The translations under genes and the position numbers were made by a program. A stretch of 64,000 bases of DNA from Streptomyces cynarae (GTDB lineage: Bacteria; Actinomycetota; Actinomycetes; Streptomycetales; Streptomycetaceae): NCBI RefSeq assembly GCF_025642135.1, contig NZ_CP106793.1:8214001-8278000 (forward strand), in the 5' to 3' direction. Below are positions 1-64,000 of the stretch, in pieces (within the stretch, counting starts at the first letter, position 1; every line of letters begins with the position of its first letter). The notes below the pieces were generated by a model. That model was given only the letters and a program-made list of their open reading frames with translations, had not been told where the DNA came from and did no database searches.

Positions 1-1137
1 GATTCCGGCCACCATGTCGAAATAGATCGCGGTCAGTTCCGCATCCGTCTGGACGGCGCGCAGCAGGGACAGCCGCTGTTCGTGCGGTGTGAGTTGGGCC
101 ACGCCGAGAGTGGACTCGTAGCCTGGGGTGAGTACTTCGTCCCGTTCCTTGGCGAAATCCCGCAGAGCGGCGTCGAGTCCGGCCGGGTCGCCGCCGAGCC
201 GGCCCTCCAGTCGGCGGGCCAGGGCATCGGCCTGGAGGAAGGCGTCGCTGATCCCGCGCGCGGTGATGGAGTCCTTGTGGTGCCCCGCGTCGCCCACCAG
301 GACCCAGCCGGGCCCGGCGGCCTGCCGGAAGAAGTTCCGCTGGTCACCGGTGCCGCGCAGCCGCTCCAGGGGCTCCCTGCCCGCGAGTCGCTCGTACAGG
401 CCGGGCGCGGTGGTGCGGATCTGTTCCAGGTAGGCCCGCCGGGCGTCGGTGCGGACCTCTTCGAAGCGGGACTGCGGGAAGTAGGCGAGGACCAGCGTCG
501 CCGCGTCGTTGGTGGCCACGGCCGCGACCCAGCTGCCCGGGCTCTCGTACAGCTCCAGGGTGGCCGGGACGTCCGCCCAGTACGTGTAGTACGCGCAGGT
601 CAGCCGGGGATCCTCCACTGTGTACGGCGCCTGCGCGAGCCGGGCGACGGTGGAACGCATGCCGTCCGCGCCGATCACGAGATGCGTGCGTTCGGTGAAG
701 GAGTGTTCCCCGGACATCGCTTCCACCCCCACGACCCGCCCGCTGGAGTCCCGCAGCAGTCCGGTCACCCGGCAGTGGTGGCGCACCTCGACGCCCGCCG
801 CGGCCGCCGCCTCCGCCAGGAGGGCGTCAAGGACGTGGCGTCGCGGCGCGAACGCCTCCCGCTGCCCTTCCACGCCCCGGGCGCACCCTTCGAGGCGGAT
901 GTCGGCGACCTCGTAGACCACGCGGTCCAGGGGCGGGCACCCCGAGGCGCGTAGCGAGTCCAGCAGCCCCCAGCGGGCGAGCGCCGCCACCCCGGGCTGG
1001 TGGATGAGATGGGTGGAGAGGGTGTCCGTGCCGGAGGGCGCCTTGTCGAGCAGGAGTACCCGGTACCCCGCGCGGGCGAGCAGCATGGCGGTGGGCGCAC
1101 CGGCGCAGCGGGCGCCTACCACGATGGCGTCGTACAT
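1..1137 (-). CDS. FAD-dependent monooxygenase, 3' end cut by left edge
   Basis: The first 379 codons are present and the frame is open to the left edge, so the C-terminus is missing. The N-terminus has the Rossmann FAD-binding signature VGARCAGAPTAMLLARAG (from about residue 8). Near residues 275-295 is the second FAD motif GDAGHHKDSITARGISDA. This pattern is typical of class A flavoprotein hydroxylases of the FAD_binding_3 type, which oxygenate aromatic or polyketide-like substrates with NAD(P)H and O2. It starts at ATG 1137 with GAGG about 9 nt upstream, 67 nt after the adenylating-enzyme gene, so it is the third gene of the KS-ACP operon and probably a tailoring oxygenase. The substrate cannot be read from sequence. 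Confidence 0.85.
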   Translation of the reverse strand, partial: MYDAIVVGARCAGAPTAMLLARAGYRVLLLDKAPSGTDTLSTHLIHQPGVAALARWGLLDSLRASGCPPLDRVVYEVADIRLEGCARGVEGQREAFAPRRHVLDALLAEAAAAAGVEVRHHCRVTGLLRDSSGRVVGVEAMSGEHSFTERTHLVIGADGMRSTVARLAQAPYTVEDPRLTCAYYTYWADVPATLELYESPGSWVAAVATNDAATLVLAYFPQSRFEEVRTDARRAYLEQIRTTAPGLYERLAGREPLERLRGTGDQRNFFRQAAGPGWVLVGDAGHHKDSITARGISDAFLQADALARRLEGRLGGDPAGLDAALRDFAKERDEVLTPGYESTLGVAQLTPHEQRLSLLRAVQTDAELTAIYFDMVAGI

Positions 1138-1204
1138 GTGGGTTGCCTCACAACAGACGTCGGGGGAGGGGGTGTTGTGGTGCGGTGACCCGGACGGGCG
1201 TCGT

Positions 1205-2743
1205 TCAGCGGGAGCGTCCGAGGTCGTCGAGCAGGGCCCGCCGGTCGATCTTGCCATTGGCGTTCAGCGGCAGTTGATCGAGGACGGCGATCCGGCGGGG
1301 CAGCATGTACGGCGGCAGCCGCTCGGCCAGGGCGGCGAACAGCCCGTCGGACGTGCAGCCGTCGCCGCTCACCGCGGCATGGAGCTCCGGCTCGCCGTCG
1401 GACGCGGGAACCGCGAGGACGACCGCGTCCCGTACCCCCGGCTGCTGCCGCACCATGGCCTCGATCTCCCCGAGTTCGATCCGGTGGCCGCGGATCTTCA
1501 CCTGGTGGTCGGTGCGTCCGAGGTGGACCAGGTGCCCGTCGCGCACGGCGACCCGGTCCCCGGTGCGGTACCAGTGCCGGTCGGTGAGCGGCCCGTCGCC
1601 GCCGGGCCGTCCGTCCGGGTCCAGGAAGCGCCCGGCGTTGTTCGCCGGGTCGAGGTAGCCGGGGAACCGCAACGGCCCCCGCACGCACAGCTCTCCGCTG
1701 TCCGAGGGCCGGCCGTCCTCGTCGATCAGCACCAGGTCGAGGACCGGATACCCCGCGCCGATCGGAGCGGTGCCGTTCGGGGTGTCGGGCCACTTCGCCG
1801 GGTCGTCCGGGAACAGGTACGCCGTGCAGGAGATGGTGAGTTCGGTCGGCCCGTACAGCACCTCCAGACGGCTGCCGGGCGCGGCGGCCCGCCACTGACG
1901 GGCCGCGTCCAGGGTGAGCGGTTCGCCGCCGAAGACGCTCCACCGCAGGGTGGGCATGCTGCCGGGTTTCAGGGTGCCGAGGCGGGAGGCGAAGGAGATC
2001 AGCGATGGCACCGAGAACCAGTGGGTGAGGCGCAGGGAGTTGACGGTCTTCACCGGGGACAGCAGCTGGCTGCGGCGCGGTACCACGAGGGTGCCCCCAC
2101 CCGCCCAGGCGACGAACAGATCGTGCACGGAGCCGTCGAAGGTCAGCTCGAAGGACTGCGACAGCCGGCTGCCGGGTGCGATGTCGTACCGCGGCGCGAC
2201 CTGGGCGAGATAGGTCGCGATGTTGCGGTGCGAGATCGGTACGCCCTTGGGGGTGCCGGTCGACCCGGACGTGAAGATGATGTACGCGATGTCGTCGGGG
2301 CCGGTCGCCGGATACGGCAGTTCGGGCGCGGGCCCCTTCGACAGGTCCGCCAGCTCGTCGGGCCCCACGGTGAGGACGGGCACCCCCTGTTCGGTGCCGG
2401 CCCCTGCGGTGTCGGCCAGCACGACCTCCACCTCGGCGGCCTTCACGATCTCGGCCGTGCGGGCCGAGGGGTGCTCGGGGTTGAGGGGGACGACGGTCGC
2501 GCCGGCCCGCAGGATCGCGAGATACCCGGCGTACGCGGTCACCGAACGGCTCGCCAACAGGCCCACGCGGCGCGGCGGGATGCCGCCCGCCGCGAGGACC
2601 AGCCGGGCGGCCAGCGCCTCCGCCAGGTCGCGCAGGTGCGCATAGGTGAGCCGCTCCTCGTCCACCTCCAGCGCGACGGCGTCCTCGCCGTAGGCGTCGG
2701 CGGAGCGGGCGAACCAGGCGTACGCGGTCTGCGGGTGGCTCAT
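1205..2743 (-). CDS. Stand-alone amino-acid adenylating enzyme (NRPS A-domain type)
   Basis: A 512-aa AMP-binding enzyme with the full A-domain core: P-loop TSGSTGTPKG (158-167), FDGS (202-205), YGPTE (297-301), YRTGD near 390 and catalytic Lys of NGKIDRR (K498). It should activate a carboxylic acid, probably an amino acid, as the acyl-AMP and load it on a carrier protein. No carrier domain is fused; the nearest is the ACP at the C-terminus of the upstream gene. A rough alignment gives pocket residues D, G, H at the first three specificity positions, and I would not predict a substrate. ATG 2743 overlaps the KS stop (ATGA) and has GGAGG upstream, so a 10-residue longer reading is rejected. 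D-alanine-carrier ligases are a related alternative. Confidence 0.88.
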   Translation of the reverse strand: MSHPQTAYAWFARSADAYGEDAVALEVDEERLTYAHLRDLAEALAARLVLAAGGIPPRRVGLLASRSVTAYAGYLAILRAGATVVPLNPEHPSARTAEIVKAAEVEVVLADTAGAGTEQGVPVLTVGPDELADLSKGPAPELPYPATGPDDIAYIIFTSGSTGTPKGVPISHRNIATYLAQVAPRYDIAPGSRLSQSFELTFDGSVHDLFVAWAGGGTLVVPRRSQLLSPVKTVNSLRLTHWFSVPSLISFASRLGTLKPGSMPTLRWSVFGGEPLTLDAARQWRAAAPGSRLEVLYGPTELTISCTAYLFPDDPAKWPDTPNGTAPIGAGYPVLDLVLIDEDGRPSDSGELCVRGPLRFPGYLDPANNAGRFLDPDGRPGGDGPLTDRHWYRTGDRVAVRDGHLVHLGRTDHQVKIRGHRIELGEIEAMVRQQPGVRDAVVLAVPASDGEPELHAAVSGDGCTSDGLFAALAERLPPYMLPRRIAVLDQLPLNANGKIDRRALLDDLGRSR

Positions 2744-4713
2744 CGGGCGGCCGCCTCCAGCTCGCGCGTCCACCGACGCAGTTCACCCACGGTGCGCAGC
2801 CTGCCGAACTCCTCGGGGTCGACCTCCTGGCTCGACCGCTTGGTCAGCTCGACGATGATCCGGAGCTTGGCCAGGGAGTCGATGCCGATGTCGGTGAGTG
2901 TGGACGTGTCGTCGAAGCCGGTGCGTGCGTGCTCGCGCAGCACCCAGGACGCCAGGTCGCCACCGTCGTCGTCGTGCTCCTCGCCGGGCCAGTACCGCTT
3001 GGTCTGCCACGGGTACGTGGGCAGCGGGACGAAGTGGCCCGGGTCGCCGAACACCGCCTCCCAGTCCACGTCCTCGCCCCTCCGGTAGCGCTCGGCGACG
3101 GCCGACAGCGGTCTGCCGCCCAGTCCGGGGGAGCCGGTCAGCGCGGCCACCAACTCCTCGTGGCTCGCCCCGACGACCGCGAGCCGGTGCTCGTGATGCT
3201 GCCGACGGGTGGCCGCGCTGTAGCAGATGTCCCGCACGGAGTACGCGGCCCCCGCTCCGCCGGGGGAGAGGTGGTCGGCGTACGACCGGGCGAGTGCTGC
3301 CAGTGCGGCGGAACTGCGCGCGGAGAGCACCAGGACGTACGGCGTGGGGCGCGCGGCGCCTGTGGGCGCCGGACCTCGCCCGGTGCGGGGCGCGGCCGGT
3401 GCTTCGGCGGGGGCGGGGCTGCGGATCACCACATGTGCGTTGAGCGCCGAGGAGCCCTGCCCGGAGACACCGGCGACGGCCGGCCGGCCCCTCCCGGGCA
3501 GGTCGACGAGCCCGGTCGGCACCACCAGCGGCAGCTCGTCCCAGCCCACCTCGGGGTTCGGCTTCGACAGGTGCAGGCTGGCGGGCACCTGCCCGTGTTC
3601 CAGGCAGAGCACCGCCTTGATCAGCCCGGCCAGGCCGCCGGCGGCCTCCGCGTGCCCGATGTTCGTCTTGACCGAGCCGACGAGCAGCGGCCGGCCGGCC
3701 GGGCGGCCCTCGCCCAGGACCCGGCCCAGCGCGGTCAGTTCCAGGGGGTCGAACGAGGGCGAGCCGGAGCCGTGCGCCTCGACGTAGTCGACGTCCGCGG
3801 GATCGATCCCGGCGTCCTCGTACGCCCAGCGCAACACGTCGATCTGGCCCTGGAGCGAGGGGTTGAGCACCGAGTCGCTGGTGCGGCCGTCGTTGCCGAC
3901 GGCGCTGCCCTGGATGACGGCGCGGATGCGGTCGCCGTCGGCCACGGCGTCCGCAAGGCGCTTGAGGACGACGACCGCCACGGCGTCGCTCGGCGCGTGG
4001 CCGTCGGCGCTCGCGTCACCGAACTTGCTGCGCCCGTCGGCGGCCATGCCGCCGGCCTGTGTCATCACCAGGCCCTCGTCCGGACGGAGTTTGAGGTTCA
4101 CACCCGCGGCCAGGGCCAGAGGGGTCTCCCGGGCGCGCAGGCTCTGCACGGCCTGGTGGACGGCGACCAGGGACGAGGAGCAAGCCGTGTCCACGACAAC
4201 ACTGGGCCCGCGGAAGTCGAAGGTGTGGGAGATCCGGGCCGGCAGCAGTGAGCGGAAGTTGTTCAACTGCGAGGCCGTGGCGCCGTCCGGCCCCTGGCGC
4301 AGGGCCAACTCCAGGTAGTCCGCACGGGCGTTGCCCACGAACACCCCGGTCCGGCTGCCTGCCAGCAGGTCGGGCCGCTGCCCCGCGTCCTCCAGCGCCT
4401 CCCAGGCGGTCATCAGCAACAGCCGCTGCTGCGGGTCGAGTTCCACCGCCTCCGTGGCAGACATCCCGAAGAACTCGGCGTCGAAGTGGGCGATGTCGTC
4501 AACGTAGCCCGCGCGGCGGCTGGCTATGCGGCCCGGTCCGGGGACGGCGGAGTGGAGGACGTCGACGTCATAACGTTCGGGAGGGGTCTCACTGGTGGCG
4601 TCCGTACCGTCCCTCAGGAGGGCCCAGAGCTCGTCGGCTCCCGATGCGCCGGGAAGCCGGCAGGCCACGCCGATCACCGCCACCGCCCGGGCGTCCGCGT
4701 CCGACCTGTTCAT
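2740..4713 (-). CDS. AT-less polyketide synthase protein: KS - linkers - ACP
   Basis: A 657-aa protein and first gene of the operon. The ketosynthase covers about residues 9-430 with nucleophile C178 (DTACSSSL), H314 in EAHGSGSP (usual EAHGTGT) and H354 in KTNIGHAEAAGG. Residues 457-535 (YVLVLSARS...) match the KS-to-AT linker. Residues 543-575 (RRGEDVDWEAVF...LPTYPWQTKRYW) match the segment that normally follows an acyltransferase, but the roughly 300-residue AT is missing between them. The C-terminus is a carrier domain with phosphopantetheine Ser S613 (GIDSL). It probably extends an acyl or aminoacyl chain once, with extender units loaded in trans. ATG 4713 has AAGGAG about 11 nt upstream; a longer in-frame reading adds proline-rich non-homologous residues. 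Confidence 0.87.
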   Translation of the reverse strand: MNRSDADARAVAVIGVACRLPGASGADELWALLRDGTDATSETPPERYDVDVLHSAVPGPGRIASRRAGYVDDIAHFDAEFFGMSATEAVELDPQQRLLLMTAWEALEDAGQRPDLLAGSRTGVFVGNARADYLELALRQGPDGATASQLNNFRSLLPARISHTFDFRGPSVVVDTACSSSLVAVHQAVQSLRARETPLALAAGVNLKLRPDEGLVMTQAGGMAADGRSKFGDASADGHAPSDAVAVVVLKRLADAVADGDRIRAVIQGSAVGNDGRTSDSVLNPSLQGQIDVLRWAYEDAGIDPADVDYVEAHGSGSPSFDPLELTALGRVLGEGRPAGRPLLVGSVKTNIGHAEAAGGLAGLIKAVLCLEHGQVPASLHLSKPNPEVGWDELPLVVPTGLVDLPGRGRPAVAGVSGQGSSALNAHVVIRSPAPAEAPAAPRTGRGPAPTGAARPTPYVLVLSARSSAALAALARSYADHLSPGGAGAAYSVRDICYSAATRRQHHEHRLAVVGASHEELVAALTGSPGLGGRPLSAVAERYRRGEDVDWEAVFGDPGHFVPLPTYPWQTKRYWPGEEHDDDGGDLASWVLREHARTGFDDTSTLTDIGIDSLAKLRIIVELTKRSSQEVDPEEFGRLRTVGELRRWTRELEAAAR

Positions 4714-5557
4714 GAGGTTACTCCTTCGATGTTCGCCACTGTCCGTAGGAGATGGCGCAGTTGACCTTGCCGCACGGCCTTCTGGCCGCTGACGCGGCAT
4801 CACGGCATTACCGAGGCGGCGCGGTGGACGCAACATGGCGTCCGTCACGCCGCCCCACCGCCAGGCCCCCGTCTCCGGGCGGAAGGGACGGTCCGCTCAG
4901 GAGCCCGGTACGCCGTCGTACCGGGCTCGTCCGTCGGACAACAGAGCTTCTCGAGCAGGTTGGCGCCCCCTGGAACCGGTTGCCGGACAGACCCTCGTCG
5001 GGGCGGGACAGCGGGCCGTCAGGAACGGCATGGATCTTGGCGGGAAACCGCGCATGGCGCCCTGGCCGAAACGGCGCTGCCGCTCTCTTTGGTGACGGGC
5101 GGTCCGCAGCTCGAACCGTACTTGCCCCACGCTGCCGTGCCCTCTCTCGCAGGTGCATCGCACGAACCCATTACACACGGGCCGCACCAGCGGCGACATG
5201 TCCCGTCCGTCACAGCCCACGGGAATCCGAACCAAAGTTCGATCATCGCGTGGGAGTTCGGATGAAATGCGCCGAGGTCGAAAACCGGCCCGCCGCACGA
5301 TTGTCGTACGCCGGATCGTTTCCGCTCGATGGACGCTCAAGGAATGGCGGGAAGTGATCGCCGCAGGTTGAAACCTGGAAATATTTGGACAGAATCCCAG
5401 TTTGGCCATCTGTGCGCCCGCGCGAGGGCGCGGTGGTCGCGGAGTCGGTCCGATCAAGTCCCGGCGGCTCGCGAAGCGTTGTGCGTGAGTCAAGTGACAC
5501 GGAAATCAGCGGGTGGGGCGATCCGCGGAAGCCGGGATTCTGCTTTCATCTGATCCC
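4714..5557. other. Long divergent intergenic region
   Basis: About 840 bp between the minus-strand KS operon and the plus-strand GAF gene. Open frames here have no convincing ribosome-binding site or codon bias, so I see no gene. It holds a strong perfect hairpin (4901-4928), an 8-bp inverted repeat (5225-5232 with 5256-5263) and a locally AT-rich stretch around 5375-5400. Promoters for both flanking units presumably lie here. Confidence 0.6.
4901..4928. repeat. Perfect 12-bp hairpin (terminator-like)
   Basis: GAGCCCGGTACG (4901-4912) and CGTACCGGGCTC (4917-4928) are perfect inverted arms around a CCGT loop. There is no T-run. It sits 190 nt upstream of the KS start, inside a divergent region where no terminator is expected, so it may be a regulatory RNA hairpin or mark an unseen transcript. 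Confidence 0.7.
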
Positions 5558-6586
5558 ATGGATCCCCTCTCTCCTGACCAGGCCCGGCTCGCGGGTGAAC
5601 AACGGAAGCTAAGACTGCAGGTTCTCGGCCTCAACACCGTCGAGGCGGAAGCCACGTTCGACCGTGTCGCGAGGCTGGCGGCCAGTTTCACCCAGTCACC
5701 TCTGGCCATGGTCAACTTCATCAACGACGAGCGGCAGATGTTCCGCGGCATGTACGTGCCCACCGCGTCGCCCGACGACAAGGTGAACCCCGACGGTGGT
5801 GGGATCGCCTTCGACCTCAGCAACCTCTCCCGGGAGGCCCCGGGTGACTACGGCTTCTGCCCCCATGTGGTGGCCCAGGGGTCCCAACTGGCCCTCGACG
5901 ACGTCTTCGACTACCCCCGTTTCAAGGGCAACCCCCTGGTCAACGACCTGGGCGTGCGCTCCTACCTCGGCACTCCGCTGCGTGACAACACGGGCATGAT
6001 CCTGGGCACCGTGTGCGTCGCCGACTTCAAGCCCCGCGCCTGGGACCGCGGCCTGCGCGAGGGCATGCAGGAACTCAGCCAGACCCTGCTGTCCGACTTC
6101 AAACTGCGGGACAGCCTGCTGGCCCAGCAGCAAGAGCTGTTCGCCGTCTTCGACGGCGCACCCTTCCCCATCATGCTCACCGAGGGCCCCAACCACCTGC
6201 TGCGCTACGCCAACGCCAAGCAGGGCGCGGCCTTCGGCATGGTTCCCCAGTTCAGCCCCGGCCGGATGGTGCTGCCCGGCCTGGAGGCCATAGGCGTCTT
6301 CAACGCGATGGACGACGCCTACCGCACCGGGCAGCCCACCACGCTGTCCCAGGTCTCCCTCGCCACGTACGACGATCCACGGCCGCAGGAGTTCACCTTC
6401 CTGTGCACACCCGTGCGTACGTCGCCCGGGGCGCCGATCAGCGGTGTCCTGACGGTGGCCATGCAGAGCACCGGACAGAGCTACCCGGGCTCCGAGCAGC
6501 AGGCCTTCGCGGCCAACGTCCAGGAGCGCTTCGAGCGGCTCGGCGCGATGCCGGACCACCGGGAGAGCGCCGGTTACCGCACCTGA
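5558..6586 (+). CDS. GAF-PAS sensor protein
   Basis: A 342-aa soluble protein. Residues about 25-185 form a GAF domain of the type whose N-terminus reads LGL-T-EAEATFDRVARLAA, with FINDERQMFRGM and a late GTVCVADFKPRAWD segment. Residues about 195-320 look PAS-like (ELFAVFDGAPFPIMLTEG...LLRYANAKQGAAF). There is no kinase, phosphatase, GGDEF or DNA-binding domain, so it is a stand-alone ligand or redox sensing module whose partner is unknown. The start is uncertain: ATG 5558 has only a weak ribosome-binding site, and an in-frame GTG at 5513 adds 15 residues without domain content. A hairpin follows it. Confidence 0.8.
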   Translation: MDPLSPDQARLAGEQRKLRLQVLGLNTVEAEATFDRVARLAASFTQSPLAMVNFINDERQMFRGMYVPTASPDDKVNPDGGGIAFDLSNLSREAPGDYGFCPHVVAQGSQLALDDVFDYPRFKGNPLVNDLGVRSYLGTPLRDNTGMILGTVCVADFKPRAWDRGLREGMQELSQTLLSDFKLRDSLLAQQQELFAVFDGAPFPIMLTEGPNHLLRYANAKQGAAFGMVPQFSPGRMVLPGLEAIGVFNAMDDAYRTGQPTTLSQVSLATYDDPRPQEFTFLCTPVRTSPGAPISGVLTVAMQSTGQSYPGSEQQAFAANVQERFERLGAMPDHRESAGYRT

Positions 6587-6607
6587 CCACCCTCTGCGCC
6601 GATCGAC

Positions 6608-6640
6608 CAGGGCTCGGGTTCCTGAACTGCCCGAGCCCTG
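6608..6640. terminator. Bidirectional terminator hairpin
   Basis: CAGGGCTCGGG (6608-6618) and CCCGAGCCCTG (6630-6640) form a perfect 11-bp stem with an 11-nt loop. It lies between the convergent GAF gene (end 6586) and acyl-CoA ligase gene (end 6726). No T-tract is present, as is common in Streptomyces. Confidence 0.75.
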
Positions 6641-6725
6641 ACGGCCGCGGCCTCGCGACGGCGGCCCCGAGGCACAGTCCCGGCGAGGGGCCCGGTGAGA
6701 AGGAAGTGAGAGGCCCCCACCCCCG

Positions 6726-8357
6726 TCACCGGTGGGCGGAGCGGTCCGCCGCCACCGCAACCTCCCTGGCCCAGCGGTAGTCCGCCTTGCCGCTCGGCGA
6801 GCGCCGGACGACCTCCGTGACCACCAGCTGGCGCGGGATCTTGTAGCCCGCGAGCCGTGTCCGGCAGTGGGCCTGGATGTCTTCCAGGGAGGGACGTGCC
6901 GCGCCCCGGCGCACCTGTACCACCGCGGCCACGTGGTTGCCCCACATCGCGTCCGGGACCCCGGCCACCAGGGCGTCGTACACGTCCGGATGCGCCTTGA
7001 GCGCCTGTTCGACCTCCTCCGGGTACACCTTCTCGCCGCCGGTGTTGATGCACTGCGAGCCGCGCCCCAGGACGGTGACGACGCCCTCCTCGTCGACCGT
7101 CGCCATGTCGCCGAGGAGTACCCAGCGCTCGCCGTCCTTCTCGAAGAACGTCTCCGCGGTTTTCCCCGGGTCGTTGTAGTACCCGAGCGGTACGTGGCCG
7201 CGCTGCGCGATGCGGCCGACCTCACCGGCCGGTACCGGCTCGAGGGTGACCGGGTCCACCACCCGCGTACGGGAGTTGACCCGGATGCGGAAGCCCCGGT
7301 CCGGGCCGGAGTCGGCGGTCGCGGTGCCGTTGAAACCGGACTCCGAGGACCCGAAGTTGTTCAGCAGCAGGGCGTTCGGGACGAGCGCCTGGAACTGCGC
7401 GCGCACGGTCTCCGACATGATGGCCCCGGACGACGACACGCTGAACAGGGATGAGCAGTCGGTGCCCTTCATCGGCCCGCTCAACGCGTCGACAAGCGGC
7501 CGCAGCATCGCGTCGCCCACCAGCGACACGCTGGTGACCTTCTCCTTCTCGATCGTCCGGAGCACTTCCTCCGGCACGAACTTGCGGTGCAGTACCACCC
7601 GCTGGCCGAAGTGGAAGCCGATGAACGCGGTGAGGGTGGACGTGCCGTGCATCAGCGGGGGAGTGGGGAAGAAGGTGATGCCGTAGCCGCCGGCCGCGAC
7701 CCGCTCGGCCAGCTCCTCCGGCTTGCCGACCGGCTCGCCGGTCGGGGCGCCGCCGCCCAGGCCGGAGAAGAACAGGTCCTCCTGCCGCCACATCACGCCC
7801 TTCGGCATGCCGGTCGTGCCACCGGTGTAGATGATGAACTGGTCGTCGCCCGAGCGGGCCGGGAAGCCCCGCTGGGGCGACCCGGCGGTCTCCGCGCCGG
7901 CGAAGTCCACCGCGGTCAGCGCGGGCGCCCCCGGCGCGGGCGTGCCCACCCGCACCAGATGCCGCAGCTTCTCCGCCGCGGACAGCGCCGCCGCGACCCG
8001 GTCGGTGAACTCCGCGTCGAAGACCAGCGCCACCAGGTCCGCGTCCCGGTAGAGGTACAGCAACTCCTCTTCCACATACCGGTAGTTGACATTGACCGGC
8101 ACGATCCGGGCCTTGAGGCAGCCCAGCACCGTCTGCAGGTACTCGACGCCGTTGTACAGATGCAGCCCCAGGTGTTCCCCCGGGCGTATCCCCGCGTCCA
8201 GCAGATGGTGCCCGATGCGGTTGGCCGCCCGGTCCAGCTCCGCGTAGGTGAGACGGCGCTCGGCACCCGTGCCCGGGTGGTCGACGTACACCAGCGCCTC
8301 GCGGTCCGCGGCCACGTCGACGACCGACTCGAACAGGTCGGCAAGGTTGTACTCCAC
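6726..8357 (-). CDS. FadD19-type acyl-CoA synthetase
   Basis: A 543-aa ANL-superfamily acyl-CoA ligase that should convert a fatty or steroid side-chain acid to its CoA thioester. Visible motifs are the P-loop YTGGTTGMPKG (about 180-190), FGSSE in the acyl pocket region, the LLGDMATVDEEG hinge and a C-terminal Lys in SPSGKADYRW. The N-terminus (NLADLFE...RLTYAELDRAANRIGHHL...VNVNYRYVEEEL) closely resembles mycobacterial FadD19. GTG 8357 is preceded by AGGAGG. It is divergent from an EchA19-DUF35-Ltp-Ltp operon, the same gene set found around fadD19 in mycobacterial cholesterol side-chain catabolism, so a role in steroid or isoprenoid-acid degradation is likely but not proven. Confidence 0.85.
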   Translation of the reverse strand: MEYNLADLFESVVDVAADREALVYVDHPGTGAERRLTYAELDRAANRIGHHLLDAGIRPGEHLGLHLYNGVEYLQTVLGCLKARIVPVNVNYRYVEEELLYLYRDADLVALVFDAEFTDRVAAALSAAEKLRHLVRVGTPAPGAPALTAVDFAGAETAGSPQRGFPARSGDDQFIIYTGGTTGMPKGVMWRQEDLFFSGLGGGAPTGEPVGKPEELAERVAAGGYGITFFPTPPLMHGTSTLTAFIGFHFGQRVVLHRKFVPEEVLRTIEKEKVTSVSLVGDAMLRPLVDALSGPMKGTDCSSLFSVSSSGAIMSETVRAQFQALVPNALLLNNFGSSESGFNGTATADSGPDRGFRIRVNSRTRVVDPVTLEPVPAGEVGRIAQRGHVPLGYYNDPGKTAETFFEKDGERWVLLGDMATVDEEGVVTVLGRGSQCINTGGEKVYPEEVEQALKAHPDVYDALVAGVPDAMWGNHVAAVVQVRRGAARPSLEDIQAHCRTRLAGYKIPRQLVVTEVVRRSPSGKADYRWAREVAVAADRSAHR

Positions 8358-8463
8358 CGTTCCTCCTGAGCTCGGTCCCGCACGGCGAAGGGGACGCATC
8401 CGACGGTTCGCCGGTCATCAGAGCAAAGCCCGGCGCAACTGTGAAGGGCCCTCGGCGAAGAAA

Positions 8464-8480
8464 TCTGACTGCCTGTCAGA
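8464..8480. promoter_or_regulatory. 17-bp palindrome, candidate operator
   Basis: TCTGACTGCCTGTCAGA is a dyad with 7 of 8 base pairs matching around a central C. It lies in the 186-bp region between divergent starts at 8357 and 8544. Size and position suit a TetR-family operator controlling both arms, although no regulator gene is adjacent. Confidence 0.6.
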
Positions 8481-8543
8481 AAACTCTTGTCCTTGCTCCG
8501 CCCCTCCTGCAACCTGTTCTCGTTCGGTGGACGGGAGGAAGCG

Positions 8544-9344
8544 ATGGGTGGGACGGAACACCTCACCGTGCGGCGCGAAGGCGCCACACTGGTGCTCACG
8601 CTCAACAGGCCCGAGGCCAGGAACGCGCTCTCGTTACCGATGCTGGTGGGGCTCTACGACGGGTGGGTCGAGGCGGACGAGGACGACACCGTCCGCTCGA
8701 TCGTGCTCACCGGCGCCGGCGGCTCCTTCTGCGCGGGGATGGATCTCAAGGCCCTGGCCGGAAAGGGCATGGAAGGGCAGCGGTACCGCGAGCGGCTCGA
8801 CGCCGACCCCGATCTGCACTGGAAGGCGATGCTGCGCCACCACCGCCCCCGCAAGCCGGTGATCGCCGCCGTCGAGGGCCCCTGCGTGGCGGGCGGCACC
8901 GAGGTCCTCCAGGGCACCGACATCCGTGTGGCGGCCGAGTCCGCGACCTTCGGCCTGTTCGAGGTCCGGCGCGGACTGTTCCCGATCGGCGGCTCCACGG
9001 TCCGCCTCCAGCGGCAGATCCCGCGCACCCACGCCCTGGAGATGCTGCTCACGGGGCGCCTCTACTCCGCGCACGAGGCCGCCGCCATCGGACTCGTGGG
9101 CCATGTCGTGCCCGACGGCACCGCCCTCACCAAGGCACTGGAGATCGCCGAACGGATCAACGGCTGCGGGCCACTGGCGGTCGAGGCCGTCAAGGCCTCC
9201 GTGTACGAGACCGCGGAGATGACGGAGACCGAGGGGCTCGCCGCCGAACTCAAGCGCGGGTGGCCCGTCTTCGACACCGCGGACGCCAGGGAAGGCGCCC
9301 GCGCCTTCGCGGAGAAACGCCCACCCGTCTACAAGCGCGCCTGA
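8544..9344 (+). CDS. EchA19-type enoyl-CoA hydratase (TTA codon)
   Basis: A 266-aa crotonase that should hydrate a 2-enoyl-CoA. The oxyanion-hole segments are RPEARNALS (22-30) and GAGGSFCAGMDLKAL; the helix carrying the usual acids reads EVRRGLFPIGGS. Family length is normal. ATG 8544 has GGGAGG 6-7 nt upstream; an earlier in-frame start adds an unconserved N-terminus. Codon 31 is TTA (8634-8636), rare in Streptomyces and read by the bldA tRNA, so expression may be tied to development. First gene of a four-gene operon with the OB-fold protein and two thiolases. The name rests on synteny with mycobacterial echA19. Confidence 0.87.
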   Translation: MGGTEHLTVRREGATLVLTLNRPEARNALSLPMLVGLYDGWVEADEDDTVRSIVLTGAGGSFCAGMDLKALAGKGMEGQRYRERLDADPDLHWKAMLRHHRPRKPVIAAVEGPCVAGGTEVLQGTDIRVAAESATFGLFEVRRGLFPIGGSTVRLQRQIPRTHALEMLLTGRLYSAHEAAAIGLVGHVVPDGTALTKALEIAERINGCGPLAVEAVKASVYETAEMTETEGLAAELKRGWPVFDTADAREGARAFAEKRPPVYKRA

Positions 9345-9366
9345 CCCACCGAAGGAGTCCGTAAGG

Positions 9367-10308
9367 ATGCCCGGAGTCCTCAAAGCCCCTCTCGTCGTCG
9401 AGTTCCCCTTCACCCGCTCCCTCGGCCCCGTCCAGGGCGCCTTTCTCACCGGCCTGCGCGAACGCGTGGTCCTCGGGGTGAGGACCCGCGACGGCCGCAC
9501 CCTCGTCCCGCCCGTCGAGTACGACCCCGTCACCGCCGAGGAGATCCGCGACCTCGTCGAGGTCGCCCCCACCGGCACGGTCACCACCTGGGCGTGGAAC
9601 CACGAACCCCGCCGTGGCCAGCCCCTTTCCAGCCCCTTCGCCTGGGTGCTGGTGAAGCTCGACGGCGCCGACACCGCCCTGCTGCACGCCCTCGACGTCC
9701 CCGGACCCGAAGCCGTCCGCACCGGCCTGCGGGTCCGCATCCGATGGGCCGAGGAGCGCTCCGGCGCCATCACGGACCTCGCCTGCTTCGAGCCGTACGA
9801 CGGCGAACCGGCCCGTCCGGCAGGCCACGACGGCGAGTTCGAGGACGCGATCACGGGCATCGTCGCCCCGGCCCGTCTCGACTACACCTACTCGCCGGGC
9901 CGCGCCCAGTCCGCCTACATAGGCGCCCTCGCCGGACAACGCACCGTCGGTGAGCGCTGCCCGAAGTGCCGCAAGGTGTACGTACCGCCGCGCGGTGCCT
10001 GCCCCACCTGTGGTGCCGCCACACACGAGCAGGTCGAAGTGGGTCCCCGCGGCACGGTCACCACCTTCTGCATCGTCAACATCAAGGCGAAGAACCTCGA
10101 CATCGAAGTGCCGTACGTCTACGCGCACATCGCTCTGGACGGCGCCGACCTAGCGCTGCACGGCCGCATCGGCGGCATCCCCTACGACCAGGTCCGCATG
10201 GGACTGCGGGTCGAGCCGGTGTGGACCCGGGGGGCGCGCCACCCCGACCACTACCGGCCCACCGGCGAACCCGACGCCCACTACGACTCGTACAAGGAGC
10301 TGCTGTGA
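9367..10308 (+). CDS. Double OB-fold protein with zinc ribbon (DUF35/ChsH2-like)
   Basis: A 313-aa protein of two OB-fold units. The second is preceded by a rubredoxin-like zinc ribbon CPKC...CPTC (about 198-216), while the first half has lost its cysteines. Proteins of this family bind Ltp-type thiolases or MaoC-type hydratases and can carry acyl-CoA or feed aldol cleavage in steroid side-chain breakdown. It sits 22 nt after the hydratase gene and overlaps the next gene by 4 nt (GTGA), so its partner is probably that thiolase-like protein. ATG 9367 follows GAAGGAG. Equivalent in position to Rv3521 of Mycobacterium tuberculosis, by recall rather than search. Confidence 0.8.
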   Translation: MPGVLKAPLVVEFPFTRSLGPVQGAFLTGLRERVVLGVRTRDGRTLVPPVEYDPVTAEEIRDLVEVAPTGTVTTWAWNHEPRRGQPLSSPFAWVLVKLDGADTALLHALDVPGPEAVRTGLRVRIRWAEERSGAITDLACFEPYDGEPARPAGHDGEFEDAITGIVAPARLDYTYSPGRAQSAYIGALAGQRTVGERCPKCRKVYVPPRGACPTCGAATHEQVEVGPRGTVTTFCIVNIKAKNLDIEVPYVYAHIALDGADLALHGRIGGIPYDQVRMGLRVEPVWTRGARHPDHYRPTGEPDAHYDSYKELL

Positions 10309-11354
10309 CCCGCGAGATCGCCGTCGTCGCCTTCGCCCAGACCGCACACCGGCGCACCAGCGACGAGCTCTCCGAGGTGGAGATGCTCATGCCGGTCCTG
10401 CATGAGGTGCTGGAGCGGACCGGCCTGAAGACCGCCGACATCGGCTTCACCTGCTCCGGTTCCAGCGACTACCTCGCCGGCCGCGCCTTCTCCTTCACCC
10501 TCGCCCTGGACGGAGTGGGCGCCTGGCCGCCGATCTCCGAGTCGCACGTCGAGATGGACGGCGCCTGGGCGCTGTACGAGGCGTGGACGAAACTGCTCAC
10601 CGGCGACGCCGACACCGCGCTCGTCTACTCCTACGGCAAGTCCTCACCCGGCCCCGTACGGGACGTGCTGACCCGGCAGCTCGACCCCTACTACGTCGCC
10701 CCCCTGTGGCCCGACCCCGTCGCCCTGGCCGCCCTCCAGGCACAGGCGCTCATCGACGCGGGCGAGACCGACGAGCCGGCCCTGGCCGCCGTCGCCGCCC
10801 GCAACCGCGCTGCCGCGAGCAGCAACTCGCATGCCCAGCTCCGGGGTTCCATACCCCAGGGTGACTACCTCGTACGGCCGTTGCGCACCGGTGACTGCCC
10901 GCCGATCGGTGACGGAGCGGCCGCAGTGATCCTCGCGACCGGGGAGCGGGCCCGGGAGCTGTGCGCACGGCCCGCCTGGATCCGGGGCATCGACCACCGT
11001 ATAGAGGCGCACGGACTCGGCGTGCGCGACCTGACGGACTCGCCGTCCACGCGACTCGCCGCAGAGAAGGCCGGCGCCTTCGAACGGCCCGTCGACACCG
11101 CCGAGTTGCACGCCCCGTTCACGTCCCAGGAGGTGATCCTGCGCAAGGCGCTCCGCCTCGACGACAGCGTCACGGTCAACCCCTCGGGCGGCGCCCTCGC
11201 CGCCCACCCGATCATGGCCGCCGGGCTCATCCGCGTCGGCGAGGCCGCCGCCCGCATCCACCGCGGCGAGTCCGACCGCGCCCTGGCCCACGCCACCTCC
11301 GGACCGTGTCTGCAACAGAACCTGGTCGCCGTACTCGAAGGGGATCCCCGATGA
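10305..11354 (+). CDS. Ltp-type thiolase-like protein (Ltp4-like)
   Basis: A 349-aa member of the SCP-X/lipid-transfer thiolase family. It begins VTREIAVVAFAQTAHRR, has a central GDGAAAVILATGERA segment and the C-terminal VNPSGGALAAHPIMAAGLIR block. These proteins act as thiolases or retro-aldolases on branched or steroid side-chain acyl-CoA, usually with a DUF35 partner, which is encoded immediately upstream. The start is GTG 10305 overlapping the preceding TGA (GTGA), so translation is probably coupled; no alternative start fits the N-terminus. The next gene overlaps by ATGA. Confidence 0.83.
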   Translation: MTREIAVVAFAQTAHRRTSDELSEVEMLMPVLHEVLERTGLKTADIGFTCSGSSDYLAGRAFSFTLALDGVGAWPPISESHVEMDGAWALYEAWTKLLTGDADTALVYSYGKSSPGPVRDVLTRQLDPYYVAPLWPDPVALAALQAQALIDAGETDEPALAAVAARNRAAASSNSHAQLRGSIPQGDYLVRPLRTGDCPPIGDGAAAVILATGERARELCARPAWIRGIDHRIEAHGLGVRDLTDSPSTRLAAEKAGAFERPVDTAELHAPFTSQEVILRKALRLDDSVTVNPSGGALAAHPIMAAGLIRVGEAAARIHRGESDRALAHATSGPCLQQNLVAVLEGDPR

Positions 11355-12517
11355 GCAAGGAACCCGTGGCCGTCGTTGGGATCGGCCAGACCAGGCATGT
11401 GGCGGCGCGCCGGGACGTGTCGATCGCGGGGCTGGTGAGGGAGGCCGCCGGACGTGCCCTGGACGACGCCGGGTTGACGTGGGCGGACGTCGAGGCCGTC
11501 GTCATCGGGAAGGCGCCCGACTTCTTCGAGGGCGTGATGATGCCGGAGCTCTACCTCGCCGACGCCCTGGGCGCCGTGGGCAAGCCCATGCTGCGGGTGC
11601 ACACGGCCGGTTCGGTCGGCGGCTCCACCGCGCTCGTCGCCGCCAACCTGGTCGCGGCCCGTGTCCACCGCACCGTCCTGACCCTGGCCTTCGAGAAGCA
11701 GTCCGAGTCCAACGCCATGTGGGGCCTGTCGCTCCCGATCCCCTTCCAGCAGCCGCTGCTGGCCGGCGCGGGCGGCTTCTTCGCGCCGCACGTACGGGCG
11801 TACATGCGGCGCAGCGGCGCCCCCGACAGCATCGGCTCGCTGGTCGCGTACAAGGACCGGCGCAACGCGCTCAAGAACCCGTACGCGCATCTGCACGAGC
11901 ACGACATCACGCTGGAGAAGGTGCAGTCCTCGCCCATGCTGTGGGACCCCATCCGCTACTCCGAGACCTGCCCCTCCTCCGACGGCGCCTGCGCGATGGT
12001 GCTCACCGACCGTACGGGGGCGGCCCGTTCGCCCCGGCCGCCCGCGTGGATGCTCGGCGGCGCCATGCGCAGCGAGCCGACCCTCTTCGCGGGCAAGGAC
12101 TTCGTGTCACCCCGGGCCGGAAAGGACTGCGCCGCCGACGTCTACCGGCAGGCCGGGATCTCCGACCCGCGCCGGGACATCGACGCGGCCGAGATCTACG
12201 TGCCGTTCTCCTGGTACGAACCGATGTGGCTGGAGAACCTCGGTTTCGCCGACGAGGGCGAGGGCTGGAAGCTCACCGAGGCCGGGGTGACCGAACTCGA
12301 CGGAGACCTCCCCGTCAACATGTCGGGCGGGGTGCTGTCCACCAATCCCATCGGCGCATCCGGCATGATCCGCTTCGCGGAGGCGGCGCTCCAGGTGCGC
12401 GGGCAGGCCGGGGAACACCAGGTGGACGGGGCCCGCCGGGTGCTCGGGCACGCCTATGGCGGGGGGTCGCAGTTCTTCTCCATGTGGCTGGTCGGCGACC
12501 GGCCGCCGAGTTCCTGA
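11351..12517 (+). CDS. Ltp-type thiolase-like protein (Ltp3-like)
   Basis: A 388-aa thiolase-superfamily protein beginning MSKEPVAVVGIGQTRH. It has the HTAGSVGGSTALVAA block near the thiolase active-site region, CPSSDGACAMVL, NMSGGVLSTNPIGASGMIR and the C-terminal GHAYGGGSQFF. The canonical nucleophilic Cys context of biosynthetic thiolases is altered, as is common in Ltp proteins. It is the last gene of the hydratase-OB-fold-Ltp-Ltp operon and starts by ATGA overlap with the previous thiolase. The pair may form a heteromeric retro-aldolase/thiolase for side-chain cleavage; which of the two is catalytic cannot be decided from sequence. Confidence 0.83.
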   Translation: MSKEPVAVVGIGQTRHVAARRDVSIAGLVREAAGRALDDAGLTWADVEAVVIGKAPDFFEGVMMPELYLADALGAVGKPMLRVHTAGSVGGSTALVAANLVAARVHRTVLTLAFEKQSESNAMWGLSLPIPFQQPLLAGAGGFFAPHVRAYMRRSGAPDSIGSLVAYKDRRNALKNPYAHLHEHDITLEKVQSSPMLWDPIRYSETCPSSDGACAMVLTDRTGAARSPRPPAWMLGGAMRSEPTLFAGKDFVSPRAGKDCAADVYRQAGISDPRRDIDAAEIYVPFSWYEPMWLENLGFADEGEGWKLTEAGVTELDGDLPVNMSGGVLSTNPIGASGMIRFAEAALQVRGQAGEHQVDGARRVLGHAYGGGSQFFSMWLVGDRPPSS

Positions 12518-12600
12518 ACGCATCCCCCTCACGTGCCCTGTCGGCCGTGCGATGCGATCGCTAGGCTGGCCGCGGACGACGAACCGGGAGGAGCACGGAC

Positions 12601-12843
12601 GTGGCCGAGAGCACCATCCAGCAGCACCCGCCGACGGGCTGGGACAAGCCGGAGCTGGACCTCAGCACCGCCGAGTGGCAGTCCAGCAGCCGAGGGCTCG
12701 GGGATGTCCAGATCGCCTTCGTGGAGGGCTTCATCGCGATGCGCAACAGCGGCCGCCCCGAGAGCCCTTCCCTGATCTTCACCCCCGCGGAGTGGGGTGC
12801 TTTCGTGTCGGGAGCACGGGAGGGGGAGTTCGACCTCACCTGA
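12601..12843 (+). CDS. DUF397-domain protein
   Basis: An 80-aa DUF397 protein with the core AEWQSSSRGLGDVQIAFVEGFIAMRNS and LIFTPAEWGAFVSGAREGEFD. These small actinobacterial proteins usually pair with an Xre-type helix-turn-helix regulator (WhiJ/BldB-type systems) and are thought to antagonise it. None is adjacent here, so this copy is an orphan. The core lacks the Cys seen in many members (GNCVEVA replaced by GDVQIAF). GTG 12601 is preceded by GGGAGGAG. Confidence 0.85.
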   Translation: MAESTIQQHPPTGWDKPELDLSTAEWQSSSRGLGDVQIAFVEGFIAMRNSGRPESPSLIFTPAEWGAFVSGAREGEFDLT

Positions 12844-12978
12844 GTCCTCGCCCGCCGAGTCCTCGCCCGCTGCCGGATCTCCGGACACGCGGCCGGTGAA
12901 CCCGCCCCCGGGCCGCCCTCTGCGTCAGGCTGAGTTCTGAGAGCTCCGCACACAGCCGCGTCCCGGAGGCGAGGATTC

Positions 12979-13887
12979 ATGAGTACCGAGCCGGTCATCG
13001 CGGCCGTCGACGGATCGGACGACAGCCTGCGCGCCCTGGACTGGGCACTGACCGCCGCACGGCTGCGCGCGGCACCGCTGCGCGTGGTCCATGTGCGGCA
13101 GTACGGGCCCTGGGCACAGCCCGGCGCCCTGGTCGCCGGACCCCCGGCGCCGGCCGAGGACCCGGTGCTCGAGGAGGTCAGGGCGCGTCTGGACGACAGA
13201 ACCGACCGTCCGGTCACCGATTACCTGGCCGTGGACGGCTTCCCGGCCGCGGTCCTGCCGGAACTCGGAGCCGACGCCCAGCTGATGGTGGTGGGCTCGC
13301 GGGGCCGCGGCGGCTTCGCCGCCCTGTTGCTGGGCTCCACGAGCCTGGCCGCCGCACGCGACAGCGCCCGCCCGGTGGTCGTGGTGCCGCGCCCGGGCCG
13401 CGAGGTGCACGAAGGGCCGCCCGTCGCGCCCGGTCGGCGTGTGGTCGTCGGTCTGCACGTCGACAGCCCCGCCGAGGCCACCCTCGCCTTCGCGTTCGCC
13501 GAGGCGGCCCGCCGCGACGCCCGGCTGCACGTGATCGCCACCCATCCCTGGCCGCCGTTGGAGATCTGGCCGGCGCCCGGCGAACTCATGCCTCCGGCCG
13601 TCGACGAGGACGCCGTCGAGGACGCGGTCCGGACCCTGGCCGCGGGCCTCCTGGGCCCCCACCACGCACAACACCCGGATGTGCCGGCCGACCTCTCCAC
13701 ACCTCCCGGCGACGCGGCGGGCCACCTCGTCGCGGCGTCCCGGGGCGCCGAACTGGTCGTGGTGGGCCGCCACCGCCGCCGCCTCCTCGCTCCCGCCCGC
13801 ATGCTCGGCTCGGTGACCCAGGCGGTCCTGCTGCACGCGGCGTGCCCCGTCGCGGTGATCCCACCCGACGTGGAGCCGACCGGATGA
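12979..13887 (+). CDS. Universal stress protein, tandem Usp domains
   Basis: A 302-aa cytoplasmic protein with two Usp domains (about 5-137 and 154-298). The first ends in a good ATP-binding motif VVGSRGRGGFAALLLGSTS. The second has a degenerate equivalent, VVGRHRRRLLAPARMLGSV, without the Gly-rich loop, so only one half probably binds ATP. Such proteins support survival under stress or dormancy. It appears monocistronic, with a GGAGG-containing leader before ATG 12979. Confidence 0.88.
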   Translation: MSTEPVIAAVDGSDDSLRALDWALTAARLRAAPLRVVHVRQYGPWAQPGALVAGPPAPAEDPVLEEVRARLDDRTDRPVTDYLAVDGFPAAVLPELGADAQLMVVGSRGRGGFAALLLGSTSLAAARDSARPVVVVPRPGREVHEGPPVAPGRRVVVGLHVDSPAEATLAFAFAEAARRDARLHVIATHPWPPLEIWPAPGELMPPAVDEDAVEDAVRTLAAGLLGPHHAQHPDVPADLSTPPGDAAGHLVAASRGAELVVVGRHRRRLLAPARMLGSVTQAVLLHAACPVAVIPPDVEPTG

Positions 13888-13950
13888 ATGTGGCGAACAC
13901 GCCGCGACCGACCCGGGCCGATGGCATGATCATGCCGGAGGTGGAAGGCC

Positions 13951-14355
13951 ATGGCACTGAACGCCGACGACCGGACGGCCGTCACCGAGCTGCTCTCCCT
14001 GCACGGGCACCTGTTCGACGCCGGTGAGCTGGACCGGCTCGACGAACTCTTCACGGACGACGTCGTCTACGACGTCACCGACTTCGGCCAGGAGCCGCTG
14101 GCCGGCATCGCCGCCATCCGTGAGGCGACCCTCGCTCTCGGCGCGGCGAATCCGGTCGCGCACCACATCACCAACGTCGTCCTCACCGAGATCACCTCCG
14201 GGCAGGTGCGCGCCCTGTCCAAGGGGCTCGGCGTCCACACAGACGGCACCTGCGGAAGCGTGACCTACGACGACACGGTCGTACGCGGCCGGGACGGTTG
14301 GCGGATCAGCCGGCGCCGGGTGATCGCGCGGCGCGTCCCGCTCGGCGGAGCGTGA
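13951..14355 (+). CDS. NTF2/SnoaL-like small protein
   Basis: A 134-aa single-domain protein of the NTF2-like fold: an N-terminal helical pair (ADDRTAVTELLSLHGHLFDAGELD) then LFTDDVVYDVT, a conserved HHITNVV strand and a C-terminal WRISRRRVIAR strand. Members include polyketide cyclases, limonene-epoxide-hydrolase-like enzymes and ring-hydroxylating-dioxygenase-beta-like binders; no specific catalytic set is evident. GGAGG precedes ATG 13951. Its stop codon lies in the first copy of a 24-bp tandem repeat. Confidence 0.8.
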   Translation: MALNADDRTAVTELLSLHGHLFDAGELDRLDELFTDDVVYDVTDFGQEPLAGIAAIREATLALGAANPVAHHITNVVLTEITSGQVRALSKGLGVHTDGTCGSVTYDDTVVRGRDGWRISRRRVIARRVPLGGA

Positions 14356-14424
14356 CCGGCTCAAGCGCGGCGCGCATGATCGGTTCAAGCACGGCGCGCA
14401 TGATCGGTTCACGCCCGGCGGAGC
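14353..14424. repeat. Three imperfect 24-bp tandem repeats
   Basis: Units at 14353-14376, 14377-14400 and 14401-14424 share the pattern TGAYCGGYTCAAGC followed by GGCGCGCA. The first unit begins with the stop codon of the NTF2-like gene. Copies 1 and 2 differ at only a few bases and copy 3 decays at its end. Confidence 0.85.
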
Positions 14425-14483
14425 GTCATCGGCCTCGTCAGGGGGCGGGCCCGGTTTCGCGGTCGGGCACGTACCATGGCGGC

Positions 14484-14981
14484 ATGTCCTTCCTCCGCCG
14501 CCGCAGTGCCACTCCCGCCGGGCCCGACTTCGACGTACTGGCCATGGACCCGGGTGACTGGCCGGGCAATCTCGGTGCCGGTCTGCTGCCCGCGCCCGAC
14601 GGCAGCTGCCAGGGCGTCTTCCTGCGCTACGACCTCTTCGGCGGTCGCGGCCCGGCGATGATCATCGGTAATCTGCCGGAGGGCTCCCCGGCCCGCGACG
14701 TCGCCGAGGGCGAGGTCCCCTTCGAGGTGGCCCAGCTGCTGCTCGCGCTGGAGAACGACGAGGAGGTCACCGTCGTCGGCAGCGAGGACATCCCGGTGAT
14801 GCAGGGTGACAACCTCCTCATCGTGCGCCGGCTCAAGCTCTCCGAGGGCCGGATCTCCTGCGTCCAGTTCGACCGCAGCGACGGCGTCCTGGTGACCATC
14901 GCCGCCTGGGACCGCCCTATCACGGACGACCTGTACGCGCTGCTGAAGCCCCTGCCCGCGGAGCTGTTCCAGCAGGGCTGA
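14484..14981 (+). CDS. Conserved Streptomyces protein of unknown function
   Basis: A 165-aa acidic soluble protein I do not recognise by function. It begins with a basic stretch (MSFLRRRSATPAG) and continues with FDVLAMDPGDWPGNLGAGLLP, a GNLPEGSPARDVAEGEVPFEVAQLLLALENDEEVTVVG block and IAAWDRPITDDLYALLKPLP. It has no signal peptide or transmembrane segment. Codon usage is typical. ATG 14484 is chosen because upstream in-frame codons run through the tandem repeats and the preceding gene. It is followed by a strong terminator. Confidence 0.75.
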   Translation: MSFLRRRSATPAGPDFDVLAMDPGDWPGNLGAGLLPAPDGSCQGVFLRYDLFGGRGPAMIIGNLPEGSPARDVAEGEVPFEVAQLLLALENDEEVTVVGSEDIPVMQGDNLLIVRRLKLSEGRISCVQFDRSDGVLVTIAAWDRPITDDLYALLKPLPAELFQQG

Positions 14982-15003
14982 CAGACACGCCCGAAGGCAC
15001 TTC

Positions 15004-15033
15004 AGGGCCGGGACCACCCGTGGTCCCGGCCCT
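15004..15033. terminator. Strong bidirectional terminator
   Basis: AGGGCCGGGACC (15004-15015) and GGTCCCGGCCCT (15022-15033) form a perfect 12-bp stem with a 6-nt loop, followed by TCCTTTC on the plus strand. It separates the convergent genes ending at 14981 and 15044. Confidence 0.88.
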
Positions 15034-15043
15034 TCCTTTCGTC

Positions 15044-17011
15044 CTACGACGCCGACGGCACCACCCGCACGTCCGCCGCCCGGACGAACGCCACCCGGTG
15101 GCCGAACTGGATCTCGTAGTACAGGTCCTTGCCGGTCACCACCCGGTGCGAGTCCGTGGTGAAGGTGGTCGAGTAGTAGTACTCGCCCGGCACCACGCCG
15201 CCGATCGCGTACCGCTGGCCCGCGGGCAGCCGGTACGGCAGCGCCGAGACCGACTGCACGGGTACCCCCTCCGGGTACGCCTCCTTCTCGGGGTAGGCGC
15301 GGCCGTACACCCGGATGTCCGTGAGACCTTCCCGGGGCGTCACCACGAACCCGGACGCGTTCACCGCCGTGGGCTGTTTCTTCGGGTTCCTGAACCACGC
15401 CTCCTGGCCCAGGTACCAGATCGCCGTCCAGTCCCCGTCCCGGTCCGCGACCGCGTACCGCTGGCCCGTGGAGGCCCGCGAGCCGACGTCGTTCACGTCG
15501 ATCGTCGAGTCGCCGCCCTTGGGATGCAGACCGATGTCCCTGATCAGCGGCGCGGACTCGTCAGGAGCGCTGTACAGCCGGACCTCGCTGGAGCCGTGCG
15601 CCGCGCAGGGCTCGCCCGCGGTGGCGCAGCCCGTGTACGGCGGCTGGTTCGCCGCGTAGTCCGGCAGGATCGTCACCAGCCCGCCCTTCGGCCCGGCCGT
15701 GGCGTGGAACGGCCTGCCCAGCAGCTCGAAGTAGTGCCGCCAGTCCCAGTACGGGCCCGGGTCCGTGTGCATCCCCGGGATGTACGACGACGTCGGGCCC
15801 GGAACGTTGTCGTGGCCGAGGATGTGCTGACGGTCCAGCGGGATGCCGTACTTCCCGGCGAGGTACCTCACCAGCCGCGCCGACGAGCGGTACATCGCCT
15901 CCGTGTACCAGGCGTCCGACGAGGCGAGGAACCCCTCGTGTTCGATGCCGACCGACGCGGCGTTGACGTACCAGTTGCCCGCGTGCCAGGCCACGTCCTT
16001 CGCCTTCACGTGCTGGGCGATCAGTCCGTCCGTGGAGCGCACGGTGTAGTTCCACGACACATAGGTCGGGTCCTGGACCAGCTTGAGGACGCCGTCCCAC
16101 CGGCCTTCCGTGTCGTGGATGACGATGTACCTGATGCGTTGCGAGCCCGGCCGGTCCGCCAGGTCGTGGTTGCCGTAGTCGTTGTCGCCGAACTGCGCGT
16201 ACGGTGCCGGGATCCACTCGCAGGACGCAGTCCTCGGGCACTCGGTCCCGTCCGCGTCGGCCGCGCGCAGCCCGGCGCGCCCCAGCTGTGCGGTGTCGGG
16301 CGCGAGGTCCGGCTCCGCGGCGAGCCGTACGCTCTCACCGGTGTCCGTGATGCGCTGCTCGCCCTCGCGCAGCACCGCGAAGACGTCGTTCGCGTACGCG
16401 GCCGCCGTGGCGGTGTCGTCCGCGCCGGAGAACTCCGCCACCGCCCCGTACCAGTCGGCCGGGTCGGCGCTCAGCGGCTCACCGAGGTGCTGCTGCGCGG
16501 CGGCGAGCAGGGCGGCCCCGCCCGCGATGTTCGCCGCCGGGTCGGTGCGCATCCGCTCGGCCGGCAGGCCGGTGAGCGTGGCGGCCCGGGTCAGCGTCGT
16601 CAGCCGGGCCGGCAGCTGCGCGTCGGCCGGTACCTGCGTGGTGGGCAGCAGCACGGGACGGGCCTGGTCGCCGCGCGCGTCGTCCGCGCCCTCGCTGCGG
16701 TGCGCCGCCTCGGCGGCGATCGCGGTGCGGGCGTCCGTGAGATGCATGGGGCCGTAACCGCCCGCGACGCTCGGCGCGCCGCCGTGTGTGTCCCAGCGGG
16801 ACTGGAGGTAGGAGACGCCGAGCAGCACGCTGCGCGGTACGTGGTACTGGGCGGACGCGGCGGCGAACGCGCTCCGCATGCCGGCAGGGGTGTCCTGCGC
16901 GGAGGACGGGGCGGCGCCCAGCAGCGGGAGCAGCAGCGCCGCCGAGGCGACGGCGCCCGCGGTGCGTCTGTGCCCGGCGGGGGCATGGGGGTCGGTGGTG
17001 GATCCTCGCAA
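15044..17011 (-). CDS. Secreted N-acetylmuramoyl-L-alanine amidase (Amidase_2)
   Basis: A 655-aa secreted cell-wall hydrolase. Residues 1-39 are a signal peptide (basic start, AVASAALLLPLLGAAPSSAQD). Residues about 45-215 resemble a lysozyme/transglycosylase-like helical domain. The amidase domain spans about 290-425 with zinc ligands H299 (VIHDTEG) and H415 (MHTDPG), plus IEHEG at 356-360. The C-terminal 200 residues are beta-rich, SH3-like wall-binding sequence. It should cleave the MurNAc-L-Ala bond of peptidoglycan. The start is TTG 17011 with AGGAGG 6 nt upstream; no later start keeps the signal peptide. Monocistronic and convergent with the previous gene. Confidence 0.88.
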   Translation of the reverse strand: MRGSTTDPHAPAGHRRTAGAVASAALLLPLLGAAPSSAQDTPAGMRSAFAAASAQYHVPRSVLLGVSYLQSRWDTHGGAPSVAGGYGPMHLTDARTAIAAEAAHRSEGADDARGDQARPVLLPTTQVPADAQLPARLTTLTRAATLTGLPAERMRTDPAANIAGGAALLAAAQQHLGEPLSADPADWYGAVAEFSGADDTATAAAYANDVFAVLREGEQRITDTGESVRLAAEPDLAPDTAQLGRAGLRAADADGTECPRTASCEWIPAPYAQFGDNDYGNHDLADRPGSQRIRYIVIHDTEGRWDGVLKLVQDPTYVSWNYTVRSTDGLIAQHVKAKDVAWHAGNWYVNAASVGIEHEGFLASSDAWYTEAMYRSSARLVRYLAGKYGIPLDRQHILGHDNVPGPTSSYIPGMHTDPGPYWDWRHYFELLGRPFHATAGPKGGLVTILPDYAANQPPYTGCATAGEPCAAHGSSEVRLYSAPDESAPLIRDIGLHPKGGDSTIDVNDVGSRASTGQRYAVADRDGDWTAIWYLGQEAWFRNPKKQPTAVNASGFVVTPREGLTDIRVYGRAYPEKEAYPEGVPVQSVSALPYRLPAGQRYAIGGVVPGEYYYSTTFTTDSHRVVTGKDLYYEIQFGHRVAFVRAADVRVVPSAS

Positions 17012-17295
17012 TGCAGCCTCCTGGGACGGTCGGGCGCTCTGGGGCGTGCGGGGGCCGAACGTCCGTCAGTGGTACTCGGTGACCGACGATCCGTCAATCA
17101 TGCCTGCGGCCAGGAGAATTCCCACGTCAGCAGCGGTTGCCGGGAGTTTCGCGGCGGCGGTGACAGGGCCTGCGGGGCGTCACTGGCGTGGACCAATGAG
17201 CCGACCGCAGGCCGCCGAAGGTCCCTGTCCGGCCGGACACGACGAAGGTCCGCGGTGCGCCACTTTCGTGAGCGCTCCGCGGACCTACGTCCCCG

Positions 17296-18435
17296 TCAGC
17301 GAGTGCCGACCGCCGCTCGCACGGCCCGCCGGGCCATCTGACAGTCGTCGTGCAGCCGCCGCAGCAGCAGCCGCTGCTCCTCGCCGGACGGCGCAGCGCC
17401 CGGGTGGGCCACTCCCGGTGCCGCCGGGGTCGTGTCGTGCATCGAACGCTGCACGGCCGTCTCATACGTGCGGATCTCGCGGGTCAGGACGAGCATCAGG
17501 TTCACCAGGAACGCGTCGCGCGACGCCGGTCCCGCCGACTGTGCGATCTGGCTGATCTGACGCCGCGCCACGGGGGCGTCGCCGAGGACGGCCCACAGCG
17601 TCGCCAGGTCGTACCCGGGCAGGTACCAGCCCGAGTGCTCCCAGTCCAGCAGCACCGGGCCCGCCGGCGAGAGCAGGACGTTCGACAGCAGGGCGTCGCC
17701 GTGGCAGAACTGGCCCATGCCCTGCCGGCCCGCCGCGTGGGCGATGCCGTGCAGCAGCTTCTGCAGATCGCCCATGTCCCGGTCCGTGAGCAGCCCCAGA
17801 TCGTGGAAGCGCGAGATCCGCTCCGCGTAGTCCAGCGGGGCGCCGAACGTGCCCGCCGGGGGACGCCACGCGTTCAGCCGGCAGATCGCGCCCAGTGCCG
17901 CCCGGATGTCCGCGCGCGGCGGCGCCTCCACCGGATGCCGCTGCAGCGCGGCCACCCGGCCGGGCATCCGCTCGATCACCAGGGTGCAGTTGTCAGGGTC
18001 CGCCGCGATCAGTCGAGGCGCCCGCACCGGAGGGCGGTGCCGGACGAACGACCGGTACGCCGCTATCTCGTGCCTGAAGCGCTCGGACCACATGGGGGAA
18101 TGGTCGAGTAAACACTTGGCCACGGCCGTACTGCGCCCCGTGGTGCCGACGAGGAGCACGGAGCGCCCGCTTCGGCGCAGTACCTGCACCGGTGTGAACT
18201 CCGGGCAGATGCGGTGCACCGAGGCGATCGCCGTGCGCAGTTGCGCGCCCTGGGGGCCGGACAAGTCGATTCTCCCGCTGAGCGGCTGGGTGCCGACGCC
18301 CGGGACGCGCCGTGTCATGCCGGCGCCGAGCACGGGGGCCGCCGGTCGCGCGGGCTCGAGGTAGGGGCCGCCGGCGCCCGGGCGGGGGCGCAGCGGCCGG
18401 GGCGGGGCGGACACGGAGGACGATACTGCGTACAT
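17296..18435 (-). CDS. APH-family phosphotransferase
   Basis: A 379-aa protein of the aminoglycoside/choline phosphotransferase fold. The N-lobe has [26 protein letters not shown]. The catalytic Brenner loop is [13 protein letters not shown] (HGD-x4-N) and the metal-binding Asp is in [10 protein letters not shown]. The substrate is unknown; many Streptomyces members are small-molecule or regulatory kinases rather than resistance enzymes. It begins with a 40-residue Pro/Arg-rich N-terminus. ATG 18435 is preceded by AAGGGA. It is divergent from the NsdA-type regulator gene with a repeat-rich promoter region between them, which suggests linked regulation. Confidence 0.82.
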
Positions 18436-18580
18436 AGGTGAGACAGATCCCTTCGTGTGCCTGCGAATTCCGCGCCCGCCCGGCCCGGCCGCCGCCGGCA
18501 CATCCTGGGGAATGTCCCTGCGGCGACCGGGTCGGGGTGGCGCGTTCCTACCTGACACCCGATGGGCCGTGGCACACCAT

Positions 18581-18633
18581 CTGGCGCACCCTGGCGAACC
18601 CTGGCGAATAATCCCGCTGCAACTGACAGCGGG
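18581..18633. promoter_or_regulatory. Three phased 10-bp repeats plus 7-bp inverted repeat
   Basis: CTGGCGCACC, CTGGCGAACC and CTGGCGAATA occupy 18581-18590, 18591-18600 and 18601-18610, exactly one helical turn apart. They are followed by the inverted repeat CCCGCTG (18613-18619) and CAGCGGG (18627-18633). The array ends 37 nt upstream of the NsdA-type start, an operator-like layout. Confidence 0.65.
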
Positions 18634-18669
18634 CTACTGTCAACTCAGCCGAGAACCTGGGGGCTTGAT

Positions 18670-20169
18670 GTGAGCGGACAACCCAACACCCGCCTGGCGG
18701 ACCTGTTCGGCCTGACCGGCTGGTCCAAGGGTGAACTCGCGAGGATGGTCAACCGGAAGGCGGCGGCCATGGGCCACCCCCAGCTGGCGACCGACACCTC
18801 GCGGGTGCGGCGTTGGATCGACATGGGAGAGATCCCGCGCGATCCCGTGCCGCGGGTGCTGGCGGCGCTGTTCACCGAGCGACTCGGCCGTGTCGTGACC
18901 ATCGAGGACCTCGGTCTGGTCCGGCACGGGCGCACGGGGAGACGGCGTGACGAAGGGAGTGCGAAGCACCCCGACGGAGTGCCATGGGCGCCCGAGCGGA
19001 CGGCTGCGGTCCTCACCGAATTCACGGGAATGGACCTCATGCTCAACCGACGCGGCTTGGTGGGCGCGGGTGCCGCGCTCGCCGCGGGATCCGCACTCAG
19101 CAGCGCCATGCACGACTGGCTGCGCACCGATCCGGCCCTGGCGGCCGACGCCCCCCGCTACGAAGACCCCCTGCACGCCGACCCCGCCGGGTTCGACCGT
19201 TACGAGGCCGCCCCCATCGGGTCGCAGGAGGTCGAGGAACTGGAGCGCTCGGTGGAGGTGTTCCGGGCCTGGGACGCGGCCCGCGGCGGCGGCCTCCAGC
19301 GCAAGGCGGTCGTGGGACAGCTCAACGAGGTGGGAGGCATGCTCGCCTACCACCACCCCGACCATCTGCAGCGCCGCCTGTGGGGCGTCGCCGCCAACCT
19401 CGCCGTTCTCGCGGGCTGGATGTCGCACGACATCGGCCTGGAGCCCACGGCGCAGAAGTACTTCGTCATCGCCGCGCACGCGGCCCGCGAGGGCGGCGAC
19501 CGGCCCCGCGCCGGGGAGGCGCTCTCCCGCGCCGCCCGGCAGATGGTGCACCTCGGCCGTCCCGACGACGCCCTGGACCTGATGCAGCTCGCCAGGTCGG
19601 GCTCCGGCGACGAGGTGCTGCCGCGCACCAAGGCCATGCTCTGCACCATCGAGGCCTGGGCGCAGGCGTCGATGGGCAAGGGACAGGCCATGCGGCGCAC
19701 CCTCGGCGAGGCGGAGGACCTGTTCGTCTCCGACAAGGGGGACGTTCCGCCGCCGAGCTGGATGCAGATGTTCGACGAGGCGGACCTGCACGGCATGCAG
19801 GCCCTGGCCTACCGCACCCTCGCCGAACACGAGCCCGGCGCGGCCCACATCGCGCAACGCCACGCCAAGGAGGCGCTGGAGCTGCGCGGAACCGGCCGGG
19901 ACCGGTCGAAGATCTTCGACCACATCTCCATGGCGTCCGCCTGCTTCATCGCCGACGACCCGGAACAGGCCGACCGCTACGCCCGCCTGGCCCTGACGTC
20001 CATGGGGGCGAACTCCTCGCAGCGCACCTGGGACCGGTTGCGTGAGATGTACCGGCTCACCGCGCAGTACTCGAGCTATCCGAAGATCCAGGATCTGCGT
20101 GAGGAGATCGAACAGGCCCTCCCGAAGGGCGTGTCCAAGCCGAGAGGCGGCAACTGGGCACAGGCATAA
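18670..20169 (+). CDS. NsdA-type TPR regulator
   Basis: A 499-aa cytoplasmic regulator. The N-terminus (about 5-80) is a helix-turn-helix-like region: NTRLADLFGLTGWSKGELARMVNRKAAAMGHPQLATDTSRVRRWIDMGEIPRD as a block in several pieces. The rest is alpha-helical with TPR-like repeats (AGEALSRAARQMVHLGRPDDALDLMQLA and onward). This matches my memory of Streptomyces coelicolor NsdA and its paralogues, which restrain sporulation and antibiotic production. The neighbours are not those I recall around nsdA (glnK, ffh), so this may be a paralogue. The start GTG 18670 fits the family N-terminus (VSGQPNTRL). Confidence 0.75.
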   Translation: MSGQPNTRLADLFGLTGWSKGELARMVNRKAAAMGHPQLATDTSRVRRWIDMGEIPRDPVPRVLAALFTERLGRVVTIEDLGLVRHGRTGRRRDEGSAKHPDGVPWAPERTAAVLTEFTGMDLMLNRRGLVGAGAALAAGSALSSAMHDWLRTDPALAADAPRYEDPLHADPAGFDRYEAAPIGSQEVEELERSVEVFRAWDAARGGGLQRKAVVGQLNEVGGMLAYHHPDHLQRRLWGVAANLAVLAGWMSHDIGLEPTAQKYFVIAAHAAREGGDRPRAGEALSRAARQMVHLGRPDDALDLMQLARSGSGDEVLPRTKAMLCTIEAWAQASMGKGQAMRRTLGEAEDLFVSDKGDVPPPSWMQMFDEADLHGMQALAYRTLAEHEPGAAHIAQRHAKEALELRGTGRDRSKIFDHISMASACFIADDPEQADRYARLALTSMGANSSQRTWDRLREMYRLTAQYSSYPKIQDLREEIEQALPKGVSKPRGGNWAQA

Positions 20170-20229
20170 GGGGCCTGTGCGTCCGCGTCGGCAACAGGGC
20201 GGAGCCGTCCTGCCCCGTCTCCCCGACCG

Positions 20230-21624
20230 TCAGGAGACCACCCTGGCGACGAGCACGCACGCGTCGTCCTCGCGCCCGCTCTCGCCGAACTCCTGCACGA
20301 CAGTCCGTACGCAGTCCTGGGCCGTGCGGTCCGCGCGGAGGCGCGGAGCCAGGTCGAGCAGCCTCCGCACGGCCTCCGTGCCGGTGTGCCGCGGGACCAG
20401 CCCGTCGGTGTGCAGGAGCAGCAGGTCGCCTTCCCGAAGCGTCTCCTCGGCCTGCCCGTAGGCGGCTTGGGACCTCGCCCCGAGCAGGACGCCCTCGGGT
20501 CCGACCAGCGCGCGCCCCGTCCCGTCGCGGAACAGCAACGGGGCGGGGTGCCCTGCCCGCGCCCAGCTCAGGGTGCGCGTGGCGGGCCGGTAGCGGCAGC
20601 ACACCGCGCTGCCCAGGGCCGGCTGGTCGGAGGCGTCCAGGAGCTGGTTGAGCCAGCCCAGGAGCCGGCCGGGCGCGGTGCCGGCCATGGCCATGCCCCG
20701 GAGGGCACCGATCAGGGTCGCCATGCCGGAGGCCACGGTCATGCCGTGGCCGGTGAGGTCGCCGGCGCCGAGCAGCGTGTCCCCGTCGGGCAGGTCGAAC
20801 GCGTCGTACCAGTGGCCGCCGATCGGCGCGCTCGCGGACGCGGGCAGATGGCGGGCGGCCAGGTCCAGGGCGCCGGTGCCCTGTCGCGGGAGCCGTAGCG
20901 AGCCGCACCGCGGCGGCAGCACGGCCTCCTGGAGCGCGGCCGCGAGCCGGTGTTCGGTCCGGGCCTGGTGGCGCTGCATCGCGTCGCCGGTCTCGCGTAC
21001 CGTCCGTTGGCTGCGGCGCAGTTCGCTCACGTCCCGCAGCACCGCCCACATCGAGGCGGTGCTGCCGTCGACGTCGAGCACCGGCTCGCCCATCATGTGC
21101 ACCGTGCGGACCTCGCCGTCGGGGCGACGGATCCGGAACTCCCCGTCGATGGGCTTGCCGTCCACCAGGCAGTCCGTCACCATCGCCGTCAGCAGCTGCC
21201 GGTCCTCGTCGTGCACCAGCGAGGGCAGTTCGTCGAGGGTGAGCGCGGGGGACGAGGGTTCGCGGCCGAGGATCTGGTACAGCTCGCCCGACCAACTCGC
21301 CTCGTCGGTCAGCAGGTTCCACTCCGCGCTGCCGACCCGGCTGAGCAGGGAGCCGGCGGACGGGGCAGGAGGGCCGACGGGCGCGGGAGACGGGCCGTCG
21401 CGAAGCTGCGCCAAGTGGGCGTCGAGGTCGTTGAGTTGGTGCAGCGCGAGGTCGCACAGCGCCCGCTGCCACCGGCCCTCCAGGTCCGCGCCGTCCTCGG
21501 GTGCCTCACGCCGTACGGCGTCCACCTCGCCGCGCAGCCGCCGGGTCTGCGAGATGAGCGCGTCGACCGAGTCGCGGCCGGGCGGAGGAGGGGCGGGGCG
21601 GTCCGCGGAGAGATGGGGTGGCAT
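20230..21624 (-). CDS. PAS-PP2C (SpoIIE/RsbU-type) phosphatase
   Basis: A 464-aa protein: a helical N-terminal segment (about 20-75), a PAS/PAC domain (about 95-215; WSGELYQILG...DGEFRIRRPDGEVRTVHMMGEPV), a linker and a PP2C domain (about 240-462). PP2C motifs are GDLTGHG, LLLHTDGLVPR and GREDDACVLV. The first metal motif reads GGHWYD where GGDWYD is usual. It should dephosphorylate an anti-anti-sigma factor, linking a sensed signal to a sigma-B-type switch. ATG 21624 follows CGGAG. It is convergent with the NsdA-type gene. Confidence 0.85.
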   Translation of the reverse strand: MPPHLSADRPAPPPPGRDSVDALISQTRRLRGEVDAVRREAPEDGADLEGRWQRALCDLALHQLNDLDAHLAQLRDGPSPAPVGPPAPSAGSLLSRVGSAEWNLLTDEASWSGELYQILGREPSSPALTLDELPSLVHDEDRQLLTAMVTDCLVDGKPIDGEFRIRRPDGEVRTVHMMGEPVLDVDGSTASMWAVLRDVSELRRSQRTVRETGDAMQRHQARTEHRLAAALQEAVLPPRCGSLRLPRQGTGALDLAARHLPASASAPIGGHWYDAFDLPDGDTLLGAGDLTGHGMTVASGMATLIGALRGMAMAGTAPGRLLGWLNQLLDASDQPALGSAVCCRYRPATRTLSWARAGHPAPLLFRDGTGRALVGPEGVLLGARSQAAYGQAEETLREGDLLLLHTDGLVPRHTGTEAVRRLLDLAPRLRADRTAQDCVRTVVQEFGESGREDDACVLVARVVS

Positions 21625-21740
21625 GACGCGCTCCGATGCGGGGACGGTTCGACCAGGTCCGGCGGAAGGACCGTTACGACTGTGGCACAGCCGACGACGG
21701 GGCGTAAGGGATTTGGCAACACCCGATACGGTGGTGCTTC

Positions 21741-21752
21741 TGGCATATGCCA
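21741..21752. promoter_or_regulatory. Perfect 12-bp palindrome upstream of PP2C gene
   Basis: TGGCATATGCCA is a perfect dyad 117 nt upstream of the phosphatase start, in the region downstream of the Gfo/Idh gene. It may be an operator. I could not place a convincing -10 element next to it. Confidence 0.45.
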
Positions 21753-21900
21753 AAGGCTTGCGGAAGAAGTGGTCGGAGCCGGTGACGTGCCAGTCCGGCC
21801 GGTCAAGTCGTAGGGAAGGTACGCCACTTGACGTTCGCGGTACAGACGTCAGGTCGTGCACGTGTACGGGTGATGAATGTGTGTACGGGTCCTGAGGCTG

Positions 21901-22926
21901 TCAGTGGTCATCGAACCCGTACAGCTCGGGGCGCGGTGCCAGGGTGACCGCCTCCCGGGCACCGCTCTCCTGCGCCCGCACGCCCGCCTCGGCGACCACG
22001 GAGGCCGCATAGCCGTCCCAAGCGGAGGGCCCGGTGACCCGCCCCTGCCGGGTGGCGTCGACCCAGGCCTGTACCTCGCGGTCGTAGGCGTCGGCGAACC
22101 GGACGAGATAGTCCTGGGCGACCTCCTCGCGCGCGCCGTCCGCGGTCGTGACGACCATGGAGTGCCCGTCGCCGATGCGGGCACTGCCGCCCTCGCAGAC
22201 GGCCTCGCAGCGCACCTGGTAGCCGAAGCCGCTGTTGACGAAGATCTCCACATCGACGAGGGCACCCCCCGACGTCTCGAACAGTACGAACTGAGGGTCG
22301 AGCAGGCCGTCCGGAGCGTTCGAGGACGGCCCGGGGCGCAGCACGGTCACCGCGGTCGGCTCCTGGCCCAGCAGCCAGCGGGCGGCGTCGATCTCGTGCG
22401 AGACGGAGCTGTTGATCAGCATGGCGGTGGTGAAACCGGGAGGTGAGGAGACGTTGCGGTGCGTGCAGTGCAACATCAGCGCCCTCCCCAGCCGGCCGCT
22501 GTCCAGCAGCGACTTCAGCCGCAGGTACTCGGCGTCGTAGCGGCGCATGAACCCCACCTGCGTGAGGCGCCGGCCGAGCCGGGACTCCGCCTCCACCACG
22601 CGCAGCGCCCCGGCCGCGTCCGGCACCAGCGGCTTCTCGCACAGCACCGGCAGCCCGCGCCCGAAGGCCGCGAGCAGCGCCTCCTCGTGGGCCGGGCCCG
22701 GTGAGGCGATCAGCACGGCCTGGACGCCGGGCGCGTCCAGCGCGGCCTCGGGGTCGGCGTGCACGGCTACGCCCTCGACACCGGCCGCGGCCTCCTCGGC
22801 GCGGTCCGTCTCGGGATCCGCCACGGCCACCACCCGCGCTCCGCTCACCACGCGGTCCAGTCGGCGTATGTGGTCGGCGCCCATGTGTCCCGCACCCAGT
22901 ACCGCCACGCCCAGCAGATCGCCCAT
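21901..22926 (-). CDS. Gfo/Idh/MocA oxidoreductase
   Basis: A 341-aa NAD(P)-dependent dehydrogenase. The Rossmann motif is [16 protein letters not shown] (7-22) and the conserved Lys is in [19 protein letters not shown] (EKP). The C-terminal beta-sheet domain carries [13 protein letters not shown], whose His and Asp fit the catalytic pair of inositol 2-dehydrogenases. It probably oxidises a cyclitol or sugar, though no inositol catabolic genes are nearby. Its ribosome-binding site GGAGGG lies in one arm of a 17-bp inverted repeat directly upstream, so translation may be structure-controlled. Confidence 0.85.
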
Positions 22927-22933
22927 GTGCCCC

Positions 22934-22987
22934 GCCCTCCCTCTCCGCGGACCGTCCCCGGCAGGGTAGACCGCGGAGAGGGAGGGC
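22934..22987 (-). promoter_or_regulatory. 17-bp perfect inverted repeat covering the RBS
   Basis: GCCCTCCCTCTCCGCGG (22934-22950) and CCGCGGAGAGGGAGGGC (22971-22987) are perfect arms with a 20-nt loop. On the minus strand the 3' arm contains the GAGGGAGGG ribosome-binding site for the gene starting at 22926. The hairpin could end transcription from the upstream gene, hide the ribosome-binding site, or both. Confidence 0.75.
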
Positions 22988-23016
22988 CGGGCAGAAGCCT
23001 CGGCAGGGTGAGCGGC

Positions 23017-24114
23017 TCAGTAGCGGAGCACCCCGGCGATCCCCTGTGCGTCGCCCAGGGCGCCGTCGGGGACGAAGCGGACGTCGGCGCCGGTGTCCAG
23101 GCAGCGCTCCACGATCTCGTCCACGATGTCCTCGCGGGCGTCCAGGTCGCCGCTCTCGGCCGGCACCAGATGGTCGCCGCCGTCGGCGCGGACCGCGACG
23201 CGGTAGTTCTCCTCCACCGCCAGGAGCTGGATGCGTCCGTCGGAGGCGTTCTGCCAGACCTCGTCGACGCCGGCGGCGAACGCCTTGCGGCCGCGGGCCG
23301 ACTCCAGCTCCCGGCCGACCGTCTCGACGGTCCTGTGCTCCTCGGAGGCGATCACCGGCTGGACGGCCTGCCACACGGCTTCGGGGGTGCCGTGGGCGAG
23401 TCCGCCGTGGCGGACGTGGACCGCGTCCTTGGTGACGGTGCCGAGCTCGTCCAGAACGGACAGCGCGGCCTGCTCGCCGACGACGTAGAGGGGGCGCGGA
23501 TACCGGCGCATGATCCTGCTCATGGCGTTGTCGGCCTCGCGCAGGAAGCGGCGGGTCGTCTCGTCGCGGGACGCGCTCGGCATGTCGCCGATCTGCATCT
23601 GGCGCTCGGCGTCGAAGTTCTCCCTGCTCCGGGTGAGGGGAAAGCCGCCGGCGCGCTCCTCCGCGACGTGGCCGGCACCGCCGTTCCACAGCGCCACCCG
23701 GTCGGCCGAGACCGTGAGCACCCAGAACGGCCGCTCGGCGACCTGCGCGGCCACCAGGTTGCGGGTCAGGAAGGTGTCCGAGAGCACCACACGCTCGGGC
23801 ACCGTGCGGGCCAGCGACCACACCTGGTGTTCGCCCGGTGCGGCGAAGATGACCAGGCCGTCCTCGGCGTGTCCGAGGTCGACCTCGGCGAGCGCCCGGT
23901 CGAGCTGGTCCGCGACGTCGATACGGCGTTCCCTGGGGACCGCCGGGTCGGCCTCGAGTTGCTTCTTGGCGTCGGCCAGCGCGTTGCGCAGCCGTACCCG
24001 GTCCTCCGCGTGCTCGGTCGCGCGGCGGTGCGTCGGCGTCAGCACCGACACCGCGGGGTAGGGCCGCGGCCGGCGCAGTTCCGCGAGAGTCGTGGGACTG
24101 AGGGCGTGCTCCAT
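23017..24114 (-). CDS. baeRF (bacterial release-factor-like) family protein
   Basis: A 365-aa cytoplasmic protein resembling bacterial archaeo-eukaryotic release-factor-like (baeRF) proteins. It begins LSPTTLAELRRPRPYPAVSVLTPTHRR, has VDLGHAEDGLVIFAAPGEHQVWSL, and ends with a pelota/eRF1-like third domain (DEIVERCLDTGADVRFVPDGALGDAQGIAGVLRY). There is no GGQ peptidyl-tRNA hydrolysis motif. Proposed roles for the family are ribosome rescue or stress-linked translation control; some databases mislabel members as chemotaxis proteins. ATG 24114 is preceded by AAGGTG. Confidence 0.72.
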   Translation of the reverse strand: MEHALSPTTLAELRRPRPYPAVSVLTPTHRRATEHAEDRVRLRNALADAKKQLEADPAVPRERRIDVADQLDRALAEVDLGHAEDGLVIFAAPGEHQVWSLARTVPERVVLSDTFLTRNLVAAQVAERPFWVLTVSADRVALWNGGAGHVAEERAGGFPLTRSRENFDAERQMQIGDMPSASRDETTRRFLREADNAMSRIMRRYPRPLYVVGEQAALSVLDELGTVTKDAVHVRHGGLAHGTPEAVWQAVQPVIASEEHRTVETVGRELESARGRKAFAAGVDEVWQNASDGRIQLLAVEENYRVAVRADGGDHLVPAESGDLDAREDIVDEIVERCLDTGADVRFVPDGALGDAQGIAGVLRY

Positions 24115-24510
24115 ATCAGCACCTTAGGACCGATTCGCTTGTCGGGCATTCGGGGCAATTGTGTGAAGAGTGATTATTGTGGCATTCGACTGTGCGGCGG
24201 CGCCGTCCCATGAGCCGACGGCTCCCCGAGAGGAGCCGGAACGTTGGGAAACTCTTTGCCCGTGGCCGAGACCTGACGGCCGCGTCCCCGGATGAAGCCC
24301 ATCGGCGCGTACGCGAGACGTAAAACCCGGCCGAAACAGTGAGGAGAGGAAGCCCTGCCGGGTCGCGGACGCGTTGACCGCCTGCCGCGGCATGACACAC
24401 GCTCGACATATAGCTGCTCGATACAACTGGTTTGTCGGGGTCAAGCTCGATCCTTGCGAAGCCGCAGGTGAACGGAGTGTCCCCGAAGATCGGACGCGGG
24501 AGGCAACAAC
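24115..24510. other. Divergent promoter region, baeRF gene / asnB
   Basis: A 396-bp region, richer in A+T than its surroundings in 24120-24190 and 24400-24450. It must hold promoters for the baeRF gene on the minus strand and asnB on the plus strand. GCTCGA recurs at about 24400, 24414 and 24447. I see no gene or convincing operator. Confidence 0.5.
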
Positions 24511-26352
24511 ATGTGCGGCATCACCGGGTGGGTTTCCTACGACCGTGATCTGCGGACCGAGACCGCGACACTGGATGCGATGACGCGGACCATGGCCTGC
24601 CGGGGTCCCGACGACAGCGGCACCTGGATCGGCGGCGCGGCCGCCCTCGGCCACCGCAGGCTCGCGATCATCGACCTGCCCGGCGGACGCCAGCCGATGA
24701 CCGCCGAGACCCCGGAGGGCACCGTCGCGCTCGTGTACTCGGGGGAGACCTACAACTTCACCGAGCTGCGCCGTGAGCTGACCGCCCTGGGCCACCGCTT
24801 CACCACCGACTCCGACACCGAGGTCGTTCTGCGCGCCTACCTCGAGTGGGGCGACGGACTCGCCGAGCGCCTCAACGGCATGTACGCCTTCGCCGTCTGG
24901 GACGGCCGCCGCGACACACTCGTGATGATCCGCGACCGCATGGGCATCAAGCCCTTCTACTACCACCCGACCTCCGACGGCGTCCTCTTCGGCTCGGAAC
25001 CCAAGGCGATCCTCGCCAACCCGCTGGCCCCCGCCCGCGTCCGCCTCGACGGGCTGCGGGAGCTGCTCGCACTGGTCAAGACGCCCGGGCACGCCGTCTG
25101 GGACGGCATGCGCGAGGTGGAGCCCGGCACCGTCGTCACGGTCGACCGGCAGGGCGTACACCGGCGCGTCTACTGGCGGTTGGAGACCCGGCCGCACACC
25201 GACGACCGCGACACCACCATCGCCACCGTCCGCGCGCTGCTCGAGGACATCGTGCGCCGCCAGCTCGTCGCCGACGTACCGCGCTGCACCCTGCTGTCGG
25301 GCGGCCTCGACTCCTCCGCGATGACCGCGCTCGCCGCCCGGCAACTGGCCGTGCACGGCGAGAAGGTGCGCAGCTTCGCCGTGGACTTCGTCGGACAGGC
25401 CGACCACTTCGTCGCCGACGAACTGCGCGCCACCCCCGACGCGCCGTTCGTGCACGACGTGGCCCGTGCCTGCGCCACCGACCACCAGGACATCGTGCTC
25501 GACGCCCAGGCCCTCGCCGACCTCGACGTACGCGCCAAGGTCATCCGCGCCCGCGACCTGCCGATGGGTCTGGGGGACATGGACACCTCGCTCTACCTGC
25601 TGTTCCAGGCGATCCGCGAGCAGTCCACCGTCGCGCTGTCCGGGGAGTCCGCCGACGAGGTCTTCGGCGGCTACCAGCAGTTCTTCGACGAGGAGGCACG
25701 CCGCGCCGACACCTTCCCCTGGCTGGTCCGCTACGGCCGGGACTGGGGCGAGGACGCCGACGTCCTGCGCCCCGACCTCACCGAGACCCTGGACCTCAAG
25801 GCATACGTCGCCGACGGTTACCGCACGGCCGTCGCGGACATCGCGCGCCTGGAGGGCGAGAGCGACTTCGAGTACCGGATGCGGCAGATCTGCCACCTGC
25901 ACCTGACCCGCTTCGTACGGGTCCTGCTCGATCGCAAGGACCGTACGAGCATGGCGGTCGGCCTGGAGGTGCGGGTGCCGTTCTGCGACCACCGGCTCGT
26001 CGAGTACGTCTACAACACGCCCTGGGCGCTGAAGTCCTTCGACGGACGCGAGAAGAGCCTGCTGCGGGAGGCGGCCGCGGACCTGATCCCGAAGTCCGTG
26101 TACGACAGGGTCAAGAGCCCCTACCCCTCCACCCAGGACCCCAAGTACGCCCTCGCCCTCCAGGAACACGCGAAGGACCTCCTCGCCCGCCCCTCGCACC
26201 CCGTGTTCGACCTGGTCGACCGCGAACGGCTGCGCCGGGCCGCCCACCGCGACACCCCGCAGATCACCCAGGCCTCGCGCCACGGCCTGGAACGGGCCCT
26301 GGACCTGGCCCTCTGGCTGGACCTCTACACCCCGGAGCTCTCCCTCACCTGA
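24511..26352 (+). CDS. asnB: Asparagine synthetase (glutamine-hydrolysing)
   Basis: A 613-aa class B asparagine synthetase that makes Asn from Asp, ATP and glutamine. Catalytic Cys2 follows the initiator Met (MCGITGWVSY). The Ntn amidotransferase domain (about 1-200) has RGPDDSG, RLAIIDL and a SGETYN segment (usually NGEIYN). The synthetase domain has the ATP pyrophosphatase loop LLSGGLDSSAM (about 263-273) and later SGESADEVFGGYQQF. Length is standard. Many Streptomyces carry extra AsnB copies, so this need not be the essential one. ATG 24511 is preceded by GGGAGG. Monocistronic. Confidence 0.92.
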   Translation: MCGITGWVSYDRDLRTETATLDAMTRTMACRGPDDSGTWIGGAAALGHRRLAIIDLPGGRQPMTAETPEGTVALVYSGETYNFTELRRELTALGHRFTTDSDTEVVLRAYLEWGDGLAERLNGMYAFAVWDGRRDTLVMIRDRMGIKPFYYHPTSDGVLFGSEPKAILANPLAPARVRLDGLRELLALVKTPGHAVWDGMREVEPGTVVTVDRQGVHRRVYWRLETRPHTDDRDTTIATVRALLEDIVRRQLVADVPRCTLLSGGLDSSAMTALAARQLAVHGEKVRSFAVDFVGQADHFVADELRATPDAPFVHDVARACATDHQDIVLDAQALADLDVRAKVIRARDLPMGLGDMDTSLYLLFQAIREQSTVALSGESADEVFGGYQQFFDEEARRADTFPWLVRYGRDWGEDADVLRPDLTETLDLKAYVADGYRTAVADIARLEGESDFEYRMRQICHLHLTRFVRVLLDRKDRTSMAVGLEVRVPFCDHRLVEYVYNTPWALKSFDGREKSLLREAAADLIPKSVYDRVKSPYPSTQDPKYALALQEHAKDLLARPSHPVFDLVDRERLRRAAHRDTPQITQASRHGLERALDLALWLDLYTPELSLT

Positions 26353-26681
26353 GTCCTGCTCAGCCGGGCGGCTCCGGGCCGCTGGAACTGCCGTTCGGAC
26401 GGCAGATCCGCGTAAGCATGGTGCCTCCCGGGACGCCCCGGCTGCGGATCCGGCGGCAACCCTGTGATCACCATGGGCGGACCCTGCGGCGCGCGCCTGG
26501 CGGACAGGCGGAACGGGCGGACCTGCCGCACCCTCCGCCGCCCGCGACGGCCTTCCCGCCGGTTCGACAACCGTGCCACTCGATGGGGTGAAAGGCAGAT
26601 AAGCCATAACTCGGATGGTTCGTCTGCGTTTTATGAGGTGCGGGCGAGTGCTCGCGACCATGTCTGGAAGGCAGGGAACCT
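26353..26681. promoter_or_regulatory. Leader/promoter region of the chaplin gene
   Basis: A 329-bp non-coding stretch. Its last 80 bases (about 26598-26640) are relatively A+T-rich and probably contain the chaplin promoter, but I cannot assign -35 and -10 boxes with confidence. No other gene is seen. Confidence 0.45.
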
Positions 26682-27314
26682 ATGAATCGGGTTACCCGGA
26701 ATGGTTTGATCGCCGTGGCCGCCGCCTCGGGGGCGATGGCCGTGGCGCTGCCGGCGCACGCGGACTCCGCGGCGGACGGTACGGCAGCGGGTTCGCCCGG
26801 GCTGATCTCCGGCAGCACCCTCCAGGTCCCGGTGCACGTGCCGGTCAATGTGTGCGGCAACACCGTGGACGTCGTGGGGCTGCTGAACCCGGCGGCGGGA
26901 AACGCCTGCGAGAACCGGGGCGCGGGCCGGTCCGGCGCCGGGCAGGGGACGGTGTCCGGGGGCGGTGCCACCGCGCACACCGGCGGAAAGGATTCCTCGG
27001 GCGCACTCTCCGGCAACGGCCTGCAACTCCCGGTCGACATCCCCGTGAACGTCACCGGCAACTCGGTCAGCGTCGCCGGGGCCGGCAACGCGTCGGTGGG
27101 CAACACCTCCACGAACACCTCGAGCACGGCCCGCCCCGCCGCACCGCCGAAGGCGCACACCCCCGTGCGGACGGCGCCACCGGTGCAGCAGGCCCAGGTC
27201 ACCCTCGCCCACACGGGCGCGGACGTGACCCTGCCCGCGCTCGCGGGAAGCGGGGCCCTGCTGCTCGGCGGGACGCTGCTGTACCGGCGCTTCCGGTCGT
27301 CAGCGACCCGCTAG
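26682..27314 (+). CDS. Long chaplin, sortase-anchored
   Basis: A 210-aa chaplin of the ChpA/B/C type. A signal peptide (about 1-27) is followed by two chaplin repeats at about 47-80 and 112-145. The C-terminus has the sortase signal LAHTGAD, a hydrophobic segment and YRRFRSSATR, so it should be linked to peptidoglycan and expose its repeats to form amyloid fibres for aerial growth. The first repeat has both cysteines (NVCGN...GNAC); in the second they are replaced (NVTGN...GNTS), so it cannot form the usual disulfide. GGAAGG precedes ATG 26682. Confidence 0.92.
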   Translation: MNRVTRNGLIAVAAASGAMAVALPAHADSAADGTAAGSPGLISGSTLQVPVHVPVNVCGNTVDVVGLLNPAAGNACENRGAGRSGAGQGTVSGGGATAHTGGKDSSGALSGNGLQLPVDIPVNVTGNSVSVAGAGNASVGNTSTNTSSTARPAAPPKAHTPVRTAPPVQQAQVTLAHTGADVTLPALAGSGALLLGGTLLYRRFRSSATR

Positions 27315-27761
27315 CGCCCCACGGGCAGCGTTGGCCCCGTCGCGAGGGCCGGCCAAGAGCACGCACCGGACACCGCTCCTTGACAGGCGAACTCTGCCTG
27401 CCGGGTCACCAACCGACCCGAGCGCATCAGCGGAACGCCCCGCCGCACCGACAGGCGGCGGGGCGTTCGGCACCCTCGGTGCCGATGCGGACCGAGTGCG
27501 GTCGGGTCGCACCGAAGAACGGCGTGCTCCCACGCCGTCGCGTCACCGTCCGCCATGGAACACGAGGCCGCGGTGGACGCCCTCACGGGTGAACCAGGCG
27601 CTCCCAGCCTGCTTCCTCAACGTCCGCCCATGGACAGGGAATTGGCTGAGCCATGGATCAGCGGGCCCACGCTGGCGCACGTCCCCCGGATCGGGAAGGA
27701 TGCTGGCGGCGCGGCCGGGTCCCTCCGCCGTGCCCGACCCCCCATGGAAGGAAGCGCGACG
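27315..27761. other. Intergenic region with terminator
   Basis: About 450 bp between the chaplin and GNAT genes. A strong hairpin at 27434-27467 is the only clear element. TTGACA at 27380-27385 resembles a -35 box but has no matching -10. Open frames here look like shadows. Confidence 0.5.
27434..27467 (+). terminator. 13-bp stem terminator
   Basis: AACGCCCCGCCGC (27434-27446) and GCGGCGGGGCGTT (27455-27467) form a perfect stem with an 8-nt loop, 120 nt after the chaplin stop. Followed by TCGG, with no T-run. Confidence 0.85.
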
Positions 27762-28616
27762 ATGAGCTCTGCGGGTCCCGATGACCTGGTCGTCACCCGG
27801 GCCACGCTCGACGACTGGCCGGTGATCAGCGGCTGGGCCGCGGACGAGGGCTGGAACCCCGGTCTGTCCGACGGCGCCGCCTTCTTCGCCCAGGACCCCG
27901 AGGGCTTCTTCATCGGCCGGCTCGACGGCGAGCCCGTCTCGGCGGTCTCCGTCGTCACCTACGGCGCCGACTACGCCTTCCTCGGCTGCTACCTCGTACG
28001 GCCGGACCTGCGCGGTCGCGGCCTGGGACTGACCACCTGGAAGACGGGGCTGGCCCACGCCGGCGACCGTACGGTCGGCCTCGACGGCGTGGTCGCCCAG
28101 CAGGACAACTACCGCCGCTCCGGCTTCGAAGCGGCCCACCGCACCGTACGGTTCACCGGAGCCGTCCCCACCGGGGAGTCCGTGTCCGGCGTGCGCCCGG
28201 CCGAGAGGGCCGACTTCGACGCCATCGCGGCGTACGACAGTGCCTGCTGTCCCGCCGACCGCCCCGGCTTCCTGAAGCACTGGCTCACCACCCCCGGCCA
28301 CCGGGTCTTCGTCCGTCCCGGCGACGGCCGCCTCACCGGTTACGCGGTGATCCGGCCCGCCCGCGACGCGCTGCGCATCGGGCCCCTGTTCGCCGACAGC
28401 GCCGAGGACGCCGACGCCCTCTTCGCAGCGCTGGCCGCCGAAGCCGCGGGACGGGAGATCGCCGTCGACGTGCCCGAACCGAACACGGCGGCCGTCGCCC
28501 TCGCCGAACGCGCGGGCCTCACCCCGTCGTTCGAAACAGCGCGCATGTACACGGGACCGGTCAGATCCTTCGCCGAGGAGCGCGTGTACGGGGTGACCAC
28601 CCTGGAACTCGGCTAG
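27762..28616 (+). CDS. GNAT acetyltransferase with C-terminal second domain
   Basis: A 284-aa protein. The N-terminal GNAT domain (about 8-135) has the acetyl-CoA loop RPDLRGRGLGLTTWKTGL. The C-terminal half (about 140-284) matches the second, degenerate GNAT-like unit of the YitH/HolE type (FDAIAAYDSACCPADRPGFLKHW...LRIGPLFADSAEDADALFAAL). It should acetylate a small molecule or protein; the substrate is unknown. Start ATG 27762 follows GGAAGG; ATG 27744 is possible but sits upstream of that site. It is separated by 104 bp from another GNAT gene on the same strand. Confidence 0.82.
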   Translation: MSSAGPDDLVVTRATLDDWPVISGWAADEGWNPGLSDGAAFFAQDPEGFFIGRLDGEPVSAVSVVTYGADYAFLGCYLVRPDLRGRGLGLTTWKTGLAHAGDRTVGLDGVVAQQDNYRRSGFEAAHRTVRFTGAVPTGESVSGVRPAERADFDAIAAYDSACCPADRPGFLKHWLTTPGHRVFVRPGDGRLTGYAVIRPARDALRIGPLFADSAEDADALFAALAAEAAGREIAVDVPEPNTAAVALAERAGLTPSFETARMYTGPVRSFAEERVYGVTTLELG

Positions 28617-28720
28617 TTCGCGCCCCACGTCGGTGGACGCGCCGGTGCAAGGGCGGCCGAACGCCCCATGGTCACGATGTATTACGGTTCCAGCACCTGC
28701 CCCGGACGCTGGAGTGAGCC

Positions 28721-29497
28721 ATGGATCACGCTGCCGTACTGGCCCTGTACGACCGGGACATGCGGGAGGGCGCACGGCCCGACGAGCCCGGTGCCCGCAT
28801 CGAGCGGGACACGGCGGTGGTCCGCCGGACCGGCCCGCCGCACGGCTGGAACGGAGTCGTCTGGTCGGACCTGGACGAGACCACGGCGGACACCGCGATC
28901 GCCCAGCAGGTCGCGTACTTCACCGGGCTCGGCCGCGAGTTCGAATGGAAGCTGTACGGGCACGACCTCCCGGTGGATCTCGGCGAGCGGCTGCGGGCGG
29001 CGGGGTTCACCCCCGAGCCCGAGGAGACACTGATGGTCGCGGAGGCGGCCGACCTGACCCTCGACGTCGAGGTGCCCGACGGCATTCGGATCGTGCCGGT
29101 CACCGATCCGGCGGGCGTCGACCTCGTGACGGACGTCCACGAGAAGGCCTTCGGCACGGACGGCACCCGGCTGCGCCACCAGCTTCTCGCCGGGCTCGCC
29201 GGTGACCGGGACGACGTCGTCGCCGTGGTGGCCCTCGCGGGCGACGAACCGGTGAGCTCGGCCCGTCTGGAACTGGTCCCCGGCACCCGCTTCGCGGGAC
29301 TGTGGGGCGGCGGCACCGTCCCCCACTGGCGGGGCCGAGGCCTCTACCGTGCCCTGGTCGCCCACCGCGCCGAGGTCGCGGCCTCCCGCGGCTACCGCTA
29401 CATCCAGGTCGACGCGACCGACCAGAGCCGTCCGATCCTGACCCGCCTCGGCTTCGAACCCCTGACCACCACGACGCCCTACGTGTACAAGCCCTAG
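28721..29497 (+). CDS. GNAT acetyltransferase
   Basis: A 258-aa protein whose catalytic GNAT domain lies in the C-terminal half (about 115-258). The acetyl-CoA pyrophosphate loop is WRGRGLYRALVAHRAEVAASRGY, followed by a C-terminal RLGFEPLTTTTPYVY strand. The N-terminal 110 residues are a divergent extra domain rich in acidic residues. Substrate unknown. ATG 28721 is preceded by GGAG. Its stop is directly next to the decayed TetR-type sequence on the other strand. Confidence 0.82.
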   Translation: MDHAAVLALYDRDMREGARPDEPGARIERDTAVVRRTGPPHGWNGVVWSDLDETTADTAIAQQVAYFTGLGREFEWKLYGHDLPVDLGERLRAAGFTPEPEETLMVAEAADLTLDVEVPDGIRIVPVTDPAGVDLVTDVHEKAFGTDGTRLRHQLLAGLAGDRDDVVAVVALAGDEPVSSARLELVPGTRFAGLWGGGTVPHWRGRGLYRALVAHRAEVAASRGYRYIQVDATDQSRPILTRLGFEPLTTTTPYVYKP

Positions 29498-29769
29498 CCG
29501 GCGTGGGGAGCCGTTGACGGCGAGCGGCGGCACCGCCGTCGACGGCCGGGCGTCGGTGAAGCAGGGCAGGAACGGCCGAGCCCCGCACGGGCGCCGTCCA
29601 AGGTGTCGGGTGGGGCGGTGCAGCCTGGCACCGGCGTGCCCTCGACCAGCGGATGGCGGGGCGGCTGCGCGATCGCCCGGTCCCGGACGGCCGCCGCGAG
29701 GGCGCGCAGGCGGGCCCGCGACGCGGAGCCGTCCGGCAGCGCGCCCGCCGCGGCCGCGACCGACGCTTG
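29494..29769 (-). pseudogene. TetR-family regulator remnant (C-terminal part)
   Basis: On the minus strand the frame ending at 29494 encodes LRALAAAVRDRAIAQ followed by EGTPVPGCTAPPDTLDG. This resembles the C-terminal ligand domain of TetR regulators, where RYxLLxGTPVPGYxAPxDT is common. The N-terminal DNA-binding region is gone and the reading frame runs upstream into an 8-bp tandem repeat. I infer a decayed regulator. The homology is from memory and the region could instead be chance coding. Confidence 0.45.
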
Positions 29770-29770
29770 C

Positions 29771-29866
29771 CCGGAGGCCCGGAGGCCCGGAGGCCCGGAG
29801 GCCCGGAGGCCCGGAGGCCCGGAAGCCCGGAGACTCGCAGACCCGGAGAACCGCAGCCCCGGCGAC
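29771..29866. repeat. 8-bp tandem repeat (CCGGAGGC)n
   Basis: Six perfect CCGGAGGC units occupy 29771-29818. About six degenerate units follow to 29866 (CCGGAAGC, CCGGAGAC, TCGCAGAC, CCGGAGAA, CCGCAGCC, CCGGCGAC). It lies at the broken end of the TetR remnant. Since 8 is not a multiple of 3, any reading frame through it changes with copy number. Confidence 0.9.
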
Positions 29867-29987
29867 CGGGGTGACCACGCGCAAGGGGGCCGATCGGGCT
29901 TGGCGCCGGCCCGATCGGCCCCGTTGGTGATGCGGCTCCGCGTCCAGGGGCGCGTACCCCGGGACGAACCGGTCAGCGATGGACCGT

Positions 29988-30254
29988 TCAGCGATGAGCT
30001 GTCTTCGCCCGGTCCAGCGCCGCGATGCCGAGTGCCGCCAGAGCGATCTGGATGAGCCACTCGATCCAGTCCACTCCCTTGGTGTCGGCCACGCCGACCG
30101 CGGAGGCGATCCCGGCGCCTATCAAAGCTGCCACGATGCCGACGACGATCGTCCACAGGATGCCGATGTGCTGGCGTCCGGGGACGACGAGCCGCCCCAG
30201 GACGCCGATGATGAGCCCGATGACGATGGCACTGATGATGCCCGAGATCTCCAT
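29988..30254 (-). CDS. GlsB/YeaQ/YmgE-family membrane protein
   Basis: An 88-aa integral membrane protein with three hydrophobic segments: IISAIVIGLIIGVLGRLVVPG, IGILWTIVVGIVAALIGAGIAS and WLIQIALAALGIAAL. The GRLVVPG-x-IG pattern is characteristic of transglycosylase-associated (GlsB) proteins, commonly general-stress induced. ATG 30254 is preceded by GAGGGG; a longer in-frame reading adds 25 residues of unconserved sequence. Monocistronic. Confidence 0.85.
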   Translation of the reverse strand: MEISGIISAIVIGLIIGVLGRLVVPGRQHIGILWTIVVGIVAALIGAGIASAVGVADTKGVDWIEWLIQIALAALGIAALDRAKTAHR

Positions 30255-30443
30255 CTCCGCCCCTCTTTGTGAAGCGTCTGTCGTACGACATGTGCCCGCT
30301 CTGCGTGGCAACACTCCTGTTCGCTTCAATCGCGGGTCAATGGAGGGTCAATCCTCGGCCTGCCAGGAGGGCGTTCTCATGACCGGGCCCCGTCCTGCCA
30401 TGTACCGTTCAACAGTCCGTCGCACGGGCGGCGTATGAAGGAA

Positions 30444-30486
30444 CTCTACGCGCGCAGACCCGCGACGGAGCTCTACGCGCGCAGAC
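30444..30486. repeat. 16-bp direct repeat upstream of secreted protein
   Basis: CTCTACGCGCGCAGAC occurs at 30444-30459 and again at 30471-30486, a 27-bp period. It ends about 50 nt before the start of the secreted protein gene and may be a regulator site or leader element. Confidence 0.6.
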
Positions 30487-30535
30487 TGGCACCCGCAACC
30501 GCTCCTCTCCCCAACTCCCCATGGAGGTTCGCCGG

Positions 30536-31996
30536 ATGCTCGGACTCACCAGGCCCCGCCACAGACTCGCCACGGTCCTCACCGTGTGCGGCCTGCTCGC
30601 CACGGGGACCGCCGTCCAGGCCACCACGGCCGCGACCGAGGCCCACGCGGCCACCCCGCACCGCGTCCTGTTCGACAACGCGCACGCGGAGACCGCCGGC
30701 AACGCCGACTGGATCATCTCCACCAGCCAGCCCGACCCGCTCGGCCAGGACTCCACGCCGTCCGCCGAGACGGACTGGACCGGAGCCCTCTCCTCCTGGG
30801 GCGTCGCCCTGCAGAAGACCGGCAACTACAGCCTCAAGACACTGCCGTCGGGCTCCAGCCTCAGCTACGGCGGTTCCTCCTCGCTGGACCTGACGAACTT
30901 CGACACCCTCGTCCTGCCCGAACCGAACACCCTCTTCACCACCGCCGAGAAGACGGCGATCATGAACTTCGTCAAGAACGGCGGCGGACTGTTCATGATC
31001 TCCGACCACACCGGCGCCGACCGCAACAACGACGGCTACGACGCGGTCGAGATCCTCAACGACCTGATGACCAACAACAGTGTCGACTCCACCGATCCGT
31101 TCGGCTTCTCCATCGACTCGCTGAACATCACCTCCGGCTACCCGGCCGCGATCAGCGACAGCACCGACCCGGTGCTGCACGGCTCCTTCGGCACCGTCAC
31201 CAAGAGCCTCATCGCCAACGGGACCACCGCCACGCTCAAGCCGTCCGACAACTCCTCCGTCAAGGGTCTGCTCTACCGCAGCGGCTACTCGGGCAACACC
31301 GGCGCCTTCTTCCTGACGTCCGCCTTCGGCAGCGGCCGGGTCGCCTTCTGGGGCGACAGCTCACCCATCGACGACGGCACCGGCCAGTCCGGCAACACGC
31401 TGTACGACGGCTGGAACGACTCCGGCGCCACCAACGCCGCCCTGGCCCTGAACGCCACCGAATGGCTGTCCGGAGCGAGCGGCAGCAGCGGCGGCGGAAC
31501 CGGCGGCGGAGGCTCGACCTCCTGCACCGCCGCCCAGCTCCTCGGCAACAACGGCTTCGAGTCCGGCAGCACCACCTGGACCACCAGCAGCGGCGTCATC
31601 ACCAACTCCGGCAGCGAGTCGCCCCGTACGGGCTCGTACTACGCCTGGCTGGACGGCTACGGCTCCGCGCACACCGACACCCTCTCCCAGACGGTGACCG
31701 TCCCGTCCGCCTGCACCTCCGCCACCCTGAGCTTCTACCTGCACATCGACACGGCGGAGACCACCACGAGTACGGCGTACGACACGCTCAAGGTCCAGCT
31801 ACTGAACAGTTCCGGCACGGTCCTGAGCACCCTGGCGACGTACTCCAACCTCAACGCCGCCGGCGGTTACACCCAGCGCAGCTTCGACCTGGCGGGCTAC
31901 GCCGGACAGACCGTCACCCTCAAGTTCACCGGCACCGAGGGCTCCAGCCTCCAGACGTCGTTCGTCCTCGACGACACGGCGCTCAACGTGAGCTGA
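30536..31996 (+). CDS. Secreted two-domain protein with C-terminal jelly-roll-like module
   Basis: A 486-aa exported protein. Signal peptide about 1-39 ([28 protein letters not shown]). Residues about 40-310 ([28 protein letters not shown]...[22 protein letters not shown]) look like a GATase/ThuA-like alpha/beta fold with D/N-rich loops. A Gly/Ser linker ([12 protein letters not shown]) leads to a C-terminal beta-sandwich (about 330-486; [16 protein letters not shown]) of the carbohydrate-binding type often attached to Streptomyces proteases and glycosidases. The enzymatic activity is unassigned. The start is ATG 30536, with GGAGG falling just after an upstream ATG (30521). Confidence 0.78.
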
Positions 31997-32003
31997 GCCG
32001 CAC

Positions 32004-32035
32004 GGGGGTGGGCCTGTCGCAAAGGGCCCACCCCC
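32004..32035 (+). terminator. Terminator after secreted protein
   Basis: GGGGGTGGGCC (32004-32014) and GGCCCACCCCC (32025-32035) form a perfect 11-bp stem with a 10-nt loop, 8 nt after the stop codon, followed by TTACC. Confidence 0.88.
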
Positions 32036-32072
32036 TTACCGCGGTGGTCTGCCGCCGGCCGTCCGGAGCCGG

Positions 32073-32270
32073 TCAGGAGGTGGCGGACCTGCGCTCGAAC
32101 ACCACGTCCCGGGCCGTGCCGAGCGCCGTCGCCAGCGCGCCGAGCAGCACCGCGTCCTCGCCCAGCCCGCTCGGGGCGATCCTCGGGCGCAGCGGAGTGA
32201 GGGTGCGCAGCGTCTCCCGCACGGGACGCAACAGCAGGTCGACGCTGTGGCCCACACCGCCGCCCAGCAC
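32073..32270 (-). pseudogene. ROK-family remnant (C-terminal 65 residues)
   Basis: The minus frame encodes VLGGGVGHSVDLLLRPVRETL then LRPRIAPSGLGEDAVLLGALATAL, the C-terminal end of a ROK repressor or sugar kinase (family pattern V-L-GGGV and SxLGxxAxLxGA). Everything upstream is missing: an in-frame TAA precedes the GTG codon at 32270. It abuts the equally truncated gene at 32272, which points to a deletion. Confidence 0.75.
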
Positions 32271-32271
32271 T

Positions 32272-32460
32272 TACGGCTACGCGGACAAGAACTCCCCGGG
32301 CCGCCACCCCATCGAGTGGCCCCTGGCCTGGCTGGCGCTCGGCTGCATGGCGTTCGTGGTGTGGGCCCGGCTGGAGAAGGTCTGGCCGTTCGGCCCGAAG
32401 GAGATCAGGGAGGAGTACGTCAGGACCGCGCTGGCGGACGCGGAACCGGCGGGCACCTGA
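32272..32460 (+). pseudogene. Membrane-protein C-terminal tail remnant
   Basis: The plus frame encodes YGYADKNSPGRHPIEWPLAW, a hydrophobic segment LALGCMAFVVWARL, then a charged tail PFGPKEIREEYVRTALADAE ending at TGA 32460. There is no start codon or ribosome-binding site, and the N-terminus ends abruptly at 32271. It looks like the last transmembrane segment and tail of a permease-like protein. The family is not identified. Confidence 0.6.
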
Positions 32461-32590
32461 GAACGGGACGGGGCGGAGCCACACCCCCTGGGGAAGGGGC
32501 ACCCTCGGTGGCCTGACCCCCGGGTGGGGATCGCCCGATGGCAGGGTCCCCCCGGTCGCAGTCGTGAGTCGCCTCCATTCGACGGCGGAG

Positions 32591-33121
32591 TCACACCCAC
32601 CCGGTGGCGGCCAGCACCTCTCGCGTGATGTCGACGACGTCACGCCCGTCGGTCGCCACCCGCACGGTGTCGACGGGCGCCCGCGCGTCCAGCAGCCGCG
32701 CCTTGTACGTGCTGGCGCGCAGCTCCTGCTCCAGCTCCGACCCGAGTTCACGGCCCTTCAGTCGGAGGGCGATCGTGTCGTCGGCCGCGGTCAGCAGCAC
32801 ACGGACGAGCCGAGCCTGCGGGCCCATCGCCCGCCGGAACATGCCCGCGGACTCGTCGAGCACGCTGACCGTGTTCGTGTAGACGAGCCGCCGACAGCCG
32901 AGCGAGGCGTAGTTCCGCCACACGGCGGTGAGGTTGCGTTCGGTGATCTCGGCGCGGTGGGGATCACCGTCCGGCGCCGGGTGCACCTGTCCCATGAAGT
33001 CGCCGTCGATCACGGCGTGGGCGACTTCGGCGGCCCGCAGCCGTGCCGACACCTCCCAGCCGACCGTCGTCTTGCCGACACCGGCGCGTCCACCGATGAG
33101 CAGCGCTTCCGCGTGATCCAT
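32591..33121 (-). CDS. P-loop NTPase, small kinase-like
   Basis: A 176-aa single-domain P-loop protein. The Walker A motif is GGRAGVGKTT (10-19), with an early DGDFMGQVHP segment and a later GRELGSELEQELRASTYKARLLD lid-like region. This layout resembles small-molecule kinases (gluconate, adenylylsulfate or chloramphenicol-phosphotransferase type). Substrate unknown. It starts 6 nt after the stop of the APH-like gene, so the two kinase-fold genes form a coupled pair. ATG 33121. Confidence 0.8.
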   Translation of the reverse strand: MDHAEALLIGGRAGVGKTTVGWEVSARLRAAEVAHAVIDGDFMGQVHPAPDGDPHRAEITERNLTAVWRNYASLGCRRLVYTNTVSVLDESAGMFRRAMGPQARLVRVLLTAADDTIALRLKGRELGSELEQELRASTYKARLLDARAPVDTVRVATDGRDVVDITREVLAATGWV

Positions 33122-33127
33122 CGCCCT

Positions 33128-34348
33128 TCAGACCCCGGCTCCCGCGAGGAACGGGCTCGGCTGGCGCACGGCGCGCACCGCCCTGCGGATCACCGTCACC
33201 GGATCACCCTCGTGGTAGGGCCGCTCCGAGGCCTCGATACCGTCGAGGAACTCCTGATAGCGGATGGCGTGCATGAGATGGGCGAGCGGCTCGGCGAGAC
33301 GGAGGGCGCGGGACGGGGCGCTTCCCGGGGCGTGCGCCGCCCAGGCGGCGGCCCAGGCCCGGGCCGCCGCAGGCCGGGCCGCCTCGGGGAGGTGGTCGAC
33401 GGCGCGCAGGCCGTCCACCACCGGGTTGCCCCAGTAGGCGTCCGCGAAGTCCAGAACGACCGGACGGCCGCCGTCACTGCGCCAGTTGCCCGGATGGAAG
33501 TCGCCGTGCACCACCGTGTCGGGCAGACCGCAGTCCTCCAGCTGCCGCCAGCGGGCCGCCAGGTCCCGCACGGCCTGCCTCTCGTCACCATCCAGCTCCG
33601 CCCCGACCGGCCCGTCGAGCAGCGCCTGCGCCCGGGCCGCGAGCACCGGGACGCGCCAGTCCCGGAGCGCGGCGGGGCGGCTGCGCACGATCGCGGCCTG
33701 GGCCGCCACGAACCGTTGCATCACCGCCGTCACCGTGTCGGCGGACGCCCCCCAGCAGTCCTCGCCCGGCACGTGCTCCATCAGCATCCGCCGCTCGCCC
33801 CGGCCGACGACCGCCGGCGTCAGCCCCGCGTCCACCCGCGCGAACACGTCGGCTACGGCCGCCTCGTCGGCGGCGAAGCGCGGTGTCGCCTTGAGCCAGA
33901 CAGGTCCGGACGCGGTGGGCAGCCGGAACAGCCCCGCCAGATTCCAGGTCCGCCGCTGCTCGACGCGGCCGGTGACGGGGCGTCCCGCATCCTGGAGCGT
34001 ACGGACGCCCCAGTCGAGCAGTTCCCGCAGTCCGTCCACACGTGCCCACGGCATGCGGAGGGTCGCGTCCCCCGCCAACAACCCCTCCGGAGCGGCCCGT
34101 TGACCGAGCAGCCCGGACGCCGGGCGCCCCCACGCCTCCACGTGGTAGGTGGCGTGGCCGTCCCGTCCGCCTTCGCCGCCGTCCACCGTCAGCAGCCGCA
34201 GCACCGTCACCGGGACCCCGAGCACCTCCTCCAGCCGCCCGACGACCTGCTCGACCTCCGACCACCAGGGAACGTCCACGGGAAACGGTCCGGTGACACC
34301 GAGGACGTCCTCGCCGGACGTCAGCCAAGCACTGACGGTTCGACTCAT
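33128..34348 (-). CDS. APH-family phosphotransferase, large form
   Basis: A 406-aa protein with an N-terminal 130-residue extension of unknown role (DVPWWSEVEQVVGRLEEVLGVPVTVLRLL) and a kinase C-lobe. The catalytic loop is VVHGDFHPGNWRSDGG and the metal-binding Asp is in VVLDFADAYWGNPVVD. It probably phosphorylates a small molecule. ATG 34348 is chosen because upstream codons add an Arg-rich stretch with no ribosome-binding site. It is followed at 6 nt by the P-loop kinase-like gene, so the two are likely co-translated and may act in one pathway. Confidence 0.8.
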   Translation of the reverse strand: MSRTVSAWLTSGEDVLGVTGPFPVDVPWWSEVEQVVGRLEEVLGVPVTVLRLLTVDGGEGGRDGHATYHVEAWGRPASGLLGQRAAPEGLLAGDATLRMPWARVDGLRELLDWGVRTLQDAGRPVTGRVEQRRTWNLAGLFRLPTASGPVWLKATPRFAADEAAVADVFARVDAGLTPAVVGRGERRMLMEHVPGEDCWGASADTVTAVMQRFVAAQAAIVRSRPAALRDWRVPVLAARAQALLDGPVGAELDGDERQAVRDLAARWRQLEDCGLPDTVVHGDFHPGNWRSDGGRPVVLDFADAYWGNPVVDGLRAVDHLPEAARPAAARAWAAAWAAHAPGSAPSRALRLAEPLAHLMHAIRYQEFLDGIEASERPYHEGDPVTVIRRAVRAVRQPSPFLAGAGV

Positions 34349-34445
34349 CGCGCCAGTGTGCGGCTCGATGGGGGACCCGGGCGAACGGTTATTCCGCCGG
34401 GCCATGAGGCCGGTCCGCGGCCGCGGACCGGCCGACAGGTTCCCG

Positions 34446-34886
34446 TCACGTGCGAGGCGGACTCTTCGCCGCCGCGCCCGCGCAGAGGACACCCAGCACC
34501 ACGGCGAGTGCGCCGACGACGATGCTGTTGACCACGACTCCGGTGTCCGGGCCGGTGCCGACGATCCACGGCGAGATGATCATCCATGTGCCCATCGCGC
34601 ACATGGCCCAGCTCAGGCCGTACATCCTCTCCGGCATGATGGTGAATCCGAGGGCCAGCAGGCCGAACGCGATCCCCATGATGAGGTTGTGCGTCACAAG
34701 CGGCGGCTGACTGGTCGTGTAGTGGAGTATCCACGGGGATGCGGCGCAGTACAGACCGAGCAGGAACACCGGTCCGTCCACGAGTGCCACATCGCGACCG
34801 CCGAGCATGCGGGCGTAGCGGGTCCGCATTTCTGAGACATCGGGGTGGGTCGCCATGTCCCCTCTGCTGTGTGAGACGTCAGCCAT
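34446..34886 (-). CDS. SPW-repeat membrane protein
   Basis: A 146-aa membrane protein with two SPW motifs: CAASPWILHYT (about 49-59) and IISPWIVGTG, each preceding a transmembrane helix, four hydrophobic segments in all. The biochemical role is unknown; such proteins are widespread in actinobacteria and are often in stress regulons. AAGGAG lies about 10 nt upstream of ATG 34886. A notably A+T-rich tract at about 34971-34999 probably belongs to its promoter. Confidence 0.85.
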   Translation of the reverse strand: MADVSHSRGDMATHPDVSEMRTRYARMLGGRDVALVDGPVFLLGLYCAASPWILHYTTSQPPLVTHNLIMGIAFGLLALGFTIMPERMYGLSWAMCAMGTWMIISPWIVGTGPDTGVVVNSIVVGALAVVLGVLCAGAAAKSPPRT

Positions 34887-35011
34887 GACTGGTCTCTCCT
34901 TCGACTGTGCACGGCCTGACCGCATCCGGGGTGGAATGCGGCGGAGAGCCGCGTACGCTCATTGTGCTCTTATCTTTTCTTTATGTGTAGGGCTCGGGCG
35001 GTATGGGCATT

Positions 35012-36388
35012 TCAGTCCAGTCCGCGGGCTCGTCTGAAGCGGGCCAGGCCGTCGGACAGGTCGACGATCGGATCCGGGTAGGCGCCGCACGCGGCCCGTT
35101 CCCCGCCCCGCAGGCGCCATGGCTCATGCACCGCGGGCCCCTCGACCGCGGAGAGTTCGGGCACCCAGCGGCGCACGTACGCGCCGTCCGGGTCGTGCCG
35201 CCTGGCCTGGACGACGGGGTTCAGGACCCGGTTGGGCCGGGTGTCGGTGCCCGTTCCGGCCATCCACTGCCAGTTCAACTGGTTGTTGGCGACGTCGCCG
35301 TCGACCAGCAGCCGCAGGAAGTGGCGCGCTCCCACGCGCCAGTCCACGTACAGGGTCTTGGTGAGGAAGCTTGCGGCCAGCAGCCGGGCCCGGCCCGGCA
35401 TCCACCCCTCGCGGCGCAGCTGTCGCATCGCCGCGTCGATCGCCGGATATCCCGTACGGCCCTCCCGCCACGCCTCGACGTCCGCGCGCGCCGCGCGCTC
35501 GGACCGCCAGCGGTCCCCTCGCGTGCGGTAGTCGGCGGTGGCCGCGTCCGGCCGCGCGGCGAGCACCTGACGGTGGAAGTCCCGCCACGCCATCTGCCGT
35601 ACGAAGGCCTCGGCGCCCGGGCCGCCCGCCTGCCGCACCCGGTGGACGACCTCGACGGGGGAGAGGGTGCCGAAGTGCAGATGCGGTGACAGACGGGAGG
35701 TGGCGTCGCCCGCCAGGTCGTCCTGCCGGTCCCCGTAAGCGGCGAGGCCACCGCGCAGCCACGCCGTGAGCCGCTTCCTGCCCTCCGTCTCGCCACCGGC
35801 GGGCAGCCCTTCCGAGACCGCCGCACGACCTTCGCGTACGGGCAGTTCCTCCGATCCGGCGCTGTCCGGCACCCGCACGGCACGCGGCGCGTCCGACGTG
35901 TCGCGCAGCCGCTGTCCGGACCACCGCCGGAAGTACGGGCTGAAGACGGCGAAGTGGTCGGAGGCGGCCGGGGCCACCGTCCCCGGCGGCACGACCGAGT
36001 TGACGGTGTCGTGCACCCACAGCCGACACCCCTGGGCCTCCAGCTCCCGCCGCAGCCGCGCCTCGCGTCGCTGCGCGTAGGCGCTGACGTCCGCCGCCAC
36101 GTGAACGTCGGCCGCGTCCACCTCGGTGACCACCCGGCACACCTCGTCGACCACGTCTCCGGACCGGACGACGAGACGCCCGCCCCGGGCGCGCAGCCCC
36201 GCGTCGAGGTCGTGCAGGCAGTCGGCGAGGAAGGCCAGCCGGTTGGGAACGGCGAATCCGGCGGCCGCCACTCCCCGGTCGCGCACGAAGAGCGGCACCA
36301 CCTGTCCGGGGCGGGTCAGGGCCGCCCGCAGCGGCGGGTGGTCGTGCAGACGCAGGTCGGAGGTGAACAGGACGACCGAGACATGCAT
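35012..36388 (-). CDS. phr: Deoxyribodipyrimidine photo-lyase
   Basis: A 458-aa class I CPD photolyase that repairs UV dimers using blue light. The N-terminal antenna domain starts VSVVLFTSDLRLHDHPPL. The C-terminal FAD domain has the family blocks SRLSPHLHFGTLSPVEV, WRDFHRQVLAARPDA, GYPAIDAAMRQLRREGWMP and NNQLNWQWMAGTGTDTRP. Length is normal. ATG 36388 is preceded by CGGAG, 58 nt after an SDR gene, suggesting a light- or stress-induced operon. Confidence 0.93.
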   Translation of the reverse strand: MHVSVVLFTSDLRLHDHPPLRAALTRPGQVVPLFVRDRGVAAAGFAVPNRLAFLADCLHDLDAGLRARGGRLVVRSGDVVDEVCRVVTEVDAADVHVAADVSAYAQRREARLRRELEAQGCRLWVHDTVNSVVPPGTVAPAASDHFAVFSPYFRRWSGQRLRDTSDAPRAVRVPDSAGSEELPVREGRAAVSEGLPAGGETEGRKRLTAWLRGGLAAYGDRQDDLAGDATSRLSPHLHFGTLSPVEVVHRVRQAGGPGAEAFVRQMAWRDFHRQVLAARPDAATADYRTRGDRWRSERAARADVEAWREGRTGYPAIDAAMRQLRREGWMPGRARLLAASFLTKTLYVDWRVGARHFLRLLVDGDVANNQLNWQWMAGTGTDTRPNRVLNPVVQARRHDPDGAYVRRWVPELSAVEGPAVHEPWRLRGGERAACGAYPDPIVDLSDGLARFRRARGLD

Positions 36389-36446
36389 GACGTGAACTCC
36401 GGGGGAGAGAGGGCCGGCCGCGGTCCGTTCGCCGTCGGCGCGGACA

Positions 36447-37976
36447 TCACTGGGTGGGCCGGGGCTCGGCCGGACCGGTGCGCGGCGCCCTCGCGGCGGC
36501 CCGCGCGATGTTGCGCGCCATGCCTCCGAACACGAGGGCGTGGAAAGGGGAGACGCCCCACCAGTAGGCGTGACCGAGCAGCCCGTGGGGATGGAACAGG
36601 GCCCGCTGGCGGTACCGGGTCCGCCCGTTCTCGTCCTGTTCGACGTACAGCTCCAGCCAGGCGAGGCCCGGCAGCCGCATCTCGGCCCGCAGGCGCAGCA
36701 GATGCCCGGGTTCGATCTCCTCCACCCGCCAGAAGTCCAGCGAGTCGCCGACCCGCAACCGCTGTGCGTCGCGTCGTCCCCGGCGCAGCCCGACGCCTCC
36801 GACCAGCCGGTCGAGCCAGCCCCGTGCGGCCCAGGCCAAAGGGAGGGAATACCAGCCGTTCTCGCCGCCGATGCCCTCGACGACTCGCCACAGGGCCTCG
36901 CGCGAGGCGTCGACGACGAGTTCGCGCCGGTCCGTGTAGAGGCTGCCACCCGCCCAGTCGGGATCGGTCGGCAGCGGGTCGCTCGGCGCCCCGGGCGGCG
37001 ACGCCGACGACCAGCGGGTGGTGACCTGGGCGTCGCGCACGCGCTGCAGGGCCAGCCGGACCGCCTCGTCGAAACCGATCGGACCTGACGCGGGGGCGGG
37101 AACGTACCGCTCGATGTCGCGGTCGCGGCAGACCACCTCATGGCGCAGCGACTCGGTGAGCGGCCGTGCGATCGACGGGGGGACGGGGGTCACCAGGCCG
37201 ATCCAGAGACTCGACAGGCGCGGGGTCAGGACCGGGATGGAGACGATGCCGCGGCGCGGAAGGCCCGCGACAGCCGCGTACTTGACCATCATGTCCCGGT
37301 ACGTCAGCACATCCGGCCCTCCGATGTCGAAGGCGCGGTTGACGTCGTACGGCATCGTCGCGCTGCCGACCAGGAAGCGCAGCACGTCCCGCACCGCGAT
37401 CGGCTGGATCCGGGTGCGGACCCAGCGCGGGGTGACCATGACGGGCAGGCGCTCGGTGAGATAGCGCAGCATCTCGAAGGAGGCCGAGCCCGAGCCGATG
37501 ATGACGGCGGCCCGCAGCACCGTGGTCGGGACGCCGGAGTCCAGCAGGATGCGGCCGACCTCGGCGCGCGACCGCAGATGCGGGGACAGCTCACGCTCGG
37601 GCACGTCGGCCGGGGTGAGACCGCCCAGATAGACGATGCGCCGCACACCCGCGGCCTGGGCCTGCTCCCCGAAGATCCGCGCGGCCGCGCGGTCCGTCTC
37701 CTCGAAGTCGCGGCCCGTGCCCAGTGCGTGCACCAGGTAGTACGCGACGTCCATGCCGCGCAGTGCGTCGGCCACGGACCGGGCCCGCGTGACGTCTCCG
37801 GCCGCCACCTCGACCTCGGCGGCCCACGGGTGGCCGCTCACCTTCTGCGGGGAACGGGCCAGGCAGCGCACCTGGTGCCCCGCGGCCAGCAGTTCCGGGA
37901 CGAGCCGGCCGCCGATGTATCCCGTGGCACCGGTCACCAGGCAGCGCAGCCCCGGCCCGGCACGGCCTCCGTTCAT
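36447..37976 (-). CDS. SDR oxidoreductase fused to DUF2867
   Basis: A 509-aa fusion. The N-terminal atypical short-chain dehydrogenase (about 10-300) has the NAD(P) motif VTGATGYIGGRLVPELL, VHALGTGRDFEETDRAAA and IVYLGGL; the usual YxxxK pair is not obvious. The C-terminal DUF2867 domain (about 345-495) contains RRELVVDASREALWRVVEGIGGENGWY and GHAYWWGVSPFHALVFGGM, an SRPBCC-like pocket. It precedes the photolyase gene by 58 nt, as in several actinobacterial photoprotection loci. GAGGGAG lies upstream of ATG 37976. Confidence 0.87.
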   Translation of the reverse strand: MNGGRAGPGLRCLVTGATGYIGGRLVPELLAAGHQVRCLARSPQKVSGHPWAAEVEVAAGDVTRARSVADALRGMDVAYYLVHALGTGRDFEETDRAAARIFGEQAQAAGVRRIVYLGGLTPADVPERELSPHLRSRAEVGRILLDSGVPTTVLRAAVIIGSGSASFEMLRYLTERLPVMVTPRWVRTRIQPIAVRDVLRFLVGSATMPYDVNRAFDIGGPDVLTYRDMMVKYAAVAGLPRRGIVSIPVLTPRLSSLWIGLVTPVPPSIARPLTESLRHEVVCRDRDIERYVPAPASGPIGFDEAVRLALQRVRDAQVTTRWSSASPPGAPSDPLPTDPDWAGGSLYTDRRELVVDASREALWRVVEGIGGENGWYSLPLAWAARGWLDRLVGGVGLRRGRRDAQRLRVGDSLDFWRVEEIEPGHLLRLRAEMRLPGLAWLELYVEQDENGRTRYRQRALFHPHGLLGHAYWWGVSPFHALVFGGMARNIARAAARAPRTGPAEPRPTQ

Positions 37977-38154
37977 CCGCCTGGCTCCCTCGCGTCGAAG
38001 TCGTCTCAGCGATCACTTCCACAGAACGAGTGCTTCTGGATGCGGCGAAGGGATGTTTTCCGCGAGAGAGACATATCGTCGTCCCTTCCGGGCAGGCGAC
38101 ATGCAGGAAGTTGTCGGTTCGAGTCGATGATCGATGCTGGAGGTGTCGACCCCC

Positions 38155-38322
38155 ATGGGCGCGAAGGTGCTGGAGAGGTTTCCTGCGGGATCTCCGCGCG
38201 GATCGTGGCCGGCGGAGGAGTACGCGGCGGAGCGCCGCGCCGAGGGTGAGCCCGCCAAGGTGGTCATGGATCTGAAGTCGGACGCGTTCCTCGTGGTGGT
38301 CCCGGCCCGCGACGACGACTGA
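38155..38322 (+). CDS. Small conserved Streptomyces protein
   Basis: A 55-aa acidic protein (MGAKVLERFPAGSPRGSWPAE...EPAKVVMDLKSDAFLVVV) of a pattern I recall as widespread in Streptomyces, with unknown function. GGAGGTG lies about 12 nt upstream of ATG 38155, inside the 7-residue-longer alternative starting at 38134. It is divergent from the SDR-photolyase operon. Confidence 0.65.
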   Translation: MGAKVLERFPAGSPRGSWPAEEYAAERRAEGEPAKVVMDLKSDAFLVVVPARDDD

Positions 38323-38576
38323 GAGGGGCGGGCGGCGGTGTGAGCGTGCCGACGCCCACCGCCCCCTGAAGTCGGCCACCACGCCGCCGACTCACGTCAA
38401 AGTCGGCTTTCCGCACGCGACCTGACGCATGGTCGGCGAGGCCGCGGCATATTCCCGTCGTTCCCTTCGTGCACCGCCGCGCGGAGTGCGGACCGCCGCG
38501 AAAGTCGTTCAAGGGTTTCCCCGTCACACCGTCGTGAAATTCAATGGTCCGCGATGCGAGAACGGTCCGGATTTCC
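38323..38576. other. Upstream region of the sulfur operon
   Basis: About 250 bp with no supported gene. It contains A+T-richer stretches near 38505-38575. The leader-peptide promoter starts at its end. Confidence 0.5.
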
Positions 38577-38606
38577 TTGACTGCCCCATCCGGCGGCTGC
38601 CACGAT
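38577..38606 (+). promoter_or_regulatory. Candidate promoter of the leader-ssu operon
   Basis: TTGACT (38577-38582) and CACGAT (38601-38606) are separated by 18 bp, a vegetative-type promoter. The -10 box ends 7 nt before the leader ATG (38614), so the transcript probably begins at or next to that ATG and is leaderless. Confidence 0.6.
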
Positions 38607-38613
38607 CGACGAC

Positions 38614-38697
38614 ATGAACATGCGACTGGACCTCACGCGGCGACGCCACGTCGACCTCGCGCGCGTCTCCAGCGCCTCCTGTTGCCCCACGGCGTGA
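38614..38697 (+). CDS. Cysteine-type leader peptide (attenuator uORF)
   Basis: A 27-aa uORF beginning MNMRLDLTRRRHVDLARVSS and ending with tandem cysteines (ASCCPTA). The RRHVDLxRVSSxxC pattern is the recurrent actinobacterial leader peptide found before cysteine, methionine and sulfonate genes. Slow translation of the Cys-Cys codons under cysteine shortage is thought to change downstream folding and permit expression. It precedes the SsuE and SsuD-like genes by 303 nt. No ribosome-binding site is present, in line with leaderless translation. Confidence 0.85.
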   Translation: MNMRLDLTRRRHVDLARVSSASCCPTA

Positions 38698-38868
38698 TCC
38701 CCGTTCCTGCCGGATCCGCCGTCCCCTCCTTTTCCCGCACCGCCCCTGTCGCCATGCCGCAGGTGTGCCCGGTGCTTTCCTGACACCGGATCAATTCAGG
38801 GACGTTTTCACCCCCGTGGATCCGGAGTTCAACGTATTCCGCGAACCATCCGCAACAGGAGTTCCCGC

Positions 38869-38931
38869 ATGCCCGCAGCACCCGTGAAATTCGCCTGCCG
38901 GGTCCCCTCCGACGTGGCCGTCCCCGCCTGA
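38869..38931 (+). CDS. Possible second small leader ORF
   Basis: A 20-aa ORF (MPAAPVKFACRVPSDVAVPA) with a good AGGAG site 6 nt upstream, between the Cys leader peptide and the ssuE-like gene. It contains one Cys. It could be a second uORF in the attenuator or a decayed gene start. Its expression is speculative. Confidence 0.35.
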   Translation: MPAAPVKFACRVPSDVAVPA

Positions 38932-39000
38932 CCGCCGCCCGCCGTCCATCGACGGGCGCCTCCCACACGCAGGCGCCCTCCCTCCCGAAAGAGGACCCCA

Positions 39001-39554
39001 TGGCCACTGTCCTGTCCGTCTCCGGCAGTCCCTCCGCCTCCTCCCGCACCAACCGGTTGCTGCGCCATCTGGACCAGCGGCTGACCGCGCAGGGCCACGA
39101 GGTGATCCCGCTCGACATCCGTACCGTTCCCGCCGAGGCCCTGCTCGGCGCCGACTTCCGTCACCCCGCCATCGTCGAGGCGACCGAGTTGTTCGTCCGC
39201 GCCGACGGAGTCGTCGTCGGCACGCCCGTCTACAAGGCCTCCTACTCCGGTGTCCTCAAGGCGCTGCTCGACCTGCTCCCGCAGTACGCGCTCACCGGCA
39301 AGACCGTGCTCCCGCTGGCCACCGGCGGCTCCACCGCCCACGTGCTCGCCATCGACTACGCCCTGCGCCCGGTCCTCAACTCCATGGGAGCGGCCCACAT
39401 AGTGCAGGGCTGGTTCACCCTCGACAAGGACATCACCGTGCACGAGGACGGCTCCCTGGCCATCGCGCCTGCCGCCACCGAGGCGCTCCTGCAGGTGGTC
39501 GACCAGTTCTCGGTGGCCCTCGGAAGCAGCCCTGCCCTGGCCGTGGCGGGATGA
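39001..39554 (+). CDS. ssuE: SsuE-like NAD(P)H:FMN reductase
   Basis: A 184-aa flavodoxin-like reductase. The N-terminal FMN-binding loop reads SVSGSPSASSRTNRLL (6-21), with GTPVYKASYSGVLKALLDLLPQYAL and a PLATGGSTAHVLA segment, matching SsuE/MsuE family members. It should supply FMNH2 to the SsuD-like monooxygenase encoded downstream, releasing sulfite from alkanesulfonates when sulfate or cysteine is scarce. A Cys-rich leader peptide upstream supports cysteine-responsive control. GAAAGAGG lies upstream of ATG 39001. Confidence 0.88.
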
Positions 39555-39718
39555 CCACCGCGCATGGGGTCGCCGACGACGCCGAGGCCCTCGCCGCCGA
39601 CCTGGCCGACGAGTTGCGGACCGGGGCACATCCTCACCCGACTGGAGTCCGGCTCGGCGGCTCGTACGGCCTCCGCGGCGGGAAGCGGTACTCCACCGGT
39701 GACTTGTTCGCCGGCTGA
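39551..39718 (+). CDS. 55-aa coupled ORF, probably a gene remnant
   Basis: ATG 39551 overlaps the ssuE stop (ATGA), a typical translational coupling. The frame runs 55 codons: MTTAHGVADDAEALAADLAD, then GVRLGGSYGLRGGKRYSTGDLF. The first 25 residues resemble the N-terminus of acyl-CoA-dehydrogenase-like sulfur enzymes (SfnB type), and the rest does not continue any family I know. It is either a tiny real protein or an internally deleted gene. Confidence 0.45.
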   Translation: MTTAHGVADDAEALAADLADELRTGAHPHPTGVRLGGSYGLRGGKRYSTGDLFAG

Positions 39719-39831
39719 TCCCGGTACTGGCCAGTGCCCGAAACATCCAGCACGTCGGCCGGACATGTGGAACGCACGAGGCCGCCGCGCGACGACCTGC
39801 ACCCACGGACACCCGCTGAACGGAGACCCCC

Positions 39832-40974
39832 GTGTCCCTCACCTTCCACTGGTTCCTGCCCACCAACGGAGACAGCCGCCATGTGGTCGGCGGCGGCCAC
39901 GGCACCCCGGCGACCGCCTCCGGGCGGGACCGGCCGCCGACGGTCGCCTACCTCACCCAGATCGCCCGCGCCGCCGAGGCCCTCGGCTTCGTCGGAGCGC
40001 TCACCCCTACCGGCGCCTGGTGTGAGGACGCGTGGCTGACCACCGCGATGGTCAGCCAGAACACCGAGCGCCTTAAGTTCCTGGTCGCCTTCCGCCCCGG
40101 CTCCGTCTCGCCGACCCTCGCCGCGCAGATGGCCTCCACCTTCCAGCGGCAGACGGGCGGACGTCTCCTCCTCAACGTCGTCACCGGAGGCGAGAGCCGC
40201 GAGCAGCGCGCCTACGGCGACTTCCTGGACAAGGACGCGCGGTACCGGCGTACCGGTGAATTCCTCCAGATCGTACGGGAGTTGTGGGAAGGCAAGACCG
40301 TCGACCTGCACGGCGAGCACCTCCAGGTCGAGGACGCCAAGCTGGCCCGGGTGCCCGACCCGGTCCCCGAGGTGTACTTCGGCGGGTCGTCGCCCGTCGC
40401 GGGGGAGATCGCGGCCCGGCACGTCGACGTCTACCTCACGTGGGGCGAGCCGCCGGCCCAGGTCGCCGAGAAGGTCGCCTGGATCAGGTCGCTCGCCGCG
40501 ACGGAGGGCCGGACCCTGCGGTTCGGTATCCGGCTGCACGTGATCACCCGCGACACCTCCGAGCAGGCGTGGGCCGAGGCCGACCGGCTGCTCCACGGTT
40601 TCGACCCCGAGACCGTGGCGTCCGTGCAGGCCGGGCTCGCCCGCAGCGAGTCCGAGGGGCAGCGGCGGATGCTCGCGCTGCACGGTGGAAGCAGGGACGG
40701 CCTGGAGATCCACCCCAACCTGTGGGCGGGGATCGGCCTGGTGCGCGGCGGCGCGGGCACGGCGCTGGTCGGCAGCCACCAGGAGGTCGCCGAGCGGATC
40801 AAGGAGTACGCGGCGCTGGGCATCGAGGAGTTCGTGCTGTCCGGGTATCCGCATCTGGAGGAGGCGTACTGGTTCGGGGAGGGGGTGCTGCCGAGGCTGG
40901 CGGCGGAAGGGCTGTGGCGGCATCCGTCCAGGACGCGGGACGCCCTGGCCTCACAGGTCCCCTTCGCGAGCTGA
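39832..40974 (+). CDS. ssuD: FMNH2-dependent alkanesulfonate monooxygenase
   Basis: A 380-aa luciferase-fold monooxygenase. Family blocks include FHWFLPTNGDSRHVVGG, LMVAFRP-like LKFLVAFRPGSVSPTLAAQM, LLLNVVTGGESREQRAYGDFLDKDARY and GTALVGSHQEVAERIKEY. It cleaves the C-S bond of alkanesulfonates with FMNH2 from the SsuE-like partner, freeing sulfite. The start is GTG 39832 after GGAGACC. No sulfonate ABC transporter is present within the window. Its last 24 bp overlap the 3' end of the opposite-strand gene. Confidence 0.92.
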   Translation: MSLTFHWFLPTNGDSRHVVGGGHGTPATASGRDRPPTVAYLTQIARAAEALGFVGALTPTGAWCEDAWLTTAMVSQNTERLKFLVAFRPGSVSPTLAAQMASTFQRQTGGRLLLNVVTGGESREQRAYGDFLDKDARYRRTGEFLQIVRELWEGKTVDLHGEHLQVEDAKLARVPDPVPEVYFGGSSPVAGEIAARHVDVYLTWGEPPAQVAEKVAWIRSLAATEGRTLRFGIRLHVITRDTSEQAWAEADRLLHGFDPETVASVQAGLARSESEGQRRMLALHGGSRDGLEIHPNLWAGIGLVRGGAGTALVGSHQEVAERIKEYAALGIEEFVLSGYPHLEEAYWFGEGVLPRLAAEGLWRHPSRTRDALASQVPFAS

Positions 40975-42009
40975 ACCCAGGGCCGCCAGGTGGTCGAGGT
41001 GCGCCCGGCGCGACTGGGCCGTCTGGCCCTGCACCAGCAGGAACATCCCCTCGCGGGCGAGCCGTTGGGCCGCGCTCGTCAGCATCATCGCGCGCCCCCC
41101 GCCGGCCACCACCGCCGCTGTGGTGGCCGCGCGCAGCACCTCGTACGCCTGCGTCCTGAGCGCCAGCCGCTCCTGAAGGCGTTCGTGCGGGGCCGCCTGG
41201 TCGGCCAAGGCGTAGGCGCGGCCCCTCACCTCGGCGAGCCGGGCCCGCAGGGGCTCTGCGGTGTCCTCGTCCAGCAGACCGAGCGCCGCCTGTGCCACAC
41301 CGAACACCGCCGGTGAGGTGTTCACCGTCTTGGGCCGGTCCGCGGCGGCCCACCGCTCGTACGGCGTCCGCAGTGCCACCGCCTCCTCCGGCAGCCACAG
41401 CCCGTCCAGCTCCAGGGTGACCGTGCGCGCGGCGGTGAGCGCCGCCAGCCGCAGCGGCGTCGACGCCCGCAGCCCCGGCTGGTCGCGCGCCTCGGTGAAG
41501 GCGAACAGCGCCTCGCCGGCGTCGGTCACCCCGGCGAGCAGCATCACGTCGTTCAGGCCCCACCCGGTGTACCAGGGCACGGTCCCCTCGAACCGCCACC
41601 CGCCCCGCTCGCGCGTGACCCGCACCGGGACGCGCGGATACGACCGCAGGTGGGCGTACGCCACCCCCGACAGCAGCTCCCCGCGCGCCAGCGGGCCGAG
41701 CAGCCGCTCCCGCACGGGCAGTTCGCTCTGTGCCAGCGTCAGCACCGGGGTGTGGTGCTGGGTCTGCACGAACCACGTCGAGCAGCACGCCCCCGCCAGG
41801 ATCTCGGCGGTCTCCCGGGCCACCGCGGCGGGCGCGCCCGAGCCGCCGTACTCGACCGGGGCGCTCACTCCGAGCAGTCCCGACCGCTTGACGGCCTCGA
41901 TGTGGCTCACGGGCACGCCCTCCTGGTCGACACGCTCCGCCTGAGGCGCCAGCACGTCGGCGGCGAGCTGTCGGGCACGGGCGACGAGAGGGTGCGCTGT
42001 GGTGGTCAT
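40951..42009 (-). CDS. Acyl-CoA-dehydrogenase-like flavoprotein (SfnB/DszC-type)
   Basis: A 352-aa protein of the acyl-CoA dehydrogenase fold (HPLVARARQLAADVLAPQAERVDQEGVPVSHIEAVKRSGLLGVSAPVEYGGSG is the N-domain in outline). The usual catalytic Glu context is not seen, which fits flavin-dependent monooxygenase relatives that act on sulfur or aromatic compounds. Proximity to the ssu-like operon suggests a sulfur-scavenging role. It ends convergently with ssuD, overlapping it by 24 bp. ATG 42009 is preceded by GGAG at a somewhat long distance. Confidence 0.8.
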   Translation of the reverse strand: MTTTAHPLVARARQLAADVLAPQAERVDQEGVPVSHIEAVKRSGLLGVSAPVEYGGSGAPAAVARETAEILAGACCSTWFVQTQHHTPVLTLAQSELPVRERLLGPLARGELLSGVAYAHLRSYPRVPVRVTRERGGWRFEGTVPWYTGWGLNDVMLLAGVTDAGEALFAFTEARDQPGLRASTPLRLAALTAARTVTLELDGLWLPEEAVALRTPYERWAAADRPKTVNTSPAVFGVAQAALGLLDEDTAEPLRARLAEVRGRAYALADQAAPHERLQERLALRTQAYEVLRAATTAAVVAGGGRAMMLTSAAQRLAREGMFLLVQGQTAQSRRAHLDHLAALGSAREGDL

Positions 42010-42189
42010 GAGGACGATTCTCCGATGCGCGGCAGCCGGGTTCGCGCAGGACGGCGCGCAGTGCCGTCGAGTCATGCCGGTCACATGGCTGCGGATTTGA
42101 CCCCGTGGACGTCTCCCCTCCTGACGGCCGGCCACCTGGCGTGGTGTCATGCACCTGACCATCCTGATCCTCGACCGAAGGGTCACGTC

Positions 42190-43554
42190 ATGCGAACCCC
42201 CCACGCCCTGCTCGCCGCGGCCACCGTGCTGGCCGCGGCGACCGTGGCTTCTCCGTCCCATGCGGCCGCCGCGCTTCCCTCCGCCGGCGCCTACTACGTC
42301 CAGAGCGTCACGACCGGGCTCAACGCGGCCGACCACGGGGGAGCCGTCGAACAGGCCAACCCCAAGGGCAACGAGGACCACCAGCAGTGGAACCTCAGAG
42401 CGAGCGGATCCTCGTACGTCCTGGAAAGCGCCGACACGGCGGGCAGTTGCCTCGGCCGCTCGGGCGACCAGGCCCGCACCGTCGCCTGCGCGAGCGCCGA
42501 CGCGGCCTGGGACATCACGCAGGCCGGAGACGACCAGTACACACTCAAGGCGCCCGGAAGCGACCGCTACCTGACCGTGGCCGCCAAGGCCTCCGGTGCC
42601 GACTACCCCGCCCAGCTCACCATCGGCTCCGCGAGCGGCCTCGCCTCCTGGTACCTCACCCCGGTCACCTCGCCCACCAGTCCCATGCCGTCCGCCGACC
42701 GGCGCACCCTCGACCAGGTCACCTTCCTCACCGCGCACAACGCCTACGCCAACGGCGTCGACGGCGGCTTCGCCCCGCCCTTCGTCAACCTCGTACCCAA
42801 CCAGGCGCGCGGCATCGACCAGCAACTCGCCGACGGCGTCCGCGGCTTCATGCTGGACATCCATCAGACCCCCGACGGTGCGATCCTCTGCCACGACAGC
42901 TGCACCCTGGTCAGCCGTCCGGTCGCCCTGTGGGTGGACGTCCAGCGGATGGTGGACTTCCTCAAGGCCCACCCCGATCAGTTCATCACCGTCTTCCTCG
43001 AGGACTACGTCGACCCGGGCGTCCTGCGCGGTGAACTGGCCCGGGTGAGCGGCCTGCCCGACGTCCTCTACCGGCCCGACCGGAGCGGAGTGAAGCAGAA
43101 CGGTTGGCCGAAGATGGCCGATCTGATCGCCGCGAACCACCGACTGCTGATCTTCACCGACCACAGCCGCTCCTCCGACGAGGCGGCCGGGCTCACCCGT
43201 GACAGCTTCGGTGTGATGTACCAGAAGGACTGGACCGTCGAGAACTACTGGTCCATGGGCTCGGGCATCGGCACCTCCGACTGGTCCTGCCACAGCCGCT
43301 GGTACGACGCGAACACGAACATTCCGCTGACCCGCACCGAACCGGGCTTCCGCCCGCTGTTCGTCATGAACCACTTCCGGGACGCGACGATCACGTCCAC
43401 GGCGCGCACGGACAACACCAAACTCACCGACCGCGCCCAGCGGTTCTGCCAGCCGGCCGCCCGCAAGAAGCCCAACTACCTGGCCGTGGACCGCTATGAC
43501 CTCGGAGACCCGGCCTCCGCCGTCAGCACCCTGAACACGTACACGTATCCCTGA
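42190..43554 (+). CDS. Secreted PI-PLC X-domain protein with ricin-like N-domain
   Basis: A 454-aa exported protein. Signal peptide about 1-27 (LLAAATVLAAATVASPSHAAA). Residues about 30-160 form a ricin-B-like beta-trefoil (QQWNL, YTLKAPGSDRYLTVA). The catalytic domain resembles phosphatidylinositol-specific phospholipase C, with one His in FLTAHNAYANG (about 181) and another in ILCHDSC (about 236), and a later FLEDYVDPG. It may cleave phosphoinositide-like lipids or bind glycans outside the cell. AAGGG precedes ATG 42190. Confidence 0.85.
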   Translation: MRTPHALLAAATVLAAATVASPSHAAAALPSAGAYYVQSVTTGLNAADHGGAVEQANPKGNEDHQQWNLRASGSSYVLESADTAGSCLGRSGDQARTVACASADAAWDITQAGDDQYTLKAPGSDRYLTVAAKASGADYPAQLTIGSASGLASWYLTPVTSPTSPMPSADRRTLDQVTFLTAHNAYANGVDGGFAPPFVNLVPNQARGIDQQLADGVRGFMLDIHQTPDGAILCHDSCTLVSRPVALWVDVQRMVDFLKAHPDQFITVFLEDYVDPGVLRGELARVSGLPDVLYRPDRSGVKQNGWPKMADLIAANHRLLIFTDHSRSSDEAAGLTRDSFGVMYQKDWTVENYWSMGSGIGTSDWSCHSRWYDANTNIPLTRTEPGFRPLFVMNHFRDATITSTARTDNTKLTDRAQRFCQPAARKKPNYLAVDRYDLGDPASAVSTLNTYTYP

Positions 43555-43596
43555 AGGGCGTGCGCCGGAGCCCCGGAGTATGTGCATGATCCACCC

Positions 43597-44502
43597 ATGA
43601 CCTCACAGACGATCACCGCGGACGCCGCGGGCACCTGGAAACTCGGCGACCTGCCCGTCCACCGCGTCGGCTTCGGCGCGATGCGGCTGACGGGCAGCGC
43701 CGCCTTCCACCTCGGGACGCCGAGCGACCGCGAGCAGTCGATCGCCGTGCTGCGCAGGGCGATCGAACTCGGTGTCAACCACATCGACACGGCCGCCTTC
43801 TACTTCTCGTCGCTGCGCTCCGCGAACGAGATCATCAACAGTGCGCTGGCGCCGTATGCGGACGACCTCGTGATCGTCGCGAAGGTCGGCCCCTACCGGG
43901 ACTACTCGGGGGAGTGGGGCACCTCCGCCCGGCCCGACCAGCTGCGCGGCCATGTCGAGGAGAACCTGCGGCAGTTGGGCCGTGACCACCTGGACGTGGT
44001 CAACCTCCGCCGCATGCGGCAGGACTCCATCGCCGAGCACTTCGGCGCGCTCGCCGAACTGCGCGAGGCCGGGCTGATCCGGCACCTCGGCATATCCAAC
44101 GTCAAGGCCCGCCACCTCGCCGAGGCGCAGGCGATCGCGCCCGTGGTGTGCGTACAGAACCAGTACGGGCTCCACCGGCCCGATCCGGAAGCGGACGAAC
44201 TGGTGCGGATCTGCGGCGAACAGGGCATCGCCTTCGTGCCGTTCTTCGCCATCGCGGGCAAGGGCGCCGAGAGTGGCCCGTCCGGTGACGAGGTTGACGA
44301 GGTCGACGCGATCGCACGGGCCCACGGCGCCACCCCCGCCCAGGTCCGCCTGGCGTGGACGCTCCAGCAGGGCCCGCACGTCCTGGCCATCCCGGGCACC
44401 GGCAACCCGGACCACCTGGTGGAGAACGTGGCGGCGGGCGCGCTGCGCCTGACCGCCGAGGAGATGGCCCGTCTGGACGCGCTGCACCGAGAGGGAGAGT
44501 GA
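43597..44502 (+). CDS. Aldo/keto reductase
   Basis: A 301-aa AKR-family oxidoreductase (VHRVGFGAMRLTGSAAF at the N-terminus). The catalytic set reads HIDTAAFYFS (Asp, Tyr), VAKVGP (Lys) and DVVNLRRM, where the usual His has become Asn. NADPH binding is supported by the C-terminal AIPGTGNPDHLVENVAAG. The His-to-Asn change is common in a subset of bacterial AKRs. Start ATG 43597 is preferred, although GTG 43582 is closer to the GGAG site. Confidence 0.85.
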   Translation: MTSQTITADAAGTWKLGDLPVHRVGFGAMRLTGSAAFHLGTPSDREQSIAVLRRAIELGVNHIDTAAFYFSSLRSANEIINSALAPYADDLVIVAKVGPYRDYSGEWGTSARPDQLRGHVEENLRQLGRDHLDVVNLRRMRQDSIAEHFGALAELREAGLIRHLGISNVKARHLAEAQAIAPVVCVQNQYGLHRPDPEADELVRICGEQGIAFVPFFAIAGKGAESGPSGDEVDEVDAIARAHGATPAQVRLAWTLQQGPHVLAIPGTGNPDHLVENVAAGALRLTAEEMARLDALHREGE

Positions 44503-44578
44503 ACGTCGGTCCTTCGCCCGGCCGTTGCGGCTCGTCGGGCAGGCGGCGGCCCTGATGACAGGAGAGCGACGGCACCGC

Positions 44579-44767
44579 ATGCTGAGTTCCATGCCAGAGC
44601 ATCAGCACTCTCTTGACGGGAAGAACCGGGACCTGACCATCGGAGATCTCAAGGAGTTCGTCGAGACCGCCGGCAAGTGCGGGGCGGCCGACAAGCGCAC
44701 GGTGTACGTGGAGACCTCGGGCCGCAAAATCCGGAAGATCTGGATCGACCTGTCGTCCCCCAACTGA
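44579..44767 (+). CDS. Small hypothetical protein
   Basis: A 62-aa protein with no recognised family: MLSSMPEHQHSLDGKNRDLT, then IGDLKEFVETAGKCGAADKR and TVYVETSGRKIRKIWIDL. The C-terminal pair of strands looks well ordered and codon usage is normal. AGGAG lies 13 nt upstream. It is followed by a strong hairpin. Confidence 0.6.
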   Translation: MLSSMPEHQHSLDGKNRDLTIGDLKEFVETAGKCGAADKRTVYVETSGRKIRKIWIDLSSPN

Positions 44768-44781
44768 TCGGCGCACACCTC

Positions 44782-44805
44782 GCCCCGGCCGTCATCGGCC
44801 GGGGC
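44782..44805. terminator. Convergent terminator
   Basis: GCCCCGGCCG (44782-44791) and CGGCCGGGGC (44796-44805) form a perfect 10-bp stem with a TCAT loop, between convergent genes ending at 44767 and 44863. Confidence 0.85.
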
Positions 44806-44862
44806 ACCGCGTGGGCGTCAGGGAGCGGGAGGCAGCGAAGCGCCATGCGCGTCCCGCACCTT

Positions 44863-45621
44863 TCAGGACGCCGGGGACCGCACCGGCTCCGTGGCTTCGG
44901 CGAACGTCCGTGGAGCCAGCCGGGCGGCGGCGTACGCGCACAGGCTCAGCCAGCACAGGGCGAGCAGCCAGCCGCCCAGGACGTCGGAGAACCAGTGCAC
45001 CCCCAGATACACACGGGTCAGGCCGACCGAGACGCCCCAGGTGAGCACGACGGCCACGAGGCCGGCTCTGCCGCGCGGGGCACGGACGAGGATCGCGAGC
45101 GCCAGCAGCCCCGCGGTGAGCGCGGCCGTCGTCGTATGGCCCGAGGGGAACGACCAGCCCGAGGCGTGCGTGACCCAGTCCGTGCGCGCCGGGCGCGGAC
45201 GCGCGGCCAGCGTCATCACCGCGTACCGCACGGTCTGGCCGACGGCCAGACAGGCGACGCACGCAGCGGCGGCGAGAACGCCGCGGCGCGCCGTGCGGCC
45301 CATCACGACACCTGCCGCGGTGGCCAGGAGGTAGGGAACGAATCCGGTCCCCGTGTACGTCACCGCGCGCGCCGCGGCCACCGCGACGGGCGGACGGTGG
45401 GCGAGCGACCAGTGCAGCAGGTCCGTGTCGCCGAACAGCGGGGCGCCGCCGCGCCCGGTCACGGTCAGCGCCAGCAGCACGAACGCCGCCAGGGCGCCGA
45501 GCGCCGTGGAACCGGCGAGGTCGGCCGTGTCCGCCCGCCTCACGACCGCGGCCCCGGTGCTGGGACCGGGTACGGCGGTGCGGTGCGCGGTACGGCGCCC
45601 ATGGGAGTGAGCCCCTTTCAT
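44863..45621 (-). CDS. PAP2-family membrane phosphatase
   Basis: A 252-aa integral membrane protein with about six hydrophobic segments. The phosphatidic-acid-phosphatase signature is intact: AARPRPARTDW (motif 1), WSFPSGHTTTA (motif 2, catalytic His) and TRVYLGVHWFSDVLGG (motif 3). It should dephosphorylate a lipid phosphate or undecaprenyl diphosphate. It diverges from the BlaI-type repressor across a 98-bp region holding two operator dyads, so it may be a BlaI target too. Confidence 0.87.
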   Translation of the reverse strand: MKGAHSHGRRTAHRTAVPGPSTGAAVVRRADTADLAGSTALGALAAFVLLALTVTGRGGAPLFGDTDLLHWSLAHRPPVAVAAARAVTYTGTGFVPYLLATAAGVVMGRTARRGVLAAAACVACLAVGQTVRYAVMTLAARPRPARTDWVTHASGWSFPSGHTTTAALTAGLLALAILVRAPRGRAGLVAVVLTWGVSVGLTRVYLGVHWFSDVLGGWLLALCWLSLCAYAAARLAPRTFAEATEPVRSPAS

Positions 45622-45660
45622 AATGGACGTGCGGATCCGGCCCGGCCGGACCCGCGAAGA

Positions 45661-45693
45661 CTACACTTCTGTAGACGGTCTACAGGAATGTAG
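45661..45693. promoter_or_regulatory. Two BlaI-type operator dyads
   Basis: CTACACTTCTGTAG (45661-45674) and CTACAGGAATGTAG (45680-45693) are both CTACA-N4-TGTAG dyads, centres 19 bp apart. The second extends to 9 matched bases per arm. They match the TACA/TGTA core of BlaI/MecI operators and lie 27 bp before the blaI-type start and 40 bp before the divergent PAP2 start. Confidence 0.85.
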
Positions 45694-45719
45694 ACGAAAA
45701 CCGGGGTGAGGAAGGTTCC

Positions 45720-46091
45720 ATGGCCGAAGCGAAGGACGAGCGCCGCCCGCCGGGCGAGCTGGAAGCCGGCGTCATGGCCGCCCTGTGGGCCGCGGACGCG
45801 CCCCAGACTCCTGGTCAGGTGCAGCAGAGCCTCGGCGTCGGTCTCGCCCGTACGACGGTCACGACGATCCTGTCCCGGCTGCACGAGAAGGGCATCGTCG
45901 ACCGTCGCCGCCAAGGCCGCGGCTACGCCTACTTCCCCGTCCAGGACGCCCACGGGCTCACCGCGCGGCGCATGCACACCGAACTGGACCGGGACAGCGA
46001 CCGGCACACCGTGCTGGCCCGCTTCGTCGCCCAGCTCAGCGAAGACGACGAGCGCGTCCTGCGGGACCTGCTGGAATCCGGTGAGCAGTGA
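45720..46091 (+). CDS. BlaI/MecI-family repressor
   Basis: A 123-aa winged-helix repressor: GELEAGVMAALWAADAPQTPGQVQ, the recognition helix LARTTVTTILSRLHEKGIVDR and the wing RRRQGRGYAYFPVQ. Like BlaI/MecI it should dimerise on CTACA/TGTAG operators and be inactivated by a partner M56 metalloprotease, whose gene overlaps its stop (GTGA). That partner is frameshifted here, so induction may be lost. GAGGAAGG precedes ATG 45720. Confidence 0.92.
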   Translation: MAEAKDERRPPGELEAGVMAALWAADAPQTPGQVQQSLGVGLARTTVTTILSRLHEKGIVDRRRQGRGYAYFPVQDAHGLTARRMHTELDRDSDRHTVLARFVAQLSEDDERVLRDLLESGEQ

Positions 46092-47016
46092 CCTTCCTGC
46101 TGCTCCTCCCGCTCGCACTGCCGTTCGTGATGCCCCCGCTGGCGCGGCGCGCCCTCGAGCGGCTCGCACCCCGGGCCGCGCTGTGGGTGGTGACCTGCTG
46201 CACCATCGTCCTCGCGTGCTGCTCCCTGACCGCGCTCGGCGCCTTCGTGCTCACCGGGCTGCTGGAGCTGCCGCTGTTCGCCGCGCTCGGTGACCTGGTC
46301 CGCCCGCTGCGCGCCGGCTCGGACCTGTTCGTCGTGCCGGCGGCGGCGTTCTCGGTCGGTGGGCTCGCCGTGTGCCTGTGGACCCTGTGCCGTACCGTGC
46401 TGCGGCAGGCCCGGGCGTTCCGCGCCGCCACCAGTGAGGCGGACCGCCGCACCGCCGCGGGCGACCTGTGTGTGATCGACTCCCCACGCCCGGACGCGTA
46501 CGCGCTGCCCGGGCGACCGCACCGCATCGTCGTCACCACCGGGATGCTGCGCAGTCTCAGCCCCGACGAGCGCGAGGCACTCTTCGCGCATGAGCGGGCC
46601 CACAACGCGGCCGGGCACCACTACTTCCTCGCGGTAGCCGAACTGGCCGCGCTGTGCCACCCGCGCTGCGGTGCGTGGTGCCGGTCATCCGGCTCGCGGT
46701 CGAGCGCGCCGCCGATGAGGCCGCCGCCGTCGTGGTCGGCGACCGGCGGCTGACCGCCCGGGCGATCGGCCGCGCCGCCCTCGCCACCCGCACCACCCCC
46801 GACGAACGGCCCGCCTTCCTGCCCGCCGCGACCGCCGGACCCGTGCCCCAGCGGGTCGCCGCCCTCCTGGCCGCCCCGCGCGCCCCGCACCGGGCCGCCC
46901 GCTCGATCGCCGCCCTCCTCGTCGCCTGCGCGGCCGTGTCCGCCTGCGCCTCGGCGACCGGCGTCATCGGCTTCCACCACGAGGTCGAGGTCGCCCAGGG
47001 CGAAGAGGCGCACTGA
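46088..47016 (+). pseudogene. M56 (BlaR1/MecR1-type) metallopeptidase, frameshifted
   Basis: A membrane metallopeptidase split by a frameshift. The first frame (46088-46753) gives three hydrophobic segments and the zinc motif HERAHNAAGHHY (H168, E169, H172). It then loses homology after ELAALCHP. The continuation is in the next frame from about 46660: ALRCVVPVIRLAVERAADEAAAVVVGDRRLTARAIGRAAL, in pieces, running to 47016. One base appears lost in the CCC run at 46660-46662. An ancestral CCCC would restore one protein of about 310 aa. It may be real decay or a sequencing error. Confidence 0.85.
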
Positions 47017-47086
47017 CTGCACCGCCACTGAGTCCGACCGGGGGTGGCGCAGCCCACACCGGCGTGCTCGGCGGTATGCCGTACGC

Positions 47087-47099
47087 TACGTGTTACGTA
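47087..47099. promoter_or_regulatory. 13-bp dyad upstream of VOC gene
   Basis: TACGT-GTT-ACGTA is a perfect 5-bp-arm dyad 45 bp before the VOC-protein start. It lies in a locally A+T-rich stretch (TACGTATAACG). A TetR-like operator or part of the promoter. Confidence 0.45.
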
Positions 47100-47143
47100 T
47101 AACGCCCCTGCTCCCGCGCCGCACGCCGCACCCGGAAGGCCCC

Positions 47144-47536
47144 ATGAGACGCATCGCCCTGGTCACCCTCGTCGTCGACGACTACGACACCGCGATCCGC
47201 TTCTACACCGACGCCCTGGGGTTCCGGCTCGTGGCCGACGAGCCGAGGGGCGACGGGTCCCGGTGGGTCGTGGTCGAGCCCGGTGCCGACGGACATGGCA
47301 CGGGTCTGCTGCTCGCCCGGGCCAAGGACGAGGCGCAGCGCGGCCGGGTCGGTGACCAGACCGGCGGGCGCGTGGGCTTCTTCCTGCACACCGACGACTT
47401 CGCCCGCGACCACGCCCGGATGACCGCCGCCGGTGTCACCTTCCTGGAGGAGCCGCGGCACGAGCCGTACGGCACGGTCGCCGTCTTCCAGGACCTGTAC
47501 GGCAACCGCTGGGACCTGCTCCAGCCCGCCGAGTAG
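47144..47536 (+). CDS. VOC (glyoxalase/bleomycin-resistance fold) protein
   Basis: A 130-aa single VOC domain: [33 protein letters not shown] at the start, [17 protein letters not shown] in the middle and [19 protein letters not shown] at the end. The fold supports metal-dependent isomerases, dioxygenases or antibiotic-binding proteins; the substrate is unknown. GGAAGG precedes ATG 47144. It is followed by the adenosine deaminase gene after 71 bp carrying an imperfect repeat (47554-47573 with 47578-47597). Confidence 0.85.
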
Positions 47537-47607
47537 TCCCTGGCCGATCCCCCGAAGAGCAACCCGCCGAGTCCACTGAAGAACAACCCGTCGAGGAATC
47601 ACCGCAC

Positions 47608-48678
47608 ATGACCGCCCCGCGCATCGACACCGACACCCTCCGCCGCCTGCCCAAGGCCGTCCTGCACGACCACCTCGACGGCGGCCTGCGCCCCGCGACC
47701 GTTGTCGAGCTCGCGCGGGAGGTCGGCCATACCCTGCCCACCACCGACCCCGGCGAACTGGCCGCCTGGTACTACGACGCAGCCAACTCCGGCGACCTGG
47801 TGCGCTACATAGCCACCTTCGAGCACACCCTCGCCGTGATGCAGACCCGCGAGGGCCTGCTGCGCACCGCCGAGGAGTACGTGCTCGACCTCGCCGAGGA
47901 CGGCGTCGTCTACGGCGAGGTGCGCTATGCCCCCGAGCTGATGGTCAAGGGCGGGCTGACCCTGAACGAGGTCGTCGAGACCGTCCAGGAGGGGCTCGCC
48001 GCCGGCATGGCGAAGGCGGCGGCCGCCGGTACCCCGGTGCGCGTCGGCACGCTGCTGTGCGGCATGCGCATGTTCGACCGGACCCGTGAGATCGCGGACC
48101 TGGCCGTCGCCTACCGTGACGCCGGTGTCCTCGGCTTCGACATCGCCGGCGCCGAGGACGGCTTCCCGCCCGCCGACCACCTGGCCGCCTTCGAGCACCT
48201 GCGCAGCGAGAGCGTCCCCTTCACCATCCACGCGGGCGAGGCGCACGGCCTGCCCAGCATCCACCAGGCCCTCCAGGTCTGCGGCGCCCAGCGCATCGGC
48301 CACGGAGTCCGCATCACCGAGGACATCGTGGACGGAAAGCTCGGCCGCCTGGCCGGCTGGGTGCGCGACCGCCGCGTCGCCCTGGAGATGTGCCCGACCT
48401 CCAACCTCCAGACCGGCGCCGCCACCTCGATCGCCGAGCACCCCATCACCGCCCTGAAGGACCTCGGTTTCCGGGTCACCCTGAACACCGACAACCGTCT
48501 GGTCTCCGGCACGACGATGACCCGGGAGATGTCCCTGCTGGTCGAGGAGGCGGGCTGGACCCTCGAGGACCTGCGCACCGTCACGGTGAACGCGGTCAAG
48601 AGCGCGTTCATCCCGTTCGACGAGCGCAGCGCCCTCATCCGGGACGTGGTCCTGCCCGGCTACGAGGCCGCGCTCTGA
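47608..48678 (+). CDS. add: Adenosine deaminase
   Basis: A 356-aa amidohydrolase that deaminates adenosine (and 2'-deoxyadenosine) to inosine in purine salvage. Zinc-binding HDHLDGG (20-26), the catalytic HAGEAHG segment (about 211-217), GHGVRI and [10 protein letters not shown] (the usual TDDP is TDNR) all fit the Streptomyces ADA family. Length is standard. GAGG lies upstream of ATG 47608. Its 3' end overlaps the convergent DinB-family gene by 19 bp. Confidence 0.92.
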
Positions 48679-49175
48679 AGCAGTCCCCGTACGTAGGCGG
48701 CCTGTCCGACGTGCTGCAGATCGTCGGACAGGACGCTCACCAGGCGAACGCCGAGACTGACCGGCGGGTCCCAGCGTTCGTCGACGATGCGCTCGAGGTC
48801 CTTGGCGGCCAGGCCTCGCAGGGCCTGAAGGGTCTGCTCGTGCACGGCGTCGTAGTATCCGGTCAGCAGGTCACCGGAGTCCACCCGGACCTTGGCGACC
48901 TTCGCGGGGCTGTGCCCGTACCCGGTGTCGTGGCGCGGCAGATCGAGGCCGAAACGCTTCTCCCAGCCCTGTGACAGCCACACCTGGTCCAGGTCGAAGG
49001 CGTCGGCGGCATGGTCGTCCTGGACGCGGGTGAGGTGCCAGACGAGCCAGGCGACGGAGTTCGTGTCGGCGGTGGGCCGGGCGTTGAGGTCGTCCGGATC
49101 CAGGCCGTCGACGGCGGCGTGGACTTCTTCCCGGATGCGGCCGTAGCCGTCGATGAGGATGTCCTTGGCATGCAT
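48660..49175 (-). CDS. DinB/DUF664-family protein
   Basis: A 171-aa four-helix-bundle protein ([55 protein letters not shown]). The three conserved His of the DinB/YfiT fold are visible as H54-like ([10 protein letters not shown]) and the C-terminal HVGQAAY. Family members are thiol-dependent S-transferases or uncharacterised metal enzymes. GGTGGAG precedes ATG 49175. It overlaps add tail to tail. Confidence 0.85.
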
Positions 49176-49233
49176 GGCTCCACCATCGCGCATCGCCGCC
49201 CGTCATGCGTCCGGATCCCGGCTCCCCTGCGCG

Positions 49234-50133
49234 TCACGGCGGTGGCGACGCCAGTCCCTCGACGTCGAGCAGGGTGATCAACGCCCGGGCCGCCGGTCCG
49301 GTGGCCCGCTCGGGTGGCAGCAGGGCGACGGTCTCGTACTCCGGCCCGGTCGCGGTCTTGAGGGGGAGCGCGGTCAGCGACGGACGCTTGTGCCGGAAGT
49401 GCCGGGGTACGACCGCGATGCCCAGGTTCTCGTCGACCAGGTCGAGGAGGCTGTGCACGTCGTTGACCTCCAGGGCCACCGTGCGCCGTACGCCCGCCGC
49501 GGAGAACGCCGCGTCGGTGGTGCGCCGCGGCCCCCAGTCCGGGTGGAAGTCCACGAAGACCTCCCCGCCCAGGTCCTCGGGCGTGAGCACCGCTCCGCGC
49601 GACGCCAGGCGGTGGTCCGGATGGCACAGCACCGTCATCGACTCGCTGGTCAGCGGCATGGACCGCAGCTGGTCGGTGTCCGCCTGCGTGCGGTAGGCGA
49701 AGGCCAGGTCCAGCCGCCCGGCGGCGACCTCCTCGGCCAGCGCGCCGGAACCCGCCTGCCGCAGCCGGATCTCCACATCCGGGTGGCGCCGCCGAAACGT
49801 CGCGAGCAGCCCGGCCACATGCACTCCCGGGATGCACTGCTCGGTGCCGAGCGCCAGTGTGCCGCGCAGCACGCCCTGCACCGCGGCCACCGCCTCGTGC
49901 GCCGCCCGGACCTGTGCCAGGATCCGCTCCGCCTCGCCGAGCAGGGCGCGCCCGGCCTCCGTCAGGGTCACCCGACGGGTGGTGCGGACGAACAGCGGGG
50001 CCCGCAGCTCCCGCTCCAGCGCCCGGATCGACGCCGACAGGCCCGACTGGGACACCATGAGGCGTTCCGCTGCCCGGGTGAAGTGCTGGTCCTCGGCGAC
50101 AGCGACGAAGTGCTGGAGGTGGCGCAGTTCCAT
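49234..50133 (-). CDS. LysR-family transcriptional regulator
   Basis: A 299-aa LysR regulator. The N-terminal helix-turn-helix (MELRHLQHFVAVAEDQHFTRAAERLMVSQSGLSASIRALE, in outline) is followed by a type 2 periplasmic-binding-like effector domain (about 90-295). It is divergent from an aldo/keto reductase gene, 126 bp apart, and probably regulates it in response to that enzyme's substrate. Start ATG 50133. Confidence 0.92.
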   Translation of the reverse strand: MELRHLQHFVAVAEDQHFTRAAERLMVSQSGLSASIRALERELRAPLFVRTTRRVTLTEAGRALLGEAERILAQVRAAHEAVAAVQGVLRGTLALGTEQCIPGVHVAGLLATFRRRHPDVEIRLRQAGSGALAEEVAAGRLDLAFAYRTQADTDQLRSMPLTSESMTVLCHPDHRLASRGAVLTPEDLGGEVFVDFHPDWGPRRTTDAAFSAAGVRRTVALEVNDVHSLLDLVDENLGIAVVPRHFRHKRPSLTALPLKTATGPEYETVALLPPERATGPAARALITLLDVEGLASPPP

Positions 50134-50259
50134 GATTGAGAAGCGTATCCGCTGAATTCCATCAAATTCTTCTGTTGGACCACTGCCAGCAGGCAGGGCG
50201 AGAGTGGTGACCGGTTCCCCGGAACCGTTCACCCGTGCGCCAACCCCTCTGGAGTCGCG

Positions 50260-51249
50260 TTGTACACCGCCCATCCCGACCGCTACGAGGCCATGCCCTA
50301 CCGCCGCACCGGACGCAGCGGCCTGCAGCTGCCCGCGCTGTCGCTCGGCCTGTGGCACAACTTCGGCCCGGACCGCCCGGTCGCCACCCAACGCGCCATC
50401 CTGCGCCGCGCCTTCGATCTCGGTGTCACACACTTCGACCTGGCCAACAACTACGGCCCGCCGCCCGGCGCCGCCGAGTCCGCCCTCGGCGAGGCGCTGA
50501 AGGCGGATTTCGCGCCGTACCGCGACGAGCTGGTCATCTCCACCAAGGCCGGCTATCTGATGTGGCCCGGGCCGTACGGCGAGTGGGGCTCGCGCAAGTA
50601 CCTGCTGTCGTCGCTCGACCAGAGCCTGAAGCGGATGGGCCTGGACTACGTCGACATCTTCTACTCGCACCGCCCGGACCCCGACACTCCGCTGGAGGAG
50701 ACGATGGGCGCCCTGCACTCGGCGGTCCAGCAGGGCAAGGCGCTGTACGTCGGCGTCTCCAACTACTCCCCGGAGCAGACCCGTGAGGCCGCCCGCATCC
50801 TCGGCGAGCTGGGTACCCCGCTGCTGATCCACCAGCCGCGCTACTCGATGCTGGACCGCCGTCCCGAGGACGGGCTGCTGGACACCCTGGACGAACTCCA
50901 GGTCGGTTCCATCGCCTACTCGCCGCTGGAGCAGGGCCTGCTCACCGCCCGATACCTCGACGGCATCCCGGAGGACTCGCGCGCGGCGAGCGACAGCCCG
51001 TTCCTCAACTCCGACGCGGTCACGGAGGAGCTGGTGGGCAGGCTGCGCGCCCTCGACGACATCGCCAAGTCCCGCGGCCAGTCCCTGGCCCAGATGGCCC
51101 TGGCCTGGGTGCTGCGCGGCGGCCGGGTCACCTCCGCCCTGGTCGGTGCGAGCAGCCCGCAGCAGTTGGAGGACAGTGTGGCGGCGATCGGCAACCTGGA
51201 CTTCGACGCCGAGGAGCTGGCGCGGATCGACGCGCTCGTCCAGGAGTGA
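50260..51249 (+). CDS. YghZ-type aldo/keto reductase
   Basis: A 329-aa AKR related to L-glyceraldehyde-3-phosphate reductase (YghZ/Gpr). Catalytic residues are in HFDLANNYGPPPG (Asp, Tyr), STKAGY (Lys) and DIFYSHRPD (His). NADPH contacts lie in the C-terminal LVGASSPQQLEDSVAAIGNL. It may detoxify methylglyoxal or related aldehydes. The start is TTG 50260 with GGAG 5 nt upstream, a rare initiation codon. It is divergent from and probably controlled by the LysR gene. Confidence 0.88.
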   Translation: MYTAHPDRYEAMPYRRTGRSGLQLPALSLGLWHNFGPDRPVATQRAILRRAFDLGVTHFDLANNYGPPPGAAESALGEALKADFAPYRDELVISTKAGYLMWPGPYGEWGSRKYLLSSLDQSLKRMGLDYVDIFYSHRPDPDTPLEETMGALHSAVQQGKALYVGVSNYSPEQTREAARILGELGTPLLIHQPRYSMLDRRPEDGLLDTLDELQVGSIAYSPLEQGLLTARYLDGIPEDSRAASDSPFLNSDAVTEELVGRLRALDDIAKSRGQSLAQMALAWVLRGGRVTSALVGASSPQQLEDSVAAIGNLDFDAEELARIDALVQE

Positions 51250-51602
51250 GGTGACCTCGAGGCGTCCGGCGGCGGGTGGCACCCTGCCGCCGCGCCATGC
51301 GGCCGTCCAGCGATCAAGCCGTGGGCCTTCGCCCGGCTCCCGGAGACGGGCGGCCGCCTCCGGGCGAGCACGTACCGAGGACGCAGGGGAGCGCGCCGGA
51401 CCCGCCCGCGGCCTCGTGTCCTCGGTCACCAGCGGCCGCCGAGCGTCGGCGCCGCGTACCCCCGCATCCCGTTCCCAATCGCCCGGTTTCACGGCAGGCC
51501 CTGCGGTTGAGGGGCCGTTCCGCGTGTCCAAGACTGGGGAGGTACGGGCATTCGACTACGGCGGGCGACGCGGCCGTGTCGGCCGCGGACGGGTGGTCCA
51601 TC
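51250..51602. other. Region upstream of Clp ATPase
   Basis: A 353-bp region. A hairpin at 51267-51292 (CGGCGGC and GCCGCCG arms) probably ends the aldo/keto reductase transcript. I looked for a CTTGAGT/ACTCAAG HspR box and for ClgR-type sites and saw neither. Confidence 0.5.
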
Positions 51603-54134
<2,532 letters not shown>

Positions 54135-54176
54135 TGCGCCGCGGCATTGACGCGGAGCTGATCCGGAAGACGGACG

Positions 54177-54566
54177 CTAACCCGCCACGCCTTCGGGGAC
54201 GCGGTCCAGGAACCCGTGCACGCTGCCGATGCGCCCCTCGCCGTCCAGGGTGATCACGTCGGAGCCGGCGACGGGTGCCGAACCGTCCGCGTCGCTCACC
54301 AGCTCCCAGGAGAAGCGGGCGAGGTCGTGGTGCCCGTCGACCGCGCCCGTGAGCCGGAAGGAGAACCCCGGGAACTGTGCGTGCGCACCTGCGATCACGG
54401 CCGCGATCTGCTCGTGCCCGCTGACGTCGGCCAGGGGGTCGGTGTAGGTTCCGTCCGCGGCCCAGGCGGCGGCGACCGCCTTCGCCAGCGCCTGGGCGTC
54501 CCGGGTGTTCCACGCCTCGAAGTAGCGGGCGACGGCGGACTCGTAGCGGTTGGTCTCTGCGGTCAT
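54177..54566 (-). CDS. NTF2/SnoaL-like small protein
   Basis: A 129-aa NTF2-fold protein: AVARYFEAWNTRDAQALAKAVAAAWAADGTYTDPLADVSGHEQIAAVI, with a central RFSWELV strand and a final GRIGSVHGFLDRVPE. Such domains bind hydrophobic ligands or act as isomerases; the role is unknown. It is convergent with the Clp ATPase gene. ATG 54566. Confidence 0.8.
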   Translation of the reverse strand: MTAETNRYESAVARYFEAWNTRDAQALAKAVAAAWAADGTYTDPLADVSGHEQIAAVIAGAHAQFPGFSFRLTGAVDGHHDLARFSWELVSDADGSAPVAGSDVITLDGEGRIGSVHGFLDRVPEGVAG

Positions 54567-54935
54567 GGCGATCGGCCTCCATCGGGGTCACATGCGCTGG
54601 TCAGGAGCCGGATCCCGGGCTGTTGTGCCTGCCGGGAGCCGACACCGCAACCATGCCCGGACACGCGTGGGGGCGTCGATTACCTCCCGGGTAAGCGCAG
54701 GCACGCCGGGCGGAGGTGGCTCGTTTGCGCCAGAAGCGGCCGTGAATATGCCAGGAGACTGGCTGAAATCGCATGGTGACAGAGGGTCAGGAGTGGCGAT
54801 ACTCGAAGGAGCGGGTGACCCGGGTCACGATAGAAAGCGCTACCGCGCGGACAGCGGGACGCCCACGTGCACAGCGAGCGAACGCAAGGCACCACGGGCC
54901 GATCCGGCACCGAGCACCGCACGGGGGGAGCGATC
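54567..54935. other. Divergent region with perfect palindrome
   Basis: A 369-bp region between the NTF2-like gene (minus) and a hypothetical gene (plus). GTGACCCGGGTCAC at 54815-54828 is a perfect 14-bp palindrome and an operator candidate. A short open frame starting at ATG 54773 (MVTEGQEWRYSKERVTRVT) crosses it, but I do not regard it as a gene. Confidence 0.5.
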
Positions 54936-55346
54936 GTGCACGACGAGTTCCTGTGCCATGTCACGGCATACGGCATCTGCGGAGGGCGAAGGGTCGGCGT
55001 CCCCCTCGGCACCTACCGCGCCCCGACCCTGGCCCTCGCCCTGTGGTGGATGCGCGACCGTGCCTCCTGGATCGCCCAACGGCTCGACCCGGACCCCGGC
55101 GACCCGCTCTTCCCGCCGAACTCCATCGCCCCCGTCGCCGACACGGTCCCCGACGTCCCGGCTGTCCTGCGTGCCTGGTGCGAGGACGTCGGGCAACAGG
55201 AGAGGGTGGCCGAGGAGCTGGCGGCCGGACGGCTGGTCCGTGTCGCCGTCAGTGACGACACCACCGAGTACGAACTGCTCGCCGAGTCCGTGGACGCGCT
55301 GCGGATGCAACGGTTCGTGCCCGCGCTGTCCACCCCGGTGGCCTGA
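54936..55346 (+). CDS. Conserved hypothetical protein
   Basis: A 136-aa soluble protein with no family I can name: VHDEFLCHVTAYGICGGRRVG, YRAPTLALALWWMRDRASWI and AEELAAGRLVRVAVSDDTTEY. Aromatic and Cys residues are concentrated in the first half. GTG 54936 is preceded by GGGGGAG, and the upstream codons lack a ribosome-binding site. It ends 20 bp before the convergent streptophobe gene. Confidence 0.7.
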   Translation: MHDEFLCHVTAYGICGGRRVGVPLGTYRAPTLALALWWMRDRASWIAQRLDPDPGDPLFPPNSIAPVADTVPDVPAVLRAWCEDVGQQERVAEELAAGRLVRVAVSDDTTEYELLAESVDALRMQRFVPALSTPVA

Positions 55347-55365
55347 CCGAGGGCCGTGCGCCGCG

Positions 55366-56652
55366 TCATGGAACCTCGCCCCGTCGCTGCACCCTCCGGG
55401 CGAGCAGCCCGCCCGCGAACCCGGTCGTAAGTCCCCACACCAGGGCGAGCCCCAGCGCGGTCCCCGGCCGGGGTCTGAGGAACAGCACGCCGGAGAGCCC
55501 TCCGCCGAGGTCGCCGACCCCGATGAGCGACAGGCCGTAGTGCGCCGAGACCCGGCACAGCAGGCAGACGGCGAGAACCGCCGCCATCAGCGCGACCGCC
55601 ATGTGCACGGCGTGCCGCCACGGCCGCATCCCCGCCGGTGAGCGCGCCGCCAGCACGGACCCGGCGGCGATCAGCAGCACGGCGTCCACGGCCACGAGCC
55701 ACCACGCCAGACCGTCGAACCGGGCGAGCGTACGAAGGTTCAGCGTCGAGAGGTCCTCGGTCCGCAGCGCCACGTCGAGCAGATGCGGCATCGGCAGCCC
55801 GAACGGCCCGTCCACCCGGCCGTGCCAGGTGGCGCCCATGCCGAGGGTGAGCACCGGCCACACCAGGTTGGGCAGGCCCAGCAGGATCAGCGCGAACGTC
55901 TCGGCGGGGTGCCCGCGGGTCGCCGCCACCACCAGCGCGATCACGGCGCCCAGGGCGACGCAGGCGAGCAGCAGGGCCACCATGGCGTAGGCGGCGGGCC
56001 GCACCGACTCCTGGAAGCGCGACAGCCGGGCCGGCAGCGGCACACCTCGTGACACCAGCAGAGCGAGGACGAGCACGCCCGCCAGCCAGAGCAGACCGAA
56101 CAGCACGGTCGGCCACAGGTCCGTGGCGAAGCCGATCCTCGGGGAGATCCCGAACAGGCTGCCGATGTCGCCGATCGTTCCGGTGCCGAGCGGGACCGCG
56201 AAGGTCTGGCGGGCCACCAGGGCGAGGCCGACGAGCGCGACCAGCCACAGTACGGCGATCCGCCCTGCCCAGAGCGCCAGTTCACACCCGCCGGCGACGG
56301 CCCGGTGCCGCAGCGGGCGCAGGAATCCCGCGGCGATCACCAGCGCCCCGGACAGCGTCACCGACAGCGGCATCACCGTCAGCCCCGCCCGTGTGCCGGC
56401 CAGTGCACCGGCGTCGCCCGTCAGCCTCACACTGCCGCCGACAGCCACGACGACCACGGCCACGACCACCCGGGGGAACCCGCCCTCCGGGATGTCGCTG
56501 CCGCCCGCCGCCCACAGCCCGAGCGCGGCGAGCCCGCCCATGACGACCAGCCCGGCCAGCACCGTGACGCCGGCCCGTACCCAGCCGTGCGGTGCGAGTG
56601 CCGGGCCGCCGGTGCGGGCGGCGGCCCGGCCGGGCGGGCTCGTGACGCTCAC
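55366..56652 (-). CDS. Streptophobe-family membrane protein
   Basis: A 428-aa integral membrane protein with about 10 hydrophobic segments (VTVLAGLVVMGGLAALGLWAA; ALWAGRIAVLWLVALVGLAL and others) and the family tags AGFLRPLRHR and GISPRIGFATDLW. This matches the Streptomyces-restricted streptophobe proteins; their function is unknown. It is divergent from the PopR-like regulator, with tandem direct repeats in the shared 223-bp region. Confidence 0.8.
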   Translation of the reverse strand: MSVTSPPGRAAARTGGPALAPHGWVRAGVTVLAGLVVMGGLAALGLWAAGGSDIPEGGFPRVVVAVVVVAVGGSVRLTGDAGALAGTRAGLTVMPLSVTLSGALVIAAGFLRPLRHRAVAGGCELALWAGRIAVLWLVALVGLALVARQTFAVPLGTGTIGDIGSLFGISPRIGFATDLWPTVLFGLLWLAGVLVLALLVSRGVPLPARLSRFQESVRPAAYAMVALLLACVALGAVIALVVAATRGHPAETFALILLGLPNLVWPVLTLGMGATWHGRVDGPFGLPMPHLLDVALRTEDLSTLNLRTLARFDGLAWWLVAVDAVLLIAAGSVLAARSPAGMRPWRHAVHMAVALMAAVLAVCLLCRVSAHYGLSLIGVGDLGGGLSGVLFLRPRPGTALGLALVWGLTTGFAGGLLARRVQRRGEVP

Positions 56653-56703
56653 ACTGCCACGCTAGGCAGCCCCACGGCGCCCCGCACGGCCACGCCACTT
56701 CCA

Positions 56704-56763
56704 CCGCGAGCGCATCGATTTCCCCCGCGAGCGCATCGACGGCCGGATCCGTCGACGGCCGGA
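56704..56763. repeat. Two sets of direct repeats in popR/streptophobe region
   Basis: CCGCGAGCGCATCGA occurs at 56704-56718 and 56725-56739, a 21-bp period (two helical turns). TCGACGGCCGGA occurs at 56736-56747 and 56752-56763, a 16-bp period. They lie midway between the divergent starts. Confidence 0.7.
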
Positions 56764-56875
56764 CGAGCGGCACCCGTCAACTGCCGCCGCCGGCCCGGCC
56801 GCACGGCCGCACGGCTTCACCCAGGGCAGAACGTCGCTCCCTTCCCGTGGCGCCCCGGATCCCTAGGCTGAAGGG

Positions 56876-57307
56876 GTGAGCACTCATGCGCCGAACGAAG
56901 CCCGCGTCATCCCCCTGCGCCCGCAGACCGCGCCGCCCGGCTCCGGTGCGGCGACCCGCACCCCGCAGCGACCGACGGGGACCCCGCAGCCCCCCGTGCC
57001 CAAGGAGCCCTTGTGGCGCGACCTCGTCGGTGATGTGCTGCGCCGCGAACGGCTCGCCCAGGAGCGCACCTTGAAGGACGTCGCGGAGGCCGCCCGGATC
57101 TCGATGCCGTACCTGTCCGAACTGGAACGGGGCCGCAAGGAGGCCTCCTCCGAGGTTCTCGCGGCCGCCGCCCAGGCCCTCGGGCTCGGCCTCGCCGACC
57201 TGCTCACGCTCGCCCAGGACGAGCTGGCCCGGTACGCCCGGAGCCGGGTGGGCCGGGGCCGCAGGTCGCCGACGGCGCAGTACGACGGCCTCTGCCTCGT
57301 CGCCTGA
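56876..57307 (+). CDS. popR: PopR/ClgR-like Xre-family regulator
   Basis: A 143-aa regulator. A Pro-rich N-terminus precedes a Cro/CI-type helix-turn-helix (about 55-110): RRERLAQERTLKDVAEAARISMPYLSELERGRKEASSEVLAAAAQAL, in outline. It resembles PopR, the activator of clpP3-clpP4 in Streptomyces, whose own turnover by ClpP1P2 depends on its C-terminus; here the last residues are CLVA. It faces clpP4-clpP3 tail to tail. Two PopR-type boxes lie upstream of clpP3. GTG 56876 with AAGGGG immediately upstream. Confidence 0.8.
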   Translation: MSTHAPNEARVIPLRPQTAPPGSGAATRTPQRPTGTPQPPVPKEPLWRDLVGDVLRRERLAQERTLKDVAEAARISMPYLSELERGRKEASSEVLAAAAQALGLGLADLLTLAQDELARYARSRVGRGRRSPTAQYDGLCLVA

Positions 57308-57370
57308 CCGAATCGACGGCCGACGGCCGGTACAGAGGTGGGTCCCCCCGCCGTACCGGCCGCGCCGGGG

Positions 57371-57973
57371 TCAGACGAACGCCAGCCGTCGGCTCAGCAC
57401 CTCGTCAGCGAGCCCGTAGGCGACGGCCTCCTCGGCGGTGAACACCTTGTCGCGGTCCATGTCCGCGCGCAGCGTCGCGACGTCGTGGTGCGTGTGACGG
57501 GACAGGACCTCCTCCACCTGTGAGCGGATGCGGACCATCTCCTTGGCCGCGAGGCTGAGGTCGGAGACCGTGCCCTGCCGTCCGCCGCTGGCCGGCTGGC
57601 CGAGCAGCACCCGCGCGTGCTGGAGCACGAACCGCCGCCCGGGATCGCCACCGGCCAGCAGCACCGCCGCCGTGGAGGCCGCCTGGCCGACGCAGAACGT
57701 GGAGATCGGGGACTGCACGAACGTCATCGTGTCGTAGATCGCCATCAGGGAAGTGAACGATCCGCCGGGCGAGTTGAGGTAGATCGAGATCTCGTGCTCG
57801 GGATTCGACGACTCCAGATGCAGGAGTTGCGCGATGACCACATTGGCGACCCCGTCGTCGATCTCGGTGCCCAGGAAGATGATCCGCTCGTTCAGCAGCC
57901 GGCTGAAGACGTCGTAGGACCGCTCGCCCTGCGCGGTCCGCTCGATGACGTACGGAACCGTGTACGACCCCAT
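57371..57973 (-). CDS. clpP4: ClpP4-type protease subunit, catalytic His replaced
   Basis: A 200-aa ClpP-family subunit, second gene of the operon. Nucleophile S100 is in [13 protein letters not shown], and an Asp lies in DMDRDKVF (171-175). The expected catalytic His, 25 residues after Ser, is Gly125: [10 protein letters not shown] where VLxHQPxGG is usual. Codon GGC is clear. It probably serves as a non-catalytic or impaired ring in a mixed ClpP3P4 complex. ATG 57973 follows the ClpP3 stop by one base. Confidence 0.88.
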
Positions 57974-57974
57974 G

Positions 57975-58613
57975 TCACAACCCCATCCGTCGACGCGACG
58001 CGGCCGGGCGGACGTCGGTGAGCGACTCCACCACCCGGTCCACCATTCCGTACTCCCTGGCCTGCTCCGCCGTGAACCAGCGGTCCCGGTCGCCGTCCCG
58101 AGCGATCGTCTCCTCGCTCTGCCCGGTGTGCTCGGCGGTGATCCGCTCGATGGCCTTCTTGGTGTACTGAAGGTTCTCCGCCTGGATCTCGATGTCCGCG
58201 GCGGTGCCGCCGATGCCCGCCGACGGCTGGTGCATCATGATCCGCGCGTTCGGCAGCGCGAACCGCTTGCCCCGCGTCCCCACGGTGAGCAGGAACTGGC
58301 CCATGCTCGCGGCGAACCCCATCACCAGCGTCGAGACGTCGTTCGGGATGAGCCGCATGGTGTCGTAGATCGCCAGCCCCGCGGTGACCGACCCGCCGGG
58401 GCTGTTGATGTAGAGGCTGATGTCGGTGCGCGGGTCCTCCGCCGACAGCAGGAGCAGCTGCGCGCACACCCGGTTGGCCGACACCTCGTCGACCTGAGTG
58501 CCGAGGAAGACGATCCGCTGGGCGAGCAGTTGTGCGGCGAGGTGGTCGTCGAAGCGGCTGGGCGGTGTGTCGCCCTCCTCCGCCCGCGGCGAGAGCGTGG
58601 TGAGTGGAATCAT
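57975..58613 (-). CDS. clpP3: ClpP3-type protease subunit
   Basis: A 212-aa ClpP subunit with an intact triad: S103 ([12 protein letters not shown]), H128 ([11 protein letters not shown]) and an Asp in RDGDRDRW. It forms the proteolytic chamber with ClpP4 and backs up ClpP1P2. ATG 58613 is preceded by AAGGAGA; longer readings have no family N-terminus. The operon is preceded by two PopR-type boxes, so PopR accumulation should activate it. Confidence 0.9.
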
Positions 58614-58686
58614 CGGGTCTCCTTGTCGGTGGCACGGATGCCGTCGACTCCACTCTTGACCTCGGGAGATCCCCGGATGCGGTTTC

Positions 58687-58716
58687 TCTGCCCGCCGCAG
58701 ATTCGCCACGGGCAGA
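58687..58716 (-). promoter_or_regulatory. Two abutting PopR-type boxes
   Basis: I recall the PopR operator as TCTGCC-N3-GGCAGA. At 58687-58701 the sequence TCTGCC-CGC-CGCAGA has one mismatch, and at 58702-58716 TTCGCC-ACG-GGCAGA has two. The boxes touch, 74-103 bp upstream of the clpP3 start, as expected for an activator site. Confidence 0.72.
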
Positions 58717-58725
58717 GGCCACGGC

Positions 58726-59925
58726 TCAGCCCTTCTCGCGCAGCTGCCGGAAGAACGCCCGTACGTCCTTCACCAGCAGGTCCGGCTCCTCCATGGCCGC
58801 GAAGTGCCCGCCCCGGTCGAACTCCGTCCAGCGCACGAGGTTCTCCGTCCGCTCCGCCCTGTGGCGCAGCGGGATCTGGATCTCGGCGGGGAAGACCGCC
58901 AGCGCGGTCGGCGCGGTCGACGGTTCGGCCGGCGCGGCGGCCCGGCCCGTGGTGTGCGCCCGCTCGTAGTAGATCCGGGACGACGAACCGGCGGTCCCGG
59001 TCAGCCAGTACAGCGACACGTTGGTCAGCAGCAGGTCCCGGTCGACGGCCTCCTCGGGCAGCTCCTCGGAGTCCGTCCACTCGCGGAACTTCTCCACGAT
59101 CCACGCGAGTTGGCCGACGGGCGAGTCGGTGAGCGCGTACGCCAGCGTCTGCGGCCGGGTGGAGTGCAGCATCGCGTAGCCCGCGCCCTCACGCTGCCAT
59201 TCGGACCAACGCTGCCAGGAGGTGAGCGTGCGCTCCCGCTCCTCGGAGCTGAGCGCGGCCAGCTCCTCGGTGGCCGGTTCGGTCAGCTGCTGGGCGCCGG
59301 GCAGCAGGTTCAGGTGGATGCCGATCGCCCGCTCCGGGTGGGCGCGGCCCAGCTCGCGGGAGATGGCCGAGCCCCAGTCGCCGCCCTGGGCGCCGAAGCG
59401 CGGGTAGCCGAGCCGGTCCATCAGCTCCACCCACGCGTCGGCGACCCGGCCCGCCTCCCAGCCGGTGTCCCGGGTCGGTCCGGACGGACCGAACCCCGGA
59501 ATGCTCGGCACCACCACGTGGAACGCGTCGGCGGGATCGCCTCCGTGGGCGGCCGGATCGGTGAGCGGCCCGACCACGTCGAGGAACTCCACGATCGACC
59601 CCGGCCAGCCGTGCGTGATGATCAGCGGGGTGGCGTCCGGCTCCGGGGAGCGCACATGGGCGAAGTGGACGTGTGCGCCGTCGATCTCCGTGGTGAACTG
59701 CGGCCACGCGTTCAGCCGCGCCTCGGCGGCCCGCCAGTCGTAGTCATGGCGCCAGTACCGCACGAGCTCCTTGAGATAGTCGAGGGGTACCCCGTACGCC
59801 CACCCCACGCCGGGCAGCTCGTCCGGCCAGCGGGCGCGGTCGAGCCGGTCATGGAGATCGTCGAGGTCGCTCTGGGGGATCGCGAGGCGGAAGGGCCGGA
59901 TGCTCTCGGCGGGCGATGACGTCAT
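58726..59925 (-). CDS. Epoxide hydrolase (EHN-type alpha/beta hydrolase)
   Basis: A 399-aa hydrolase with the epoxide-hydrolase N-terminal domain (about 8-115; IRPFRLAIPQSDLDDLHDRLDRARWPDE). The alpha/beta core has the oxyanion HGWPGS (about 105), nucleophile Asp in GAQGGDWGSAI, and the C-terminal catalytic His in DRGGHFAAMEEP. It opens epoxides to diols. Its 3' end lies only 10 bp from the PopR boxes. ATG 59925. Confidence 0.9.
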   Translation of the reverse strand: MTSSPAESIRPFRLAIPQSDLDDLHDRLDRARWPDELPGVGWAYGVPLDYLKELVRYWRHDYDWRAAEARLNAWPQFTTEIDGAHVHFAHVRSPEPDATPLIITHGWPGSIVEFLDVVGPLTDPAAHGGDPADAFHVVVPSIPGFGPSGPTRDTGWEAGRVADAWVELMDRLGYPRFGAQGGDWGSAISRELGRAHPERAIGIHLNLLPGAQQLTEPATEELAALSSEERERTLTSWQRWSEWQREGAGYAMLHSTRPQTLAYALTDSPVGQLAWIVEKFREWTDSEELPEEAVDRDLLLTNVSLYWLTGTAGSSSRIYYERAHTTGRAAAPAEPSTAPTALAVFPAEIQIPLRHRAERTENLVRWTEFDRGGHFAAMEEPDLLVKDVRAFFRQLREKG

Positions 59926-60046
59926 GCGGCGATGCTAGTGACGGGCACCGAGACCGCCACACGGATTGATCCGCGGCTTGGCCGATGAGTTCCGGGGCGA
60001 GGATCGGTCTGCACAGGTGACCGCTTCCACACTCAAGGAGGTACAC

Positions 60047-60529
60047 ATGGCCACCGAGGGATTCACCACCTGTCTCTGGTTCGACGGCCAGGCCGAGGAC
60101 GCCGCGCACTACTACGTGTCGATCTTCAAGAACTCCAGCATCGGGCAGGTCGGCCGCTACACCGAGGCCGGCCCCGGACCCGCCGGTTCCGTGATCGCCG
60201 TCGACTTCACGGCCAACGGCCACAAGTTCGTCGCCCTGAACGGCGGACCCCAGTTCACGTTCAACGAGGCGATCTCCTTCCAGATCTACTGCGAGAACCA
60301 GGAGGAGATCGACTACTACTGGACCAAGCTCACCGAGGGCGGCGGTCAGCCGGGCCCCTGCGGCTGGCTCAAGGACAAGTACGGCGTGTCCTGGCAGGTC
60401 ATCCCCGACGGGCTCCTCGACATGGTCGGCGACCCGGACCAGGAGAAGGCGGCCCGCACCACGCGCGCGATGCTGTCGATGGGCAAGCTCGACATCGCCG
60501 CCCTGGAGAAGGCGTACACGGGCGAGTAG
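60047..60529 (+). CDS. PhnB-like VOC-fold protein
   Basis: A 160-aa protein of the PhnB/3-demethylubiquinone-methyltransferase-like VOC family: TTCLWFDGQAEDAAHYYVSIFKNSSI, EAISFQIYCENQEEIDYYWTKLTEGG and CGWLKDKYGVSWQVIPDGLLDM. The actual activity of this family is unclear. AAGGAGGT lies 6-7 nt upstream of ATG 60047, the best ribosome-binding site in the window. Followed after 92 bp by an SRPBCC protein. Confidence 0.88.
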   Translation: MATEGFTTCLWFDGQAEDAAHYYVSIFKNSSIGQVGRYTEAGPGPAGSVIAVDFTANGHKFVALNGGPQFTFNEAISFQIYCENQEEIDYYWTKLTEGGGQPGPCGWLKDKYGVSWQVIPDGLLDMVGDPDQEKAARTTRAMLSMGKLDIAALEKAYTGE

Positions 60530-60621
60530 CGACCGCGGGGCGACGGCGGCCCTCCCGTGTCAGGGTGAGCCGGTCGCCGCGTTCGTTGCGGCGCGCCCAC
60601 AACCGGAAGGACTGATTCGCC

Positions 60622-61152
60622 ATGGCCGCCGACCTCACCGGTACCTACCTCACCCTCGACGACGGCCGCCCCGCCGTCCGCTTCAGCCGTGTCCACGACC
60701 ACCCGATCGACCGGGTCTGGCGGTTCGTCACCGATCCGGACGAACTCGCCGCATGGTTCCCCTCCCGCGCCGAGTTCGACCTGCGCCCCGGCGGGACCGT
60801 CCGGTTCAGCGGGGACCCGAACATGCCCGAGTCCACCGGCACCGTCCTCGCCGTCGACGCGCCCCGGCACCTCTCCTTCGCGTGGGGCGGTGACGAACTC
60901 CGCTTCGACCTGGAGGAACCGGGCGAGGGGCGCACCCGGTTCACCCTGACCAACGTCCTGGGCGAGCGGAACGCCGCCGCCCGCAACGGCGCCGGCTGGG
61001 AGGTCTGCCTGGCCGCCCTGGAGGCGAAGTCCCGCGGCGGGCGCTCCGAGGGGCCGCATGCCGGGCCCACCGCGCCCTGGAAGGAGTACTACGAGGCCTA
61101 CGTCGAGGCCGGGGTCCCCTCGGGCGCGCCCGTCCCCGGCGCCGACGCCTGA
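60622..61152 (+). CDS. SRPBCC (AHSA1-type) protein
   Basis: A 176-aa START/AHSA1-like domain protein: VRFSRVHDHPIDRVWRFVTDPDELAAWFPSRAEFDLRPGG and HLSFAWGGDELRFDLEE. It should bind a hydrophobic ligand or act as a co-chaperone-like protein. Often co-encoded with PhnB-like proteins, as here. Convergent with the ABC transporter gene, 4 bp apart. Confidence 0.85.
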   Translation: MAADLTGTYLTLDDGRPAVRFSRVHDHPIDRVWRFVTDPDELAAWFPSRAEFDLRPGGTVRFSGDPNMPESTGTVLAVDAPRHLSFAWGGDELRFDLEEPGEGRTRFTLTNVLGERNAAARNGAGWEVCLAALEAKSRGGRSEGPHAGPTAPWKEYYEAYVEAGVPSGAPVPGADA

Positions 61153-61156
61153 CCCC

Positions 61157-63973
61157 TCACGCCATCTGCCGCCGCACCAGCTCGTGCAGCCGACCGGTGG
61201 TGTCGGCGAGGAGCCGGCCGGGCGGGCCCTGCTGGGCGATCCTGCCGTCCTCCATCACGATGACCCGGTCGGCGTCCAGCACCGTGGACAGGCGGTGGGC
61301 GATCACGATCCGGGTGGCGTTCAGGGCACGTGTGGACTCGATGACCTTGCGCTGCGTCTCGTTGTCCAGCGCGCTCGTCGCCTCGTCGAAGAACAGGATG
61401 CGGGGCCGGCGGATCAACGCCTGAGCGATCATGAGCCGCTGCCGCTGGCCGCCCGAGATCGCGCCGCTGCCCTGGACGATGGTGTGCAGCCCCATCGGCA
61501 TCCGCTGGATGTCCTCCGCGAGGCCCGCCATCTCGGCCGCCGCCATCGCCTCCTCGGGGGTGTACGGCTCGGTGCCGCAGATGACGTCCAAAATGGACCC
61601 GTTCATCGGCTGCGCGTGCTGGAGCACCACCCCGCACTGGCGGCGCACCGCCGACTGGTCGAGCGCCGCGAGGTCCTGGCCGTCGTAGAGCACACTGCCG
61701 GACACCGGCTTGTCGAAGCCGATCAGCAGGCGCAGCAGGGTCGACTTGCCGCAGCCGCTCGGGCCCACGATCGCCACGAACTCGCCCGGCTTCACCTCGA
61801 ACGAGACGTCGTCGAGGACCAGGGGACCGTCGTCGGCGTACCGGAACGACAGCCTGCGCGCCTCGATCGCCCCGGACAGGACCCCCGGCCGGGTGCTCGC
61901 CGTGCGCACCTCGGGGGTCGCGTCCAGGACCGGCCTGATCTCCTCGAACAGCGGCAGCGCGGCCACCGCCGACACGAACGCGCCGGTCAGCTGGGTGACC
62001 GAGGTGAGCAGCATGGTCATGGAGGTGTTGAAGGTGAGGAAGTCGGCGGCCGAGAGCGCACCCTTCGCGGGCCCCGCCAACAGCATGAACAGCAGCAGGG
62101 AGCACAGCGGCAGGTACACCGCGCCCAGCACCGTGGTGAGGTTCTTGATCCGGCCGACCTTCTGCTGGAGTTCGCGGCTGCGTGCGAACTCCCGCGCCCA
62201 GGCGGCGTAGGCGTAGTTCTCGGCCGCCGCCACCCGCAGCTTGGGCAGGCCGCGCAGGGTCTGGAACGCCTGGTTGTTCAGCTTGTTGCTGAGCTGCACC
62301 AGCCGCCGCTGCCAGCGCACCTGCCACAACCCCAACCCGAGGAAGACGGCGGCGATGACGACGAGCATGCCGATGGCGGCCATGGCCATGGGCACGCTGT
62401 ACCACAGCAGCAGCCCCAGGTTCATCGCGCCGACCGTCACCGACTGGGCCACCGTGGGGCCGACTCCGGCGAGCAGCCGCCGGATGGCGCTGACCCCCAT
62501 CGCGGCGCTCGCCAGCTCGCCCGTGGAGCGCTCGGCGAAGAACTTCGTCGGCAGCCTCAGCAGCCGGTCCCAGACCGCCGGCTGGAGCGTCGCCTCGATC
62601 CGCCCCTCGAGGCGCAGGATGGTCAGGTTCTCCAGCAGCATGAAGGCGGCCGCCACCACGCCGGTGACCATGAGGGCGAGGCAGACCTGGACGATCAGCC
62701 CTTCCTGCGCCTTCGGCACGTATTCCCCGAGCACCTTGCCGGTGGCGATCGGCACCAGTGCGCCGATCGCGACGGTGACCAGTCCACTGATGAGCAGGTT
62801 GACCAGATCGCCGCTCATGCCGCGCATGCTGAACCGCAGCAGCCCGAGCGGACCGAGCCGCTGGTCGGGCAGCGGGCGGTAGAACATCACGGCCCGCGGC
62901 GCGAACTCCGCCGCGTTCGCCTTCTCGATCGGTGTCTCGCGTCCCGACGACGGGTGCACGGCGACATAGCCGCCGCGCCGCCACAGCAGCGCCACCGGCG
63001 CGCCGGACAGTGCCCGGTGACCCACCAGCGGGCCGACGTTCTCGTGCCACCAGCGCCCGTCGAGCCGTACCGCCCGGGTGCGTACGCGTGAGGCGACCGC
63101 GATGCGCTCCACCGGGTCCAGGCGGTCGCTCTCGGCGCCGCTCCGCGTGGGTTCGGCGAGGGTGATGCCGGCCGCCTCGGCCACCAGTCTGCAGGCCGCG
63201 TAGGTGGCGTCGGCGTCGGCGGCCGTGGTGCGCCGTTCCGAGGACTTCCCGATGGACGCCAGCAACGTCCGGTCGGCCTGGGCGCGGACCGCCTCGCCCG
63301 CCTTGATACCGGCCGCGGTACGGGTCTCGTGGGTGCGCTCCAGCTGCTCGATCCACCGGTCCAGGGTGGCGAGGAGGCGGTACTGCTGGTCGACCATGCC
63401 CTGCCAGACCGCCGGGTCCATCAGTAGGTCGGCAGCGGCCTCCGCCCCGTACAGGGAGCCGTACTGGACGCTGCCCGGCGGCACCTGCATCCAGAAGACG
63501 TCGTCGTCGGTGATGTCGGCGGCCCGCTCGGTGGCCATCGGCGCCTGGAACAGGATCGACAGGCTCCGGCCGACACCGAGAGCGAGGGCGTACTCCAGGG
63601 GACTCGTCGTCGGCGGCACGTACTGCGGGTTGCCGTACTCGTCGTACGACCAGGTCTGGGTGTCGGCCTGCTGGTACAGCTCGCGCAGCTGGATGCGGCG
63701 CACCACGCAGTCGCGCACCGGCCGGGCGACCAGGGTGTGCTGGGGTCCCGCGACCGGGCCGAGCAGCAGGGAGCCGGGCTCGAGACGGCCCAGGTGGTGC
63801 CAGTGGCCCTGTACCGCCGCATCGACGGCGAACAGGTCCAGCGCGCCGGACGCCACCAGCCACAGCACCTGCGGCCCCTCCAGGTCGAGCCGGCTCAGGC
63901 CCGAGCAGTCGATGGGGGCGCCCATCGCGCCCAGAGCGCCCAGGACGACGTCGCCCTCGTGCACCGCCGTCAT
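61157..63973 (-). CDS. NHLM/NHLP-type peptide-export ABC transporter (ABC2-like)
   Basis: A 938-aa ABC exporter. Residues about 1-400 form a long cytoplasmic region with cyclic-nucleotide-binding-like and unknown parts and no C39 Cys-protease. About six transmembrane segments (about 405-700) precede the ATPase: Walker A GPSGCGKST (about 767), signature ISGGQRQRLMIAQALI and Walker B RILFFDEATSAL. This architecture matches the second transporter of NHLM bacteriocin systems, which works with a peptidase-bearing ABC partner to export leader-cleaved RiPPs. ATG 63973 has AGGGAG 8 nt upstream. Confidence 0.82.
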   Translation of the reverse strand: MTAVHEGDVVLGALGAMGAPIDCSGLSRLDLEGPQVLWLVASGALDLFAVDAAVQGHWHHLGRLEPGSLLLGPVAGPQHTLVARPVRDCVVRRIQLRELYQQADTQTWSYDEYGNPQYVPPTTSPLEYALALGVGRSLSILFQAPMATERAADITDDDVFWMQVPPGSVQYGSLYGAEAAADLLMDPAVWQGMVDQQYRLLATLDRWIEQLERTHETRTAAGIKAGEAVRAQADRTLLASIGKSSERRTTAADADATYAACRLVAEAAGITLAEPTRSGAESDRLDPVERIAVASRVRTRAVRLDGRWWHENVGPLVGHRALSGAPVALLWRRGGYVAVHPSSGRETPIEKANAAEFAPRAVMFYRPLPDQRLGPLGLLRFSMRGMSGDLVNLLISGLVTVAIGALVPIATGKVLGEYVPKAQEGLIVQVCLALMVTGVVAAAFMLLENLTILRLEGRIEATLQPAVWDRLLRLPTKFFAERSTGELASAAMGVSAIRRLLAGVGPTVAQSVTVGAMNLGLLLWYSVPMAMAAIGMLVVIAAVFLGLGLWQVRWQRRLVQLSNKLNNQAFQTLRGLPKLRVAAAENYAYAAWAREFARSRELQQKVGRIKNLTTVLGAVYLPLCSLLLFMLLAGPAKGALSAADFLTFNTSMTMLLTSVTQLTGAFVSAVAALPLFEEIRPVLDATPEVRTASTRPGVLSGAIEARRLSFRYADDGPLVLDDVSFEVKPGEFVAIVGPSGCGKSTLLRLLIGFDKPVSGSVLYDGQDLAALDQSAVRRQCGVVLQHAQPMNGSILDVICGTEPYTPEEAMAAAEMAGLAEDIQRMPMGLHTIVQGSGAISGGQRQRLMIAQALIRRPRILFFDEATSALDNETQRKVIESTRALNATRIVIAHRLSTVLDADRVIVMEDGRIAQQGPPGRLLADTTGRLHELVRRQMA

Positions 63974-63975
63974 CC

Positions 63976-64000
63976 TCACCGCTCCCTGACCAGCTCGGCG
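63976..64000 (-). CDS. C-terminal end of a probable upstream partner gene
   Basis: The minus frame reads AELVRER then stop (TGA 63978-63976), two bases before the ABC gene start. Such a tail is common for ABC-transporter C-termini and suggests that the partner gene of the NHLM system lies just beyond the right edge. Only seven codons are visible. Confidence 0.4.

Follow-up and report, generated by a model that had tools for sequence, protein, structure and literature searches.

What does a polyketide synthase (PKS) protein do when its acyltransferase (AT) is missing and its neighbours are an adenylation (A) enzyme and a FAD enzyme? This question is raised by one end of the window, that is, the whole stretch of 64,000 nucleotides that was analysed. 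The first-pass annotation had described the PKS gene without a strand; its ORF was found on the minus strand, at the head of a trio of genes (KS-ACP, A enzyme, FAD enzyme) that faces a divergent sensory gene. The features are the following.

2740..4713, minus strand: AT-less KS-ACP protein (P0001, 657 aa), from the ORF reading 4713→2740 and Pfam
3424..4689, minus strand: ketosynthase (KS) core, residues 9-430, from Pfam, invariant columns and the CurL match
4182-4180, 3774-3772 and 3654-3652, minus strand: codons of the KS active-site residues C178, H314 and H354
3139..3339, minus strand: KS-AT linker domain, residues 459-525, from PF22621
2986..3111, minus strand: post-AT linker, residues 535-576, ending in LPTYPWQTKRYW, from phmmer and the family motif
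2746..2955, minus strand: acyl carrier domain (ACP), residues 587-656, with Ser613 within GIDSL, from PF00550
1205..2743, minus strand: stand-alone NRPS-type A enzyme, 512 aa, pocket D G H F V G L I S K
1..1137, continuing 48 bases past base 1, minus strand: FAD-dependent oxidoreductase of the PlyE/Lun21 group, 394 aa
5558..6586, plus strand: divergent GAF and PAS-like sensory protein, 342 aa, from PF01590

In the KS-ACP protein, Pfam recognised PF00109 (9-256), PF02801 (265-382), PF16197 and PF00550 (600-647; 23.3 bits against a cut-off of 20.8), and the KS-AT linker matched PF22621 with 64.3 bits against a cut-off of 27. The same search gave no match to the acyltransferase model PF00698. The post-AT motif (residues 564-575) is conserved across the family, and phmmer aligned residues ~528-575, with weak scores, to the post-AT ends of CurL and PikA1. 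Measured from where the KS core ends, this motif lies 110-163 residues away (median 123) in 37 family rows including the window protein, against 375-535 (median 440) in 44 AT-bearing rows. Each of these 44 matched both the AT model and the motif pattern, AT rows in which the pattern had no hit being excluded, and two own-genome KSs contribute twice. The ~317 missing residues amount to a single AT, its profile PF00698 being 319 positions long, and are lost exactly at its usual site; the AT is indeed cleanly absent between intact linkers, as first described. A sequencing error or a local deletion was rejected as the cause, because all 37 rows, from several genera, share the loss and the clade of actinobacterial proteins is likewise AT-less.

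The active sites are intact, as also described: C178, H314 and H354 of the KS and S613 of the ACP are unchanged in 26/26 aligned homologues, where the DSL triplet is invariant too. A wider survey took in 44 locus rows; counting those with a letter at the position, C178 is present in 43/43, H314 in 42/42 and H354 in 41/42, the exception being a trio locus (L033) with Tyr. A degenerate KS was ruled out by these retained residues, L033 being the single exception. A structure model built on the alignment of 26 sequences was weak (mean pLDDT 64); in it, alpha/beta elements are predicted at the KS-AT linker and four helices at the ACP, and the 50 Foldseek matches listed were all KS or KS-AT structures.

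The stop codon of the KS-ACP gene and the start codon of the A gene overlap as ATGA. The adenylating enzyme is a real, adjacent, stand-alone protein of the NRPS type, scoring 354.9 bits with TIGR01733 (cut-off 317.4) and retaining D203 and K498, the equivalents of Asp235 and Lys517 of the α-amino-acid pocket. Its top single-domain scores were with 8k4r, 6akd and 8xjz_C, the two-domain LgrA being higher in sum. IdnL7/VinM-type enzymes are thus among its best single-domain matches to solved structures; 6akd is IdnL7 itself, whose substrates are Gly, L-Ala and L-Ser. The Cys, Ala and Thr of that pocket type (C217, A285 and T318 in IdnL7) are replaced by G204, G272 and S305, an equivalence drawn from motif alignment rather than from structure. 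Since the pocket differs at the three residues reported as VinM-typical, it does not point to a particular amino acid.

The third gene, annotated at first as a FAD monooxygenase, is real and adjacent; the generic label gave way to a kinship with PlyE and Lun21. Lun21 is its closest named relative and a clear homologue (54.5% identity over the full length of the FAD enzyme), and it carries the class assignment by sequence, PlyE and LrgO entering by description only. The product of the Lun21 cluster contains N-hydroxy-isoleucine, shown by MS and NMR, and its authors leave open whether N-oxidation occurs on the carrier. Deletion of plyE abolishes polyoxypeptin, and in the largimycins the oxime is reportedly the work of LrgO, the ΔlrgO product being without it. 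A 49-58% identical FAD relative is present at 12 genome loci; at 10 of them the stretch of ~9-19 kb includes an A-domain match, and at some a stand-alone A gene and a PCP gene adjoin the FAD gene; no A domain lies nearby at the other 2, nor at the plasmid locus L143. By this kinship, the trio enzyme belongs with enzymes that are thought to act on the amine of carrier-bound amino acids, and it is probably amine-oxidising. The stand-alone A enzymes adjoining FAD relatives (L131, L142) are only 29-30% identical to that of the trio, so the tethered substrate may differ.

We then asked where these genes reside. More biosynthetic genes had been expected past base 1; what follows, as read in locus L085, is the last 48 bases of the FAD gene and then a complete conservon (AGPS), with a NIT-bearing CvnA, a roadblock CvnB, a DUF742 CvnC and a nucleotide-binding CvnD that matches PF03029 and no Ras-type model. 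The locus therefore comprises eight genes: the divergent GAF-PAS gene, then those for KS-ACP, A enzyme, FAD enzyme and CvnA, CvnB, CvnC and CvnD. In the GAF protein, residues 189-328 align to structures of Rv1364c fragments, presumably of its PAS domain. Rfam gave 0 matches in window positions 1-9000, and promoter and terminator scans yielded nothing useful.

The search for the same three-gene set showed the trio to be conserved together across loci, taken as the best 80 of 349 from a pattern-limited scan. A conservon was present at 29/29 testable Streptomyces-type trio loci against 0/4 others, and the GAF gene adjoins the trio at 28 of these 29, the last beginning inside the KS gene. This count leaves out L167 and the loci cut short by the end of, or a break in, their contig or scaffold (L008, L013, L014, L015, L039, L041, L042), and L124, L136, L168 and L169, whose contigs are as long as those of L032, L025, L035 and L010, are not counted twice. 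At L039 the KS seems fused to a prenyl synthase, but the junction includes a run of 100 N, and the locus was discarded; L037, whose KS is split over two frames, was kept as a trio locus without a linker-distance value. Of 121 Streptomyces genomes sampled, the same six carry close homologues of the A enzyme, FAD enzyme, CvnA and GAF protein, and the gene order was read in all six. At the non-Streptomyces loci the trio genes are adjacent in 4/4 and the surroundings differ, except that L028 and L037 are alike.

Residing inside a bacterial G-protein signalling locus, the trio probably makes a small amino-acid-derived molecule that is controlled or sensed by that system. We propose that the A enzyme would activate an α-amino acid and load it onto the ACP of the KS-ACP protein, and that the FAD enzyme, by analogy with its relatives, would oxygenate the carrier-bound amine to an N-hydroxy or oxime group. 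The aminoacyl group would then move to the KS cysteine, and the freed ACP would receive malonyl from an AT in trans, perhaps FabD, an assumed partner. A single ACP must bear both starter and extender along this route. As no AT gene was found beside the trio in L085 or in the window ORFs read, loading in trans, as first suggested, is the natural reading; the own genome also encodes a further AT, apart from those in its large PKS genes. The KS, with its catalytic residues in place, would perform one decarboxylative condensation. The trio is without thioesterase, reductase or condensation domain, so the product is probably self-released; one could imagine that the amine or N-OH closes on the thioester to form an N-hydroxy-tetramate-like ring. 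The GAF-conservon unit, co-inherited with the trio, would be functionally tied to this product as regulator or sensor. We give the whole reading, an amino-acid-primed minimal assembly line with a product tied to the GAF-conservon unit, a probability of roughly 45% on the sequence evidence. Of the initial interpretation, the AT absence, the NRPS-type A enzyme and trans loading as the natural reading stood, the type of FAD enzyme was refined and the conservon/GAF context was added. The gene set was unfamiliar at first sight, and a literature search covering PMC papers, with subscription journals mostly outside, did not find a description of the trio. Such a trio would be a natural amino-acid-primed PKS of very small size, dependent on a borrowed AT, and a candidate for new N-O chemistry on a KS-ACP. 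A biosynthetic set between a GAF sensor gene and cvnA is moreover a concrete candidate for the ligand source of a conservon. We consider it rather unlikely that the trio goes further and is a signal synthase, with an N-oxygenated, amino-acid-primed diketide as the ligand of GAF-PAS or of its own CvnA NIT and an AT lost independently of classical trans-AT synthases. If true, a bacterial G-protein system would here have synthase and receptor together in one self-contained circuit.

Alternatively, the role of the conservon and the GAF protein may be confined to regulating the trio, or they may simply be its neighbours, the product being an ordinary metabolite with an outside role and no conservon signal. 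We see close to an even chance of this. It fits the higher expression of the adjacent lanthipeptide cluster upon cvn8 gene deletion and the conservon of the frankiamicin cluster, read as its regulator. It also agrees with one genome (G037) that has GAF and CvnABCD genes without the trio and with the four conservon-free non-Streptomyces trio loci, from which it follows that trio and conservon are not mutually dependent. Nothing found here speaks against it, and the constant position of the trio, flanked by the GAF gene and cvnA in the testable Streptomyces-type loci, suits regulation and sensing equally. As to sensing, published work calls the ligand of CvnF8 undetermined and suggests that NIT domains of CvnA proteins respond to something other than nitrate.

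A less probable scenario, doubtful in our opinion, is a non-condensing KS that serves as an acyl carrier or transferase station, the trio using its ACP to make an amino acid with an N-hydroxy or oxime group, to be handed to another pathway. PlyC/PlyD/PlyE-type sets have been proposed as makers of N-hydroxy amino acids on stand-alone carriers, and this scenario would also account for the lack of a neighbouring AT gene and for the loss of H354 in L033. An NRPS gene begins ~5 kb beyond the trio at L028 and L037. There, and at L019, where a KS and an A match lie on the far side of the GAF gene, a tie to a larger pathway is possible. However, the catalytic triad is invariant in the aligned homologues and retained in at least 41/42 locus rows, the trio is without a thioesterase, and no NRPS gene was recognised beside it in the window and L085. 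That the KS-ACP is an ordinary member or fragment of a trans-AT PKS is improbable: its linear KS-linker-post-AT-ACP layout is that of trans-AT PKSs, but its KS falls among cis-AT KSs, phmmer gave CurL (cis-AT) a total of 434 bits (KS region, 423) against 316 and 309 at best for PksL and PksJ, and at the loci read no trans-AT assembly line was seen near the trio.

The comparison with known synthases returns us to the proposed minimal assembly line. In the KS tree, a 14-row group (100/99) unites the 11 trio rows with three further rows that are AT-less; it is nested in a 17-row group (100/99) whose remaining three rows bear ATs. The trio group stands apart from trans-AT KS clades and from those rows of Eleftheria, Kitasatospora and Bacillus that gave no AT match, the AT-less reference rows being few (L145-L147), uncurated and set by the missing AT match. 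Classical trans-AT modules have the same AT missing between intact linkers, for example three Eleftheria rows with a span of 155-171 residues; a discrete AT with the cluster was looked for, and no own-genome AT match lies near the trio. What is unusual in the trio lineage, as far as sequences tell, is an AT-less KS placed among cis-AT KSs, which makes it useful for learning how AT loss arises within cis-AT lineages. CurL, whose KS-AT was the top single-domain match among the alignments shown, shares KS and KS-AT linker (PF22621) with the trio protein, which has lost the AT and is without β-processing domains. The conservon follows the CvnA-B-C-D order of other actinobacterial G protein systems, here with enzymes embedded alongside. 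GAF accessories (CvnF), in the published work, have a single GAF domain and pair with a NIT-less CvnA, whereas here a GAF protein with a PAS-like part accompanies a NIT-bearing CvnA.

PlyC-PlyD-PlyE and Lun21/DpnO3 (polyoxypeptin, lunaemycin, diperamycin) combine an A enzyme, a carrier and a FAD oxidoreductase as the trio does; unlike in the trio, their carrier is a PCP, a large NRPS takes up the product and the set has no KS. An A enzyme 47% identical to that of the trio (43% by BLAST) adjoins a carrier gene in a cluster that also has LnmK-family and HMG-CoA synthase genes. The pair invites comparison with LnmQ and LnmP of leinamycin. Largimycin also has a FAD amine oxidase (LrgO), as the trio probably does; its starter machinery and that of leinamycin (LnmQ-type A, PCP, LrgO, AT-less PKS) belong to a multi-module line, whereas the trio has one KS-ACP.

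The trio lies on the minus strand, and a divergent gene stands upstream of it:

4713→2740, minus strand: KS-ACP protein P0001, 657 residues (reading of the open frame and Pfam)
2743→1205, minus strand: NRPS-type A enzyme (354.9 bits with TIGR01733, whose cut-off is 317.4)
1137→ past base 1, ending 48 bases outside the window, minus strand: third gene, FAD oxidoreductase of 394 residues (read in L085, the stretch that continues past base 1)
5558-6586, divergent, upstream of the trio: GAF protein gene, the second half of its product matching Rv1364c structures

The end of the KS-ACP gene and the start of the A enzyme gene overlap as ATGA. From sequence, the trio probably encodes an AT-less, amino-acid-primed and N-oxygenating mini-synthase in a conservon locus. 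Further along the window, 6726-12517 holds an acyl-CoA synthetase, an enoyl-CoA hydratase, an OB-fold/zinc-ribbon protein and two ORFs judged thiolase-like by eye, which is an ordinary set for acyl-CoA degradation.

The first-pass annotation had described P0001 as a protein whose AT is missing between kept linkers and whose KS and ACP active sites are intact, and both statements hold. Pfam recognizes the two KS halves, the KS-AT linker (PF22621, 459-525) and a PP-binding domain (600-647), and finds no acyltransferase in P0001. The end of the KS core and the post-AT motif are separated by 110-163 residues in the P0001 family (median 123, 37 rows), versus 375-535 residues (median 440) in 44 AT-matching rows, a set that excludes AT-bearing rows lacking a motif match and counts two own-genome KSs twice. 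The difference of about 317 residues corresponds to one AT; the domain is truly absent, with both flanking linkers retained. Moreover, KS residues C178, H314 and H354 and ACP residue S613 are invariant in all 26 aligned homologues. In the larger set of 44 locus rows, every row with a letter at C178 or H314 conserves it, as do 41 of 42 for H354 and 39 of 40 for S613. The exception for S613 is L039, which a scaffold gap disrupts; since no ACP is annotated in L036, its letter in this column carries no meaning. The exception for H354, the second catalytic histidine, is a Tyr in the trio locus L033:10001-12022, which may be a sequencing error or a real loss. The usual EAHGTGT motif reads EAHGSGS in 27 of 42 rows, EAHGAGS in 5, EAHGTGS in 5, EAHGSGA in 2 and EAHGTGT itself in 3. 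The structure model of P0001 was of poor quality.

We then asked where this KS comes from. With P0001 as query, phmmer gave 434 bits for CurL (423 for the KS region) versus at best 316 for PksL and 309 for PksJ. A KS tree of 62 rows unites the 11 rows of the trio in a single group (support 100/99), which together with the AT-less L036, L038 and L084 makes a 14-row group (100/99). This is itself nested in a group of 17 rows (100/99), the remaining three of which are AT-bearing KS-AT-DH(-ER-KR)-ACP proteins. Eleftheria, Kitasatospora and Bacillus plasmid rows without an AT match fall elsewhere. Since the reference rows are few and uncurated, we state only that, in this tree, the trio KS lineage sits nested among KSs of the cis-AT type. 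The sister AT-less KSs (L036:7161-12993, L038:7080-12999, L084:12084-18064) have no attached ACP and belong to a different conserved cassette, assigned partly by eye: a DoxX-like gene, a PrnB-family protein, an FAD monooxygenase, the AT-less KS, a FabH-like KS III (seen in L036 and L038) and a discrete ACP. In two Streptomyces modular PKSs (L048:6200-11290, L068:12272-17287), an AT match follows some KSs and not others; these AT-less KSs, with the post-AT motif 131-147 residues from the KS and a position within the cis-AT portion of the tree, apparently represent a second AT loss.

An acyl donor would then have to act in trans. Apart from the PKS frames of contig 2, the genome of the strain encodes a 314-residue protein for which FabD is the top NCBIfam match (176 bits, below the cut-off of 260.9), followed by a FabH gene; FabD would be the simplest donor for the KS-ACP protein. 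The alternative would be the AT of a 772-residue frame that also carries a thioesterase domain. This frame belongs to a PKS region (G000:C1:3164425-3168871) with a KS and a partial AT in another frame, possibly a PKS that is broken or split over two proteins.

The best single-domain scores of the A enzyme were with 8k4r, 6akd and 8xjz_C. Of these, 6akd is IdnL7, reported to use Gly, L-Ala and L-Ser as substrates. The pocket of the A enzyme (D G H F V G L I S K), conserved with small changes in its family, differs from IdnL7 at the three residues named for that enzyme, and we therefore describe the substrate only as an α-amino acid. As for the FAD enzyme, it is 54.5% identical, full length, to its named relative Lun21, from S. 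lunaelactis. According to published work, lunaemycin A contains a hydroxylated Ile, the position placed on nitrogen by NMR, with Lun21 proposed as its maker; polyoxypeptin is abolished in ΔplyE, the largimycin oxime is reportedly formed by LrgO, and DpnO3 and LrgO share 54%. An A-domain match lies within the stretch in 10 of 12 genome loci with an FAD relative (49-58%), and none in those of L134 and L138. A PP-binding protein adjoins the FAD gene in L131 and L127, and in L142 annotated A, carrier and FAD genes are consecutive; the plasmid locus L143 holds no NRPS gene. The AT loss and the NRPS-type A enzyme support in part the earlier interpretation of an AT-in-trans, amino-acid-primed synthase, which the conservon and GAF context extends.

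The trio is a unit. A search of other genomes for the three-gene set found the KS-ACP, A and FAD genes adjacent also in four non-Streptomyces loci, from Rugosimonospora (L026) and Saccharopolyspora (L028, L037, L044), with no conservon within the stretches examined. L028 and L037 share their surroundings, while those of L026 and L044 differ. An NRPS gene begins about 5 kb beyond the FAD gene in L028 (condensation and AMP-binding) and L037, and in L019 a KS match and an A match lie farther out than the GAF gene; in these three loci the trio may be part of a wider pathway. Among the matches listed (120 of 6908), relatives also occur in Stackebrandtia, Amycolatopsis, Actinomadura and Actinoallomurus.

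Within Streptomyces, close homologues of the A, FAD, CvnA and GAF proteins all fall in the same six of 121 genomes (G000, G030, G061, G069, G101, G130), in the order GAF / KS, A, FAD, CvnA, B, C. The limits (A at least 65%, FAD at least 68%, CvnA at least 47% over nearly the whole query, GAF at least 69%) were chosen after the gaps were visible, and scoring covers only the best first-look candidates. The next best proteins reach 59% for A, 59% for FAD and 39% for CvnA, with no further GAF at E 1e-60 in the 121 genomes; identity to other CvnA proteins rises to 49% when only the kinase half is compared. For G101 and G130, CvnD lies beyond the stretches read; it is present in L035 and L010, whose contigs match theirs in length. 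Among 36 other members of the genus, one has a close KS (G030, 74%) and four more have KSs at 48-52% only, in longer AT-carrying frames. Over 27 loci, the pairwise distances of six proteins from the block show correlations of 0.83-0.94, a level reached in 0 of 500 permutations; common descent alone could suffice for this. The main reading is not strongly affected by the L033 Tyr, the nearby NRPS gene in L028 and in L037, the second AT or the CvnD coverage.

Past base 1, where the first-pass annotation had expected remaining genes, L085 contains the rest of the FAD gene and then, downstream of the trio, genes for CvnA with a NIT domain, roadblock CvnB, DUF742 CvnC and CvnD (PF03029), which identify a conservon. 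Of 33 distinct trio loci with enough sequence, all from the best 80 of 349 scan matches save L083 (a plasmid match), CvnABCD is present in 29/29 from Streptomyces and kin and 0/4 others. The GAF gene accompanies 28 of these 29, the last (L043) beginning within the KS gene. Five loci (L007, L008, L017, L018, L031; about 3.5-6.6 kb) carry a second, more distant conservon beyond the GAF gene, in the direction opposite to the first. Conservon without trio occurs as well as trio without conservon: in G037, from another family of the order, GAF and CvnABCD stand side by side in the same divergent arrangement, with the trio absent (L135:8652-14316): two modules that have been either combined or separated.

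Conservons have been described beside biosynthetic genes before, in the frankiamicin cluster and, for Cvn8, with a lanthipeptide cluster, and were interpreted as regulators. CvnF proteins are reported alongside CvnA without NIT, whereas the trio locus pairs its GAF protein with a NIT-bearing CvnA. Either this locus is an exception to the CvnF pattern, or the GAF-PAS protein represents a different type of partner.
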